Below are positions 1 through 64,000 of a stretch of 64,000 nt of DNA, one piece after another. The stretch's first letter is position 1. Every line of letters begins with the position of its first letter. A program made the translations under genes and the position numbers. The notes under the pieces were generated by a model that saw only the letters and a list, made by a program, of their open reading frames with translations, was not told where the DNA came from and searched no databases. The DNA is taken from contig QBVC01000014.1 in assembly GCA_003058495.1 (NCBI GenBank), forward strand, positions 62,001 to 126,000. The letters are read 5' to 3'. The DNA is from a gamma proteobacterium symbiont of Ctena orbiculata (GTDB lineage Bacteria; Pseudomonadota; Gammaproteobacteria; Chromatiales; Chromatiaceae).

Positions 1-377
1 CCAAGGACGCTGAGTCGGATTGTAGATAAACAGTACTCAAAACACCTCAGCCATCTTGCCAAGGCACTTGAGGTGGCAGGCTCTGAACTCACCGGCCCTG
101 TCTCAGCACTCGCGGAGGGCAAATCCGCGAATCTTCCCTACTTCTTTCTGCTCGACGCCTCTTCTTCACTTGGAAAAGCATTTCAGTCACCACAACCAAA
201 GAACAGGCGCTTTTTGATTGGCCTCTGCCGGTAAACCTCTTCCGCCAGCGCATTATCAAAAAGTTGTTACGAGCTGGAATTGACCAGGAGATCATCAATG
301 GTTGGATGGGGCATGCGGAAAATGGTATGACCCCGTACGGTGATATTTCCATCCGCTGCTGGTTGAAGGACTTTTAG
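1..377 (+). pseudogene. tyrosine recombinase (integrase) 3' remnant, frameshifted
   Basis: Frame 1 is open from the window edge to a stop at 232-234 and reads like the central part of an integrase (LPYFFLLDASSSLGKAF around 130-180). The C-terminal catalytic part continues in frame 3 and ends at 375-377: LPVNLFRQR, then INGWMGHAENGMTPYGD with the His of the GHA motif and the probable Tyr nucleophile 8 residues on, as in phage and island integrases. The switch of frame at about 165-195 splits the domain, so the gene is probably broken. It lies about 410 bp beyond the 3' end of an initiator tRNA gene, a classic integration target. A programmed frameshift or a sequencing error is possible. The N-terminus lies outside the window. 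Confidence 0.65.
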
Positions 378-700
378 GAATCAAGAGACGCTTTTTAGGC
401 AATCTATGAGCAATTGGGTTTTGATGCTTTTTCAACCTGGCGGCAGACGCCCGTCCTGAAAACCAGCGCTTCGGCCCCCTACAGCGGCCAGCATAAAAGG
501 GCTGTTTCATCTCGAAACAAGTCAGATTCATAGACGACTCACAGCATGGTCTCTATCACCACTTGTTTTGAACAAAAATGGAACATGCATGAAGACCTGT
601 TTTTCTAGGTACACTGCCTTAAGGCCAGGCTAATTACCGACCTTAAGGTTAAAGGTCCAAAGGTCAATTCTGACTAAAATTCCTAACTCAGAATTTTTGC

Positions 701-718
701 TGGGCACGGAATGGGCAC
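701..718. repeat. TGGGCAC direct repeat, 11-bp spacing
   Basis: TGGGCAC occurs at 701-707 and again at 712-718, exactly one helical turn apart, between the integrase remnant and the 3' end of the tRNA. Short direct repeats here could be recombinase arm-type binding sites. This is inference from position only. Confidence 0.25.
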
Positions 719-740
719 AGGGATTTTTTGCCGCAAATAA

Positions 741-775
741 CAAAAAAGCCAACCACCGCTAAGTGATTGGCTTTA
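741..775 (-). terminator. Rho-independent terminator of tRNA-fMet
   Basis: Read on the minus strand, an AAAGCCAATCAC / GTGGTTGGCTTT stem (one mismatch) with a 6-nt loop is followed by a run of T. It begins about 13 nt after the tRNA CCA end. Confidence 0.8.
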
Positions 776-787
776 GTGTTTTTTATT

Positions 788-864
<77 letters not shown>

Positions 865-877
865 TCAAGGAGGGGGC

Positions 878-906
878 ATACTACCCGTGTTACAGCCGGA
901 TGGCAA
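878..906 (-). promoter_or_regulatory. sigma70-type promoter of tRNA-fMet
   Basis: On the minus strand TTGCCA (rc 901-906) is followed after 17 nt by TAGTAT (rc 878-883), then a GC-rich discriminator GCCCCCTCC just before the tRNA. This is the usual pattern of stringently controlled stable-RNA promoters. Confidence 0.6.
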
Positions 907-1051
907 CCCTCGATTTGGAAATACGAAATAAAAACCCTGAATCCAGGATTGGAAAAGTAAAAAACCATTCTTTTTTTTAATAATCAGGAACTTTAGGCAA
1001 GTTCAGAATTAAAAAATTCCCTATCCTGCCAACATCTGAACCTATTATTCA

Positions 1052-1078
1052 CCAGCCACAGGTTTGGGTGTTGGCTGG
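1052..1078 (-). terminator. hairpin after nuoN, possible end of nuo transcript
   Basis: CCAGCCA (1052-1058) and TGGCTGG (1072-1078) form a perfect 7-bp stem about 33 nt after the nuoN stop. No clear T-run follows on the minus strand, so termination may be weak or Rho-assisted. Confidence 0.3.
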
Positions 1079-1110
1079 CAAGCTCCCGAATTTTCGGCCC
1101 AACTCATACC

Positions 1111-2559
1111 TCAACCGCCAATGGCAGTTTGGCAGAGGGAAAACAGACCCGCCGGAAAGAGCCCGAGCACCAACATGGCAAGGCCGTTCAGGGAGAGCGC
1201 CACCTGGGTATCCACACCCATGGTCAGCGGTGACTCGTCAACCGGCTCATCGAAATACATCAGCTTGACGACGCGGATATAGTAAAAGGCGCCGATGATG
1301 GAGAAGAATACGCCGACCACCGCCAACCAGGTCAGACTGACCGAGACAACCGCATCGAGCACGAACAGCTTGGCGAAGAAACCGACCGTGGGGGGCACCC
1401 CGGCCATGGAGAACATCAACAGCAGCATCATGCCGGCAAACCAGGGGTTGCGCTGGTTGAGCCCCTTGAAGTCGTCCAGATTCTCCGCCTCGAAGCCCTT
1501 GCGGCTGAGCGCGATCACCACACCGAAGCCCCCCGCCGACATCAGCGCGTAGACCAGGGCATAGAACATCGCCGCGGTATAGCCCTCCTTGGTGCCCGCG
1601 AGGATACCGAGCAGGATGAAGCCCACATGGGAGATGGTGGAGTAGGCCAGCATGCGTTTGATATTGGTCTGGGCGATGGCGATCAGGTTGCCGACGGCCA
1701 TGGAGAGGACCGCGAGGATGATCAGCATCCCCTGCCAACCCTCCCAGCCGCCATGCAGATCGGCCAGTCCATCCACCAGCAGGCGCATCGCCAGGGCGAA
1801 CGCCGCGATCTTCGGCGCGCTGCCGAGAAAAAGGGTGACCGCCGTGGGCGCGCCGTGATAGACATCGGGCACCCACATGTGGAAGGGAACCGCGCCCAGC
1901 TTGAAGGCCAGGCCGATCACCAGGAAGACGATGCCGAACACCATCACCAGCTGGTTCATGTCGCCCTTGTCCACCACTTGCGCCAGCTCGTCGAAGCGCA
2001 GGGTGCCGGTGACCCCGTAGATCATGGAGATGCCGTAGAGCAGCATACCCGAGGCGAGCGCACCGAGGACAAAATACTTCATTGCCGCCTCGGCGCCCTG
2101 GGGTGAATCCCGGTTGAAGGCGACCAGGGCGTAGAGACAGAGCGCCAGCAGCTCCAGCCCCAGATAGATGGTGAGGAAGCTGTTGGCGGAGGTCATGATC
2201 GTCATCCCCAACACCGCAAACAGGCCCAGGGTGTAGAACTCGCCCTTGAAGAGTCCCCGGTCACGCAGATAGTCCTTGGCATAGAGAAAGGAGAGAAAGC
2301 TGACCACCAGGATGCCCAGCTTCAAAAGATCGCTCATCGGATCGCGGATATAGCTGCCGTCGAAGAGGATCTGAGCATCCGGCTGGGATACCGCCAGGGT
2401 GACGGCGGCAGTGAGGATCAGCCCAACCTGGGTGATACCGTAACTGACGATACGCTGCGACTCACGGATGAATAGATCGACCACCAGCACCAGGCAGGCC
2501 AGGGTCAGCAGGGTGATTTCCGGCAGCACCGGGATCAGTTGTGTTGTATCGAATTGCAT
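1111..2559 (-). CDS. nuoN: NADH-quinone oxidoreductase subunit N
   Basis: Membrane subunit of respiratory complex I and one of three antiporter-like proton-pumping subunits with NuoL and NuoM. 482 residues, rich in hydrophobic helices, with the conserved [20 protein letters not shown] stretch around the proton-channel helices. The start used is ATG 2557-2559 ([15 protein letters not shown]); the frame stays open for another 36 codons upstream, but that part is not NuoN-like and overlaps the nuoM end. It is the last gene of the nuoA-N operon. Confidence 0.96.
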
Positions 2560-2588
2560 TTGAAAACTACCGAGTCGGGCTCCGTCAG

Positions 2589-4100
2589 TTAAAGTTTCGA
2601 CACTGCAATATGCTGCAGCAGGTTGTTGACGGAGGCATCCATTACCTCTACCAGGGGCGCCGGCCACAGGCCCAGCAGCAGCACCGCCGCCGCCAGGGTG
2701 CCAAGCACGATATACTCACGCTGATTCATGTCCTGCAACGCCGCCACGCCTTCGTTGGTGACATCGCCGAAGACCACCCGCTTGACCATCCACAGGGTAT
2801 AGGCGGCGCCGATGATCAGGGTGGTGGCGGCGAGGAAGGCATACCAGAAATCGGCCCTGAAACTGGCGAGAATCACCATGAACTCGCCGACGAAACCGGA
2901 GGTGCCCGGCAGGCCCGCGTTGGCCATGGCGAAGAAGACCATGAAGGCGCCGAACACCGGCATGGTGTTGATCACCCCGCCGTAGTCCTTGATCTCGCGG
3001 CTGTGCAGCCGATCGTAGAGCACGCCGACGCAGAGGAAGAGGGCCGCCGAGATAAAGCCGTGGGAGACCATCTGCACCATGCCCCCCTCCACCCCCAGGG
3101 CGGCGCCGCTGCCGGCGTTGTTCTGGCTGATGATGAAGACGATGAAGAAGCCCAGGGTGACAAAGCCCATGTGGGCGATCGACGAGTAGGCGATCAGCTT
3201 CTTCATGTCCTGCTGGATCAGGGCGACGAAACCGATATAGACCACCGCGATCAGGGACATGCCGATGATCAGCCAGTCCAGGGTATGGCTGGCGTCGGGG
3301 GTGATCGGCAGGCTGAAGCGCAGGAAGCCGTAACCGCCGATCTTCAGCATGATCGCCGCCAGGATCACCGAGCCGCCGGTGGGGGCCTCCACGTGGGCGT
3401 CGGGCAACCAGGTGTGGACCGGCCACATCGGCACCTTCACCGCGAAGGCGAGGAGGAAGGCGATGAAGATCAGGATCTGCTCGGTGAGGTCCAGCTTCAG
3501 GGTATGGTAACCGAGGATGTCGAAGCTGCCCGACTGGAAGTACATGTAGATCAGGGCGACCAGCATGAACACCGAACCGAAGAAGGTATAGAGGAAAAAC
3601 TTGATGGTGGCGTAGACCCGGTTCGGTCCGCCCCAGACACCGATGATGAGAAACATCGGGATCAGCATCGCCTCCCAGTAGACATAGAAGAGCATCGCGT
3701 CGAGGGCCGAGAAGACGCCCACCATCACCCCCTCCATGATGAGGAAGGCGGCCATGTACTGGGAAGGGCGGTACTTGATCACCTCCCAGCCGGCGATCAC
3801 CACCAGCGGGGTGATGAAGGTGGTGAGGATGATCAGCGGCATGGAGATGCCGTCCACGCCCATGTAGTACTCCACATCGAAACTGGGAATCCAGGGCACC
3901 CGCTCCACGAACTGCATCGCCGAGGTGGTGCTGTCGAAGGCGAACCAGAGGGGCAGACTGACGATGAAGGTCAGGACGGCGATGATCAGGGCGGTCCACT
4001 TGGTGGCGTTGGACTCACGGTCGCCGCTGGCGAGTACCATGAGACCACCGATGATCGGAATCCAGACCGTTAGACTTAAGATGGGCCAATCGGCAATCAT
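2589..4100 (-). CDS. nuoM: NADH-quinone oxidoreductase subunit M
   Basis: Antiporter-like membrane subunit of complex I. About 503 residues with many hydrophobic helices and the family stretch [20 protein letters not shown], which includes the charged helix region used in proton translocation. ATG at 4098-4100 is preferred because AACAGG lies 8 nt upstream; a GTG at 4107-4109 would add three residues and sits 3 nt from the nuoL stop. Followed by nuoN after about 30 nt. Confidence 0.96.
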
Positions 4101-4112
4101 GCTAGACACCTG

Positions 4113-6101
4113 TTATAAGAAGACGAACCAGGTCAGCAGCAGGAGCAGACCCAGAATCATGGCAATGGCGTAGTGGTAGAGGTAGCCGCTCTGCAGATGG
4201 CGCACCACCGAGGCGAACCAACCCACCGAGTAGGCGGAACCGTTGATCGCCAGACCGTCGATCAAACCCCGGTCCCCCGCCAACCAGAGAAACTTGCCCA
4301 GGCCGCGGCTGCCGGCGGCGAAGACCGCCTGGTAGGCCTCGTCGAACCAGTATTTTTTATCCAGCAGGGTGTGCAGCGGGGAGAGGGTCGACTTGATCCT
4401 GTCGGCAAGGGCCGGGTTCAGCATGTAGATGTAGAAGGCCAGACCCAGGCCCGCCATGGCCAGATAGAAGGCCGGGCTCGCATAGGTATGCGCCAGCATG
4501 CCGTTGCCGCTGTGGACCACCGCCTGTACCGCCGCCAGGGTATCGTGCTCGGGCAGGACATGGAGCACACCCTTGAACCAGTCACCGAAGAGTATGGGAT
4601 CGATGGTGAAATAGCCGAGGATCACCGATGGGATGGCGAGCAGGATCAGCGGCACGGTCACCACCTTGGGTGATTCATGCAGATGCTCTTTCGCATGCTC
4701 GTCACGGGGACCCTCGCCATGGAAGACCAGGAAGAACATGCGGAAACTGTAGAGGGCGGTGACGAAGACACCGGCCAGCACCAGCCAATAGGCATAACCG
4801 GAACCGGCGATGCTGGAGTGGTGCACCGCCTCGATGATGGCATCCTTGGAGAAGAAACCGGAAAAGAAGGGAAAGCCGATCAATGCCAGGGAGCCCAGCA
4901 GCGAGGTCCAGTAGGTGATCGGCATATACCTGCGCACCCCGCCCATGTTGCGGATGTCCTGGTCGTGATGCATGCCGATGATCACCGAGCCGGCGGCGAG
5001 GAAGAGCAGCGCCTTGAAGAAGGCGTGGGTCATCAGATGGAAGATGCCGGCGGCATAGGCGGAGGCCCCCAGTGCCACCATCATGTAGCCCAGCTGGGAG
5101 AGGGTCGAGTAGGCCACCACCCGCTTGATATCGTTCTGCACGATGCCGATCAGGCCGGTGAAGAAGGCGGTGGTGGCGCCGATCACCAGGATGAAGCTGA
5201 GCGCGGTCTCCGAGAGCTCATAGAGGGGCGACATGCGCGCCACCATGAAGATACCGGCGGTGACCATGGTGGCGGCGTGGATCAGCGCGGAGATGGGGGT
5301 CGGACCCTCCATCGAGTCGGGCAGCCAGACATGGAGCGGAACCTGGGCCGACTTGCCCATGGCGCCGATGAACAGCAGGATGCCGATCACCGACATCAGC
5401 GACCAGCCGGTCTCGCCCCAGATCTGGATCTGGGTATCGGCCAGGCCCGGCGCCTTGGCGAAGACCTCGGCATAGTCGAGGCTGTTGGTGTACATGGCGA
5501 TGGCGGCGATGCCGAGGATGAAACCGAAGTCACCCACCCGGTTGACGATGAAGGCCTTGAGGTTGGCGAAGATCGCCGTCGGCCGCACCGACCAGAAACC
5601 GATCAGCAGGTAGGAGACCAGGCCCACCGCCTCCCAGCCGAAGAAGAGCTGGAGGAAGTTGTTGGACATCACCAGCATCAGCATGGAGAAGGTGAAGAGC
5701 GAGATGTAGCTGAAGAAGCGCTGATAGCTGTTGCGCCCCGCGAGGCTGGTCTTGGGCCAGTTGTGCTCGTCATCGGCCATGTAGCCGATGGTGTAGATAT
5801 GGACGCAGAAGGAGACGAAGGTCACCACGCTGATCATCACCGCGGTGAGCTGATCCACCAGAAAGCCCACCTCCATGTTGAGACCGTCGCTCACCATCCA
5901 GGTGTAGACCGGGCCGTTGAAGAGCTCCGCCTTACCCGTAATGAAGCCGTACAAGACATAGAGAGACAACAGCGTGGAGATACCCACCCCGGTGCTCGTC
6001 ACCCAATGGGACCAGCTGCGGCCGATGGCACCACCGAAAAAGCCGGCTATGATGGCGCCCGCCAGGGGCGCCAGCACGATTGTCAGATAGATATTTTCCA
6101 T
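4113..6101 (-). CDS. nuoL: NADH-quinone oxidoreductase subunit L
   Basis: Largest antiporter-like subunit of complex I, 662 residues, with the long C-terminal lateral-helix region expected of NuoL. Conserved stretches include FFGWEAVGLVSYLLIGFW near residue 150 and PLHVWLPDSMEGPTPISALI near 255. Unlike the other nuo junctions, nuoK and nuoL are separated by about 190 nt, which contain an inverted-repeat-bounded insertion (6120-6280). NuoL may therefore have altered translation relative to its neighbours. Confidence 0.97.
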   Translation of the reverse strand: MENIYLTIVLAPLAGAIIAGFFGGAIGRSWSHWVTSTGVGISTLLSLYVLYGFITGKAELFNGPVYTWMVSDGLNMEVGFLVDQLTAVMISVVTFVSFCVHIYTIGYMADDEHNWPKTSLAGRNSYQRFFSYISLFTFSMLMLVMSNNFLQLFFGWEAVGLVSYLLIGFWSVRPTAIFANLKAFIVNRVGDFGFILGIAAIAMYTNSLDYAEVFAKAPGLADTQIQIWGETGWSLMSVIGILLFIGAMGKSAQVPLHVWLPDSMEGPTPISALIHAATMVTAGIFMVARMSPLYELSETALSFILVIGATTAFFTGLIGIVQNDIKRVVAYSTLSQLGYMMVALGASAYAAGIFHLMTHAFFKALLFLAAGSVIIGMHHDQDIRNMGGVRRYMPITYWTSLLGSLALIGFPFFSGFFSKDAIIEAVHHSSIAGSGYAYWLVLAGVFVTALYSFRMFFLVFHGEGPRDEHAKEHLHESPKVVTVPLILLAIPSVILGYFTIDPILFGDWFKGVLHVLPEHDTLAAVQAVVHSGNGMLAHTYASPAFYLAMAGLGLAFYIYMLNPALADRIKSTLSPLHTLLDKKYWFDEAYQAVFAAGSRGLGKFLWLAGDRGLIDGLAINGSAYSVGWFASVVRHLQSGYLYHYAIAMILGLLLLLTWFVFL

Positions 6102-6119
6102 AACCGTTTCTTTTGAAAA

Positions 6120-6280
6120 GTCCGCAAATGAACGCTAATGAACGCAAATTTTTCTAATGCATCCGGCATATCATCCACCGACCCAGATTACCCAATATTC
6201 AAGCTCGTTCTCTGTTAACCCTAAGTCCTGAAAATGAACCCTAAAAAACATTTGCGTTTATTTGCGTTCATTTGCGGACT
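6120..6280. mobile_element. inverted-repeat-bounded MITE-like insertion in nuo operon (copy 1)
   Basis: Left arm 6120-6149 begins GTCCGCAAATGAACGC; right arm 6250-6280 is its inverted partner, ending GCGTTCATTTGCGGACT. Arms are about 31 bp with two or three mismatches and consist of a 10-bp unit (CGCAAATGAA) repeated three times. The interior of about 99 bp has no gene. The same arms recur at 25185-25437 and 28711-29180. The insertion sits between two genes normally almost touching, and no clear target duplication is visible. It could also act as an mRNA hairpin between cistrons. Confidence 0.75.
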
Positions 6281-6292
6281 AATAAAAAAAAC

Positions 6293-6598
6293 CTACCCCT
6301 TCAACACGTCCATGTCCTCGACGTTGATGCTGCGCTTGCTGCGGAACAGCACCACCAGGATGGCCAGGCCGATGGCGGCCTCCGCCGCGGCCACGGTGAG
6401 GATAAAGAAGACAAAGACCTGTCCCGCGTTGTCACCCAGGAAATGGGAGAAGGCGACGAAGTTGATGTTCACCGCCAGCAGCATCAGCTCCACGCACATC
6501 AGCAGGATGATGACGTTCTTGCGGTTGATGAAGATCCCCGCCACGCTGATCGCGAAGAGGATGGCGCCGAGGGTGAGGTAGTCGGATAGTGCGATCAT
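6293..6598 (-). CDS. nuoK: NADH-quinone oxidoreductase subunit K
   Basis: Small complex I membrane subunit, 101 residues and three hydrophobic helices, matching the family length. The buried glutamate is visible in [15 protein letters not shown]. Start ATG 6596-6598 gives [10 protein letters not shown]; an eight-codon upstream extension overlaps nuoJ and is unlikely. The gene ends 13 nt before the right arm of the inverted-repeat insertion. Confidence 0.95.
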
Positions 6599-6605
6599 CT
6601 CTCTA

Positions 6606-7208
6606 TCATCCTTTCTCGGCATCCATGGATACCATGCGTACCCGTTGCTCGCGTTTGACCACCACCTGGTTGGCCGGGTCGAGATACTTGGTGTCCGGCC
6701 GCTTGCGCATGGTCAGGCCGATGGCGGCGATGATGGCGACCAGCAGGATCACCGCGGCGATCTCGAAGGGGTACATATAGACGGTGTAAAGGACACTACC
6801 GAGTTCCTCGGTATTGCTGTAATCCGCGGCATGCCTGGCCGGCGCGGCATACTTCTCCAGGCCGAAATTATCCGGGCCGACGATCAGGATCAGTTCGGCC
6901 GCCATGGCGATGGCCATGACCACCCCCAGGGGGAGCATCTTGATGAACCCGGCGCGCAACACCGCGATGTCGATATCCAGCATCATCAGCACGAAGAGGA
7001 ACAGCACCATCACCGCGCCGACATAGACCAGCACCAGCACAATGGCGAGAAACTCCGCCTCCGCGAGCAGCCAGATGCCGCTGCAGGCGACGAAGGCAAG
7101 GATCAGAAACAGGGCGGAATGCACAGGATTACGCCGGGTTATAACCATCGTTGCGGCGGCGATGATCACCGCGGAGAGGGCATAGAAGATCAGCTTTTCA
7201 AGTGTCAT
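6606..7208 (-). CDS. nuoJ: NADH-quinone oxidoreductase subunit J
   Basis: Complex I membrane subunit, 200 residues, five predicted hydrophobic helices. [18 protein letters not shown] is the conserved third helix containing the pi-bulge region known in this family. It lies between nuoI and nuoK, with 7 nt to the nuoK start. Confidence 0.96.
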
Positions 7209-7235
7209 GTACGGGTTTCCCTTGTCTGTATCCGA

Positions 7236-7724
7236 TCAGCGATACTTCGCCTGGGCCTCGATGTCGGCGGCGATCTGCGCCTCATGTTTGTCGCCCACCG
7301 CCAGCAGCTTCTCTTTGGTCATGATATTTTCACCGCGATTCTCGAAGTGGTATTCATAGATCCGGGTCTCCACGATGGCATCCACCGGGCAGGCCTCCTG
7401 GCAGTAGCCGCAATAGATGCATTTGAACAGATCGATGTCGTAGCGGGTGGTGCGCCGGGAGCCATCCTCCCTCGGCTCGGCCTCGATGGTGATCGCCAGC
7501 GCCGGGCAGGTCGCCTCGCACAACTTGCAGGCGATGCAGCGCTCCTCGCCGTTGGGATAGCGTCGCAGGGCATGCAGACCACGGAATCTCGGGGAGACCG
7601 GGGCCTTCTCCTCCGGATACATCACGGTGAATTTTTTGCGGAACAGATAGCGCCCGGTGACGCTCAAGCCGCGAAACAGCTCCAGCAGGAAAAGGCTCTT
7701 CAAATAGTTTCTAAGCACTTTCAT
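7236..7724 (-). CDS. nuoI: NADH-quinone oxidoreductase subunit I
   Basis: Peripheral-arm subunit holding two 4Fe-4S clusters that pass electrons towards NuoB. Two motifs are present, [12 protein letters not shown] and [12 protein letters not shown]. 162 residues. Start ATG 7722-7724 ([10 protein letters not shown]) has GAGGAG 8 nt upstream; an upstream extension in the same frame overlaps nuoH and is rejected. Confidence 0.97.
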
Positions 7725-7735
7725 GGCAGGGCTCC

Positions 7736-8791
7736 TCAGTCGAACCACCAGGGCATTTGATAGACCACAGCGAGACCCACGACCGCAATCCAGACAATGG
7801 TTATCGGAATGAACACTTTCCACCCCAGGCGCATGATCTGGTCATAGCGGTAACGGGGAAAAGTGGCGCGGAACCAGAGAAAGAGAAACATGAAAAAGGC
7901 GGTCTTGATCACCAGCCAGAAAAAGCCCGGCACCCAGTCGAACAACGGACCGAGCAGCGGCCAGCCGTGGAAGGGCGAGAGCCAGCCGCCCATGAACATG
8001 AGCGCGGTCAGGGCCGAGATCAGGATCATGTTGGCATACTCGGCGAGGAAGAAGACCGCGAACACCATGCCGGAGTATTCCACATGGAAGCCGGCGACGA
8101 TCTCGGACTCGCCCTCGGCGACATCGAAGGGGGCGCGATTGGTTTCGGCGACACCGGAGATCAGATAGACGCCGAACAGGGGCAGCAGGGGCAGCCAGAA
8201 CCAGGAGAAGAGTCCCCCCTCCTGGGCCTTGACGATATCCCCCAGATTGAGGCTCCCGGCCGCCACCAAAACGCCGACCAGGGCGAAACCCATGGCGATC
8301 TCGTAGGAGACGATCTGCGCCGCCGAGCGCAGCGCGCCGAGAAAGGCGTATTTGGAGTTCGAGGCCCAGCCGGCAATGATGACGCCGTAGACCCCCACCG
8401 AGGTCAGCGCCAGGATATAGAGCAGCCCCGCATTGATATCGGCCAGCACCAGCTCCTCATCGAAGGGAAAGACCGCCCAGGCCGCCAGCGCCGGGCCCAG
8501 GGTGATCACCGGGGCGATGACGAACAGCAGCTTGTTGGCCTTGGTCGGCAGCACGATCTCCTTGAACATCAGCTTGACCGCGTCCGCAATCGGCTGCAGC
8601 CAGCCCTTGGGACCGACCCGGTTGGGACCGATGCGCACCTGCATGTAGCCGATGATCTTGCGTTCCGCATAGGTGTAGTAGGCGACGATCAACATCAACG
8701 GCAGGACGATGACGACGATCTTGACCAGGGTCCAGACCAGATACTGCAGTTCGGCGGGAAGGGCTCCCCAGAGGCTGTTAAAGAGTTCCAT
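7736..8791 (-). CDS. nuoH: NADH-quinone oxidoreductase subunit H
   Basis: Membrane subunit that forms the quinone cavity with NuoB and NuoD and links to the proton-pumping arm. 351 residues, about eight hydrophobic helices, with the conserved loop [20 protein letters not shown] and the acidic stretch [18 protein letters not shown], whose charges lie in the quinone-to-proton coupling path. Confidence 0.97.
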
Positions 8792-8794
8792 CGG

Positions 8795-11152
8795 TTATGC
8801 CTTCTCCACTGTCACTTCGCCAAAGGGTTGACCGAGCATCGAAGTGCTCCGCAATCCTGTGGAGATCCACACGCAACCCTCGGGTATGGCCTCATCCAAG
8901 GTCACGGGGAGCGTGGCCTGGTAGCCGTTCTGCCTGATCACGGCATTCTCGGCCGAGTTCAGACCCTGGCGCTCCGCCTCCTTCGGGTGCAGGCGCATCA
9001 CGCCCTGGCCGGCATCCTTGGTCTGCTGCAGCGCCGCGGCACGGCGTACCAGGGGGTCGCTGGCATAGAGCGGCGTGTCGCCGCCCCGCTGCAGGCCGTC
9101 GCGGCCCAGCTTGGGCTCCAGATCCAGTCCCTCAACGGGCCTGTTGTCCAGCGATGCGCCATTGCAGAGGGCATGCAGTTCTTCACCGATCTCATCGGGA
9201 TCGGTGTAGTCGAAACCCTGCTGATTCAACAGATTGCCGAGTACGCGGAGTATCTTCCAGCCCGGTCGCGCCTCTCCCTGGGGTTTGACCGCGCCCCGGG
9301 TCCGCTGCCAGACCCCCTCGGCGTTGACATAGGTGCCGGAGGTCTCGCTGAAGATGGCCATCGGCAGCAGAATATCGCAACAGGCCTCGAGTTCGGGGGT
9401 GCGGTAGGCGCTCAGGGCCACCACCATGTCGGCGCTCTGCAGCGCGCTTTGGGAGAGGGCGGGGTTGTGAAAATCGACGCCCGGCTCGACACCCAGCAGG
9501 AGATAGCCCTTGCGCGGCAGCTTGAGCATGCTCAAGGCATCCGGGCCGGCGCTCTGGGCCGACTTGCCACCCGGCAGCAGATGGGGAACCGCGCCGGCCA
9601 GCTGGGCGCCGACACTGTTGCCGGCCTCGGGAAGGACCGACACCTTGGCGCCGCACGCCCCGGCAAGGCCGGCGGCGAGGGCATACAACAGGGAGTAATC
9701 GGGATGGGACTGGGCCATGGCTCCAAGAACCACTGCGCTGGCATCGCCCTGTTTGAGAGACGCGGCAGCCGTCTCGGCGAACTCATCCGCCTCGGCGGCA
9801 TTCAGCAGAGCGGCCAGACTGCCGCTGCCTTTGACGCCGGCCGCCTTGGCAACCGCCGCCAGACGCTTGACCATCTCCGCGGGCGTTGCTATCGACTGCC
9901 GGGATTCGTAGTTCAGCTCCAGCTGCAGCGGTGTGATGAAATGGACGGCTGCCCCGGCCAGTGCGGCCTTGCGCAGGCGATGGGCCAGGATCGGCTGCTC
10001 CTTGCGCAGGTTGCCCCCCACCACCAGCGCGGCATCGAGGCTGTCGATGTCGCTGATCTTGAGGCCAAGCCAGCTGGCCTGTTTGAGGCCGGCATCGAGA
10101 CGGAAATCGCCCTGGCGCAAACGGCTGTCGATGCTGTTGCTGCCCAGTCCGCGAATCAGTTTCTGCGCCAGATAGAGCTCCTCCAGGGTCGCCGTGGGCG
10201 ATAGCAGCGCGCCAACCTGGTCCTGCTCCTTGATCTCCCCCAGACCCGCCGCGGCCATCTCCAGGGCCATCTCCCAGTTCACCTCCATCCACTCACCGCT
10301 CTTCTTGATCATCGGCGAGGTCAGGCGGTCGCTGCTGTAGAGCCCCTCGTAGCTGAAGCGGTCGCGATCGGAGATCCAGCTCTCATTGATCGATTCGTTG
10401 TCCCGGGGATGGACCCGCATCACCTGGTTGCCGCGCAGGTGCAGGTTAAGATTCGAACCGATGCTGTCGTGGGGCGCCACTCCCTCCACCTGGGTCAGTT
10501 CCCAGGCCCGTGCATTGAAGCGGAAGGGCTTTGAGGTCAGTGCGCCAACCGGGCAGAGGTCGATGACGTTCCCGGAGAGTTCTGAATCCACACTCTTTTC
10601 TATATAGGTGCCGATCACCATGTGTTCGCCCCGGCCGGTCGCCCCCATTTCGCGGATGCCGGCGATCTCCTCGCCGAAGCGCACACAGCGGGTACAGTGG
10701 ATGCAGCGGGTCATATCGGTGGCGATCAGGGGGCCGATATTCTTATCCGCCACCACGCGCTTGCCCTCGCTGTAGCGCGAGACATCCCGGCCGTAACCGA
10801 TGGCCACATCCTGCAGCTCACACTCGCCGCCCTGATCGCAGATCGGGCAATCCAGGGGGTGGTTGATGAGGAGGAATTCCATGGTTCCCTTCTGCGCGGC
10901 CAACGCCTTCGGCGATCGGGTGTAGACCTTCATGCCATCGGTGACCGGTGTGGCGCAGGCCGGAAGCGGCTTGGGCACCTTCTCCACCTCGACCAGGCAC
11001 ATCCGGCAGTTGGCGGCCACCGAGAGCTTTTTGTGGTAGCAAAAGCGGGGAATGGTGATCCCTGCCGCGTCGGTGACATCGATGAGCATGGTCCCGGCCT
11101 TCGCCTCGAGTGTCCGGCCGTCTACTTCAATGGTGACTGTGGAATCTGTCAT
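8795..11152 (-). CDS. nuoG: NADH-quinone oxidoreductase subunit G
   Basis: Largest peripheral-arm subunit, 785 residues, shorter than the roughly 900 of E. coli. The N-terminus holds a 2Fe-2S ligand set (ANCRMCLVEVE), a CPICDQGGECELQD cluster motif and HCTRCVRFGEEIAG, which includes the His-ligated cluster. The rest is a molybdopterin-oxidoreductase-like domain with no sign of a working cofactor site. It overlaps neither neighbour; nuoH starts 4 nt after its stop. Confidence 0.97.
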   Translation of the reverse strand: MTDSTVTIEVDGRTLEAKAGTMLIDVTDAAGITIPRFCYHKKLSVAANCRMCLVEVEKVPKPLPACATPVTDGMKVYTRSPKALAAQKGTMEFLLINHPLDCPICDQGGECELQDVAIGYGRDVSRYSEGKRVVADKNIGPLIATDMTRCIHCTRCVRFGEEIAGIREMGATGRGEHMVIGTYIEKSVDSELSGNVIDLCPVGALTSKPFRFNARAWELTQVEGVAPHDSIGSNLNLHLRGNQVMRVHPRDNESINESWISDRDRFSYEGLYSSDRLTSPMIKKSGEWMEVNWEMALEMAAAGLGEIKEQDQVGALLSPTATLEELYLAQKLIRGLGSNSIDSRLRQGDFRLDAGLKQASWLGLKISDIDSLDAALVVGGNLRKEQPILAHRLRKAALAGAAVHFITPLQLELNYESRQSIATPAEMVKRLAAVAKAAGVKGSGSLAALLNAAEADEFAETAAASLKQGDASAVVLGAMAQSHPDYSLLYALAAGLAGACGAKVSVLPEAGNSVGAQLAGAVPHLLPGGKSAQSAGPDALSMLKLPRKGYLLLGVEPGVDFHNPALSQSALQSADMVVALSAYRTPELEACCDILLPMAIFSETSGTYVNAEGVWQRTRGAVKPQGEARPGWKILRVLGNLLNQQGFDYTDPDEIGEELHALCNGASLDNRPVEGLDLEPKLGRDGLQRGGDTPLYASDPLVRRAAALQQTKDAGQGVMRLHPKEAERQGLNSAENAVIRQNGYQATLPVTLDEAIPEGCVWISTGLRSTSMLGQPFGEVTVEKA

Positions 11153-11177
11153 CTTCGTGTTCTATCTCTTCAAAACC

Positions 11178-12452
11178 TCAGCCGACCCCGACCATGCAGC
11201 GCTTGTGGTCGATGTGATACTGAAATTCATGGCGAAAATGGCGCAACATCCCCTGCACCGGCATCGCGGCCGCGTCCCCCAGGGCGCAGATGGTCTTGCC
11301 AGCGATCTTGTCCGCCACGTCATCGAGCAGATCGAGATCCTCCTGGCGACCCTGGCCGGTCTCGATACGGTGCACGATCCGGTAGAGCCAGCCGGTTCCC
11401 TCCCGGCAAGGGGTGCACTGGCCGCAGGACTCCTCGTGATAGAAGTAGGACATGCGCTCCAGGATCTTTACCATGCAGTTGGTGTCGTCGAGCACGATCA
11501 CCGCGCCCGAGCCGAGCATCGAGCCGGCGCCGGCGATGGAGTCGTAATCCATGTTCAGTTCCATCATCTGCTCGCCCGGTATCACCGGTGCGGACGATCC
11601 GCCGGGGATCACCGCCTTGATCTTGCGCCCATCCTTCATCCCGCCCGCCATCGCCAGCAGCTCGGAAAACGGGGTGCCCATGGGGATTTCAAAGACCCCG
11701 GGATTGTTGATGTTGCCGGAGATGGAGAAGAGCTTGGGACCGCCGCTGTTCTTCACCCCGATGTCGGCAAACCACTCACCGCCCTGCTCCATGATCATCG
11801 GAATCGAGGCCAGGCTCTCGGTGTTGTTGATGATGGTGGGGCAGCCGTAGAGACCGAAATGGGCCGGGAACGGCGGCTTGTAGCGCGGCTGTCCCTTTTT
11901 GCCTTCGATGGACTCCAGCAGGGCCGTCTCCTCGCCGCAGATATAGGCCCCTGCCCCGAGATGGGTATGGAGTTGGAAGTCAAAGCCCGATCCGAGAATA
12001 TCCTCGCCAAGAAAACCGGCTTCACGCGCCTCCTCCAGGGCCTGCTCGAAGCGCTCGTAGGGTTCCCAGAATTCGCCCCGGATATAGTTGTAGCCGCAGG
12101 TGGCGCCGATGGCGTAACCGGCGATCACCATCCCCTCGATCAGCTGATGGGGGTTGTAGCGCAGAATATCCCGATCCTTGAAGGTACCCGGCTCGCCCTC
12201 GTCGGAGTTGCAGACCACATACTTCTGCCCCGGCGCGTTGCGCGAGATGAAGCTCCATTTCAGACCGGTGGGGAAACCGGCGCCGCCGCGTCCGCGCAGA
12301 CCCGACTTCTTGACCTCTTCGATGATCGCCTCAGGCGCGGTCTTTTCGCTGAGAATCTTTTTCAGTACCTCGTAGCCGCCACGGCTCTGATACTGCTCAA
12401 TCAGCCAGGGGCGCTCGAGATCCAGGGTGCGTAAACAGACTTCATTGGCCAT
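11178..12452 (-). CDS. nuoF: NADH-quinone oxidoreductase subunit F
   Basis: NADH- and FMN-binding subunit where electrons enter complex I. 424 residues. [16 protein letters not shown] (residues 50-65) is the glycine-rich flavin/NADH region and [14 protein letters not shown] near 350 supplies ligands of a 4Fe-4S cluster. Six nucleotides separate it from nuoE. Confidence 0.98.
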
Positions 12453-12457
12453 CCGTT

Positions 12458-12964
12458 CTACTCCAGGCCTTCCAGGATCGCATCGACGATCTCAGGGGTC
12501 AGATTTTCGTAATATTGCTTACCGATCTGCATCATCGGAGCGCCGCCGCAGGCGCCCAGGCACTCCACCTCCTTGAGGGAGAAACGGCCGTCCTCCGTGA
12601 CCTCGCCGAAACCTATACCCAGCTTCTTCTCCAGGTGCTCCACGATCAGATCGGACTTGTTGGTCATGCAGGAGACATTGGTGCAGACACAGATCTTATT
12701 CCTGCCCACCGGCTTGAGTTCGAACATCGAGTAGAAGGTCGCCACCTCATAGACCGCGATCGGGGGCATATCCAGGTAGGCCGCGACCTGATCCATCAAC
12801 TCCGTTGTCAGCCAGCCGCCGTTGCTCTCCTGCACGATCATCAATGCACCCATCACCGCGGACTGTTTCCACTCCGCCGGGTATTTTGCGATCCAACGGT
12901 CTATCTCCGCCCGGATTTCAGGCGTGAACAGCTCACTCGTTTCTTTAGCAGTTGTCGTCGTCAT
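12458..12964 (-). CDS. nuoE: NADH-quinone oxidoreductase subunit E
   Basis: Thioredoxin-fold 2Fe-2S subunit partnered with NuoF. 168 residues. Cluster ligands are visible as CTNVSC (two Cys, four apart) and CLGACGG (two Cys, three apart). Confidence 0.97.
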
Positions 12965-12976
12965 CTAAGCTCTTTC

Positions 12977-14230
12977 TTAACGATCAATTTCGCCAAACAC
13001 CACATCCATGGTGCCGATCACCGCCACCACGTCGGCCAGCATATGGCCCTTTACCATCTCATCCATGGCCGCAAGATGGGGGAAGCCCGGCGCCCGAATC
13101 TTCAGCCGGTAGGGTTTGTTGGCGCCGTCGGAGATGATGTAACAACCAAACTCCCCTTTTGGCGCCTCTACCGCGGCATAGGCCTCGCCGACGGGCGGGC
13201 AATAGCCCTCGGTGAACAGCTTGAAGTGGTGAATCAGACCCTCCATGTCCTCCTTCATCTCGTTCCTGGTCGGCGCCACGATCTTGTTGTCGTCCAGCAT
13301 CACCGGGCCGGGATTGGCCCGCAGCCAATCGATACACTGCTTGATGATGCGGTTGGATTGGCGCATCTCCTCCACGCGCACCAGGTAGCGATCGTAGCAG
13401 TCGCCGTTTTTGCCCACCGGGATATCGAACTCAACCCGATCATAGGCCGCATACGACTGCTTCTTGCGCAGATCCCAGGCGATCCCGGAACCCCGCAGCA
13501 TGGGCCCGGTAAAACCGAGCTGCAGCGCACGCTCCGGCGACACCACACCGATGCCGACGGTGCGCTGTTTCCAGATACGGTTGTCGGTCAGCAGGGTCTC
13601 GTACTCGTCGACCAGCCCCGGAAACCGGTTGCAGAAGTCTTCGATGAAATCGAGCAGGGAGCCCTGCCTGGTCTCGTTGCGCATCTCCACGTCGCGTCCT
13701 GTGACCCACTGGCTGGCCTGGTATTGGGGCATCTGCTCAGGGAGATCCCGATAGACGCCCCCGGGCCGGTAGTAGGCCGCGTGCATGCGCGCACCGGATA
13801 CCGCCTCGTAGACATCGAACAGATCCTCGCGCTCGCGAAAGGCGTAGAGAAACATGGTCATGGCGCCGACGTCGAGGGCATGGGTGCCGAGCCACATCAG
13901 GTGATTGAGAATGCGTGTTATCTCATCGAACAGGGTGCGGATATATTGCGCGCGGACCGGTACCTCTATCTCCAGCAGTTTTTCGATCGCCCGCACATAA
14001 CCGTGCTCATTGCACATCATCGACACATAGTCGAGACGGTCCATGTAGGGGATGCTCTGGTTGTAGGGCTTGCTCTCGGCCAGCTTCTCGGTGGCCCGGT
14101 GCAGCAGGCCGATATGGGGATCGGCGCGCTCGATCACCTCGCCGTCCATCTCCAGCACCAGGCGCAGGACGCCGTGGGCAGCGGGATGCTGAGGGCCGAA
14201 ATTCAAGGTGTAGTTATGGATCTCAGGCAT
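12977..14230 (-). CDS. nuoD: NADH-quinone oxidoreductase subunit D
   Basis: 49-kDa-type subunit lining the quinone site; 417 residues, separate from NuoC (fused in E. coli). Starts [20 protein letters not shown], the conserved beginning whose His and Tyr positions contact quinone. The ATG at 14228-14230 overlaps the nuoC stop by 8 nt, suggesting translational coupling. A ten-codon upstream extension lies within nuoC and is rejected. Confidence 0.97.
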
Positions 14231-14942
14231 CGCCGGCTTCCTGCATAGCGCCATCTTCATTCAGATAGCGGTTGTCATCACGTGTCACCCGCGGCACCAG
14301 GGTGCGCGGATCGATGCTCACAGGTTCGTAGATGACCCGCTTCAGATTCGAATCGTAGCGCATCTCCACCTGGCCGATGAGCGGGAAGTCTTTGCGGAAC
14401 GGGTGGCCTATGAAGCCGTAATCGGTCAGGATACGACGCAGGTCGGGATGGCCGTCGAAGAGGATGCCGTAGAGGTCGAAGGCCTCCCGCTCGAACCAGT
14501 CGGCGCTCGGCCATACCGACACCATGGAGACGACGATCGGCTGTTCGGTGTCGACGAAGACCCGCAGCCTCACCCTTGTGTTGTGGGTGATGGAGAGGAG
14601 ATGGTAGACCGCCGCGAAGCGGTTCGACTCCTTTAACTCCAGCTCACCAAGGGAGGTCACACCGCGTCCGAAACCGCTGTTGGGGGCGCCCTCGGTCTGC
14701 CATTCGGATTGGCCGTAAGCGGAGTAATCGACACCGCAGACATCGATCAGCTCCTCAAAGGCAAACTGTTCGTCATCCCTGAGGCGCAATGCAACGTCGT
14801 TCATCTTCTCTACCGGCACCACCAGGGTCACCTCGCCGCAGCTTCGCTCCACGCTGCAGCCTGACTCGTCGAATGCCTGGGTAAGTTCCTCTGCCAGCCG
14901 ATCAAGCCGGTCACCCATCCCGTTCTGTGCACTGCTGCTCAT
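14223..14942 (-). CDS. nuoC: NADH-quinone oxidoreductase subunit C
   Basis: 30-kDa-type peripheral-arm subunit that clamps NuoD, NuoB and NuoI; 239 residues. The family signature [20 protein letters not shown] is present around residues 150-170. Its end overlaps nuoD by 8 nt. Confidence 0.96.
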
Positions 14943-14954
14943 TTAATCTCCACC

Positions 14955-15431
14955 TTAGCGCGCAATGGTACTGGTTCGCCGAATCTTGTCCTGAAGCTGG
15001 AGCACGCCATAGAGCAGCGCCTCGGCAGTTGGCGGGCAGCCGGGTACATAGACATCCACCGGTACCACCCGATCGCAGCCCCTCACCACCGCATAGGAGT
15101 AGTGGTAGTAACCGCCGCCGTTGGCGCAGGAGCCCATGGAGATGACCCAGCGGGGCTCGGCCATCTGATCGTAGACCTTGCGCAGCGCGGGAGCCATTTT
15201 GTTGACCAGGGTGCCTGCCACGATCATCACATCGGACTGGCGCGGGCTGGGACGAAAGACAATGCCGAAGCGATCCATATCGTAGCGTGCGGCCGCGGCG
15301 TGCATCATCTCCACCGCGCAGCAGGCCAGGCCGAAGGTCATCGGCCACATCGAGCCGGTACGCGCCCAGTTGATCAGCTTATCCGCAGAAGTGGTGATGA
15401 CACCCTTCTCCAGAATACCTTCAATTCCCAC
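14955..15431 (-). CDS. nuoB: NADH-quinone oxidoreductase subunit B
   Basis: Holds the terminal 4Fe-4S cluster N2 that reduces quinone. 158 residues; cluster cysteines appear as the adjacent pair in [10 protein letters not shown], then in GSCANGGG and [14 protein letters not shown]. The start is GTG (15429-15431) with GGAGG 6 nt upstream. Confidence 0.97.
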
Positions 15432-15483
15432 TATCTACCTCCACTGGCGGCAAGCCTTATACTACTCCCGGAAACCCGGCCGT

Positions 15484-15840
15484 CTATTCCCATTCCAAGG
15501 CTCCCTTCTTCCACTCGTAGATGAAGCCGATGACGAGAATGGCGAGAAAGACCATCATCGCGATGAACCCGACCATGCCGATTTGATCCAGAACCACGGC
15601 CCAGGGAAAGAGAAAGGCGATCTCAAGATCGAAGATGATGAAGAGGATGGCGACCAGGTAGTAGCGCACATCGAATTTCATGCGTGAATTCTCGAATGCC
15701 TCGAAACCGCATTCGTAGGGAGAGAGCTTTTCGTCATCGGGTTTTCGCGTACCCAAGAGAAATCCGAGTCCGACAACGACACCACCCATCACAAAGGCTA
15801 CGGAGAGAAAAATCAAGATGGGCAAGTAGTTTTCGAGCAT
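15484..15840 (-). CDS. nuoA: NADH-quinone oxidoreductase subunit A
   Basis: First gene of the nuo operon. 118 residues with three hydrophobic helices and the conserved loop [19 protein letters not shown], whose cysteine is exposed in the deactive form of complex I. ATG at 15838-15840; a promoter-like sequence lies about 65 nt upstream. Confidence 0.96.
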
Positions 15841-15903
15841 CAGTGTGCCGCCCCCGTGTCGTTCAGTCGTTGTGTTGTTTGTAAATCATCCGGGAAGGCC
15901 AGC

Positions 15904-15933
15904 AGTCTATCCTTAGCCACATTCTCGTGTCAA
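15904..15933 (-). promoter_or_regulatory. likely sigma70 promoter of the nuo operon
   Basis: On the minus strand a perfect TTGACA (rc 15928-15933) is followed after 18 nt by TAGACT (rc 15904-15909). This leaves an untranslated leader of about 55-60 nt before nuoA. Confidence 0.5.
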
Positions 15934-16003
15934 GTCGAATGTAAATAAATTATTTTAGTTATTTCATATAGTTACGATGCTTTTTTAGGCAACATCGAAA
16001 TTA

Positions 16004-16020
16004 TGGTATATTGTATACCA
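16004..16020. repeat. TGGTATA/TATACCA hairpin downstream of tRNA-Leu
   Basis: A perfect 7-bp inverted repeat with a 3-nt loop, 23 nt past the 3' end of tRNA-Leu. It may help end or trim the tRNA transcript, but no T-run follows. Confidence 0.3.
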
Positions 16021-16042
16021 AACAATGTATCGTATCCAAAAA

Positions 16043-16127
16043 TGGTACCGATGGCCGGATTTGAACCGGCACGGCTTTCGCCACTACCCCCTCAAGATAG
16101 CGTGTCTACCAATTCCACCACATCGGC
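16043..16127 (-). tRNA. tRNA-Leu (GAG)
   Basis: An 85-nt class II tRNA with encoded CCA, starting GCCGATG and pairing with CATCGGT. The anticodon loop TTGAGGG gives anticodon GAG, reading CUC and CUU. It has a long variable arm. It follows secG after 19 nt and is probably cotranscribed with it, a common arrangement upstream of nuoA. Confidence 0.95.
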
Positions 16128-16146
16128 AATAAATCTTGCTCCCGGC

Positions 16147-16617
16147 CTACTCCTTGGCCTGGTCCTGCGTCGCCTCCGCGTTCGCGCTGTCACCGGTCTC
16201 CGCGCCCATTTCCACCGGCTCGGCCATTGCCGGTTCAACCGGCGCCTCCGCCGGCTCGGCAGCCGGGGCGATCGCGGGCATGTCGCTCTCCACCGGAATC
16301 GGCGGGATATCGCTCTGCTGGACCTCTTCAACCTGGACCGCGGGCGCCTGCTGATCCAGCGCCTCCATCACGCCAACCTGCTCGTTTCGCTGGGAGGCGA
16401 AATAGGCCATCACCATGCTGGTGACAAAGAACAGGGTTGCCAACAGGGCGGTGGCCCGGGTCAGAAAGGAGGCCGAACCCTTCGCGCCGAATACCGTACC
16501 CGAGGCACCGCTGCCGAAGGCGGCCCCCATATCCGCGCCTTTGCCGTGCTGTATCAGGATCAAACCTACCAGGCCAACGGCGAGAAAGATATGAAACACG
16601 GTCAGTATCGTTTGCAT
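16147..16617 (-). CDS. secG: protein-export membrane protein SecG
   Basis: Small SecYEG translocon subunit that assists SecA-driven protein export at the inner membrane. 156 residues; two hydrophobic helices at roughly 3-23 and 52-72 flank the conserved loop GADMGAAFGSGASGTVFG. The C-terminal third is long, acidic and rich in Ala, Pro and Glu, and low in complexity. It follows tpiA after 16 nt, as in many relatives. Confidence 0.94.
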   Translation of the reverse strand: MQTILTVFHIFLAVGLVGLILIQHGKGADMGAAFGSGASGTVFGAKGSASFLTRATALLATLFFVTSMVMAYFASQRNEQVGVMEALDQQAPAVQVEEVQQSDIPPIPVESDMPAIAPAAEPAEAPVEPAMAEPVEMGAETGDSANAEATQDQAKE

Positions 16618-16633
16618 CTGCTCTTGTCCTAAT

Positions 16634-17386
16634 TCAGTTTGCGGCGGTGCATATACCGAGAAAATCCTCGGCCTTCAGGGATGCGCCGCCGATCAAGCCG
16701 CCATCGATATCGGGTTTACCGATCAGTTCCGCGGCATTTCCGGGCTTCATCGATCCGCCATAGAGTATACGCAGTTGATCCGCCACGCTACTGCTCTTAT
16801 CGGCAACCCGGGAGCGAATGAAGGCATGCACCTCCTGGGCTTGATCGGGTGTGGCCGTCTTGCCGGTGCCAATGGCCCAGACCGGTTCATAGGCGATGAC
16901 CCCATCGGCAAGCGCGTCGACCCCCTCAAGCTCGATCACCGCGTCGAGCTGCCGCGCCACGACCTGATTGGTGATGCCCGCCTCGCGCTCTTCCAGGGTC
17001 TCGCCGATACAGAGGATCGGCGCCAGACCCGCAGCACGGGCCGCGGCAAACTTCTTTGCCACCAATTGGTCGCTCTCGGTATGGTAGGTTCGGCGCTCGG
17101 AGTGGCCCACGATGACATATTTACATCCGAAATCGTTGAGCATGGAGGCGGCCACCTCGCCGGTATAGGCGCCGGAGGACTCGGTTGAGAGATCCTGACC
17201 GCCCCAGGCGACGTCACTGCCTGACAGCAGCTGCTCCACCTCGGGTATATAGATGAAGGGTGGGCATACCGCCACCTCCGCGTTTTTTACATCCCCGACA
17301 CCCTGTTTGATGCCTTCAAGCAAACTGCGAACGCTCTCCAGGGAACCGTTCATCTTCCAGTTTCCGGCAACCAGTGGTCTACGCAT
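16634..17386 (-). CDS. tpiA: triosephosphate isomerase
   Basis: Interconverts dihydroxyacetone phosphate and glyceraldehyde 3-phosphate in glycolysis and the Calvin cycle. 250 residues, normal length. Catalytic Lys in GNWKMNG near residue 10, His in VGHSERR near 95, Glu in YEPVWAIGTGKTA near 165 with the flexible loop. AGGAG lies 7 nt before the ATG. First gene of tpiA-secG-tRNA-Leu. Confidence 0.98.
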   Translation of the reverse strand: MRRPLVAGNWKMNGSLESVRSLLEGIKQGVGDVKNAEVAVCPPFIYIPEVEQLLSGSDVAWGGQDLSTESSGAYTGEVAASMLNDFGCKYVIVGHSERRTYHTESDQLVAKKFAAARAAGLAPILCIGETLEEREAGITNQVVARQLDAVIELEGVDALADGVIAYEPVWAIGTGKTATPDQAQEVHAFIRSRVADKSSSVADQLRILYGGSMKPGNAAELIGKPDIDGGLIGGASLKAEDFLGICTAAN

Positions 17387-17927
17387 GCCTACACTCCTGC
17401 GATCGAAAGAAAGCGGGCTAGCTTAACGGGCAACGGGCCTGAAATCAATATTTAATTCTAAGTATTTGATATTGATGTGATAATTGTTCTATCTTTCACC
17501 CATCCACAGGCCCTGGCCAGGTCAGATTTGCCCCCTGGGTCTGCGCTATTTTTTAACAGCGTCAAGTGGAGACAGAGCCTGTTTTTTATCGCTTTTTCAA
17601 GACAACCGGCATCGACTCGATATATTGAGTCACTGCCTCCCCTGCCGGGTCAGCATTATCCACGCCTATTGTCAGCGATCGCGGGGCTCTTATCAAACGC
17701 CATCCAGTGCATGCTCCCTGATAAAACCTGTTTTGCAGATAGTGCCTGTCTATGGAAATTTGGCGCCTTTGACATCCCTGCCTGTTCTCTTTCAACATTC
17801 TCCTTAATCCAACTGCGGTCTCGATGTAGCCGCCAGTCCAGCAGCTGGGTTATCGTCCGTCTACGCGTAATGGCAAATCAACTGCTGACCAGGCATATCG
17901 GTTCAACTGGTTGAATGAGGAAAGTTC
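17387..17927. other. intergenic region between tpiA and a divergent esterase gene
   Basis: 540 bp without a convincing gene. It must hold promoters for both divergent neighbours; the tpiA one is marked at 17420-17448. An 8-bp inverted repeat ATCAATAT/ATATTGAT (17444-17451 and 17469-17476) overlaps that promoter region. A plus-strand open frame in 17477-17914 has no recognisable protein features. Confidence 0.4.
17420..17448 (-). promoter_or_regulatory. possible promoter of tpiA-secG
   Basis: TTGATT (rc 17443-17448), 17-nt spacer, TAAGCT (rc 17420-17425), about 35 nt upstream of the tpiA start. Confidence 0.35.
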
Positions 17928-18929
17928 GTGACAAGGATCTACCTGGTATTCCTAAGCTTGCTTCCATTCATTGGCTTGATGCCGGGATGCAGTGCCACAA
18001 CGCCGAAATCCGCCCATGCCCAAAGTGAGCAATACACAATTCTTCACGACGGTATCAAGAGAACCTATTCAATCTATGTTCCCGGGGGAACCGGCAACTC
18101 TCAAGCCGTCCCTCTGCTGATGGCCCTCCATGGCGGAGGCGGCTCAGACAAAGCGTGGCCGAGATATACCGATTATGGTTTCGAACGTCTCGCCGACAGC
18201 GACAAGTTCATTCTTGTCTATCCGAATGGCGTGGAAGGACATTGGAACGATGGCAGAGACGTTCAACACTTACATGCCCAACGTGAACCTATCGATGACT
18301 CAGGCTTTCTGGCCAGACTTATCGATGAGCTGAAGAGAGCCTACCCGATCGATCCGGACAGGGTATTCGTGACAGGCGCTTCCAATGGAGGCATGATGGC
18401 CCACAGGCTGGCGGCAGAGCATGCCGAAAAGGTGGCGGCAATCGCCACCGTGATTGCATCGATTCCGAGAAACCTGCAAGGGAAATTGCACCCGAGCCAC
18501 CCTGTTTCCGTGCTGATGATAAACGGCACTGATGATCCATTGGTGCGCTGGGAAGGAGGGCCGGTCAGGTTTGGCAGAAAGAGCATCGGAGCAGTCATCT
18601 CCACCGAACAGGCCGTCCGGTTCTGGGTCAACCACGGCAATTGCTCCCCCGCAGCTGAAACCATCGACCTGCCCGACGCATATCCAGATGACGGAACCTC
18701 GATCACTCGCATAGGCTACCGCAACTGTAAATCAGGCTCGGAAGTTGTCCTCTACAAGATTGTTGGCGGCGGACATACCTGGCCAATGCAGGCGGAGAGG
18801 CGCCGGCGTATCGGTGGTATGCTCATCGATAGCCTGGTTGGCAAGAGAAGTCGGGAGATCGATGCTTGCGATGTCATCTGGGAATTTTTCAAAAAACACC
18901 CCGACAGGCATGAGCCCTCCGATGACTAG
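17928..18929 (+). CDS. secreted PHB-depolymerase/feruloyl-esterase-like lipoprotein
   Basis: Alpha/beta hydrolase of the LpqC/polyhydroxybutyrate-depolymerase-like group; it probably cleaves an ester in an exported substrate. 333 residues. The N-terminal hydrophobic stretch ends in LMPGC (Cys 21), a possible but imperfect lipobox. Catalytic Ser in GASNGGMM, Asp in NGTDDPLV, His in GGGHTWP. The start is GTG with AGGAAA 5 nt upstream. Monocistronic, on the opposite strand from both neighbours, between tpiA and glmM, so it looks like a later insertion. The substrate cannot be told from sequence. Confidence 0.75.
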   Translation: MTRIYLVFLSLLPFIGLMPGCSATTPKSAHAQSEQYTILHDGIKRTYSIYVPGGTGNSQAVPLLMALHGGGGSDKAWPRYTDYGFERLADSDKFILVYPNGVEGHWNDGRDVQHLHAQREPIDDSGFLARLIDELKRAYPIDPDRVFVTGASNGGMMAHRLAAEHAEKVAAIATVIASIPRNLQGKLHPSHPVSVLMINGTDDPLVRWEGGPVRFGRKSIGAVISTEQAVRFWVNHGNCSPAAETIDLPDAYPDDGTSITRIGYRNCKSGSEVVLYKIVGGGHTWPMQAERRRRIGGMLIDSLVGKRSREIDACDVIWEFFKKHPDRHEPSDD

Positions 18930-18994
18930 GAACTCAGCATGAACGCTGGTTCATAGGCCAGATCAAAAGGCGGATCCTGTAGAGACCCCACTTT

Positions 18995-20338
18995 CTAGCC
19001 CGCAACAACCTCTTTGACGACGGTCGCTATGCGCTGAGAATACTGTTCCACCAGGTTCATGTCACCGCACTCCACCATCACCCGTATCAGCGGTTCGGTG
19101 CCGGAAGGACGCAGCAATACCCGCCCCGTGGCGCCCATCTCGACCTCGGCTTCACGCACCGCCTTTTTCACCAGGTCGGAGGCCATGATATCGCCGGGCA
19201 TTTTGTCGTCGAGACGAATGTTGGTCAGCAGCTGAGGATACTTGACCATGCCGCTGGCCAGCTCGCGCAGGGTATGGCCCGTGGCATGTATCTCGGCCAG
19301 CACCTGCAGGGCCGAGATGATCCCGTCGCCGGTGGTGGTCCGGTCGAGGCAGATGATGTGACCCGACTGTTCACCACCGAGCACCCAACCCTTCTGCGAC
19401 AGGCGTTCCATGATGTAGCGGTCGCCGACCTGGGTCCGTTCAAAGACCACGCCCTGTTCACGCAGGGCATTCTCCAGCCCCAGGTTGCTCATCAGGGTCC
19501 CCACCACCGCGCCCCGCAGCTCGCCCAGGCGCATGCGCGAACGGGCGATGATATAGAGAATCTCGTCCCCATCCACCTCGTTGCCCCGGTCATCGACCAG
19601 GATCAGGCGGTCCCCATCCCCATCCAGGGCGACGCCGAGATCGGCGCCATGCTCCAGCACCGCCGATTTCAGATGCTCCGGGTGGGTGGAACCGACGCCG
19701 TCGTTGATATTGAATCCATTCGGCTCGTTGCCGATAGCGATCACTTCCGCACCCATCTCGTCGAAAACGTAGGGGGCGATGTTGTAGGCGGCGCCGTTGG
19801 CGCAGTCGACCACGATCTTCATGCCGTGGAAACGGGTCCGTAAGGGTATGGTGCTTTTGCAGAATTCGATGTAGCGACCCTCGGCGGCCATCTTCTCGGC
19901 CCGCCCCAGGTTGGAGGAGTCGACCGTCACCAGCGGCTTCTCCATCTCCGCCTCGATGGCGCTCTCCACATCGTCCGGCAGCTTCAGGCCGTCCGCGGAG
20001 AAAAACTTGATGCCGTTGTCCTGATAGGGATTGTGGGAGGCGCTGATGACGATACCGGCCTGGGCATGCAGGGTACGGGTCAGATAGGCCACGCTGGGTG
20101 TCGGCATCGGACCCAGCAGGGTGATGTTGACCCCGGCGGCGGTCAATCCCGCCTCCAGCGCCGATTCGAGCAGATAGCCGGAGATCCGTGTGTCCTTGCC
20201 GATCAACACCCGGCTCTTGGTCTCGGTGCCGAGTACGCGTCCCGCGGCCCAACCCAGTTTCAGAACGAATTCGGGGCCGATCACCCCTTCGCCAAAACGG
20301 CCACGCACCCCATCGGTACCGAAATATTTACGACTCAA
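18995..20338 (-). CDS. glmM: phosphoglucosamine mutase
   Basis: Converts glucosamine 6-phosphate to glucosamine 1-phosphate for UDP-GlcNAc, feeding peptidoglycan and lipid A synthesis. 447 residues. The phosphorylated Ser lies in [17 protein letters not shown] near 102; the metal loop DGDGDR near 243; sugar loop GGEQSGH near 325; phosphate loop [12 protein letters not shown] near 405. It follows folP after about 31 nt. Confidence 0.98.
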
Positions 20339-20369
20339 TGAAATACCCTCTTAGATCATTGGAACCGGC

Positions 20370-21212
20370 TCAGAGATCCTGATCCGCCGAGCGGACAGCT
20401 GCCGCCACCTTGACCGCTTCGACCGTCTCAGCCACATCATGGACCCTGATAATAGCCGCCCCCTGCATAACTGCAACCACCGCTGCGGCCACACTGCCGA
20501 CCACCCGCCGCTCGACGGGCACCCCTTCCAGTAGCGACCCGATCATCGATTTTCTTGAAATACCCACGAGCAGCGGCAGCCCGAGGGACTCGAGGCGCTG
20601 CAGGTGCTTCAGCAGGGAGAGATTGTGACCCAGGGTCTTGCCAAACCCGAAGCCGGGATCGAGCAACAGGCGATCACGCCGGATGCCGGCCGCTTCACAG
20701 ACCTCCACCCGCTCGGCCAGAAAGTCACGCACCTCGGTCACCACATCCTCGTAGTGCGGGTCCTGCTGCATGGTGCGGGGCACTCCCTGCATGTGCATCA
20801 GGCAGACCGGGACCTTCAACGCTGCCGCAGTCTCGGCGGCAGTTGGCGCCTGTAGGGCCATGATGTCGTTGATCAGACCGGCACCCGCCGCAACCGCCTC
20901 ACGCATCACTTCCGGTTTATTGGTGTCGATGGAGATCGGCACGGGAATCGCCTGTGCGAGCCGCTCGATAACGGGGATAACCCGATCGAGTTCCTCTTCG
21001 GCTGACACACTTTGCGCACCGGGGCGGGTCGACTCCCCGCCAATATCGATAATGGCCGCACCCTCCCGCACCATATCCAGTGCATGCCTCAGACCCGTCT
21101 CCGGGTCCAGGAAGCGCCCGCCATCGGAGAAGGAGTCGGGGGTCAGATTGAGTATGCCCATGACCTGGGGGGAGCCCAGATCAAGCTGTTTTCCTGCACA
21201 GTCGAGAATCAA
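20370..21212 (-). CDS. folP: dihydropteroate synthase
   Basis: Joins p-aminobenzoate to the pterin pyrophosphate in folate synthesis; the sulfonamide target. 280 residues. Signatures MGILNLTPDSFSDGG and GGESTRPGA are present near the N-terminus. The start appears to be TTG (21210-21212), since the following strand (KQLDLGSPQV) is needed and no ATG lies in frame before it. Downstream of ftsH by 15 nt, the usual ftsH-folP-glmM order. Confidence 0.95.
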   Translation of the reverse strand: MILDCAGKQLDLGSPQVMGILNLTPDSFSDGGRFLDPETGLRHALDMVREGAAIIDIGGESTRPGAQSVSAEEELDRVIPVIERLAQAIPVPISIDTNKPEVMREAVAAGAGLINDIMALQAPTAAETAAALKVPVCLMHMQGVPRTMQQDPHYEDVVTEVRDFLAERVEVCEAAGIRRDRLLLDPGFGFGKTLGHNLSLLKHLQRLESLGLPLLVGISRKSMIGSLLEGVPVERRVVGSVAAAVVAVMQGAAIIRVHDVAETVEAVKVAAAVRSADQDL

Positions 21213-21227
21213 CGAGCTACTGCTTTT

Positions 21228-23159
21228 TCAATGCTGTCCGGCTGGCCCACCGATGGTACCGGAGACATCGTCCGAGGAGGGCGACTCGCCTGACGGGCGG
21301 ACGTCATCGTCCGATCCCATATCGCTCTCATCCCAATCCTTGGGCGCGCGGGGTGTTTTTCCCGACATGATATCGTCGATCTGCTCGGTGTCGATGGTCT
21401 CGTATTTCATCAACGCCTTGGCCATGAGATGGAGCTTTTCCAGATTCTCGTCGAGTATCTTCTCGGCACGTTCATAGTTGCGGTCGATGAAATTGCGAAT
21501 CTCCTCATCGATGGTATGGGCGGTGTCGTCGGAGACGTTCTTGTGCTGGGTCACCGAGCGTCCGAGAAAGACCTCCTCTTCCTCCTCGCTGTACATCAAC
21601 GGACCCAGGCGCTCGGATAAGCCCCACTTGGTGACCATGTTGCGCGCCAGTTCGGTGGCGCGCTTGATGTCGTTGGAGGCGCCGGTGGTGACCTTGTCGA
21701 TACCGAAGATCAGCTCCTCGGCGATGCGTCCCCCGAAGAGGCTCGAGATCTGGCTCTCCAGGTGTTCCTTGCTGTAGCTGTAGCGGTCGGTCTCGGGGAG
21801 AAACATGGTGACACCCAGGGCGCGTCCCCGGGGAATGATGCTCACCTTGTAGACCGGATCATGGGAAGGCACCAGGCGCCCGACGATGGCGTGACCCGAC
21901 TCATGGTAGGCGGTCAGCTTCTTCTCGTCCTCGCTCATCACCATGGTGCGCCGCTCGGTGCCCATCATGATCTTGTCCTTCGCCTTCTCCATCTCTTCCA
22001 TGCCGACCAGGGCCTTGTTGGCGCGGGCGGCAAAGAGAGCAGCCTCGTTGACCAGGTTGGCCAGATCGGCGCCGGAGAAGCCGGGGGTGCCACGGGCGAT
22101 GATCGCCGGTTTGACATCCTCGGCGGCGGCCACCTTGCGCAGGTGTACCTTCAGAATCTGTTCCCGGCCACGGACATCGGGCAGGGGCACCACCACCTGA
22201 CGGTCGAATCGTCCGGGACGCAGCAGCGCCGGATCCAACACATCCGGGCGGTTGGTGGCGGCGATGACGATGACGCCCTCGTTGCCCTCGAAACCGTCCA
22301 TCTCGACCAGCAGCTGGTTGAGGGTCTGTTCCCGTTCGTCGTGTCCGCCGCCGAGCCCGGCGCCACGATGCCGTCCCACGGCGTCTATCTCATCGATGAA
22401 GATGATACAGGGGGCGTGTTTCTTCGCCTGATCGAACATGTCGCGCACCCGGGAGGCGCCGACACCCACGAACATCTCGACAAAGTCGGAGCCGGAGATG
22501 GTGAAGAAAGGCACCTTGGCCTCGCCGGCGATCGCCTTGGCGAGCAGGGTCTTGCCGGTGCCGGGGGAACCCACCATCAACACACCCTTGGGGATCTTGC
22601 CGCCGAGCTTCTGGAACTTGGAGGGGTCACGCAGGAAGTCGACCATCTCCGAGACCTCCTCCTTGGCCTCCTCGACGCCGGCCACATCGTTGAAGGTCAC
22701 CTTGACCTGATCCTCGCTCAACATCCGCGCCTTGCTCTTGCCGAACGACATGGCGCCACGGCCTGCCCCGCCACCCTGCATCTGACGCATGAAGAAGATC
22801 CACAATCCGATCAGCACGAACAGCGGGAACCAGTTGATCAGGATGTTCATCAGCAGCGAAGGCTTCTCCGGCGGATTGGCCTTGATCTCCACATTGCTGT
22901 TGAGCAGATCGCTGACCAGCATGTCATCGCCGGGGCTGTAGGTTGAAAACCGCTGCCCGGAAGTCAGGGTGCCGGATATGTCACGCCCATTGCCGCTGAA
23001 CTCGACCTCCTTCACCTGCCCCGATTTCACATTGACTATGAACTCGGAGTAGCTCATCGGCTGGGCCTTGGGCTGGGTAGTGGAAAAATTATTGAAGACC
23101 GTCATCAGGACGATGGCGATCACTACCCAGAGAATCAAATTTTTTGCCATGTCGTTCAA
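21228..23159 (-). CDS. ftsH: ATP-dependent zinc metalloprotease FtsH
   Basis: Membrane-anchored AAA protease that degrades LpxC, SecY and misfolded membrane proteins. 643 residues: two N-terminal membrane helices around a periplasmic domain, AAA module with Walker A GSPGTGKT and Walker [12 protein letters not shown], second region of homology [20 protein letters not shown], and zinc motif HESGH. The Walker A has Ser (TCC) where most FtsH have Pro. The C-terminal tail is acidic. Heads ftsH-folP-glmM. Confidence 0.98.
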
Positions 23160-23325
23160 AATTAAAAAACCTCTTTTTTAAATCCTGCTTATCCCGCGGG
23201 ATCCATTCTCCCATATCGGCAGCTGCATTTCGGGGGACGGGTTAACACCATTCAGCTTAGCCAAGGTCGGCGAAAACAGCCCGAAAAAACCCTATATTTC
23301 TATGCAAATACCTGATTTATTGGAT

Positions 23326-23964
23326 TTACTGGTTGGTACGGTACACCATCTTAAAGTTCCCCGCCACCAGATAGACCTCCCGGCTTTTGGCCCGTGATGA
23401 GCTGGGTTTACGGCTCACCACACGCTTGAAATCGCCGCGTAGCGCCTTGAGAAAGGCATCAAATCCCTCGCCCTGAAACACCTTAACGACAAATGAGCCC
23501 CCCGGCTTTAACACCTCCCGTGCGAAATCGAGGGTCAATTCGCACAGATAGATTGCCCTGGGCTGATCCACGCTTGCCATACCTGTAACATTGGGCGCCA
23601 TATCGGAAATTACAAGGTCCACGGCCTCCCCATCCAGGCAATTCCGCAATGCCTCCAGGGGCTCTGACTCGCGAAAATCCCCTGATATCACCTCCACACC
23701 GGCGATCGGATCCATGGGAAGTATGTCCATCGCCAGGACGCGACCCTTCTCTCCCACCAGCTCCCTGGCCACCTGACTCCAGCCGCCGGGGGCGGCACCG
23801 AGGTCCACAACCGTCATGCCGGGCTTGATTACTTTGTCTTTCTGCTGGATTTCCAGCAACTTAAAGGCAGCACGGGAGCGATAACCCGCCTTTTGCGCCT
23901 TTTTGACATATTCGTCATTGAAATGCCGATCCAGCCATTGACGACTGCTTTTACTGCGTTTCAT
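23326..23964 (-). CDS. rlmE: 23S rRNA (uridine 2552-2'-O)-methyltransferase
   Basis: Methylates U2552 in the A-loop of 23S rRNA late in 50S assembly. 212 residues with Rossmann fold: SAM motif [15 protein letters not shown] near 50, [10 protein letters not shown] near 120, and catalytic Lys (K) in [14 protein letters not shown]; the basic N-terminus [11 protein letters not shown] binds RNA. Sits upstream of ftsH and divergent from yhbY, as in E. coli. Confidence 0.97.
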
Positions 23965-24255
23965 GAGACTGCTGCGTCCTCAATGACCCTGTTTACATAA
24001 GCGTAGATGATTATCGATGATGATCCCCGGTCAAGAAACGGTAAATGTAAATATATATGTCAATCTTGCTAGGAATCTAGGGAATGAACAATCAGGCGGA
24101 TTGGACTCCAGGGTTCTCTCGCCAATTTTTTGCGTTCATTTGCGGACTTTCAATAGCCGCTCTCTTTTCAGGAACCCGAATCCCAATCCTTGATGTTCCA
24201 CTCCACCGGGAAAAGATATAGAATCCGCCTCCCCGATCCCAACAGGATTAGCCTT
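23965..24255. other. divergent intergenic region rlmE/yhbY with a solo repeat arm
   Basis: 291 bp serving two divergent genes. The only clear structure is a 20-bp half arm of the inverted-repeat family at 24129-24148; no inverted partner is seen nearby. Confidence 0.5.
24129..24148. repeat. solo half arm of the CGCAAATGAA inverted-repeat family
   Basis: TTTGCGTTCATTTGCGGACT, the outer two-thirds of the right arm found at 6250-6280, 25407-25437 and 29150-29180. It may be the scar of a decayed or excised copy. Confidence 0.7.
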
Positions 24256-24552
24256 ATGCCGCTCACTAACGCGCAAAACCGCGCCTTGAAAAAACTCGCC
24301 CACGATCTCAAACCCGTGGTCATCGTCGGTCAACACGGCCTGGGTGAGAACGTGCTCAATGAAATCGACCTTAGTCTCGACAGCCACGAATTGATCAAGG
24401 TGAAACTGGCGGGTGCCGACAAGGAAGACCGAAAAGAACTCAGCAACGAGATCATTCAACAGCTGTCGGCGGAACTGGTGCAGATCATCGGCCGGGTGGC
24501 TGTTTTCTATCGGCCCAATCCGAAAAAAAAGAAAAACAGAATAATAATTTAA
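24256..24552 (+). CDS. yhbY: ribosome assembly RNA-binding protein YhbY
   Basis: Single CRM (YhbY) domain protein associated with pre-50S particles. 98 residues from ATG 24256: LKKLAHDLKPVVIVGQHGL carries the family GxxG-type loop. The Lys-rich tail (KKKKNR) fits RNA binding. Twenty-two upstream in-frame codons are not conserved-looking and are left out. Divergent from rlmE, convergent with greA. Confidence 0.93.
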   Translation: MPLTNAQNRALKKLAHDLKPVVIVGQHGLGENVLNEIDLSLDSHELIKVKLAGADKEDRKELSNEIIQQLSAELVQIIGRVAVFYRPNPKKKKNRIII

Positions 24553-24557
24553 TTTTG

Positions 24558-24652
24558 AATTGTGAATTTTGAATTAACGCATTCGCTTCGCTCACGTTTT
24601 TTATTAAAGCAAACGTGCGCGTAGCGCACACCTCAATTCAAAATTCATAATT
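24558..24652. repeat. AATT-rich inverted-repeat element between yhbY and greA
   Basis: Arms 24558-24575 and 24635-24652 match 17 of 18 as inverted copies (AATTNTGAATTTTGAATT). The interior of about 59 bp contains ACGCATTCGCTTCGCTCACG and GCGCGTAGCGC. The right arm ends 1 nt before the greA stop codon. It could serve as a two-way terminator for the convergent genes or be a small MITE-like repeat. Confidence 0.6.
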
Positions 24653-24653
24653 A

Positions 24654-25130
24654 CTATTCATATCTAATTTCCAGAATCTCAAACTCCCTCGGCCCTCCCG
24701 GCGTTTCCAGAAACACATCATCCCCCTCCTGCTTGCCGATCAGTGCGCGGGCGATGGGTGAACTGATCGATACCAGACCGTGCTTGATGTCGGCCTCGTC
24801 GTCGCCGACGATCTGGTAGGTGAACTCCTCGTCGTTGTCCAACTCCAGTACCACCACCGTGGCGCCGAACACCACCTTTCCACCCGCATCCAGCTGGGTG
24901 ACGTCGATAATCTGGGCGTGTGAGAGTTTGCCCTCGATATCCTTGATACGGCCCTCGATGAAGCTCTGCTGTTCACGGGCCGCGTGATACTCCGCGTTCT
25001 CCTTCAGATCGCCGTGGGCCCTCGCCTCCGCAATGGCCTTGATGACCTTCGGTCGTTCGATGGTTTTCAACTGCTGCAGTTCCTCCCGCAGCTTGGCAGC
25101 GCCCTTGGCCGTCAACGGTACCTTACTCAT
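24654..25130 (-). CDS. greA: transcription elongation factor GreA
   Basis: Rescues backtracked RNA polymerase by stimulating transcript cleavage through the secondary channel. 158 residues: N-terminal coiled coil with the acidic tip ([17 protein letters not shown], holding the conserved D and E) and a C-terminal FKBP-like domain. Downstream of carB as in many gammaproteobacteria, but with an inverted-repeat insertion between them. Confidence 0.98.
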
Positions 25131-25184
25131 CGAATATGTCCTCTATATCCTGTTGCTCTCTAATCTAGAAAACACTATGACTTT

Positions 25185-25437
25185 GTCCGCAAATGAACGC
25201 GAATAAACGCAAATATTGATATAGCCGCAAATGAAACCAATAACGCTTACTCGAGATTATAAATTCCCTGTATAGCAGGCTGGATCATTCAACTGATATT
25301 GTCACACCATACTCAATCATTAATAAAAAAAGGCATGGGACAGGGCTAGTTCATACTCTGTTGTTTCTCAATTCTGGAAACACTGAATTAACCAGAATCA
25401 ACTCTTATTTGCGTTTATTCGCGTTCATTTGCGGACT
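25185..25437. mobile_element. inverted-repeat-bounded MITE-like insertion between carB and greA (copy 2)
   Basis: Left arm 25185-25214 starts GTCCGCAAATGAACGC; right arm 25407-25437 is its inverted partner and differs at one base from the right arms of copies 1 and 3. The interior of about 192 bp has no gene but holds a degenerate extra unit at 25222-25246 (AGCCGCAAATGAA). Another degenerate unit lies outside at 25459-25474. It fills most of the 358-bp gap between two cotranscribed genes. Confidence 0.75.
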
Positions 25438-25488
25438 TAATATTTACAGTGCTAGGCGTCCATTTGCGGTTTGCATATCAATACCCAT

Positions 25489-28701
<3,213 letters not shown>

Positions 28702-28710
28702 TTAGTACTT

Positions 28711-29180
28711 CAGTCCGCAAATGAACGCGAATGAACGCAAATTTAAGTCAAATTATGGAAGCATCATCATGCTGCCATACGAGTCTGCGCACACCCAATC
28801 GGGGCGTGCCGAAATTGAGCAACAAACCGACACTCAATCCTGTTGCACGGAGATAGTTCATCACCTGTGCGTCATGTTCTTTAGTCAAAGTCGACAAGGC
28901 CTTCAGTTCCACCAGCAGTAAATTCTCCACAACAATATCCGCGACATAGTGACCGACAATATGATCTTTGTAACCGACCTCTAAATATTTCTGCCTTTCA
29001 AAAGCCAGTCCTTGTCGCTCAAGTTCCAGGCAAAGTGCATTCTCATATACCGCCTCAAAAAACCCAGCACCCAATTCATTACTGACTTCATACCCGCAAC
29101 CAATGACTCGCTTGGATACAGCCTCTCCCGGTCTCTTCATAGCAATTCCATTTGCGTTTATTTGCGTTCATTTGCGGACT
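28711..29180. mobile_element. inverted-repeat-bounded element carrying a GxxExxY gene between carA and carB (copy 3)
   Basis: Left arm 28712-28743 starts AGTCCGCAAATGAACGC and right arm 29150-29180 is its inverted partner; the right arm is identical over 31 bp to that of copy 1 at 6250-6280. The interior is 406 bp, of which 393 bp is one gene (28748-29140), so the element is arms plus gene and nothing else. No clear target duplication. It starts 10 bp before the carB start codon. It looks like the gene-bearing parent of the two empty copies. Confidence 0.8.
28748..29140 (-). CDS. GxxExxY protein, PD-(D/E)XK nuclease-like
   Basis: 130 residues. The name motif is at G26-FF-E29-AV-Y32 in ELGAGFFEAVYENAL. 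D68 in HYVADIVVEN followed by E78-L-K80 in LLLVELKAL gives the D...ExK arrangement of PD-(D/E)XK nucleases, and Q92 lies in a following helix (DAQVMNYL). The family is widespread but its function is not established. The gene lies in the same orientation as carA and carB and sits tightly between inverted repeat arms, which argues it belongs to a small mobile unit. ATG at 29138-29140 has only a weak GGA upstream. Nuclease activity is inference from the motif. Confidence 0.85.
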   Translation of the reverse strand: MKRPGEAVSKRVIGCGYEVSNELGAGFFEAVYENALCLELERQGLAFERQKYLEVGYKDHIVGHYVADIVVENLLLVELKALSTLTKEHDAQVMNYLRATGLSVGLLLNFGTPRLGVRRLVWQHDDASII

Positions 29181-29190
29181 TCTATCTTTT

Positions 29191-29227
29191 CGCGGCCATT
29201 TGCGGTGATTGGCGTCTATTCGCGGCT
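29191..29227. repeat. degenerate repeat array overlapping the carA stop codon
   Basis: A decayed run of the same GCGNNNATTTGCGG-like units, about 10 bp beyond the right arm of copy 3. On the minus strand it reads GCCGCGAATAG, whose TAG is the carA stop codon, so the repeat has set the carA C-terminus. Confidence 0.55.
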
Positions 29228-30382
29228 TGAATCTCTTACTTTCATCAACTCGATGAAGTGATCGAACACCGGCGCCACGTCGTGGGGTCCGGGGCTGGCC
29301 TCCGGATGGCCCTGGAAACTGAAGGCAGGTTTATCGGTACGGTGGATGCCCTGCAGGGTGCCGTCGAACAGGGAACGATGGGTGGCGGTCAGATGATCGG
29401 GCAGGCTCGCCTCGTCCACCGCAAAGCCATGGTTCTGGCTGCTGATCATCACCGTGCCCTTGTCCAGATCCTGCACCGGGTGGTTGGCGCCGTGGTGGCC
29501 GAACTTCATCTTCACCGTCCTGGCGCCGGAGGCCAGGGCCAGCAGCTGGTGCCCGAGGCATATTCCGAACACCGGCAGGCCGGTATCGACGATCCTGCCG
29601 ATCGCCTCGATGGCGTAGTCGCAGGGCTCCGGATCGCCGGGCCCGTTGGAGAGAAATATGCCGTCCGGCTGCAGTGCCAGCACATCCTCCGCCGCCATCT
29701 GCGCCGGCACCACGGTGACCCGGCACGCCCGGTCCACCAGCATGCGCAGGATATTGCGCTTGATGCCGTAGTCGTAGGCGACCACGTGATAGGGCAGCTT
29801 CTCTTCGATGGGATGGGGCGCTTCCGGATGGCCCTCTTCCAGGGACCAGGTGCCTTGCGCCCACTCATAGGGCGACTGGGTGGTGACCTCCTTCGCCAGA
29901 TCCATGCCCTTCAACCCCGGAAATCCCCTGGCCAGCTCCAACGCCTTGTCAGGATCGGGACTCTCCCCCGCGACGATGGCGCCGTTTTGCGCACCCTTCT
30001 CCCGCAGGACGCGGGTCAGCTTGCGGGTATCGATACCGGCGATGGCGACGATGCCGTGACGCTGCAGATAGTGCTCGAGGGACTCCTCGGAGCGCCAGTT
30101 GCTGGTGATCAGCGGCAGATCCCGGATCACCAGACCCGCGGCATGGATATGCCCCGACTCCTCGTCCTCCTGGGTGATACCGGTGTTGCCGATATGGGGA
30201 TAGGTCAGGGTGACGATCTGCTTGCGGTAGGAGGGATCGGTGAGGATCTCCTGATAGCCGGTCATCGCCGTGTTGAAGACCACCTCGCCGACGGTTTCAC
30301 CCTCGGCACCGATGGCCTCGCCCCTGAACTGGCTGCCATCCTCCAGGACCAGAATTGCCGGTTTGCTCAAGAATCTCTCCAC
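29216..30382 (-). CDS. carA: carbamoyl-phosphate synthase small subunit
   Basis: Glutaminase subunit supplying ammonia to CarB. 388 residues: N-terminal CarA domain ([17 protein letters not shown]) and C-terminal class I amidotransferase domain with nucleophile Cys in [11 protein letters not shown] and the His/Glu pair in [13 protein letters not shown]. The last residues (SSRE and stop) are encoded by a degenerate copy of the inverted-repeat family, so the natural C-terminus may have been replaced. Confidence 0.98.
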
Positions 30383-30639
30383 TACAGGCGTGCAAAAAGG
30401 GGCAGGTCACGAAGTGCCTGCCCCGGGGTATGCGAAAATCAGTTGGTTCCGGGCGCGTCGACCGATGAGTACGCCCGAAATGGTTGATCGGGTATTGTAC
30501 GTATGGCGGGATAAGCTGTCTATCATCTTGCAACCCTAGCCAGCCTGAAATTAACAAGAATCAAGATTGTTTTTTTCAGATGTACATCGAATTGCTGGTT
30601 GAGTGATCCAATCTGTATTGATTCAGGATCTGCTCCTGT

Positions 30640-31083
30640 CTATTGAGCCATCAACTGTTGCCGGGTCCACTGCACAATATCCCCCTGCCCCATGGCTCCC
30701 GCCTGGCGGGCAACCTCCCTGCCATCCCGCATCAGCATCAGCGTGGGGATGCTGCGGATGCCGAAGCGGGCGCCCAGCTGCTGGGCCTCTTCGGTGTTGA
30801 CCTTGACCAGGCGCACTGCCGGTTCGAGTTGAGCGGCCGCCTGCTCGAAGGCCGGGGCCATCATCTGACAGGGGCCGCACCAGGGGGCCCAGAAGTCGAT
30901 GAGCAGGGGGATGTCGCTCTTCTGCGCATGGCGCGCAAACCGCCCTTCATCCAGCGCCAGGGGCTGGCCCGGGAAGAGGGGCCGGCGGCACCTGCCGCAC
31001 TTCGCACCATCCCGCAGCCGTTCGGCGGGGACCCGGTTGATGCCGTCGCAGTGGGGACAGACGATATGCAGGGCGTCACTCAT
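30640..31083 (-). CDS. trxC: thioredoxin 2
   Basis: Zinc-binding thioredoxin that reduces cytosolic disulfides, often under oxidative stress. 147 residues: N-terminal zinc ribbon with CPHC and CGRC, then a thioredoxin fold with active site WCGPC and cis-Pro in IRSIPTLML. Divergent from cnoX with a 130-bp shared control region. Confidence 0.93.
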   Translation of the reverse strand: MSDALHIVCPHCDGINRVPAERLRDGAKCGRCRRPLFPGQPLALDEGRFARHAQKSDIPLLIDFWAPWCGPCQMMAPAFEQAAAQLEPAVRLVKVNTEEAQQLGARFGIRSIPTLMLMRDGREVARQAGAMGQGDIVQWTRQQLMAQ

Positions 31084-31168
31084 GATGCTGCTTCCAAAAT
31101 GCTGGTTTTGTCATTAAATGGGGGGTGACAATGGTGATTTCAAGTCCAACATTTCTACCTGAATTCAG

Positions 31169-31174
31169 TATAAT
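31169..31174 (+). promoter_or_regulatory. -10 element for cnoX
   Basis: A perfect TATAAT 39 nt before the cnoX start, in the trxC/cnoX divergent region. No good -35 is seen (best CCAACA, 17 nt upstream). Confidence 0.4.
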
Positions 31175-31213
31175 GGCGCCCCTTATGGGCTGACCCACAG
31201 GAGCAATCACAGT

Positions 31214-32077
31214 ATGGCGGACCAATCCTTTGTCTTTGACGTCACCACTGACCGCTTTCAACAGCTGGTATTGGAAAACTCCATGCATGTACCGGTACTG
31301 GTCGACTTCTGGGCCGAATGGTGCAATCCCTGCAAGGCGCTGACGCCCACCTTGATGAAACTGGCCGATGAATACCAGGGCAAATTCCTGGTCGCCAAGG
31401 TCAATACCGAGCAGGAGCAGCAGTTGGCGGCCCATTTCCAGATCCGCAGCATCCCCAGCGTCAAGCTGTTCCACCAGGGACAGATCGTGGATGAGTTCAT
31501 GGGGGCCTTGCCGGAAGCGGAGATCCGCAGTTTTCTCGACAAGCACATTCCCCGCGAGTCGGACGCCCTGCTGGCCCAGGCCGACGCCATGCTGCTTCAG
31601 GGGGATGCGGAATCCGCCGGCGCCCTGCTCAGGCAGGCCAGCGAGCTCGATCCTGAAAGCCCCAGGGTCAGGCTCTCCTACGCCCGCTACATGGCCACCC
31701 TGGGCAAGCTGGACGAGGCCGAGCAGCTGCTAAAGGCACTGCCGGCGGAAGAGCGGGACAAACCGGAAGTGGCCTCCATGCTGGCCCGGATCGAGATCGA
31801 TCGCGCCACCGCCGGCAGCCCGCCGGCAGAGGAGCTCGAACAACGCCTGCAGGCAGATCCGGCCGACAGCGAGGCGCTCCACCTGCTGGCGTCCCACAAG
31901 GTGATGGAGAACGACTACGAAGGGGCCCTGGAACTGCTCCTGACCCTGCTGCAGAAGGATCGAAGCTATGGTGACAATGCCGCGCAGAAGGAGATGCTGC
32001 GGATCTTCGAGCTGTTGGGCGGACAGGGCGAACTGGTGAAGCGCTACCGCAACAGGATGTTCAACTTCCTCCACTAG
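31214..32077 (+). CDS. cnoX: chaperedoxin CnoX (thioredoxin-TPR, YbbN type)
   Basis: Holdase chaperone with a thioredoxin domain that protects clients and passes them to GroEL. 287 residues: thioredoxin fold at 1-110 with WCNPC active site and cis-Pro in IRSIPSVKL, then TPR-like helical repeats (SAGALLRQASELDP and following). The CxxC is intact, unlike the E. coli protein, so it could have oxidoreductase activity. AGGAG lies 11 nt before ATG. Paired divergently with trxC. Confidence 0.88.
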   Translation: MADQSFVFDVTTDRFQQLVLENSMHVPVLVDFWAEWCNPCKALTPTLMKLADEYQGKFLVAKVNTEQEQQLAAHFQIRSIPSVKLFHQGQIVDEFMGALPEAEIRSFLDKHIPRESDALLAQADAMLLQGDAESAGALLRQASELDPESPRVRLSYARYMATLGKLDEAEQLLKALPAEERDKPEVASMLARIEIDRATAGSPPAEELEQRLQADPADSEALHLLASHKVMENDYEGALELLLTLLQKDRSYGDNAAQKEMLRIFELLGGQGELVKRYRNRMFNFLH

Positions 32078-32106
32078 CCCACAAACAGCGAGTGTTCATT
32101 ACCCCC

Positions 32107-32212
32107 GGCGCCTGAGGATTGTCTTTCTCCGACGCCCCAACAGTACCTCCCTATACTGACGGGGCTAACGCGGCTTCCATGCCGCTTCTACGAGAGACAA
32201 GCCTCAGGCGCC
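32107..32212. repeat. GGCGCCTGAGG inverted-repeat element between cnoX and a GIY-YIG family gene
   Basis: Perfect 11-bp arms GGCGCCTGAGG (32107-32117) and CCTCAGGCGCC (32202-32212), extending inward over about 20 bp with two mismatches (TTGTCT / AGACAA). A second stem GCGGC/GCCGC lies inside at 32170-32185. It separates convergent genes and may terminate both, or be a small MITE-like or REP-like element. Unrelated to the CGCAAATGAA family. Confidence 0.6.
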
Positions 32213-32231
32213 TGCCAACGTGATTACGAAG

Positions 32232-32672
32232 CTAAAAAGTCTTTTCACAGGACCATGACTCAACAGAACATCCAAGGGTCTCGGCAAATTCAACCAAGGT
32301 CGGTGCCTTTCTGAAATAGAAAAGATGTGAATCGCAACTGCAGTCACTACAACCAAAACCCGGGATCGGCCCCGCATTGCCCCATTTGGCCAACACCTTC
32401 GCCCAGCGATGCTCCAGGCGAGTCTGCCTGTGGCTGTACCAGACCGATTCAACTATTGCCATCTCTCTTAAGTAGTCGATATGCCAATGCTTCGACTTCG
32501 ACTGGCGACAATGCCTGGTGACACGGGCACGAACGCCACCTGATCCGAATGCACTGCCAACATAGAGATAGTACCCGGGCTGAATAGTGAGAACGCCCCA
32601 TCGTCCTACCTGCACAGCTGCCTCAGCATCAGTCCGCAACACCAATACATAGGTACCCTGATCGGCTTTCAT
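32232..32672 (-). CDS. DUF123 / GIY-YIG family nuclease-like protein
   Basis: About 146 residues from ATG 32672 (MKADQGTYVLVLR); 14 more codons back to 32714 are open, but neither start has a strong ribosome site. GTYVLVL plus YYLYVGSAFGSGGVRARVTRH matches the GIY-YIG-like core of the Uri/DUF123 group, and GFGCSDCSCDSHLFYF is its C-terminal Cys/His motif. Substrate unknown; a DNA role is inference. Follows a methyltransferase gene and is probably cotranscribed with it. Confidence 0.75.
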   Translation of the reverse strand: MKADQGTYVLVLRTDAEAAVQVGRWGVLTIQPGYYLYVGSAFGSGGVRARVTRHCRQSKSKHWHIDYLREMAIVESVWYSHRQTRLEHRWAKVLAKWGNAGPIPGFGCSDCSCDSHLFYFRKAPTLVEFAETLGCSVESWSCEKTF

Positions 32673-32717
32673 TCGATATTCAACCTGCCCATTACAGCGT
32701 GCCTCGGTTGACATACG

Positions 32718-33308
32718 TTATCGATATGCCTGGTAGGCAAGAAACTCACCTTTACCCACGGGTACGGTGCAAGTGGAGAACGCGGGGTCCTCGGAAACGA
32801 TGCCGATAAAGGGGGCAATCTCGTCGGCATGGGAGAGGGCATTGTCCGCCACAAGCAACCCGCCCGGACGCAATATGCGGCGGATATTCGGCCACCATCC
32901 CGGATATTCGTTTCGTTCAGAATCGAGAAAAATCAGATCAAAGCTGCTGTCGCTCTCCGCCTCGAGGAGGTTAGCCGCGTCACCTGATACCTGGGTAATG
33001 GCACCGGCCAGACCCGAACGATCAAAATTCCCGGCGGCCATATCTATTTTGGACTCGGATAACTCAACTGTGGTGACATGTCCATCGATGGCCTGTGCAG
33101 CCTGCGCAAGCCACAGGGTCGAGTAACCGTTTGAGGTACCTATCTCGAGCACGCGCCGGGCATGGGTTGCCTGTACCATAACCGACAGAAATTCCCCCGT
33201 GTCGCGGGTAATGTTGAGCATGCGGCGGGAGCGTTCCGGGTTTGCCTGGTCGTTGCCCTGCCCGAACGCTTCGAGTTCGTTCAACAGCTCTTGCAGTGAT
33301 TGATTCAT
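32718..33308 (-). CDS. O-methyltransferase (class I SAM-dependent)
   Basis: 196 residues. SAM-binding motif I VLEIGTSNGYSTLWLA near 55, acidic ribose contact in VTTVELSESK, then FDLIFLDSERNEYPGWW and LLVADNALSHADEI, the catechol O-methyltransferase-like metal-site layout. The substrate is unknown. Upstream of, and probably cotranscribed with, the GIY-YIG family gene. Confidence 0.8.
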   Translation of the reverse strand: MNQSLQELLNELEAFGQGNDQANPERSRRMLNITRDTGEFLSVMVQATHARRVLEIGTSNGYSTLWLAQAAQAIDGHVTTVELSESKIDMAAGNFDRSGLAGAITQVSGDAANLLEAESDSSFDLIFLDSERNEYPGWWPNIRRILRPGGLLVADNALSHADEIAPFIGIVSEDPAFSTCTVPVGKGEFLAYQAYR

Positions 33309-33356
33309 CAGACATTACACCAAAGGTTAGATAAACAGGTCGAATTTTATATGAGT

Positions 33357-34169
33357 TCAGTCGTTTCTTAACTGATCAATGAGTGCTGTGATCTCCTCCA
33401 TCACTACTCCAGGTTTATCACGATAGATAAAATGGCCACTACCACCAACCACCCTATGCTTGGCCTTCGAAGACATCTGAGCAAGATCACGCTGAAACTC
33501 AAGCCACTTTTCGCGCATCTCACGGGTCTCAAACAGCGATGACTTTTCAGCCGTCAGCACAACCAACGGTATTTCGGGAAATGGCTCGATGGTCGAAAAC
33601 TCATTATGCACACCCTTTAAGATGGACGCTTCGTATCTCGTTCTTCCAAGGGCTGTCGTAGTCGTGAACATCGAATAGAGCAGAGGCCGTTCTTTTCTGA
33701 AATACTCGAATTGGGAGGGATGTGTCGAGTCGATCAATACAACACCGGAAACCTCTTTCGGATAGAGCCTCGCGAACAGATTGACATAAATCCCCCCCGC
33801 TGAATGTCCAACCAGTAAATAGGGTGGATTATGGCCGGTATCCAATAAGTTTTGATGTAACTGCTGCGCAATCTCTCTGGCAGTGGCCGGGGCACTACCG
33901 GCACGACTGCGACCATATCCAGGCCGGTTGTAGGAAAAGACTCTGGTTTCTTTGCTGAGGCTATCAAATATAGGTGCCCAGGTAGACATCGTCGGACCCA
34001 TGCCCGATTCGAAGACGATTACCGGGCTACCCGCTCCCTTGGCCGCGATATCCACTTTTCTACCCTGAACCTCTTCCAGTGAGGCACCAGGCAGACCGGC
34101 ACAACCTGACAAGAACAGCAGCAGTAACGATCCTATTACCGGTCTGCCGATAACAAGTTCATTTGACAT
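33357..34169 (-). CDS. alpha/beta hydrolase lipoprotein
   Basis: 270 residues. N-terminal hydrophobic stretch ends in LSGC, a good lipobox, so the mature protein is membrane-anchored in the periplasm. Nucleophile Ser in VGHSAGG near 120, acid in LIDSTHP or nearby, His in GGSGHFIYRD near 245. Oxyanion region ESGMGPTMSTW. The substrate is unknown. Divergent from an AraC-type regulator with a 63-bp gap, so the regulator may control it. Confidence 0.8.
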   Translation of the reverse strand: MSNELVIGRPVIGSLLLLFLSGCAGLPGASLEEVQGRKVDIAAKGAGSPVIVFESGMGPTMSTWAPIFDSLSKETRVFSYNRPGYGRSRAGSAPATAREIAQQLHQNLLDTGHNPPYLLVGHSAGGIYVNLFARLYPKEVSGVVLIDSTHPSQFEYFRKERPLLYSMFTTTTALGRTRYEASILKGVHNEFSTIEPFPEIPLVVLTAEKSSLFETREMREKWLEFQRDLAQMSSKAKHRVVGGSGHFIYRDKPGVVMEEITALIDQLRND

Positions 34170-34232
34170 ATAATTCCCCAGAGTTGCTTACCATTCGCGA
34201 CACCGGAACCAGCAAACAGACAGTTCAATCCA

Positions 34233-35354
34233 ATGTTAACCCAGCTCGATCTTTTTTTTCGAATTGGCAACACGGTGCTCCTGGTACTCCTGGCGCTGAT
34301 CCTGATCAGGGATCACCCGAAACGGCCCAGCGCGATATTGGGCGCCGTTCTTGCCCTCGGCGCCGCCGCAATCGGCAGCTTCGAGTACACCCAGGATTGG
34401 GATTCACTTGAGCTGGAGATCCCGCTCAACCTGTTATGCGCAGCGACACCGGTTGCATTCTGGCTGCTGTCGAAATCGCTTTTTGAGGACTCGTTTCAAT
34501 GGAACTGGTCTTACCTACTGATCTACCTGGTCTCTGCCGGGCTTGGAGTTATCGGTCACTACATCACCTTCGGTGACTTCCGCGGCATGGTTCATTGGGT
34601 CATTCGCTCGGATGTCGCTTACAACGGATTGGCCCTCGTACCGCTTGTGCTGATCAATTCGATACTGGTGATATTAGCCATGTATCATGCACTTAGGGAG
34701 TGGCGGGTTGACCTTGTCGAGAGCCGCCGCCGTACCCGTATGGTGAGTGTGCTGATCAGTGGAACCATCATACTGGTCATAACCTTTGTTGAGTTTGCAG
34801 GTCTCGGCAAACCGCGTTCGGAAATGATGAACACCCTGGTCGCCGGGTTCTTTTTTCTGATCATTCTTGGTATCTACTTGTATTCAATAGGGTTTCGCAG
34901 TGGAAAACCGGATCATGAGTTTGCATCTGAGACCCCAGCAACACCTCAACAGGTTTTCAGTGACGACGAAGTGGATGAAGAGGAGCTGGCAGGTAGCGCA
35001 TTTATTCGGGAGCTCGAGCGCCTGATGGTCGATGAACGGCTCTTCCGCGAGGAGGGACTGACCATAGGCCGCCTTGCGGAGCGAATGGGGATGAAGGAGT
35101 ACCTTTTGCGTCGCATGATCAATGGCCTCCTTGGCTACCGCAACTACAACCAGTTTCTCAACCGCTACCGGATCGAAGAGGCGGCGAAGCTGCTGCTGGC
35201 CCCCGAGACCCGCCATCTGCCGGTCTTGACCATCGCCCTCGACGTCGGCTACCGGTCGCTGACCGTATTCAACAAGGCCTTCAAGGAGATCATGGAGATG
35301 ACACCCACGGAATTTCGCAATCGGCACAAGGGTGAGATACCACTACCGGGTTAG
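34233..35354 (+). CDS. membrane-embedded AraC-family transcriptional regulator
   Basis: 373 residues. The first about 225 carry seven hydrophobic segments typical of a membrane sensor; the C-terminal about 100 are an AraC/XylS double helix-turn-helix (LTIGRLAERMGMKEYLLRR, then VGYRSLTVFNKAFKEIMEMT). An acidic linker (DDEVDEEEL) joins them. The signal is unknown. It is divergent from a hydrolase lipoprotein and upstream of a DUF5666 lipoprotein whose promoter region holds matching inverted repeats. Confidence 0.85.
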   Translation: MLTQLDLFFRIGNTVLLVLLALILIRDHPKRPSAILGAVLALGAAAIGSFEYTQDWDSLELEIPLNLLCAATPVAFWLLSKSLFEDSFQWNWSYLLIYLVSAGLGVIGHYITFGDFRGMVHWVIRSDVAYNGLALVPLVLINSILVILAMYHALREWRVDLVESRRRTRMVSVLISGTIILVITFVEFAGLGKPRSEMMNTLVAGFFFLIILGIYLYSIGFRSGKPDHEFASETPATPQQVFSDDEVDEEELAGSAFIRELERLMVDERLFREEGLTIGRLAERMGMKEYLLRRMINGLLGYRNYNQFLNRYRIEEAAKLLLAPETRHLPVLTIALDVGYRSLTVFNKAFKEIMEMTPTEFRNRHKGEIPLPG

Positions 35355-35463
35355 TCGGGATCAGCCGGCTCATACCCCCTCATCGACAGGCGACATCCCC
35401 CCGCCTGAACCACCTGCCCCGCTTTCTTACCCTTCCCGCCACCGAGAGATCGTAAAAACCTGG

Positions 35464-35479
35464 CGGATTTTAAAATCCG
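35464..35479. promoter_or_regulatory. 16-bp perfect palindrome upstream of DUF5666 gene
   Basis: CGGATTTTAAAATCCG is a perfect palindrome 110 nt downstream of the AraC gene and 136 nt before the lipoprotein start. It could be an operator for a dimeric regulator or a short terminator stem. Confidence 0.35.
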
Positions 35480-35483
35480 TAAG

Positions 35484-35602
35484 AAATTGTCCGCATCCGG
35501 CTCTTTAATTCCCCTAGCAGTAGCAGAAAACCATGACGAAAAATCATTGGATTTCAGTAAATAGCAGACACAGGGGTTTTCAGGGTAACAAGCGGACAAT
35601 TT
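35484..35602. promoter_or_regulatory. paired AAATTGTCCGC / GCGGACAATTT sites before DUF5666 gene
   Basis: Two perfect 11-bp inverted sites (35484-35494 and 35592-35602) about 97 bp apart bracket the intergenic region; the second ends 12 nt before the start codon. Their placement right after the AraC-type gene suggests regulator binding, possibly with looping. This is inference. Confidence 0.35.
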
Positions 35603-35614
35603 GAGGTAAGCATC

Positions 35615-36613
35615 ATGTTCAGGAAGAAAATCTATCGGCTGTTAACCATCGCGCTGGTGATTCCGCTCATCTCCTGCGGCGGCAGCAGTATGGAGTTGAG
35701 CTATGACGGAACGACCATCAATGTACCGGATTTCACCCCGGGCACAGCGTCACCGACCCAGGTTGTCTCCATCGGCCCGATCACCGCTCAGTCGGGCCTG
35801 ACCGTCAACAGTGTTGTCTACGATACCGACAACGCCACGATTCGGATAAATGGAGAGCCCGGCACCGTTGACGACCTTCACCCCGGTTATGTGGTCGCTG
35901 TCCATGGCATGCTCGATGCCGGCTGGAAGAGCGGCACCGCCGAGCGCATAGCCTACGATGCAAATGTGATTGGCCCGATCGAAGAGGCCGACCCGGCGGG
36001 TCGCCGCTTATCGGTCATGGGCCAGCGCGTGCAGATCGGTGCCGATACCCGTTTCGAACCTCCACTCGACTCCGATGCTCTTTTTAACCTGGCTGTCGGC
36101 ACGCCGGTTCAGGTCAGCGGATTGACCAATGCGGACGGGGAGATTGTCGCCACCCATGTACAAATGGATCCAGACAGGGAGAAGGTGCAGGTAATCGGCA
36201 AAATCTCCGAACTCGATTACGCTGCAATGGGTTTCAGGATCAATGGATTGAACGTCGACTACGGCAGCACCTTGATCATGGAGTTGCCCGGAGGCGCGCC
36301 GGGTCATGGAATGGTGGTGATCGCCAGAGGCTCGCTGGATAGCGATGGCGAACTCCAGGTCTCCGAACTGATGAGCCATGTAGACAGGTCCGAATTCGTA
36401 TCCGGTTCACTTGTGCAACTCACGGGATTCGTCACGCGCTACAATCCGGGCGTTCGGCTGTTTGTCAACAGCCTCGACATAGAGACAGAGTTTCACACCA
36501 TTTTCCACAACGGTCTGTTTAGTGATCTCTCGCTTGGAATCAAGGTTGAAGTCGATGGGCGCTGGGGTATTGGCAACAGGGTAATCGCAGACCAGCTCTG
36601 GTTTCTGAACTAA
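35615..36613 (+). CDS. DUF5666-type lipoprotein
   Basis: 332 residues. Signal peptide ending LISC with lipid-anchored Cys near 21, followed by Gly/Ser. The mature part is made of repeated small beta domains (patterns such as GTPVQVSGLTNADGEIVATHV, LVQLTGFVTRY), as in DUF5666 proteins of unknown function. GAGG lies 8 nt before ATG. Likely periplasmic or outer-membrane-attached. No catalytic motif is visible. Confidence 0.7.
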   Translation: MFRKKIYRLLTIALVIPLISCGGSSMELSYDGTTINVPDFTPGTASPTQVVSIGPITAQSGLTVNSVVYDTDNATIRINGEPGTVDDLHPGYVVAVHGMLDAGWKSGTAERIAYDANVIGPIEEADPAGRRLSVMGQRVQIGADTRFEPPLDSDALFNLAVGTPVQVSGLTNADGEIVATHVQMDPDREKVQVIGKISELDYAAMGFRINGLNVDYGSTLIMELPGGAPGHGMVVIARGSLDSDGELQVSELMSHVDRSEFVSGSLVQLTGFVTRYNPGVRLFVNSLDIETEFHTIFHNGLFSDLSLGIKVEVDGRWGIGNRVIADQLWFLN

Positions 36614-36615
36614 GA

Positions 36616-36738
36616 GATATTGCGCTGGGTGGATCGGGCGGAGCGAGGGCGATTTCGATGTTGCAGCAGGCGCTGGATGAGGAGGTATCGTTCGTACGAC
36701 AGGCGGCCGCGGAAGCACTGGATCAGCTGCAACAGTAA
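36616..36738 (+). pseudogene. HEAT-repeat protein fragment
   Basis: A 40-codon frame right after the DUF5666 stop reads like the last HEAT/PBS-lyase repeat of a larger protein (AISMLQQALDEEVSFVRQ, then AAAEALDQLQQ and stop). It has no start and no upstream repeats in frame, so it looks like a C-terminal remnant left by deletion. It is too short to call a gene. Confidence 0.5.
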
Positions 36739-36774
36739 AAAGAATGGAAGACGACTATCCTAATGGTTCGCACC

Positions 36775-37314
36775 CTACCACTTCATCATCGGCAATGGAT
36801 TCAGTGGGTGTTTTAGAAACCATTTTCCGGCTCTCCTGGCCAAACTTGCATGAAATCCTGCATTTGGAAAAAGCGCTTTGACCTCGTCAATATACTCGCT
36901 TGGAATGCCGAATCTAAACAGTCCATAGGAGAAGTCGACCAGGTCCCCTTGACGGAAGATCTCCACAAGTGGATATTTGTCGTTGCTGTAGGCGCGGATC
37001 CTGTGGTGTTCTTCGATCATAAGCTTGATTTCATCCGCCCACGACTCGCATCCTCTTTTTGTTAAATAATCAACCGCCGGCGGCAGTGATGGCGGAATAT
37101 AGTCGACCGTATCATCAATCCATATACCAATATCATGGAAAGCGCCGGCGATAATGATTTTCTCCCGTTCCTCTTCGCTGCAGGTTGTTAGCGCAAGACA
37201 GAAATTGACCATTCGATAGACGTGATTCCTGTATCCTAGATACTCGACGCCAATCGTACTCTTCCACTCAGCCAAGAGTTCCTCCAGCAGTGGAATGTTC
37301 TGTTCGATCTTCAT
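36775..37314 (-). CDS. HD domain-containing protein
   Basis: 179 residues. H in YRNHVYRM, HD in GAFHDIGIWIDD and a downstream HH pair in IEEHHRIR match the metal-binding pattern of HD phosphohydrolases. The substrate is unknown. It lies 23 nt downstream of tilS in the same orientation and may be read from the same transcript. Confidence 0.7.
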   Translation of the reverse strand: MKIEQNIPLLEELLAEWKSTIGVEYLGYRNHVYRMVNFCLALTTCSEEEREKIIIAGAFHDIGIWIDDTVDYIPPSLPPAVDYLTKRGCESWADEIKLMIEEHHRIRAYSNDKYPLVEIFRQGDLVDFSYGLFRFGIPSEYIDEVKALFPNAGFHASLARRAGKWFLKHPLNPLPMMKW

Positions 37315-37336
37315 CTTGTATGTTATTGAGTCGTTG

Positions 37337-38671
37337 CTAGCTATGCCTTGGCTTCACCCATTCGACAACGACGGCATCCTCCCCTGAGCGCGCCTGGAAA
37401 GGCTGGCATACACAGCGCCCCGCTACCGCCGCCAATTCACCATCCATATAGACCAGGGGCAGTTGCTCACGCTCCCAGGGTGGCACGCCCCACTCCTGGA
37501 GGAGCTTTTTCAACGGGCGGTGGTGGTTCTGCCCAGGCGGTTGGCAACGCTCGCCGCCTTGACGGAAACGCACCTCCACTTTGGCCTGGTGCCAGCGTTT
37601 TGCAGAAATCCCCTCATCTCCAGATCGTAAAATCAGTCGCCCCAGGCCGTCGGGCAGTTTCAGCTCCTTGCCCTCCGGCCAGCTCAATGGCTGGACGGGG
37701 ATATCGATGACTTGGGCAGGATTGAGAAAGAGCCTGTCGCGATATCGGCGTACCTCCCAACCGGACCAGCGGATAAGCGGCACTGCATCGACGCGGCCGT
37801 TCACCGCTTCCTGTTCGATGCGGGCAAGCCGTTTCGAACTTGGCAGGGGTGCGCCGGCGGCGCCGATCCAGTGGCGCAGCAGGTTTCTCAGGCGTACGGA
37901 ATTGAGCCGCTTCAGAACCGGGAGCAAGAGGGTGTCGGTCTCATCCCCACGGGCCTTGGCCAGGTCCTCCTCCGCCTCTTCTCTCACCAGCATCAGCAGT
38001 TCGCCGCTGAAGCGGGCGGCCCGGGAGAGGGTGGTGGCGGCCGCCGGCCAGCGGGAGCGCAGCAGGGGCATCACCTGGTGGCGGATGAAGTTGCGGTCGA
38101 AGCGCAGGTCCCGGTTGGACGGGTCTTCCCGCCACTCCAGTCGATGCTGCTGTGCATAGGCCTCCAGCGCCTCCCGGGAGAGGGCCAGCAAGGGCCGGGC
38201 CAGCCAGCCCCGGCCGAATTCGGCAAGCGCCGGCATGGCGGCAAGTCCGGCGGGGCCGCTGCCCCGCAGCAGCTGCAGCAGCAGGGTCTCCGCCTGATCG
38301 TCCTGGTGCTGCGCGGTAAGCAGCAGATCTCCCTCCCCCATGTTGGCGGCCAATGCCTGGTAGCGGGCCTCGCGGGCCGCCGCCTCAAGGCTGTCACCGC
38401 TGTTCAGGGTCAGCTCGAGTCGCACCGTCTGCAGGGGGATGCGGTACTCCTTGCACAACTGCTCGCAGTGGGCCTGCCAGCTGTCGGCATCGGGCTGCAG
38501 CCCGTGGTGTACATGGATCGCCCGAAGCTCATAGGGGAGCTCTGGCCTGAGTTCAGCGAGCAGGTGGAGCAGCACGCAGGAGTCGAGTCCACCGCTGAGG
38601 GCCAGCTGGCAGCGGGATGCCTGGGGCAGCTGCCCGAGGATTTCAAGCAGCTGTTCGGCGGTGAGCTTCAC
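37337..38671 (-). CDS. tilS: tRNA(Ile)-lysidine synthase
   Basis: Attaches lysine to C34 of the CAU isoleucine tRNA, changing its codon to AUA. 444 residues: ATP-pyrophosphatase motif ALSGGLDSCVLLHLL near the N-terminus, then HVHHGLQPDADSW and LTAQHQDDQAETLLL, with substrate-binding C-terminal domains. Start is GTG 38669-38671. Downstream of accA, as in many gammaproteobacteria. Confidence 0.97.
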   Translation of the reverse strand: MKLTAEQLLEILGQLPQASRCQLALSGGLDSCVLLHLLAELRPELPYELRAIHVHHGLQPDADSWQAHCEQLCKEYRIPLQTVRLELTLNSGDSLEAAAREARYQALAANMGEGDLLLTAQHQDDQAETLLLQLLRGSGPAGLAAMPALAEFGRGWLARPLLALSREALEAYAQQHRLEWREDPSNRDLRFDRNFIRHQVMPLLRSRWPAAATTLSRAARFSGELLMLVREEAEEDLAKARGDETDTLLLPVLKRLNSVRLRNLLRHWIGAAGAPLPSSKRLARIEQEAVNGRVDAVPLIRWSGWEVRRYRDRLFLNPAQVIDIPVQPLSWPEGKELKLPDGLGRLILRSGDEGISAKRWHQAKVEVRFRQGGERCQPPGQNHHRPLKKLLQEWGVPPWEREQLPLVYMDGELAAVAGRCVCQPFQARSGEDAVVVEWVKPRHS

Positions 38672-38762
38672 GGGGATTCCCTGTGAGCGGTAACCGGCGG
38701 GGGCGAAAGACCATCGCCACTCCCGGCGTCAACGGTGGATGGATGTGAGGAGGGTCACCGGA

Positions 38763-39722
38763 TCAATCCCCGGCGAACTGGCCATACTGCATGAGGCGCT
38801 GATAGCGGGTATCGAGCAGCTTGTCGATGGCCATGCTGGTGATATTGTCCAGTCCCTCCAGCAGGGCATGCTTGAGGTTCTTGGCCATGGTCTCGATGTC
38901 GCGATGGGCGCCGCCCAGGGGTTCGGGTACGACCTCGTCGATCAGCCCCAGCTCCTTCAGGCGGTCCGAGGTGATCGCCATCGCCTCCGCCGCCAGCGGC
39001 GCCTTCTCCGCGCTCTTCCAGAGGATCGAGGCGCAGCCCTCCGGTGAGATCACCGAGTAGGTGCTGTATTGCAGCATGAGGACGCGGTCGCCGACGCCGA
39101 TGGCCAGGGCGCCGCCGGACCCACCCTCACCGATCACGGTACAGATGATGGGGGTGCGCATCCCCGACATCACCCTGAGGTTGCGGGCGATGGCCTCGCT
39201 CTGTCCCCGCTCCTCCGCGCCCACGCCCGGATAGGCCCCGGGGGTGTCGATGAAGGTCATGATCGGCAGCCGGAAACGCTCCGCCAGCTCCATCAGCCGC
39301 AGCGCCTTGCGATAGCCCTCGGGACGGGGCATGCCGAAGTTGCGAAACAGCTTGTCCTTGGTGTCGCGGCCCTTCTGATGGCCGATCACCATCACCGGGC
39401 GCCCCTCGAGACGGGCCACGCCGCCGACGATGGCATGATCGTCGGCAAAGGCCCGATCACCGTGCAGCTCATGGAACTCGTCGAAGATGCGATCGATGTA
39501 GTCGAGTACATAGGGCCGCTGGGGATGGCGCGAAAGCTGTGAGATATCCCAGGGCTTGAGATTGGAGAAGATCGATTCGGTCAGCGACTGGCACTTGTTC
39601 TCCAGCCGCGCGATCTCATCCTGGATGTTGATCTCGTTGTCGGTACCGACCAGGCGAAGTTCTTCGATCTTCGCTTCAAGTTCTGCGATGGGTTGTTCAA
39701 ATTCTAGAAAATTCAGATCCAT
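38763..39722 (-). CDS. accA: acetyl-CoA carboxylase carboxyltransferase subunit alpha
   Basis: With AccD transfers carboxyl from biotin to acetyl-CoA for fatty-acid synthesis. 319 residues, normal length. N-terminal [20 protein letters not shown] and core [18 protein letters not shown], then [20 protein letters not shown]. Follows dnaE in gammaproteobacteria, but here two plus-strand genes separate them. Confidence 0.98.
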
Positions 39723-40087
39723 GCGCGAAATATACCGGAATCGATACCGTTAGGACAGTCTGGCTTGCAGGCACTTTGGGCAGCCTATCGATCCGATTCA
39801 CTGCTTCTGAAAGCCTTCACTATTGTGCAACCAAGCGGCGGCGATAGGAAGGGCATTCCCAACCGACCGACCGGGTCTCAGTCCGATCGAATTCCAGCTG
39901 AAGCAGACACTGGACGGCAAATCCCAACAAAACAAATGGTTTTATCGGTCAACCTCGGATTGCAATCTGCACTAGGGCTTCCATACTCAAAATTAGTGAG
40001 AACAACAATCATTCGGATTCCACCAAAGCCTTATCTCTAACGGAGCGTCGCGACCGGATTGTCAGGAATCTGCTGACAGGCGCGCTT
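39723..40087. other. intergenic region upstream of accA
   Basis: 365 bp between divergent genes. No RNA gene, repeat or convincing frame seen, except that the frame of the next gene stays open upstream to about 40000 without a start codon. Confidence 0.4.
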
Positions 40088-40615
40088 ATGGGTAGAGCAC
40101 ATCCCGCATCACTATCGAGCAGTCATCCAAGTCGTCACCGATTGGAACTCTACGCACTCGTGCTCGCCTCGGTCCTCGGCGTACTGGTCTACATCCTGGA
40201 ACGGGATCCAGCAACCGTCTATCTGATGCCGGATGTGATCGGTTCCCTCGGACTCTGGGGTGCCGCATCGCTCCCCTTTTCCGGCCAGATTCCGGAGTTC
40301 GTCCATGTCTATATCTGTATCCTTCTGACCGCACTGGTCCTCGATCGCACGCTTTTCATCCATCGCTCGATCACCCTGGCCTGGTTTCTATTCGACTTCA
40401 TGGCCGAAATGGCCCAACATCCGGAAATCGCCGCGAGCATCTCTGACCGGATACCCCGCTGGTTCAGCGATGTACCGGTGTTACAAAACACTCAATCCTA
40501 TCTCCTGGGCAGCACCTTCGATCCACTGGATCTTCTGTTCATCTTTCTGGGGAGTATTGCCGCCTATCTCACGCTTACTTTTTCCAACCGTTTGGAGGGG
40601 CCTCGTCATGTCTAA
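40088..40615 (+). CDS. small multipass membrane protein of unknown function
   Basis: 175 residues with about four hydrophobic segments (LYALVLASVLGVLVYIL, a middle segment VHVYICILLTALVL, ITLAWFLFDFM, and LLFIFLGSIAAYLTL). A short acidic-histidine loop (FMAEMAQHPE) lies between segments. I do not recognise the family. ACAGG is about 8 nt upstream of ATG. Its stop overlaps the start of the next gene by 8 nt, so the two are likely translated together. Confidence 0.55.
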   Translation: MGRAHPASLSSSHPSRHRLELYALVLASVLGVLVYILERDPATVYLMPDVIGSLGLWGAASLPFSGQIPEFVHVYICILLTALVLDRTLFIHRSITLAWFLFDFMAEMAQHPEIAASISDRIPRWFSDVPVLQNTQSYLLGSTFDPLDLLFIFLGSIAAYLTLTFSNRLEGPRHV

Positions 40616-41972
40616 AACAATGAACACCGGCCGCAAGGCCATGCAGTCACTGTTGCTCCTTTGTGTCATCCTGTTTGGCATCGTCTCCACCCTCGGCAGT
40701 CTTCACAATGACGACGATAACGATGGCTTTACTCTTATTGACACCGACACCGATACGGGTGACGGGGGGCTGACCGCCAATCTGTCGTTTTCATTCAACC
40801 GCGGGCTGCCGCTCTACCTCAGTTACCAGGATGGTGATTCCGGCAGCTGGCAAAACGTGGATGTCACAGCGCCATCCGTCGGCCTCAACATCAGTGATCC
40901 ATCCGGCTTTTTCTCCCTGCTGGCAGTCTGCGACTATCGCGCCGAACTCCGCGCCTATCTGTTCAGGACAAGCCTGAGCAGGTATAAAACCGATTTCCTG
41001 TTGTGTGACGACACTGACGGTGCGAGTAGTTATAACCTGAGCGGCATCATCGGCTATCCCGGCGACAACTTCACCGCCCAGCTCAGTCTCACCAATGCTT
41101 TCCGCAGCAACTGGTACACCTTGGCGTCCGGGGTGGGTCTGGACACCGCCTACAGCGTGGATGTGGAACTCGATGATGATGAATCGACGACGGTTGATAT
41201 CTATTACCAGGTCTTCACCTTCGGTCAATTTCACTTCAATGTAGCAAGAGCCATCGATCTCGCCACCAATCCCACGATCAATTACACACCCGTCGCCAGC
41301 GAGGTGGGTGAAACTGTTTCACCGGATGTCAGCAGCTATGTGGGATTGCCTGGTTATAAAGGCTTTAGAAACAAACTCGATCTGTTCGGGACCAAGGTGC
41401 AGCTCGTGGAGGATGACACCAGTGCCAATCCGACATTTCTGAAGCTACCGGCGAGCAAGAGACAAAGTGACGATATCTACTTTACCTCCGTGGAGCGTGA
41501 AAATGTGGTCACCGGCGGCACCCAGGTCAGCAAGCTGATCAAGCTACGCAACAATCCCGATAACAGTCTCGCCTTTGACGAAGTTCCCAACTATCTACCA
41601 ACCCTCAGTTTCAGCAGCTCAGTCACGGATATGATCCGTGTCGATTACGACGCTGCCTATGATAACGGGGTTGCCGGAATGGACGATGAATGGCGGCGTC
41701 TGACACTGAGCAATACCGCGATCACCTGGCATGTCTATCACTCATCGGACAGGTTCGACAGCAGCATCGGCATCCCCAACGAGGCAACAAACTTCAGCGG
41801 TTGGTCGGTCGACTGGAACATGGTGTCCACCGATCTGTCTCGCCTCACCCACTATGCGACCACCTCGGATAAAGTCACGGAACTGACCGACTACCTGGCG
41901 AGCGAGAAGCAGGCCGATGCAAGTCAGGACGGGCTGGACATGCTGCAGGTCTCCTGGCGCTGGTCCTTCTGA
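40608..41972 (+). CDS. predicted secreted protein of unknown function
   Basis: 454 residues from ATG 40608, which has GGAGGGG upstream and overlaps the previous stop by 8 nt (ATGTCTAA). An N-terminal hydrophobic stretch (SLLLLCVILFGIV) is followed by an Asp-rich low-complexity run (NDDDNDGFTLIDTDTDTGDG), then a largely beta-looking region and a C-terminus ending in an aromatic residue (VSWRWSF). It is probably exported. I do not recognise a domain. The pair is an opposite-strand insertion between accA and dnaE. Confidence 0.5.
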   Translation: MSKTMNTGRKAMQSLLLLCVILFGIVSTLGSLHNDDDNDGFTLIDTDTDTGDGGLTANLSFSFNRGLPLYLSYQDGDSGSWQNVDVTAPSVGLNISDPSGFFSLLAVCDYRAELRAYLFRTSLSRYKTDFLLCDDTDGASSYNLSGIIGYPGDNFTAQLSLTNAFRSNWYTLASGVGLDTAYSVDVELDDDESTTVDIYYQVFTFGQFHFNVARAIDLATNPTINYTPVASEVGETVSPDVSSYVGLPGYKGFRNKLDLFGTKVQLVEDDTSANPTFLKLPASKRQSDDIYFTSVERENVVTGGTQVSKLIKLRNNPDNSLAFDEVPNYLPTLSFSSSVTDMIRVDYDAAYDNGVAGMDDEWRRLTLSNTAITWHVYHSSDRFDSSIGIPNEATNFSGWSVDWNMVSTDLSRLTHYATTSDKVTELTDYLASEKQADASQDGLDMLQVSWRWSF

Positions 41973-42090
41973 TCAGGAAAAAGCGTTGAGCAATGATGTA
42001 CGCTACCGCCTCATCCCTAACACCCATTGCAGCCATCCAGTGGGTGATGCGGATGAGCCTGTTTGATGCCGGGGCCGGCTACGAAAGATA

Positions 42091-45615
<3,525 letters not shown>

Positions 45616-45695
45616 GGCTGCCTATTCTACCCCGAATCGGTCTCAGGTCATGAGCCCGGAATCATCTCCCGTGAGATAGCGCCCGAATCCGGGAA

Positions 45696-46271
45696 TCAGC
45701 CGGTGATCCGCTTGACCGGACCGAAGCTGCGCCGATGTATCGGCGTAACGCCCAGGGCCTGAAGACCCGCCAGATGCTGTTTGGTCGGATAGCCCTTGTG
45801 GCGCGCGAGCCCGTAGCCGGGGTAGCGGCTGTCCAGTTCGACCATTTCCCGATCCCTGGCCACCTTGGCGATGATCGAGGCCGCGCTGATCGCCTCGACG
45901 GTTGCATCCCCGCCGACGACGGTCTCGACACTGCAGGCCAGTTGCGGGGCGTGCCTGCCGTCCACCAGGGCCAGGCCGGGCATCGAGGGCAGTCCCTCCA
46001 CCGCCCGCTTCATCGCCAACAGGCTTGCCTGCAGGATGTTGATGCGATCGATCTCCTCCACTTCCGCCCGCCCCAGGGACCAGCTGTGGGCCTGTTGCTT
46101 GATCAGCACAGAGAGCGCCTCACGGCGTCTTTCGCTCAACTTCTTGGAGTCGGCCAGGCCTTCGATGGGGCGCTGCGGATGGAGTATCACCGCGGCGGCG
46201 ACGACAGGTCCCGCCAATGGGCCCCTGCCCACCTCATCAACGCCCGCAATCAGGGTAAAGGTCTTTGACAT
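45696..46271 (-). CDS. rnhB: ribonuclease HII
   Basis: Cuts RNA in RNA-DNA hybrids and single ribonucleotides in DNA. 191 residues from ATG 46269-46271. Catalytic residues in [15 protein letters not shown] (Asp, Glu) and the [11 protein letters not shown] stretch near 140. Eight extra upstream codons are unlikely coding. Confidence 0.95.
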
Positions 46272-46322
46272 GGTTAGTTCATTAACACCGAGCAACGAAA
46301 TTGAACACTGATGAAATACAGC

Positions 46323-47906
46323 TCAAGCGCTGACGGATTCCATTATCTCCAGGGCAAGCTGCTTTCGGTCAACCTTGCCGTTCGGGTTGGTTGGGAGAGC
46401 GCTTCGAAAAATGATCTCCGCCGGCATCATGTAGCTCGCCAGGCGCTGTTTGCACTCATCCAGCAGAAGCTTTTCCGTCACCTCCACCCCGTTCTTGGGT
46501 ATCGCCACGAGCACGATCGACTGGCCGATCGTGGTGTGAGGTATACCCAGCGCAACCGCCTCGGAGACCAGGCCCGAGCGGTAGAATATCTCTTCAATCT
46601 CATTCGGGCTGACCCGGTAGCCCAAGGTTTTGATCAAATCGTCATCCCTTCTCAGGAAATAGAGATAGCCTTCACTGTCCTGCTTGACGATGTCCCCCGA
46701 CCAGACCGCTATCTCTTCCCCCGGGATGGCGTCAACCCGGTTGGGTATGGGGCGAAAGCGCTGCCCGGTGGCCTCGACGTCGTTCCAGTAGCCCATGGCC
46801 ACCAGCGACCCCCGATGCACCAGTTCACCGGGTTCATCCGCGGCGCAGGGGCTACCATCGCTTCTCAGCACCAGCACCTCCGCGTTAGGGATCGCCTTGC
46901 CGATCGAGGTGGGCCGTTTCTCGATCTGCTCCGGCGGCAGGTAGGTCGAGCGGAAGGCCTCGGTGAGCCCGTACATGAGATAGATCTCCGTCTTCGGCAG
47001 CATCTGCCGCAGCAGTTCCGTTGTCTCGACCGGCACCACGCCCCCCGAACTGGTGATATAGCGCAGGTTCGCCGCGGCCTCGGCGGGCCAGGGCAATTCG
47101 ACCAGCAGATTCCACAACGGCGGCACCGCGGCCAATCCGGTGATCCGCTCCTGGGCCAGGGTATTGAGCACCTCCATGGGCAGCAGATAGTTGATCAAGA
47201 CGACAGAGGCACCGACCAGAAAGGCGGTCGTCAACTGGCTCATACCGTAGTCGAAGCTGAGCGGAAGCACCGCCAGGATCCTGTCCGAGGGGCCGTTGTT
47301 CAGGTATTGGGCAACACTCTTCGCGCCGGTCACCATATTGCGATGGGAGAGAATCACCCCCTTCGGGTCGCCGGTGCTGCCCGATGTGTAGATCAGCGAG
47401 ACCATATCCGAGTCGATGACGCGATGAACCCGACTGGATAGCGGGGAGGCGATCAACTCATCCCATGGGATCAAGCGCTGGGCGTGCATCTCCACGTCTT
47501 CGCTGTCGACGCCGTCGGTCAGGATCACGCTCTGCAAATCGACGCAATACCCAAGCGCCGCATTCAGCGCCCGGCACTTGCCCTGGGTGGTAATCAGGAC
47601 CTTGGCCTCGCAGTCGAGCAGGATATGCGATACCTGATGGGACTTCAGCGCAGGATTGATCGGCACGAACACCGCACCGGCAGCGGAGGCGGCGAAGATG
47701 GCGATGACATTCTCCAGGCACTTCGGCAGGTAGATCGCGATTCGGTCCTGCTTCTCAACTCCGATGTCGATCAGTGCCCGCGAAAGATGTTCTGTCCGTT
47801 CCGCCAGTTCGGCATAGGTCAGGGTCGACGATTTGTATTTTAGGGCCGTCTGCGAAGGTGAGCGGGAAGCGGATTCGAAGATCAGATCGTGGAGTAGTTC
47901 AGCCAT
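46323..47906 (-). CDS. AMP-forming acyl-CoA ligase, exosortase-A-associated type
   Basis: 527 residues. AMP-binding signature YTSGSTGDPKGV near 175, then FDYGMSQLTTAF, MYGLTEAFRSTYLPPEQIE and a C-terminal KVDRKQLALE. The wording of these stretches matches the acyl-CoA ligase that usually sits in exosortase-A capsule loci (TIGR03098, from memory), yet no exosortase, PEP-CTERM protein or polysaccharide gene is in this window. It sits between rnhB and lpxB, usually neighbours. Substrate unknown. Confidence 0.75.
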   Translation of the reverse strand: MAELLHDLIFESASRSPSQTALKYKSSTLTYAELAERTEHLSRALIDIGVEKQDRIAIYLPKCLENVIAIFAASAAGAVFVPINPALKSHQVSHILLDCEAKVLITTQGKCRALNAALGYCVDLQSVILTDGVDSEDVEMHAQRLIPWDELIASPLSSRVHRVIDSDMVSLIYTSGSTGDPKGVILSHRNMVTGAKSVAQYLNNGPSDRILAVLPLSFDYGMSQLTTAFLVGASVVLINYLLPMEVLNTLAQERITGLAAVPPLWNLLVELPWPAEAAANLRYITSSGGVVPVETTELLRQMLPKTEIYLMYGLTEAFRSTYLPPEQIEKRPTSIGKAIPNAEVLVLRSDGSPCAADEPGELVHRGSLVAMGYWNDVEATGQRFRPIPNRVDAIPGEEIAVWSGDIVKQDSEGYLYFLRRDDDLIKTLGYRVSPNEIEEIFYRSGLVSEAVALGIPHTTIGQSIVLVAIPKNGVEVTEKLLLDECKQRLASYMMPAEIIFRSALPTNPNGKVDRKQLALEIMESVSA

Positions 47907-48046
47907 CGTTAACTAGTAGGTGTCCCTGCCGCGGGTGGATTAACGCGCTCATCTGTTTCCAACAAAGTGACAATAAGAGCAAAAAAATCCCTCCCTGTCT
48001 AATCGATTATTTATAGCCTGTCGGATTGTCACCGGGAAGTTGACAA

Positions 48047-49231
48047 CTAGCCGCTATCGGGCCTGTCGACAGCCCTCAACATCGCCAAAACCGCATCGGC
48101 TGCAGCCTCTGCTGCATTTTTACGCAGCCTCTCGTGAATCGCCAGATAGGCCTGCTTGATCTGATTACAGCGGCCCGGATTCTCGAGCAAGTCCAACAGG
48201 GCCCGGCCCATGCTTTCGGGCTTGCACGCCTCCTGCACAAACTCGGGGGCATAGGGCTGGTCGGAAAGGAGGTTTGCCATTGCCACATGGGGTGTTTTCA
48301 GCAGTTTAAGGCGACGAATCAGCCAGACCGTGAGTGGTGACAGGCGGTAGGCCACCACCATGGGGCGTTTCAAGAGCAGGGTTTCAAGGGTAGCGGTACC
48401 CGACGCGGTCAACACCGCATCCGCTGAACTGATCGCCTCCCTCGATCTGCCCTCCACAAGCCTCACCGGCAGTTCGGGTGCGGTTGCCTCGATCTGCTCC
48501 TGGAAAAGCTGCATCAGCTGTGGATTTACCATCGGTGCGACAAACTGCAGTTCCGGCTTGTGTCGCTGCAGCCAGCGTGCGGTCTGCAGGAATACCGGGC
48601 CAAGCCTGCTCACCTCGCTGCCCCGGCTACCGGGCAGCAGGGCAACCACGGGGCTCTCCCTGTCAAGCCCCAAATCGCTCCTGACCGCGGCGGGATCGGC
48701 CGCCTGCAGTGGTATCTGGTCCGCGAGGGGATGCCCCACATAGACCGCAGGAACCTCGTGGCGAAGCAGGAAATCGACCTCGAACTCGAACAGACAAAGC
48801 ATCAGGTCAACCGCCTGGCGAAGTCGTTTCACCCGTCCCTGACGCCAGGCCCAGACCGTGGGACTGACAAAGTGCGCCGTCCTTATACCCGCCGCCTTGA
48901 GCCTGGTCTCCAGCGCCAGGTTGAAATCCGGGGCATCCACGCCCACTACCAGATCGGGGGGATCGGCAAGAAAGTGGGCTGCCAGTTCGCTGCGTGTACG
49001 CAGCAGTCCGGGGAGATGCTGTATCACCTCTACCAATCCCATCACGGGATCCATCCTGGCAAGTGAGCGGCATCCAGCCGCCTCCATCAACGGCCCGGTC
49101 AAGCCCGTGAACTCGATATCCGCCTGGCGGGCGCGCAGGGCGAGGATCAGCGCCGCCGCCAACTGATCACCCGACACCTCATTGGCCAGAATGCCGATTC
49201 TCAGGGGTCTCTGTGATGGCGACTTCTGCAT
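48047..49231 (-). CDS. lpxB: lipid-A-disaccharide synthase
   Basis: Joins lipid X and UDP-2,3-diacylglucosamine to make the lipid A disaccharide. 394 residues, GT19-type: LRIGILANEVSGDQLAAALI at the N-terminus, FVSPTVWAWRQGR, and ALLPGSRGSEVSRL. Follows lpxA. Confidence 0.97.
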   Translation of the reverse strand: MQKSPSQRPLRIGILANEVSGDQLAAALILALRARQADIEFTGLTGPLMEAAGCRSLARMDPVMGLVEVIQHLPGLLRTRSELAAHFLADPPDLVVGVDAPDFNLALETRLKAAGIRTAHFVSPTVWAWRQGRVKRLRQAVDLMLCLFEFEVDFLLRHEVPAVYVGHPLADQIPLQAADPAAVRSDLGLDRESPVVALLPGSRGSEVSRLGPVFLQTARWLQRHKPELQFVAPMVNPQLMQLFQEQIEATAPELPVRLVEGRSREAISSADAVLTASGTATLETLLLKRPMVVAYRLSPLTVWLIRRLKLLKTPHVAMANLLSDQPYAPEFVQEACKPESMGRALLDLLENPGRCNQIKQAYLAIHERLRKNAAEAAADAVLAMLRAVDRPDSG

Positions 49232-49271
49232 AGGCGGGGATCGTAATCCAAGGGCGCTGAGGACCCTTTCC

Positions 49272-50066
49272 CTAACGCAAGATACCTCGGCCCTTGATTC
49301 TTAGAAACGCGGAAAGGGTCTCGAGCTCCGGGGTGTCACCCACCATGGCATCGATACCATCCCTCGCCTCTTCCAGGCGTTTGTTGGCATGATAGATGAG
49401 CTTATAGGCGCGCTTGATCTGCTGAATTGTCTCCTTGCCGAAACCTCGTCGGCTCAGCCCCTCGCGGTTGATCCCATGGGGTTTGGCGGGTTGTCCCGAT
49501 GCCATGACATAGGGGGGCAGATCCATACCGATCGCGGAGCCCATCCCGGAGAAGCTGTGAGCCCCTATGCGGCAAAACTGGTGCACATTGGTAAATCCGC
49601 CGAGTATGGCATGCCGATCGATTCGCACATGGCCGCCCAGGGAGGCGGCGTTGGCCATGATGATATGGTCGTCCAGGATACAGTCGTGGGCCACGTGGAT
49701 ATAGGCCATCAGCAGGTTGTCATTACCGATTCGCGTCACCCCCCGATCCTGTACCGTGCCGCGATGGAGGGTGGCGAATTCGCGAATGGTGTTGCGATCT
49801 CCGATCTCCAGCCCGGTCGGCTCGCCGGCGTACTTCATATCCTGGGGGTCTTCGCCTATCGAGGCGAACTGGTAGATTCGGTTATCCCTGCCTATTCGGG
49901 TCGCCCCCCTGATCACCACATGCGGACCGATCACGGTACCCGCGCCGATGGTGACGCCTTCGCCGATGATGGAGAAGGGTCCGACACTGACCCCCTCCTC
50001 GAGTTGGGCACCCGGATCGATAACTGCGCGCGGATCGATCAGTTGCCTATCTCCCGTGCCGTGCAC
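49272..50066 (-). CDS. lpxA: UDP-N-acetylglucosamine acyltransferase
   Basis: First step of lipid A synthesis. 264 residues, left-handed parallel beta-helix of hexapeptide repeats; catalytic His in the [14 protein letters not shown]-like region near 120. Start is GTG 50064-50066, 28 nt inside fabZ, with GGAG just upstream; no other start fits. Overlap suggests coupled translation. Confidence 0.95.
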
Positions 50067-50488
50067 ATGATCTCCGCAGTGGCTACGGTTCTGTCTTCGA
50101 CCATCGCGGAACAGGTAAAAAAGCCTATACCCCGCTTCATCTTGTTCTGCACGACCTCGATGATCAGCTGGTCGCCCGGCTCCACCTGTTGTTTGAAACG
50201 CGCCTTATCGATGCCGACGAAGAGATAGATGGTGGTCTCATTCACCGTTTCCGGGTTTGATTCCATGGCCAGCAGGCCGGTCGCCTGGGCCATCGCCTCC
50301 ACGATCAGCACACCCGGCATCACCGGCTGGATGGGGAAATGACCGTTGAAAAAGGGTTCGTTGTAAGTGACATTTTTCAGTGCCAACAGGCGGCTGTCCT
50401 TCTCGTATTCGAGCACCCGATCGATCAGGAGGAAAGGATAGCGGTGCGGAAGCAGGCTCAGCACCTTGTTGATATCCATTGCGATCAA
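50039..50488 (-). CDS. fabZ: 3-hydroxyacyl-ACP dehydratase FabZ
   Basis: Dehydrates 3-hydroxyacyl-ACP in fatty-acid elongation. 149 residues: [14 protein letters not shown] with catalytic His, and [24 protein letters not shown] start (50486-50488) fits AGGAGG 5 nt upstream; the ATG at 50479, the usual start by homology, is 14 nt from it. Its end overlaps lpxA by 28 nt. Confidence 0.94.
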
Positions 50489-50521
50489 ACCACCCTCCTG
50501 TTAGAAAACAGTGTCATCATC

Positions 50522-51568
50522 TCAACCGTCCTCAACAGGTCGCTTGGATGCTTTTTTTAGTAATTTCATATCTTTAGCCAATGACTCCAGTTTTCGGAGC
50601 CGGGCGACCATGCGTCTCCAGGCCGCATTCTCCATGGCGGGCAGATTGCCACTGTAATAGCCCGCCTTGGCGAATGAGCGGGTCACCAGGGTCGCCGCTG
50701 AAAAGTGCACATTATCACCTATCGTCAGATGACCCACCAGACCCGTCTGTCCGCCGATGGTGCAGTGGTCCCCGATCTTGGTTGATCCGGCCACCGCGGA
50801 GCAGCCCGCCATGGCCGTATGCCGTCCTATTTCAACGTTGTGGGCAATCTGAATCAGGTTGTCGAGCTTAACGCCGTCGTGCAGGACCGTGTCCTCCAGG
50901 GCACCGCGGTCGATGGTGGTGTTGGCGCCGATCTCCACGTCGTCGCCAACGCGCACCCGACCCAATTGAGGCACCTTGATCCAGCGCCCGTCCTCATTCG
51001 CCAGGCCGAAGCCGTCCGCACCCAGCACCGCCCCGGGATGGATCAGGCAGCGCCGACCCAGAAGGGTGTCGCGGCAGAGGGTTACATTGGCCACCAGACG
51101 TGAATCGGCGCCGATCGAGCAATCCTCCTCGACCACGCAACCGGGTCCCAGATAGACACCCGATTCGATCCTTACCCCCTCCCCGATCACCGTACAGGGT
51201 CCGATCCAGGCGCTGTCGTCAATGCTGGCGGTTTCGCTCACTACCGCTGTGGGATCGACGCCGGGGGTGAAGGATCTGCGCGGAAACAGCTTGTCAGCGG
51301 CCCTGGCATAGGCAAGATAGGGATTGTCGGAGATCAGTGCGGCAACCGGACAGTCGGTTGCATCCCTGTCGTGGAGGATCACCGCGGAAGCACGGGTGGC
51401 GGGAAGGTAGCGACGATAGGCGCTGTTGCTGAGGAAACTCAACTCGCCCGGTTTCGCGGCCTGCAGGGTACCCACGCCGGTAATGCTCGTCTCCGGATCA
51501 CCCAGCAGTTTCGCCCCGACGGCCTCGGCCAGGTCTCCAAGACGGGTTCCGGAGGATCTTGAAACCAC
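50522..51568 (-). CDS. lpxD: UDP-3-O-acylglucosamine N-acyltransferase
   Basis: Adds the second 3-hydroxyacyl chain in lipid A synthesis. 348 residues: N-terminal uridine-binding domain, then hexapeptide repeats (VYLGPGCVVEEDCSIGADSR) and a C-terminal helix rich in Lys. GTG start (51566-51568), 1 nt after the skp stop. Confidence 0.96.
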   Translation of the reverse strand: MVSRSSGTRLGDLAEAVGAKLLGDPETSITGVGTLQAAKPGELSFLSNSAYRRYLPATRASAVILHDRDATDCPVAALISDNPYLAYARAADKLFPRRSFTPGVDPTAVVSETASIDDSAWIGPCTVIGEGVRIESGVYLGPGCVVEEDCSIGADSRLVANVTLCRDTLLGRRCLIHPGAVLGADGFGLANEDGRWIKVPQLGRVRVGDDVEIGANTTIDRGALEDTVLHDGVKLDNLIQIAHNVEIGRHTAMAGCSAVAGSTKIGDHCTIGGQTGLVGHLTIGDNVHFSAATLVTRSFAKAGYYSGNLPAMENAAWRRMVARLRKLESLAKDMKLLKKASKRPVEDG

Positions 51569-51569
51569 C

Positions 51570-52085
51570 TTATTCCGCTTTCAGTTGACGCAGCTTTTCC
51601 AGCACCTTATCGGAGATGTCGATCTTTTTACTGTGATAGATGACGCCATCAGATACGATAAGGTCAATGTTCTCGCTTTTACCCACTTCCTGGATCACCT
51701 CGCGCACCTGCTGACGGAGCTTCTTGAACTCCTCGTTCTGGCGCAGGTTGAGATCCTCGCGGAACTCGGTCTGGGCGTTTTTCAACTTGCGGCTGCGGTT
51801 GAGGATATCCCGCTCCAGCCGCTTGACCTCCGATTCGCTCATCACCGAACCGTCTCTTTGCAGCTTCTCTTCAAGCTGTTTCAGCTGTTTTTGCGAGGCG
51901 AGCAGATCCTTCTCCCGGCGTGAAAACTCGGTCTGCAGCCGCTCCCTCGCATTTTTGAATTGCGGCGACTCCTCGAGGACTTTTTTTGAATTCACGTAGC
52001 CGATCCGATACTCCTCGGCTGCGACGCTGCAGGTCAAAAACAGACCCAAGGTAAAGGCAAGTAATATATGTCTTAGCAAATTCAC
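51570..52085 (-). CDS. skp: periplasmic chaperone Skp/OmpH
   Basis: Holdase for unfolded outer-membrane proteins on their way to Bam. 171 residues from GTG 52083-52085, with GGGAG 7 nt upstream; an upstream in-frame extension is rejected. Signal peptide ends CSVAA/EEYRIGYV, followed by a long helical, Lys/Glu-rich tentacle region. Follows bamA after 19 nt. Confidence 0.92.
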   Translation of the reverse strand: MNLLRHILLAFTLGLFLTCSVAAEEYRIGYVNSKKVLEESPQFKNARERLQTEFSRREKDLLASQKQLKQLEEKLQRDGSVMSESEVKRLERDILNRSRKLKNAQTEFREDLNLRQNEEFKKLRQQVREVIQEVGKSENIDLIVSDGVIYHSKKIDISDKVLEKLRQLKAE

Positions 52086-52104
52086 CCAATAACTCCCTAT
52101 TTGA

Positions 52105-54396
52105 TTAGAAACCACCACCAATTCTGAATTGAAGGTTCTTTATATCGTCACCCTCTTCCTCCTTGATCGGGTAGCCCCAGCTGAACGAGAGGGCCCCCAC
52201 GGGTGAAAACCAGGATAACATCAGACCGGTGGAAGCCCTAAACAGGTCCCATTCGACCTCCTCACCGCCCTCCAGATCGAAGACATTTCCGACGTCGACG
52301 AAGAAACCGGCACGCACTGTATCCTTGAACTCATCACCAAAAGCGGGGAAGAGTAGTTCCATCTGACCGACGATTCTAGCATTTGCTCCCAATGCATCAT
52401 CCTGGGAATCCTGAGGACCCAGGGTATTCTCCTCGAAACCCCTCACAGAACCGATGCCGCCGGCAAAAAAGTTGCGGAAAAACGGCAGTTCGTCGTCTTC
52501 CCCGTAGCCTTCGCCATAACCCAGTTCGCCGTTCAGTTTCAGGGTCAAGGCATTGGTCAGCTGGAAATAGTGGGCGTTGTTGTACCTGACGCGATAGTAC
52601 TGCAGATCACTGCCGGGGATGTTGGTCTCGATGGAGAAGACCTGCCGTCCGCCCCGGTTGGGGAAGATGGCGCGATCCCGGGTGTCGTGGATCCAGCTGC
52701 CCACCAGCTCGAAATCATCGAACTCATCGCCGTTGGTGTCGATGAATTCCATGATCTCGTCGGAAGGCGAAGAACCCAGGAAAAAGGTTGTGCGTTCATA
52801 GGCCAGACTGAATCTGAGACGGTCGAATTCGGTCAAGGGGATGCCGAAATGGACCCCCAGGCGTCCGACGTCGGTAGAGTAGCGGGATATATTCAGCTCC
52901 GAGAAGTCGGTTTCCCGATAGCTCAGTTCATAGCCCTGGCTCACACCATCGATGGTGTAGTAGGGATTGGTGTAGGAGAGGGAGAGCTTCTTCGTGGCCT
53001 CACTGGTATCGAAGCCCGCGCTGAAGCGGTTCCCGGTGCCGAGAAAGTTGTTTTCGCTGATGCTGGCGTTGAAGATGACGCCCTGGGTCTGGGTAAAACC
53101 GACGCCGGCGCTGAATTGTCCCGATGCGGCCTCGGTGACCGCAATGTTGACATCGACCTGGTCGGTGGAACCGGGTACCGCGGGGGTCTCCATGTTGACC
53201 TCGCTGAAATAGCCCAGACGCTGCAGCCGCTCGCGGGAGAGCCGGGTCTTCTCGCCGGAGAACCAGGCGGATTCCATCTGTCGCAACTCCCTGCGCAGCA
53301 CCTCATCGCGGGTGTTGGTGTTGCCGGAAATATTGATATAGCGGACATAGACCCTCTTCCCCGGGTCGACGAAGAAGGTGATAGCCACCTCGCGCTTCTC
53401 CCGGTCGATGTCGGGGATGGTGTTGACATTGGCGAATGCATAGCCCACGTCGGAGTAGTGCCGGTTCAGTCTGTCCGCGCTGGCGGTCAGCTTTTTACGC
53501 GAGAAGACCGATCCCCGTCTGAGGTGAATCAAGGGGAAGAGCTCCTCGGGTTCAATCTCCAGCTCCCCCGCCAGCTTGATGTCGCTGAGAGTGAAGACAT
53601 CACCCTCGTCGACCACCACGGTGATGTAGATATCCTGCTTGTCCGGGGTGATGGAGACCTGGGTCGACTCGATCTTGAAGTCGATAAAACCCCGGTCGAG
53701 ATAGAACGAGCGCAGGGTCTCCAGATCCCCGGAAAGCGCCTGCTTGGAGTATTTGTCGCGGTTGGAGAAGACGGCATACCAGGAGGGCACCCCGAGTTCG
53801 AACTCATCCAGCAGCTCGTCGTCATCAAAGGCCTGATTGCCGATGATATTGATGTGCTTGATTCGCGCGGTCAGGCCCTCCGAGATCTCGATCCCCAGAC
53901 CGACACGGTTTCGCTCCAGCGGGGTGACCGTGGATTTGATCTTGATGCCGTATTTACCCCGTGCGAAGTATTGGCGATTGAGCTCCTGCTCGACCTTTTC
54001 GAGCAGCGCCCGCTTGAACACCCTGCCCTCGGCAAGACCGATATCCTTTAATCCCGCCATCAGGGGCTCAGTATCCAACTCCTTGTTTCCACTGATATTT
54101 ATTTCAGCAATCGCAGGGCGTTCGCGGACGAACACAATCAGGACATTCTCATCCCGCTCGAGCCGTATATCCTTGAAAAAGCCAGTTTTGTAGAGGGTCC
54201 GGATGATCTGCGCGCTATTGCCCAGATCGACCAGGTCCCCGGTCTTGATCGGCAGATAATTGAATACCGTTCCGGCCGAGATGCGCTGCAGTCCCTCTAC
54301 CCGTATGTCCTCCACCACGAAGGCGGCGCTCTGCTGGGTGATCAAGAGCCCACCCATCAGAGTCAGGAGGGCAAGAATCCGGGAAAATAGAGGCAT
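52105..54396 (-). CDS. bamA: outer membrane protein assembly factor BamA
   Basis: Core of the Bam complex that inserts beta-barrels into the outer membrane. 763 residues: signal peptide, five POTRA domains (first [14 protein letters not shown]), then a C-terminal 16-strand barrel with lid-lock loop near [15 protein letters not shown] and a terminal Phe. Downstream of rseP. Confidence 0.98.
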
Positions 54397-54560
54397 TATC
54401 TGTAGCTACAACTCTGTTTTTTCATATTATCCGTTCCGGGCTCTGCATCCACAGAACGATTTCGGTGGCGAAACAGCGCGTTAGTATAAGGGATTAGCTC
54501 AGGATATCGATAGCCCTTTGTCCCATCCATGGCCCCCCTATCCAGCCGCAACGGCCCCGG

Positions 54561-55925
54561 CTAGCCGAGAAAACGGTTAATATCGACATAGAAGGCAAGA
54601 CTCATGATCGCCAACAGTATCAACAGGCCGATTTTCTGGCCCTGTTCCATGAACCGATCCGACAGCGGACTGCCCTTGATCCCTTCGATGAGGAAGAAAA
54701 AGAGGTGCCCCCCATCCAGGACGGGAATAGGCAGCAGGTTCAACACACCCAGGCTGATACTCACAATGGCGAGAAATTTGAGAAAATAGCTTACCCCGTA
54801 GCTTGCCGACTTACCGGCGGAATCGGCAATCGATATCGGGCCGCTGAGATTCTTCACCGAGACTTCGCCGATAATCATCTTGCCCAGCATCTTCAGCATC
54901 AGCAGGGAGAGATCCCAGGTCTTGTAGAGTGAATGGCCGATTGCCTCGACGGGTCCGTATTTGACCACGGCCCGATAGTCGTCCATCAGGTTATCGGGCA
55001 CGCTGACGCTCGCACCGATACGGCCATAGCGCTCACCGGCATCCTCCACCAGCGCAGGGGTGACGACCAGCAGCATGTAATTGCCGTCGCGATCGACCTC
55101 CAGATCCAGGGCCTGGCCTGGACGCTGACGCACATAATCGACCCAATCGCTCCAATCCGCCACTTCGATGCCGTCGACAGTGACGATACGGTCCCCAGGC
55201 AGGATGCCGGCCTCGGCCGCCGGCTCCCCATTCAGCACCTCACCGATGACCGGCGGTAGGGTGGGACGATCGGGTGAGAGGCCGAGGTTCTGCAGCAGCA
55301 TCCCGTCCTCCGACATCTTGGTAAGCCCCTGGCTCGGCAGTAGATAGGCCTGTTCATCTCCGGCCTGGTCGCGCACCCGAATCGGCAGGCTGCCGCTGTC
55401 GAGGGCCTCGGAGAGGATGACATAGACCACGCTCTCCCAGGTCGGGGTGGGCTTGTCCGCTACCGCCAGGATCTCATCACCTGGCTCGAATCCCACCTGC
55501 TCCGCGATGGAACCGCTCTTCACCTCGCCCACCATCGGTTTGAGGCCGGTATCGCCGGTGACGAAGATGAGCCAGAAGGCGAGGATGGCGAAGAGAAAAT
55601 TGAACAGTGGTCCAGCAACCACGATGGCGCTGCGCACGCGCAGTGACTGGCGGTTGAACGCCCGATGCCGCTCCCCGTCATCCACCGGCGCTTCGCGTTC
55701 GTCCAGCATCTTCACATAGCCGCCCAGGGGAATGGCGGCAATCACATATTCCGTGCCGTCCGCCGCCCCGGTGCGCCGCCACAGGGCGCGGCCAAAGCCG
55801 ATGGAAAAGCGCAGCACCTTGACACCCAGTTTACGCGCGACCCAGAAGTGACCGAACTCATGCACCGCAATCAAGATTGCCAGGGCGACGATAAAGGAGA
55901 TGATCGTGAAGAGTAGTGAATTCAT
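54561..55925 (-). CDS. rseP: RIP metalloprotease RseP
   Basis: Site-2 protease that cuts RseA to release sigma E and trims signal peptides. 454 residues from ATG 55923-55925: zinc motif HEFGH in LIAVHEFGHFWVARKLG, two tandem PDZ domains in the periplasm, and C-terminal NLLPIPVLDGGHLFFFLIEG with the third metal ligand. Upstream of bamA. Confidence 0.97.
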   Translation of the reverse strand: MNSLLFTIISFIVALAILIAVHEFGHFWVARKLGVKVLRFSIGFGRALWRRTGAADGTEYVIAAIPLGGYVKMLDEREAPVDDGERHRAFNRQSLRVRSAIVVAGPLFNFLFAILAFWLIFVTGDTGLKPMVGEVKSGSIAEQVGFEPGDEILAVADKPTPTWESVVYVILSEALDSGSLPIRVRDQAGDEQAYLLPSQGLTKMSEDGMLLQNLGLSPDRPTLPPVIGEVLNGEPAAEAGILPGDRIVTVDGIEVADWSDWVDYVRQRPGQALDLEVDRDGNYMLLVVTPALVEDAGERYGRIGASVSVPDNLMDDYRAVVKYGPVEAIGHSLYKTWDLSLLMLKMLGKMIIGEVSVKNLSGPISIADSAGKSASYGVSYFLKFLAIVSISLGVLNLLPIPVLDGGHLFFFLIEGIKGSPLSDRFMEQGQKIGLLILLAIMSLAFYVDINRFLG

Positions 55926-55934
55926 AGGTAGCAA

Positions 55935-57131
55935 TCAGCCTATTCCGCTGCTTAAGACCCTATTTTGCACGACTTGTTCCGCAATCGCCCGTCCTTCCCC
56001 GTCGATGGCGAGCAGGGTATCGAGATCCTCGACGCGCTGTACCGGCATCCTCTGCAGGGTTTCGTCCACCACCCTGGCAATCTCGGTGAATGCCAGGCGT
56101 TGCGAGAGGAAGGCATCCACCGCCACCTCATTGGCCGCATTGAGGACCACGCTTGCCGTACCACCGGCCTGAATTGCCCGATAGGCAAGCTCCAGGCAGG
56201 GATAGCGCCGCAGATCGGGCTGCTCAAAGTCGAGCTGCGCGACCTCGAACAGATTGAGGCTGTCGACCCCCGAGGAGATGCGCTGCGGCCATGCCAGGGC
56301 GTGGGCAATCGGCGTCCGCATATCCGGATTGCCGAGCTGGGCCAGTACCGAACCGTCCACGTACTCCACCATCGAATGGATGATACTCTGCGGATGGAGA
56401 ACCACCTCGATCTCTTCCGCCCTGGCGCGAAACAGCCAGTGGGCCTCGATGACCTCCAATCCCTTGTTCATCATGGTAGCGGAATCGACCGAGATTTTGC
56501 GCCCCATCTCCCAGTTCGGATGGGCGCAGGCCTGGGCCGGGGTTACCGTTGCCAACTGCTCCAGGGGGGTGGTGAGGAAAGGACCACCGGATGCGGTCAG
56601 CAGGATGCGCTTGACGCCCCCCGATGGCAGATCGCCATCGCCACCGGTTGGCAGGCACTGAAAGACGGCATTGTGTTCACTGTCGATGGGCAGGATCTCC
56701 GCGCCGTGGGCCGCCACTTCCTTCATAAACAGACTGCCTGCAACCACCAGGGCCTCTTTATTCGCCAGCAGCAGGCGCTTTCCCGCCCGTACCGCCGCCA
56801 AAGCCGGCAGCAGACCGGCGGCACCCACAATTGCCGCCATCACGATATGCGCAGCGGGCATGGAAGCGGCGATCTCCAGCCCCCTCAACCCGGACAGTAC
56901 CTCGGTGGTGATACCCCTGTCGTTCAAGCCCTTCGCCAGCCGGTTGGCGGCATCGGTATCGGCCATTACCGCGATCTCCGGTCTGAATTGCTCGCATTGC
57001 AGCAACATACCCTCCACATCGCGGTTCGCGGTCAGGGCGACGACACGATACCTGTCTCCGTGCCTGGCCAGGACATCCAGCGTGCTCAGGCCGATGGAAC
57101 CGGTGGATCCAAGCACGGTTATACCCTTCAT
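55935..57131 (-). CDS. dxr: 1-deoxy-D-xylulose 5-phosphate reductoisomerase
   Basis: Second step of the MEP isoprenoid pathway. 398 residues: NADPH-binding [16 protein letters not shown] at the N-terminus and substrate-region [20 protein letters not shown]. Its start overlaps the cdsA stop by 4 nt. Confidence 0.98.
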
Positions 57132-57949
57132 GACACCTCTCCCAGCAACATCAAACCAAACAGAAATACCGGTGCGGCCGCCGTGAGGCTGTCGATACGG
57201 TCCAGCATGCCGCCATGGCCGGGCAGTAAGCTGCCACTGTCCTTCACACCCTGTTGACGCTTGATCAGGCTTTCAAAAAGATCCCCTACTACGGATGCCA
57301 GCATGGTGACCACGCAGAGCAGTATCAACAGCAATGCCTGGGTAAGCCCTCCAGCCAACCAGTGAGCAAGGACGAACCCGCATATCAGGGAGCCCGCGAC
57401 TGCGCCATACACACCCTCCCGTGTCTTTCCCGGGCTCACCCTGGGGGCAAGCCTGTGCCTGCCCCAACGATGCCCGGCAAAATAGGCCCCCACATCCGCG
57501 CTCCAGATCAGAATCAACACGAACAGCAGGAGGCCCGGACCGGTCTGTGGAATACGGTGCAGTGAAACTATCGCGAGCCATGCGGGTAGCAGGACAACAA
57601 AACCCTCGGCTGCCCGAAGCGGTATCCTGAAGGGTTGTTGTCGATCGGGATGATAGCTTGCCAGGCGCCATAGCGCAGTCAGCCACCAGATCACGGAGAT
57701 CAGGATGACTCCCGGCACCCAGGGCGGCGGCAGAAAAATGTAGCTTGCCGCCAGACAGATCAACAGCAATAGTAGATAGAGGCCCTGAAGCTGGATCCTG
57801 TCAATACCGCTCAGTCTCGCCCACTCATAGCCGCCCACCGCTACCACCAAACCCAGAATAAGCGCCAGGTAGCCATTGGGCAACAACAACACTGCGGCGA
57901 TGACCAAAGGCGCAAGTATCAGAGCGGTGATGACGCGCTGTTTAAGCAT
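57128..57949 (-). CDS. cdsA: phosphatidate cytidylyltransferase
   Basis: Makes CDP-diacylglycerol for phospholipid synthesis. 273 residues, multipass membrane protein; signature [20 protein letters not shown] and following DR near the C-terminus. Overlaps dxr by 4 nt. Confidence 0.96.
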
Positions 57950-58060
57950 GGCTGGATTGGCTGCCGGTTATCTCGACAGCGAAGCGGATCCTGCGACGCC
58001 CTGCCCGGTAGTAGTCGAAAGAAGCGCGATCACAGGGTATATGCATCTGATCGTCTATCC

Positions 58061-58834
58061 CTAAGAAGCTTCTGCCGTCCGATCTTGTACTTGCTCACCG
58101 GTTCGGCCAAATCGCCGCTGGCGGCTGGAAAAGTCGTGCAGCGCCTCTTCCAGGGCCTTGCGGTTGAAATCGGGCCAAAGCATATCGCTGAAATAGAGTT
58201 CCGTGTAGGCACACTGCCAAAGCAGAAAATTACTGATCCGTTTCTCGCCACCGGTTCTGATAAACAGATCCGGTTCCGGGACATCGGCAAAGCAGAGATG
58301 CCGGGAGAACTGCTCTTCGTCGATCTGTTGCGGCGCTATTTTTCCCAATTGCACCTGTTCGGCCAACCGTTTGGCCGCCTGGGCGATGTCCCAGCGACCG
58401 CCATAGTTGGCCGCCACCTGCAGCAGCAGACCCTGGTTGTTTTCCGTTTGCCGCTCGGCCTCTTCTATCTGTTGCTGCAGATTATCCGCGAAGGCGTTGC
58501 GATCGCCGATCACTCTGAGCTTGACATGGTTGCGTTCGAGACGGCGCACCTCTTTCTTCAGCGACCTCATGAACAGGTCCATGATGAGATTGACCTCCTT
58601 TTGAGGCCGCTGCCAATTCTCGCTGCTGAAGGCGAAGAGAGTAAGTACCGGAATCTGTAGCTCGACACAGACCTCGACCACGCCGCGAACCGCCTCGACA
58701 CCCGCGGGATGACCGGCATAGCGGGGTAGCCCACGCTTCTTCGCCCAACGGCCGTTACCATCCATGATGATTGCGATATGCTGGGGCAAGCGCTTGTCTA
58801 CAGATCCAGACTCCTTTGCCGTGCCGTTTGTCAT
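58061..58834 (-). CDS. uppS: undecaprenyl diphosphate synthase
   Basis: Makes the C55 carrier lipid for cell-wall polymers. 257 residues: IAIIMDGNGRWAKKRGLP with catalytic Asp, and LFIRTGGEKRISNFLLWQ near 190. A 110-bp non-coding gap to cdsA and a 163-bp gap to frr show no other feature. Confidence 0.96.
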   Translation of the reverse strand: MTNGTAKESGSVDKRLPQHIAIIMDGNGRWAKKRGLPRYAGHPAGVEAVRGVVEVCVELQIPVLTLFAFSSENWQRPQKEVNLIMDLFMRSLKKEVRRLERNHVKLRVIGDRNAFADNLQQQIEEAERQTENNQGLLLQVAANYGGRWDIAQAAKRLAEQVQLGKIAPQQIDEEQFSRHLCFADVPEPDLFIRTGGEKRISNFLLWQCAYTELYFSDMLWPDFNRKALEEALHDFSSRQRRFGRTGEQVQDRTAEAS

Positions 58835-58997
58835 TGCCCTAGAATCCCCAGCTGAAAGTTGAATAGAGTCCTGGTCGCATTGATGTCATGAAAACCGGTT
58901 CGGTGCAGATGGGCTTCAGAAGTTGGGAGTTCGGGGAATCGCGGCATTCAACTGTGGGTTGCCAACTAACCCTGTCACGATGAACCGGGCAGTGCCG

Positions 58998-59555
58998 CTA
59001 GATCTCCATGAGATCCTTTTCCTTCTCACCCAACAATTCGTCGACCTGTTTGATGTGCTGGTCGGTCAGGCCCTGGATAACCTCCTGGCCGCGTCGCTCT
59101 TCATCCTCTGAAATCATCTTCTCCTTTACCAGATCCTTGAGATCGTGGTTGGCATCGCGACGAATGTTTCGTATCGCCACCTTAGCACCTTCCGCCTCAT
59201 GGCGCACGACACGGATCAGGTCTTTGCGCCGCTCTTCGGTCAAGGGCGGCATAGGAACCCGGATAACCGTTCCCGCACTCATTGGATTGAGGCCCAAATC
59301 GGAAGTGAGAATCGCCTTCTCGACTACCGATACCATCGTCTTTTCCCAGGGAACCACAGTCAGTGTCCGCGCATCCTCGACGTTGATGTTGGCAACCTGA
59401 CTGATCGGAACTTCAGAACCGTAATAGTCGACTCTTATATGGTCCAGAAGACTGGGGTGCGCCCTTCCGGTGCGCACTTTGGCCAGTTCGTGGACCAAAG
59501 ACTCAACACTCTTTCCCATACGGGTATTAGCATCACTCTTAATGTCGTCTATCAT
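58998..59555 (-). CDS. frr: ribosome recycling factor
   Basis: With EF-G splits post-termination ribosomes. 185 residues from ATG 59553-59555, the exact E. coli length; AAGGG is 8 nt upstream. A GTG nine bases earlier overlaps pyrH. Core [17 protein letters not shown] and three-helix bundle layout seen. Confidence 0.96.
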
Positions 59556-59556
59556 C

Positions 59557-60279
59557 TCAGCCACCCTTTGCCACTAGTGAACCGATCTCCTCGCCCCGCA
59601 TCAAGCGCATCAGAGCACCGGGATCGTTGATATTCATGATGCGTAGCGGCATCTCGTTGTCCCGGCATAGGACGATCGCCGTCGCATCCATCACCTGCAG
59701 GTTTTCCGCCAATGCACGATCATAAGTCAATTGGGGATAAAAGACAGCCTGTGAGTCCTTCACCGGATCTGCCGAATAGACACCATTGACCTTGGTCGCC
59801 TTGATCATCAGCTCGGCCCTTATCTCCACTGCGCGAAGACTGGCTGCCGAATCGGTGGTGAAATAGGGATTGCCGGTGCCCGCGGCCAAAATCGCCACTT
59901 GACCCTCATCGAGGGCCTTTCTGGCCCCTCTGGCGGTGAATGTCTCGCAGACATCGGGCATATCCAGCGCTGAAAAGACCATGGCACCGACATCGATTCG
60001 CGACAGCGCATCCTGCATCGCCAGCGAATTCATCACCGTGGCCAGCATCCCCATGTGATCGCCGCGGACCCTGTCGAATCCGCCCTCCGCCAGGCCCGCG
60101 CCACGGAAAATGTTGCCGCCGCCGATCACCAATCCGATCTGGACCCCCGCATTGACCAGTTCCCTGATCTCTTCGGATACCCGCCGGATAACAGCCGGGT
60201 CGATACCGAAATCCCCTCCTCCCATGAGGGCCTCGCCGCTGAGTTTCAGCAATATGCGTTGGCAGATCAGATCAGTCAT
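59557..60279 (-). CDS. pyrH: UMP kinase
   Basis: Phosphorylates UMP to UDP; hexameric amino-acid-kinase-fold enzyme regulated by GTP and UTP. 240 residues: [17 protein letters not shown] and [17 protein letters not shown]. Cotranscribed with tsf and frr. Confidence 0.97.
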
Positions 60280-60296
60280 CGACAGCCTTATCCCGG

Positions 60297-61181
60297 TTAC
60301 ATCTTTGCCTGCGCCATAACCTCTTCGGCAAAATTCTCCTGCTTCTTCTCAATGCCCTCACCGACTTCGAATCGGGTGTACTGGGCAATCGAGGCAGATT
60401 TGCTCTTCAGCAGTTTTTCCACCGTGATATCGGGGTCCTTGACGAAGGCCTGGCCAAGCAGGGTGTTCTCGGCCAGGTACTTGCGCATCCGGCCATCCAC
60501 CATTTTGGCGATAATCTCATCCGGCTTGCCGCTCTCCTTCGCCTGGGCGGTGACAATGTCGCGCTCTTTGTCGAGCAGATCCTGTGGCATCTGATCCGCT
60601 GAGAGACAGATAGGATTGGTGGCGGCGATATGCATCGCCAGATCCTTGCCGAGTTCCTCATCACCGCCTTCGAGCTCAATCACGACGCCGATACGAACTC
60701 CGTGCTGATAGCTGGTGAGCTTGCCGCCGCCGGCCCGGATGCGGGTAAAACGACGTACGTTCATGTTCTCGCCAAGCTTCGATATCAGCGCTTCGCGGGC
60801 CTGATTGACTGTTGTCTCCTCACCCTCGTGCAAGGGCTGTTCCATAAGCATCGCCACATCATCGGCCCCGCCCGCCAACACGCGCTCGGCCACTGCCTTT
60901 GCGAACGAGGTGAAGTTCTCGTCTTTGCCGACAAAGTCGGTTTCACAGTTGACTTCGAGCATTGCCGCTTCGCTGCAGTCGTTACTGAAGCTGGTCACAA
61001 TTACACCTTCAGCGGCGATGCGCCCGGCCTTTTTGGCCGCTTTGGCCTGACCGGATTTCCGCATCTGTTCAATGGCGGCATCTATATCGCCATCGGTTTC
61101 AACCAGTGCCTTTTTGCACTCCATCATGCCTGCGCCGGTACGTTCGCGCAGTTCCTTAACCAGAGAGGCTGTAATCGCCAT
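60297..61181 (-). CDS. tsf: elongation factor Ts
   Basis: Nucleotide-exchange factor for EF-Tu. 294 residues: N-terminal [18 protein letters not shown] signature and core [14 protein letters not shown]. Follows rpsB. Confidence 0.98.
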
Positions 61182-61286
61182 AGTCTGTCTACCCTTAATT
61201 TATATAACTGAAATACGTTAGTTGTGGATACCGCAGCGATTCGGCAAGCGTCTATCGCCAGCCGGCGTACCCGATCCTTTGAGGAT

Positions 61287-62036
61287 TCAGGAACCGCCCT
61301 CCGATACCTCGACAAACTCTTCGTTGCTATCGCCGGCAACCATGTTCGCAGCACTCGCCCGACCTTCGAGAATGGCGGCTGAAGCCCCCTGTACGTAGAG
61401 CTGAATGGCGCGAATCGCATCATCGTTGCCGGGGATCACGTAGTCGATGCCGTCCGGGTCGTTATTGGTGTCCACCACCCCGATGACGGGAATTCCCAGC
61501 TTACTTGCCTCGGCCACAGCATTCTTCTCATGACCCACATCGATAATAAAAAGTGCATCCGGCAGGCCGTTCATGTCCTTGATGCCACCCAGGCTGCGCT
61601 CCAGCTTTTCCAGCTCCCTGCTCAGGCCAAGCGCCTCCTTCTTGCTGAAGCGCTGTTCGACGCTGCCATCCTCGAACATGGCCTCCAGCTCCTTGAGACG
61701 CTTGATCGACTGCTTGATGGTCTTGAAATTGGTCAGCATGCCGCCCAACCAGCGGTGGTTGACGAATGGCATGGCGCAACGATCCGCCTCTTCGCGAATC
61801 ACCCCCTGGGCCGCCCGCTTGGTGCCGACGAAGAGGACTTTACCGCCGTTGGCGGAGAGGGATCCGATGAAGTTCATCGCATCCTTGAACAGTGGCATGG
61901 TCTTCTCAAGATTGACGATATGAATCTTGTTCCGATGGCCAAAGATGTATGAACCCATCTTGGGGTTCCAATAGCGGGTCTGATGTCCGAAATGCACGCC
62001 AGCCTCAAGCATCTGGCGCATTGATACTTCACTCAT
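61287..62036 (-). CDS. rpsB: 30S ribosomal protein S2
   Basis: Primary protein of the small subunit head region. 249 residues from ATG 62034-62036 with CAGGAG upstream; core [18 protein letters not shown] and [13 protein letters not shown]-like stretch near 90. A 17-codon in-frame extension is rejected. First gene of the rpsB-tsf-pyrH-frr operon; long leader likely autoregulated by S2. Confidence 0.98.
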
Positions 62037-62328
62037 GAGTGGCTCCTGATTGTATCGGGTTGTACCTCCACATATCCCATGATCCAACCATAAGACTCTG
62101 ATTTATAAGTAATATATACTTAAAATCACGATATCCTACGGCACCCAGGCCCATGTGACGATATGTGTGTGTCGTTTGTCGCCGCGATTACCATGTAGTC
62201 ACAGCGGAATTAGCTGGCCGAAGCGTTTGCGATTCGGCGGGGCGTTTTATACCATAACCTGCTTGTTGCGACAAACGCGCCACACCCCCCGAACCGCTTC
62301 AATTCCCCGGATTTTCAAACATTTTCAG
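62037..62328. promoter_or_regulatory. rpsB leader and rpsB/map divergent region
   Basis: 292 bp. The rpsB transcript would have a leader of about 200 nt from the promoter at 62246-62274. It contains an AT-rich inverted repeat TAAGTA/TACTTA (62106-62122) and may be the S2 autoregulatory leader known in gammaproteobacteria; a match to that motif was not verified. Confidence 0.4.
62246..62274 (-). promoter_or_regulatory. promoter of rpsB-tsf
   Basis: TTGTCG (rc 62269-62274), 17-nt spacer, TATAAA (rc 62246-62251), then GC-rich ACGCCCCGCC discriminator, typical of growth-rate-controlled translation genes. Confidence 0.6.
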
Positions 62329-63105
62329 ATGGGTATCACAATAAAAACTGCAGCTGAGATCGCAAAAATGCGCGTCGCCGGAAAACTGGCGGCAGAGGTA
62401 TTGGAGATGATCGCCCCCCATGTTCAGCCGGGGATCACCACCCTCGAACTGGACAAAATATGTCACGACTACATTGTCAATGAACAGGACGCCATCCCCG
62501 CGCCTCTCAACTACCGCGGTTTTCCCAGGTCGATCTGCACCTCGGTCAACCAGGTTGTCTGCCACGGTATACCCAGCGAGAAGCGGCTGAAAAAAGGGGA
62601 TATCGTCAACATTGACATTACCGTCATCAAGGATGGCTTCCATGGCGATACCAGTAAGATGTTCAGCGTCGGACAGCCCTCCGTCTTGGCCAAACGGCTG
62701 GTCGAAGTCACCCAGCAGGCGCTCTGGATCGGTATCAAGCAGGTCAGACCGGGATGCCGCCTGGGCGATATCGGGCACGCCATCCAGACCCATGTCGAGA
62801 GCTACAACTACTCCATCGTGCGTGAATATTGCGGGCACGGTATCGGACGTGAATTCCATGAGGATCCGCAGGTGCTCCACTATGGTCAAGCGGGCACCGG
62901 GGCAGAGCTGCGGCCGGGGATGTGCTTTACCATTGAGCCCATGGTGAATGCCGGCAAACAGCAGGTAAAACTCAAACCCGACGGCTGGACGGTCGTCACC
63001 AAGGACCGCAGCCTCTCGGCACAGTTCGAACACACTATACTGGTCAAGGATGATGGTTTTGAGGTGCTTACATTACGCGATGAAGAACAAGGTAAAGTCC
63101 CATGA
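62329..63105 (+). CDS. map: methionine aminopeptidase, type I
   Basis: Removes the initiator methionine. 258 residues from ATG 62329 (MGITIKTAAEIAKMRVAGKL). Metal ligands in NIDITVIKDGFHGDTSKMF, GHGIGREFHEDPQVLHY and FTIEPMVN. A long upstream in-frame extension overlaps the rpsB promoter and is rejected; no strong ribosome site is seen. Divergent from rpsB, followed by glnD. Confidence 0.97.
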   Translation: MGITIKTAAEIAKMRVAGKLAAEVLEMIAPHVQPGITTLELDKICHDYIVNEQDAIPAPLNYRGFPRSICTSVNQVVCHGIPSEKRLKKGDIVNIDITVIKDGFHGDTSKMFSVGQPSVLAKRLVEVTQQALWIGIKQVRPGCRLGDIGHAIQTHVESYNYSIVREYCGHGIGREFHEDPQVLHYGQAGTGAELRPGMCFTIEPMVNAGKQQVKLKPDGWTVVTKDRSLSAQFEHTILVKDDGFEVLTLRDEEQGKVP

Positions 63106-63128
63106 AACGAAGTCGAACTGATTAAGCG

Positions 63129-64000
63129 ATGATCGACTTCTCATCCTTGAATCAGGCATTCGCAGAGGATGGCTCGCCCATTCAACCCTGCAAGGTTATT
63201 CTGAAACACTATACGGAAGGGGCCAAACAGCGCTTCTCAACCGGCCAGACGCCGATCAGCAAGCTGGTCGCCGAGCGCGCCCTGTTGATGGATGAAATCC
63301 TGGTCCGCGTCTGGAACCGCATCTTTGCTCCCTCCATCGAGGCCTGCCTGGTAGCGGTCGGCGGCTATGGGCGCGGTGAACTCCATCCGGCATCCGACAT
63401 CGATCTGCTGATCCTACTCGACAATGAAGATCTGTTTGAATCATTCAAGGAGTCACTCGAACAGTTTCTAACCCTCTTGTGGGACATAGGACTGGATGTC
63501 GGGCACAGCGTTCGCACCATTGACGACTGCGTTCGCGAGGCTGATCAGGATATTACGGTAATGACCAATCTGATCGAGTCACGGCGACTTGTGGGTTCGA
63601 GCAGGTTGTTTGATGAAATGCTAGAGGCCACAGGCCCTGAACGGATGTGGAACAGCCACGATTTTTTCGAGGCCAAGTGGAATGAACAGCGCGTTCGCCA
63701 CGCAAAGCATGATGACACCATCAGCAATCTGGAGCCGAATATCAAGGAGAGCCCGGGAGGATTGCGTGACATCCAGATGATCGGCTGGGTGGCCAAGCGC
63801 CACTTCCAGATCAAAAACCTGCACGACCTGGTGACGCACGACTTTCTGACTGAAGCCGAATACCACACCCTGATCGAGGGACAGCAGCATCTGTGGCGGG
63901 TTAGATTCGCGCTGCACCTGCTGACCGGCCGTCACGATGACCGCCTGCTGTTCGACCACCAACGCACACTTGCCTCCTACCTGGGCTATGATGCTGATCA
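63129..64000 (+). CDS. glnD: [protein-PII] uridylyltransferase (partial)
   Basis: Senses glutamine and adds or removes UMP on PII in nitrogen control. The first 290 residues are present and the frame runs off the window. Nucleotidyltransferase motif GGYGRGELHPASDIDLLIL near 78, then ESPGGLRDIQMIGWVAKRHF. Starts 23 nt after map, the usual map-glnD pair. Confidence 0.95.
   Translation, partial: MIDFSSLNQAFAEDGSPIQPCKVILKHYTEGAKQRFSTGQTPISKLVAERALLMDEILVRVWNRIFAPSIEACLVAVGGYGRGELHPASDIDLLILLDNEDLFESFKESLEQFLTLLWDIGLDVGHSVRTIDDCVREADQDITVMTNLIESRRLVGSSRLFDEMLEATGPERMWNSHDFFEAKWNEQRVRHAKHDDTISNLEPNIKESPGGLRDIQMIGWVAKRHFQIKNLHDLVTHDFLTEAEYHTLIEGQQHLWRVRFALHLLTGRHDDRLLFDHQRTLASYLGYDAD

Follow-up and report, generated by a model that had tools for sequence, protein, structure and literature searches.

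A GxxExxY nuclease-like gene lies between facing arms of an extragenic repeat that covaries with its protein

Results

The window (the whole stretch of 64,000 nt that was analysed) belongs to a Candidatus Thiodiazotropha-like genome, whose genus relatives include Candidatus Thiodiazotropha. In the gap between two genes that we take, from their protein sequences, to be carA and carB lies a GxxExxY gene, on the same strand as both and inside a pair of facing arms (Table 1). Each arm is 31 nt long and the two are 94% complementary. The gene is indeed packed between inverted arms as the first-pass annotation had described. Of the spacing given there, the 9 bases on one side are right, while the other gap measures 5 bases rather than 4 and the arms stand 407 nt apart rather than 406. 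The second-type arm that adjoins the element now contributes the end of a host coding sequence, with the carA stop codon inside it.

Table 1. Positions of the gene, its arms and other arms in the window
Feature	Position	Strand	Basis
GxxExxY gene, 130 aa, PD-(D/E)XK nuclease-like	28748-29140	minus	ORF list, TIGR04256 and PF13366 profiles, predicted fold
Arm past the GxxExxY stop codon, three CGC[AG]AAT units, 10-nt spacing, convergent with the other arm	28712-28742	+	
Arm upstream of the GxxExxY start codon, three units, 10-nt spacing	29150-29180	-	
Second-type arm adjoining the GxxExxY element, presumably older, carA stop codon inside	29189-29225	-	
carB	25489-28701	minus	
carA	29216-30382	minus	
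Gene-less convergent arm pair, 192 nt interior, past the carB stop codon	25184-25437		
Gene-less convergent arm pair, 100 nt interior	6119-6280		
Solo arm fragment, two units	24129-24144	+	

The protein matches TIGR04256 (GxxExxY) with 140.9 bits, against a curated cut-off of 35 bits, and PF13366 (PDDEXK_3) with 140.2 bits, and these were the sole matches in Pfam and NCBIfam at E values up to 0.001. An alignment of 10 sequences, one of them that of the window, shows no variation at G26, E29, Y32, D68 and K80 and almost none at E78, the residues to which the first-pass annotation had pointed; across 58 GxxExxY sequences the D and K are invariant and the E nearly so. The structure prediction that had been suggested as a check gave a model with a nuclease fold, predicted to be PD-(D/E)XK with Cas4 as the closest match. 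The three features by which PD-(D/E)XK proteins are recognised, namely a profile match, a conserved D and E-x-K and an alpha-beta core, are all found, the fold part coming from the predicted model, and the earlier assignment to this fold is upheld by the PF13366 match together with the fold matches of the predicted model. The carA-carB copy of one relative (G011, L045) has alanine where E78 stands, and the glutamate is retained in its near relatives G008 and G009; G011 still has 129 arm hits. Searches by sequence with the GxxExxY protein found no match among solved structures and none in libraries of defence and phage proteins. In the open-access literature we found no function or repeat association for TIGR04256 or PF13366, none of six arm sequences and nothing relevant on PDDEXK combined with repeat topics; the name GxxExxY occurs in passages of PMC8934634 and PMC12085832.

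Three sources supplied loci for a wider survey. The own genome and its relatives, 56 genomes in all, gave matches in 24; of 398 genomes of the phylum 65 matched, and 30 best loci from these were used; and named genomes scanned across many phyla yielded 127 loci, of which 80 were kept. The 139 loci handled comprised 138 with an open reading frame, 16 of which were dropped for want of a full-length domain, and the resulting 122 became 120 on removal of two duplicates (L092 and L094, already present as L044 and L058). Arms were called where at least two tandem CRCNRAK units lay at a spacing of 8-11 nt in convergent orientation, and mock genes were placed in the same loci. Such units were present on both sides of the gene at 89/120 GxxExxY loci versus 2/960 mock genes, and on at least one side at 109/120 versus 74/960; the figure of 89/120 uses windows that reach into the gene, and earlier counts of 77/122 and 75/120 cut arms that overlap the gene start. 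Counting loci with both-sided arms together with those whose inverted repeat exceeds the 99% null gave 105/120, and units on both sides in the opposite orientation were found at 7/120. Nine of the 120 loci are carA-carB orthologues, and when the set was thinned below 70% protein identity, 56/75 loci had arms on both sides and 67/75 on at least one side. The expectation that paired arms flank GxxExxY genes in many genomes is therefore borne out. GxxExxY genes without repeats, which the first-pass annotation had named as counter-evidence, do occur in part: 15/120 loci have neither both-sided arms nor an inverted repeat beyond the 99% null, five of them showing nothing, against the 89/120 with arms on both sides. 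A further 20 loci, fetched later, comprised 14 with arms (one with quite different letters) and six without. Among neighbouring arms of at least three units, in a GxxExxY-centred set that includes orthologues, 109 pairs were convergent, 24 divergent and 31 in the same direction. No other convincing gene cargo was seen between convergent arms in the fetched flanks, a set of loci biased by being centred on GxxExxY.

In the window the two-unit arm pattern, with one mismatch allowed, occurs 16 times where shuffles give an expectation of 0.25, and in the genome 304 times versus 15 for the reversed pattern. The arms are therefore not a product of chance. The genome holds a single GxxExxY gene, and the own-genome arm loci that were sampled comprised 24 convergent pairs and 21 single arms. 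In this genome the arms are extragenic, 12/69 lying in open frames of 200 codons or more versus 5427/6600 random positions. Arms at different sites are often near-identical and the DNA between them differs: an all-against-all comparison of 18 interiors gave only short matches of 21-30 nt, partly to another repeat, and the 90-nt middle parts of 12/12 gene-less interiors match nothing but themselves in the genome. In four relatives the same 12 interiors gave nine matches, at orthologous sites as far as these could be placed. Since the gene-less interiors are unique, the thing that spreads is not the whole unit. The first-pass annotation had spoken of empty copies, and an origin of the gene-less pairs as gene units shrunken by internal deletion is rejected, as the interiors tested are single-copy and the arms alone are common to them. 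Two single arms showed no folding advantage over shuffled sequences (z 0.40 and -0.02), and the arm pair did show one (z -9.1). Another short palindromic repeat, of TAGGGTGCGGCTTGCCGCACC type, is met repeatedly in the intergenic regions that have arms, and also within arm pairs (L210, L261, L343 and others), and the pattern CCCTCTCCC-6-GGGAGAGGG is absent from the window at up to 3 mismatches. In G023, contig C11:55759-55989 carries long tandem arrays of a 10-nt unit, CGCGAATAGA/CGCGAATGGA, perhaps the result of ladder expansion by slippage.

Within the genus, the nine genomes with an open carA-carB gene have 44-195 arm-pattern hits and the 12 with a broken or remnant gene 0-127. In this genus, loss of an intact gene thus goes with fewer arms (p 0.0008, an optimistic value as species are not independent). 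The state of the gene was scored by hand, and for G005, G014, G015 and G019 the remnants were judged by eye. G013 (92% complete) was left out, its carA-carB site not having been found; it has 123 arm hits and no GxxExxY gene was found in it. Across the 398 genomes of the phylum, arms and gene occur together in 29, arms alone in 13, the gene alone in 36 and neither in 320 (p 1.7e-16). Here a genome counted as arm-positive with three or more three-unit hits, above control, a threshold chosen after the counts had been seen; G083, G255 and G374 had three or more hits and were excluded because their control was higher. In family f58 the corresponding counts were 28, 6, 17 and 23 (p 0.0007), and outside it 1, 7, 19 and 297 (p 0.40). 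The lack of a significant link outside f58 is probably due to the search pattern, which demanded 9-nt spacing; most of the genes outside f58 that were then inspected do carry arms, often at another spacing. Repeats in genomes without the gene had likewise been named as a sign against the association, and these occur in part, since no gene was found in 13 of the 42 arm-positive genomes of the 398. G001 and G018, which have arms without an intact gene, retain gene remnants, and in G032 the arms are hitch-hiking in another repeated element.

The letters and spacing of the arms vary among loci, and the further two proteins have diverged, the more their arms differ (Mantel r 0.56, p 0.0005, 108 loci). 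The correlation was 0.66 within phyla and 0.52 for pairs from different phyla, the latter with p 0.0003 also when arms were permuted only inside phyla; phylum labels were taken from record titles, and three loci without a phylum name were treated as differing from all others. The nearest proteins differing by more than 40% suffice to forecast unit spacing and letters. In the three genomes with two comparable GxxExxY genes (G006, G007 and G023), each gene has its own arm type (3/3); G009 and G048 also have two genes, of which one was unusable for this comparison. Only weak signals tied individual residues to unit letters. Judged from these sequence comparisons, the covariation is the strongest sign that the GxxExxY protein may read the arms.

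Orthologues at carA-carB gave dN/dS values of 0.04-0.28, mostly 0.06-0.11, in 27/36 pairs, nine pairs being saturated and many having dS above 1, and the gene there looks to be vertically kept under purifying selection. It is broken or a remnant in 12/21 scorable Thiodiazotropha genomes. Matches by tblastn with one query protein, a search in which diverged members could be missed, were present in 8/72,556 plasmid records and 0/50,697 phage records.

At 25184-25437, a stretch of ~336 nt comprising arms and interior is absent as a whole from G012 and G018, which at this site speaks against separate insertion of the two arms on either side of DNA already present; in the same place G007 and G016 have arm-like sequences of another type. 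The site at 6119-6280 is present in 7/7 relatives examined, with identities to the window of 0.68-1.00 in the arms and 0.58-0.83 in the interior, and 3/14 arms there appear one unit shorter. Elsewhere G006 keeps a lone arm. At another site the G006 element is 97% identical to that of the window genome when inverted, and a directly aligned stretch is 86% identical; in G032 both orientations of the interior are found inside one and the same repeated element. The interior has been inverted in these cases, probably by recombination or cutting at the arms. Examination of 13 sites in up to seven relatives, and of 20 loci of G021 set against 20 of its near relative G016, turned up duplications, inversions and deletions and no clean arm insertion or target duplication; between G021 and G016, several differences are deletions, and there is also an inverted remnant and a duplicated stretch.

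Two genomes have arms in larger repeated elements. In G032 (L272-L288) a multi-copy element of ~190 bp with AGTACT-like ends holds an arm pair of ~92 nt end to end. In G007 (L289, L290 and L291) a ~580 bp element, in three copies 92-97% identical, carries a partial GxxExxY copy with arms; its ends are, we presume, ISL3-like, and one copy has an apparent 8-bp duplication, as judged by eye.

Discussion

We propose that GxxExxY is a small RecB/Cas4-like nuclease that recognises its own arms and spreads and maintains arm pairs, a reading to which we give roughly two chances in three. The protein would recognise its flanking arms as tandem ladders of two to four ~10-nt CRCNRAK units set as an inverted pair, and the gene with its arms would act as the source from which a chromosomal repeat family arises. 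The nuclease may bind the arms and nick or cut them, the probable substrate being a hairpin that the pair forms in single-stranded DNA. Through a copying step its action would spread and maintain these pairs between genes, in the way that RAYTs serve REP/REPIN elements but with an unrelated enzyme. On the genomic comparisons, recognition of the arms by the protein is likely, and their spread by it is plausible. The first-pass annotation had seen in the gene and its arms an autonomous selfish unit that spreads empty copies. The generality of the unit, the covariation of the arms, the higher arm number in genus members with an intact gene and the predicted nuclease fold agree with that view; against it, the empty pairs tested are not shrunken copies of the gene unit, the gene at carA-carB looks vertically kept under purifying selection and is rare in plasmid and phage records, and no insertion with a target duplication was caught.

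The closest parallel is the REP/RAYT system. PMC2817692 describes RAYT genes with two inverted REPs as flanks, coevolution of gene and repeat, RAYT presence that goes with REP abundance, and rapid evolution of rayt genes, and REPINs are described in PMC3116915 as inverted pairs with less conserved spacers. Like a RAYT gene, the GxxExxY gene lies between two facing repeats that have many extragenic copies, often as inverted pairs, and by the Mantel tests the protein coevolves with the repeats at its flanks. Descriptions of RAYTs have them flanked in every case, whereas GxxExxY has arms on both sides at 89 of the 120 loci. The enzyme also differs, being predicted as PD-(D/E)XK and without the tyrosine (HUH, IS200/IS605-like) transposase domain of RAYTs. 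Unlike a REP, a single GxxExxY arm is not palindromic and consists of a tandem of ~10-nt units, and the interiors tested of its arm pairs are unique. GxxExxY is under strong purifying selection, in contrast to rayt genes as PMC2817692 portrays them. GxxExxY is thus not a RAYT, and as far as genomics can tell it works like one.

Cas4 proteins have four conserved cysteines for an iron-sulphur cluster. GxxExxY differs from them in having one cysteine among the invariant or nearly invariant columns of 58 sequences, and it is shorter than the Cas4 protein SSO0001 (129 versus 202 residues compared). The arms resemble MITEs in being short inverted-repeat units with many intergenic copies; unlike MITEs, the copies have the arms alone in common, the interiors tested being single-copy, and no target duplications were seen around the arms at the divergences available.

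The arms could instead be host elements, such as mRNA hairpins or protein-binding sites, and GxxExxY a conserved host partner, such as a processing nuclease or regulator, with no selfish spread. The strong purifying selection and vertical inheritance at carA-carB would fit such a role, as would the rarity of the gene in plasmid and phage records, the position of the arms between genes and the persistence of the arms at 6119-6280, which are recognisable across the genus while the interior drifts. We nevertheless consider it unlikely, since the gene is broken or a remnant in more than half of the scorable Thiodiazotropha genomes (12/21), with fewer arms there, as would not be expected of an essential host function; arm pairs are also gained and lost among species, and the distribution in the phylum is patchy (65/398 genomes).

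Considerably less probable is that the arms existed beforehand and that the gene, as a homing-type invader, enters arm pairs, the empty pairs being targets not yet invaded. That the gene lies inside a pair, that gene-less pairs outnumber it and that its predicted fold is that of a nuclease would all be accounted for. Outside the genus, however, searches for the arm type of this gene gave no more than one hit, with the exception of G023 (115 hits), and there were none in four members of the genus whose carA-carB site retains nothing but old remnants; covariation of arm and protein over phyla would also be harder to explain. We give least credence, and very little, to the idea that gene and arms are passengers of unrelated IS or MITE transposons. 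The elements of G007 and G032 have just this appearance, but they are two special cases; by eye no shared outer repeat was noticed at the carA-carB element or at the other pairs of the own genome, and passengers are not expected to covary with arms.

GxxExxY occurs in many bacterial phyla, and ladder repeats are scattered through many of the genomes searched. The link between gene and arms gives the protein a testable substrate and the repeats a likely maker, and the many natural protein-DNA pairs with diverged arms would allow a sequence-recognition code to be read. Our results suggest that, next to REP/RAYT, another pairing of this kind, between a nuclease and scattered repeats, has evolved independently in bacteria. 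If the case of DUF559 is true too, it points to a general class.

DUF559 (PF04480), which we take to be another small PD-(D/E)XK family, was chosen to test the specificity of the arms and is present in 145/398 genomes. At the 29 DUF559 loci used (one of 30 was too short), CRCNRAK units were found at 0/29 on either side. Repeats of CCCTCTCC type, from a motif list chosen after a first look at DUF559 flanks, were on both sides at 16/29 loci versus 0/488 mock positions (L362-L391), and 15/29 loci had inverted repeats above the 99% null. That DUF559 has its own repeat hints at a general class of repeat-associated nucleases. Small stand-alone PD-(D/E)XK nucleases may form such a class, each family with a cognate extragenic inverted repeat (CRCNRAK ladders for GxxExxY, CCCTCTCC-type palindromes for DUF559), and may be an independently evolved second counterpart of REP/RAYT and the source of many unexplained intergenic repeats; we put this forward tentatively, at a little under even odds. 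A DUF559 locus of this kind lies in the window genome itself (L380, G000:C38:1644-1961).
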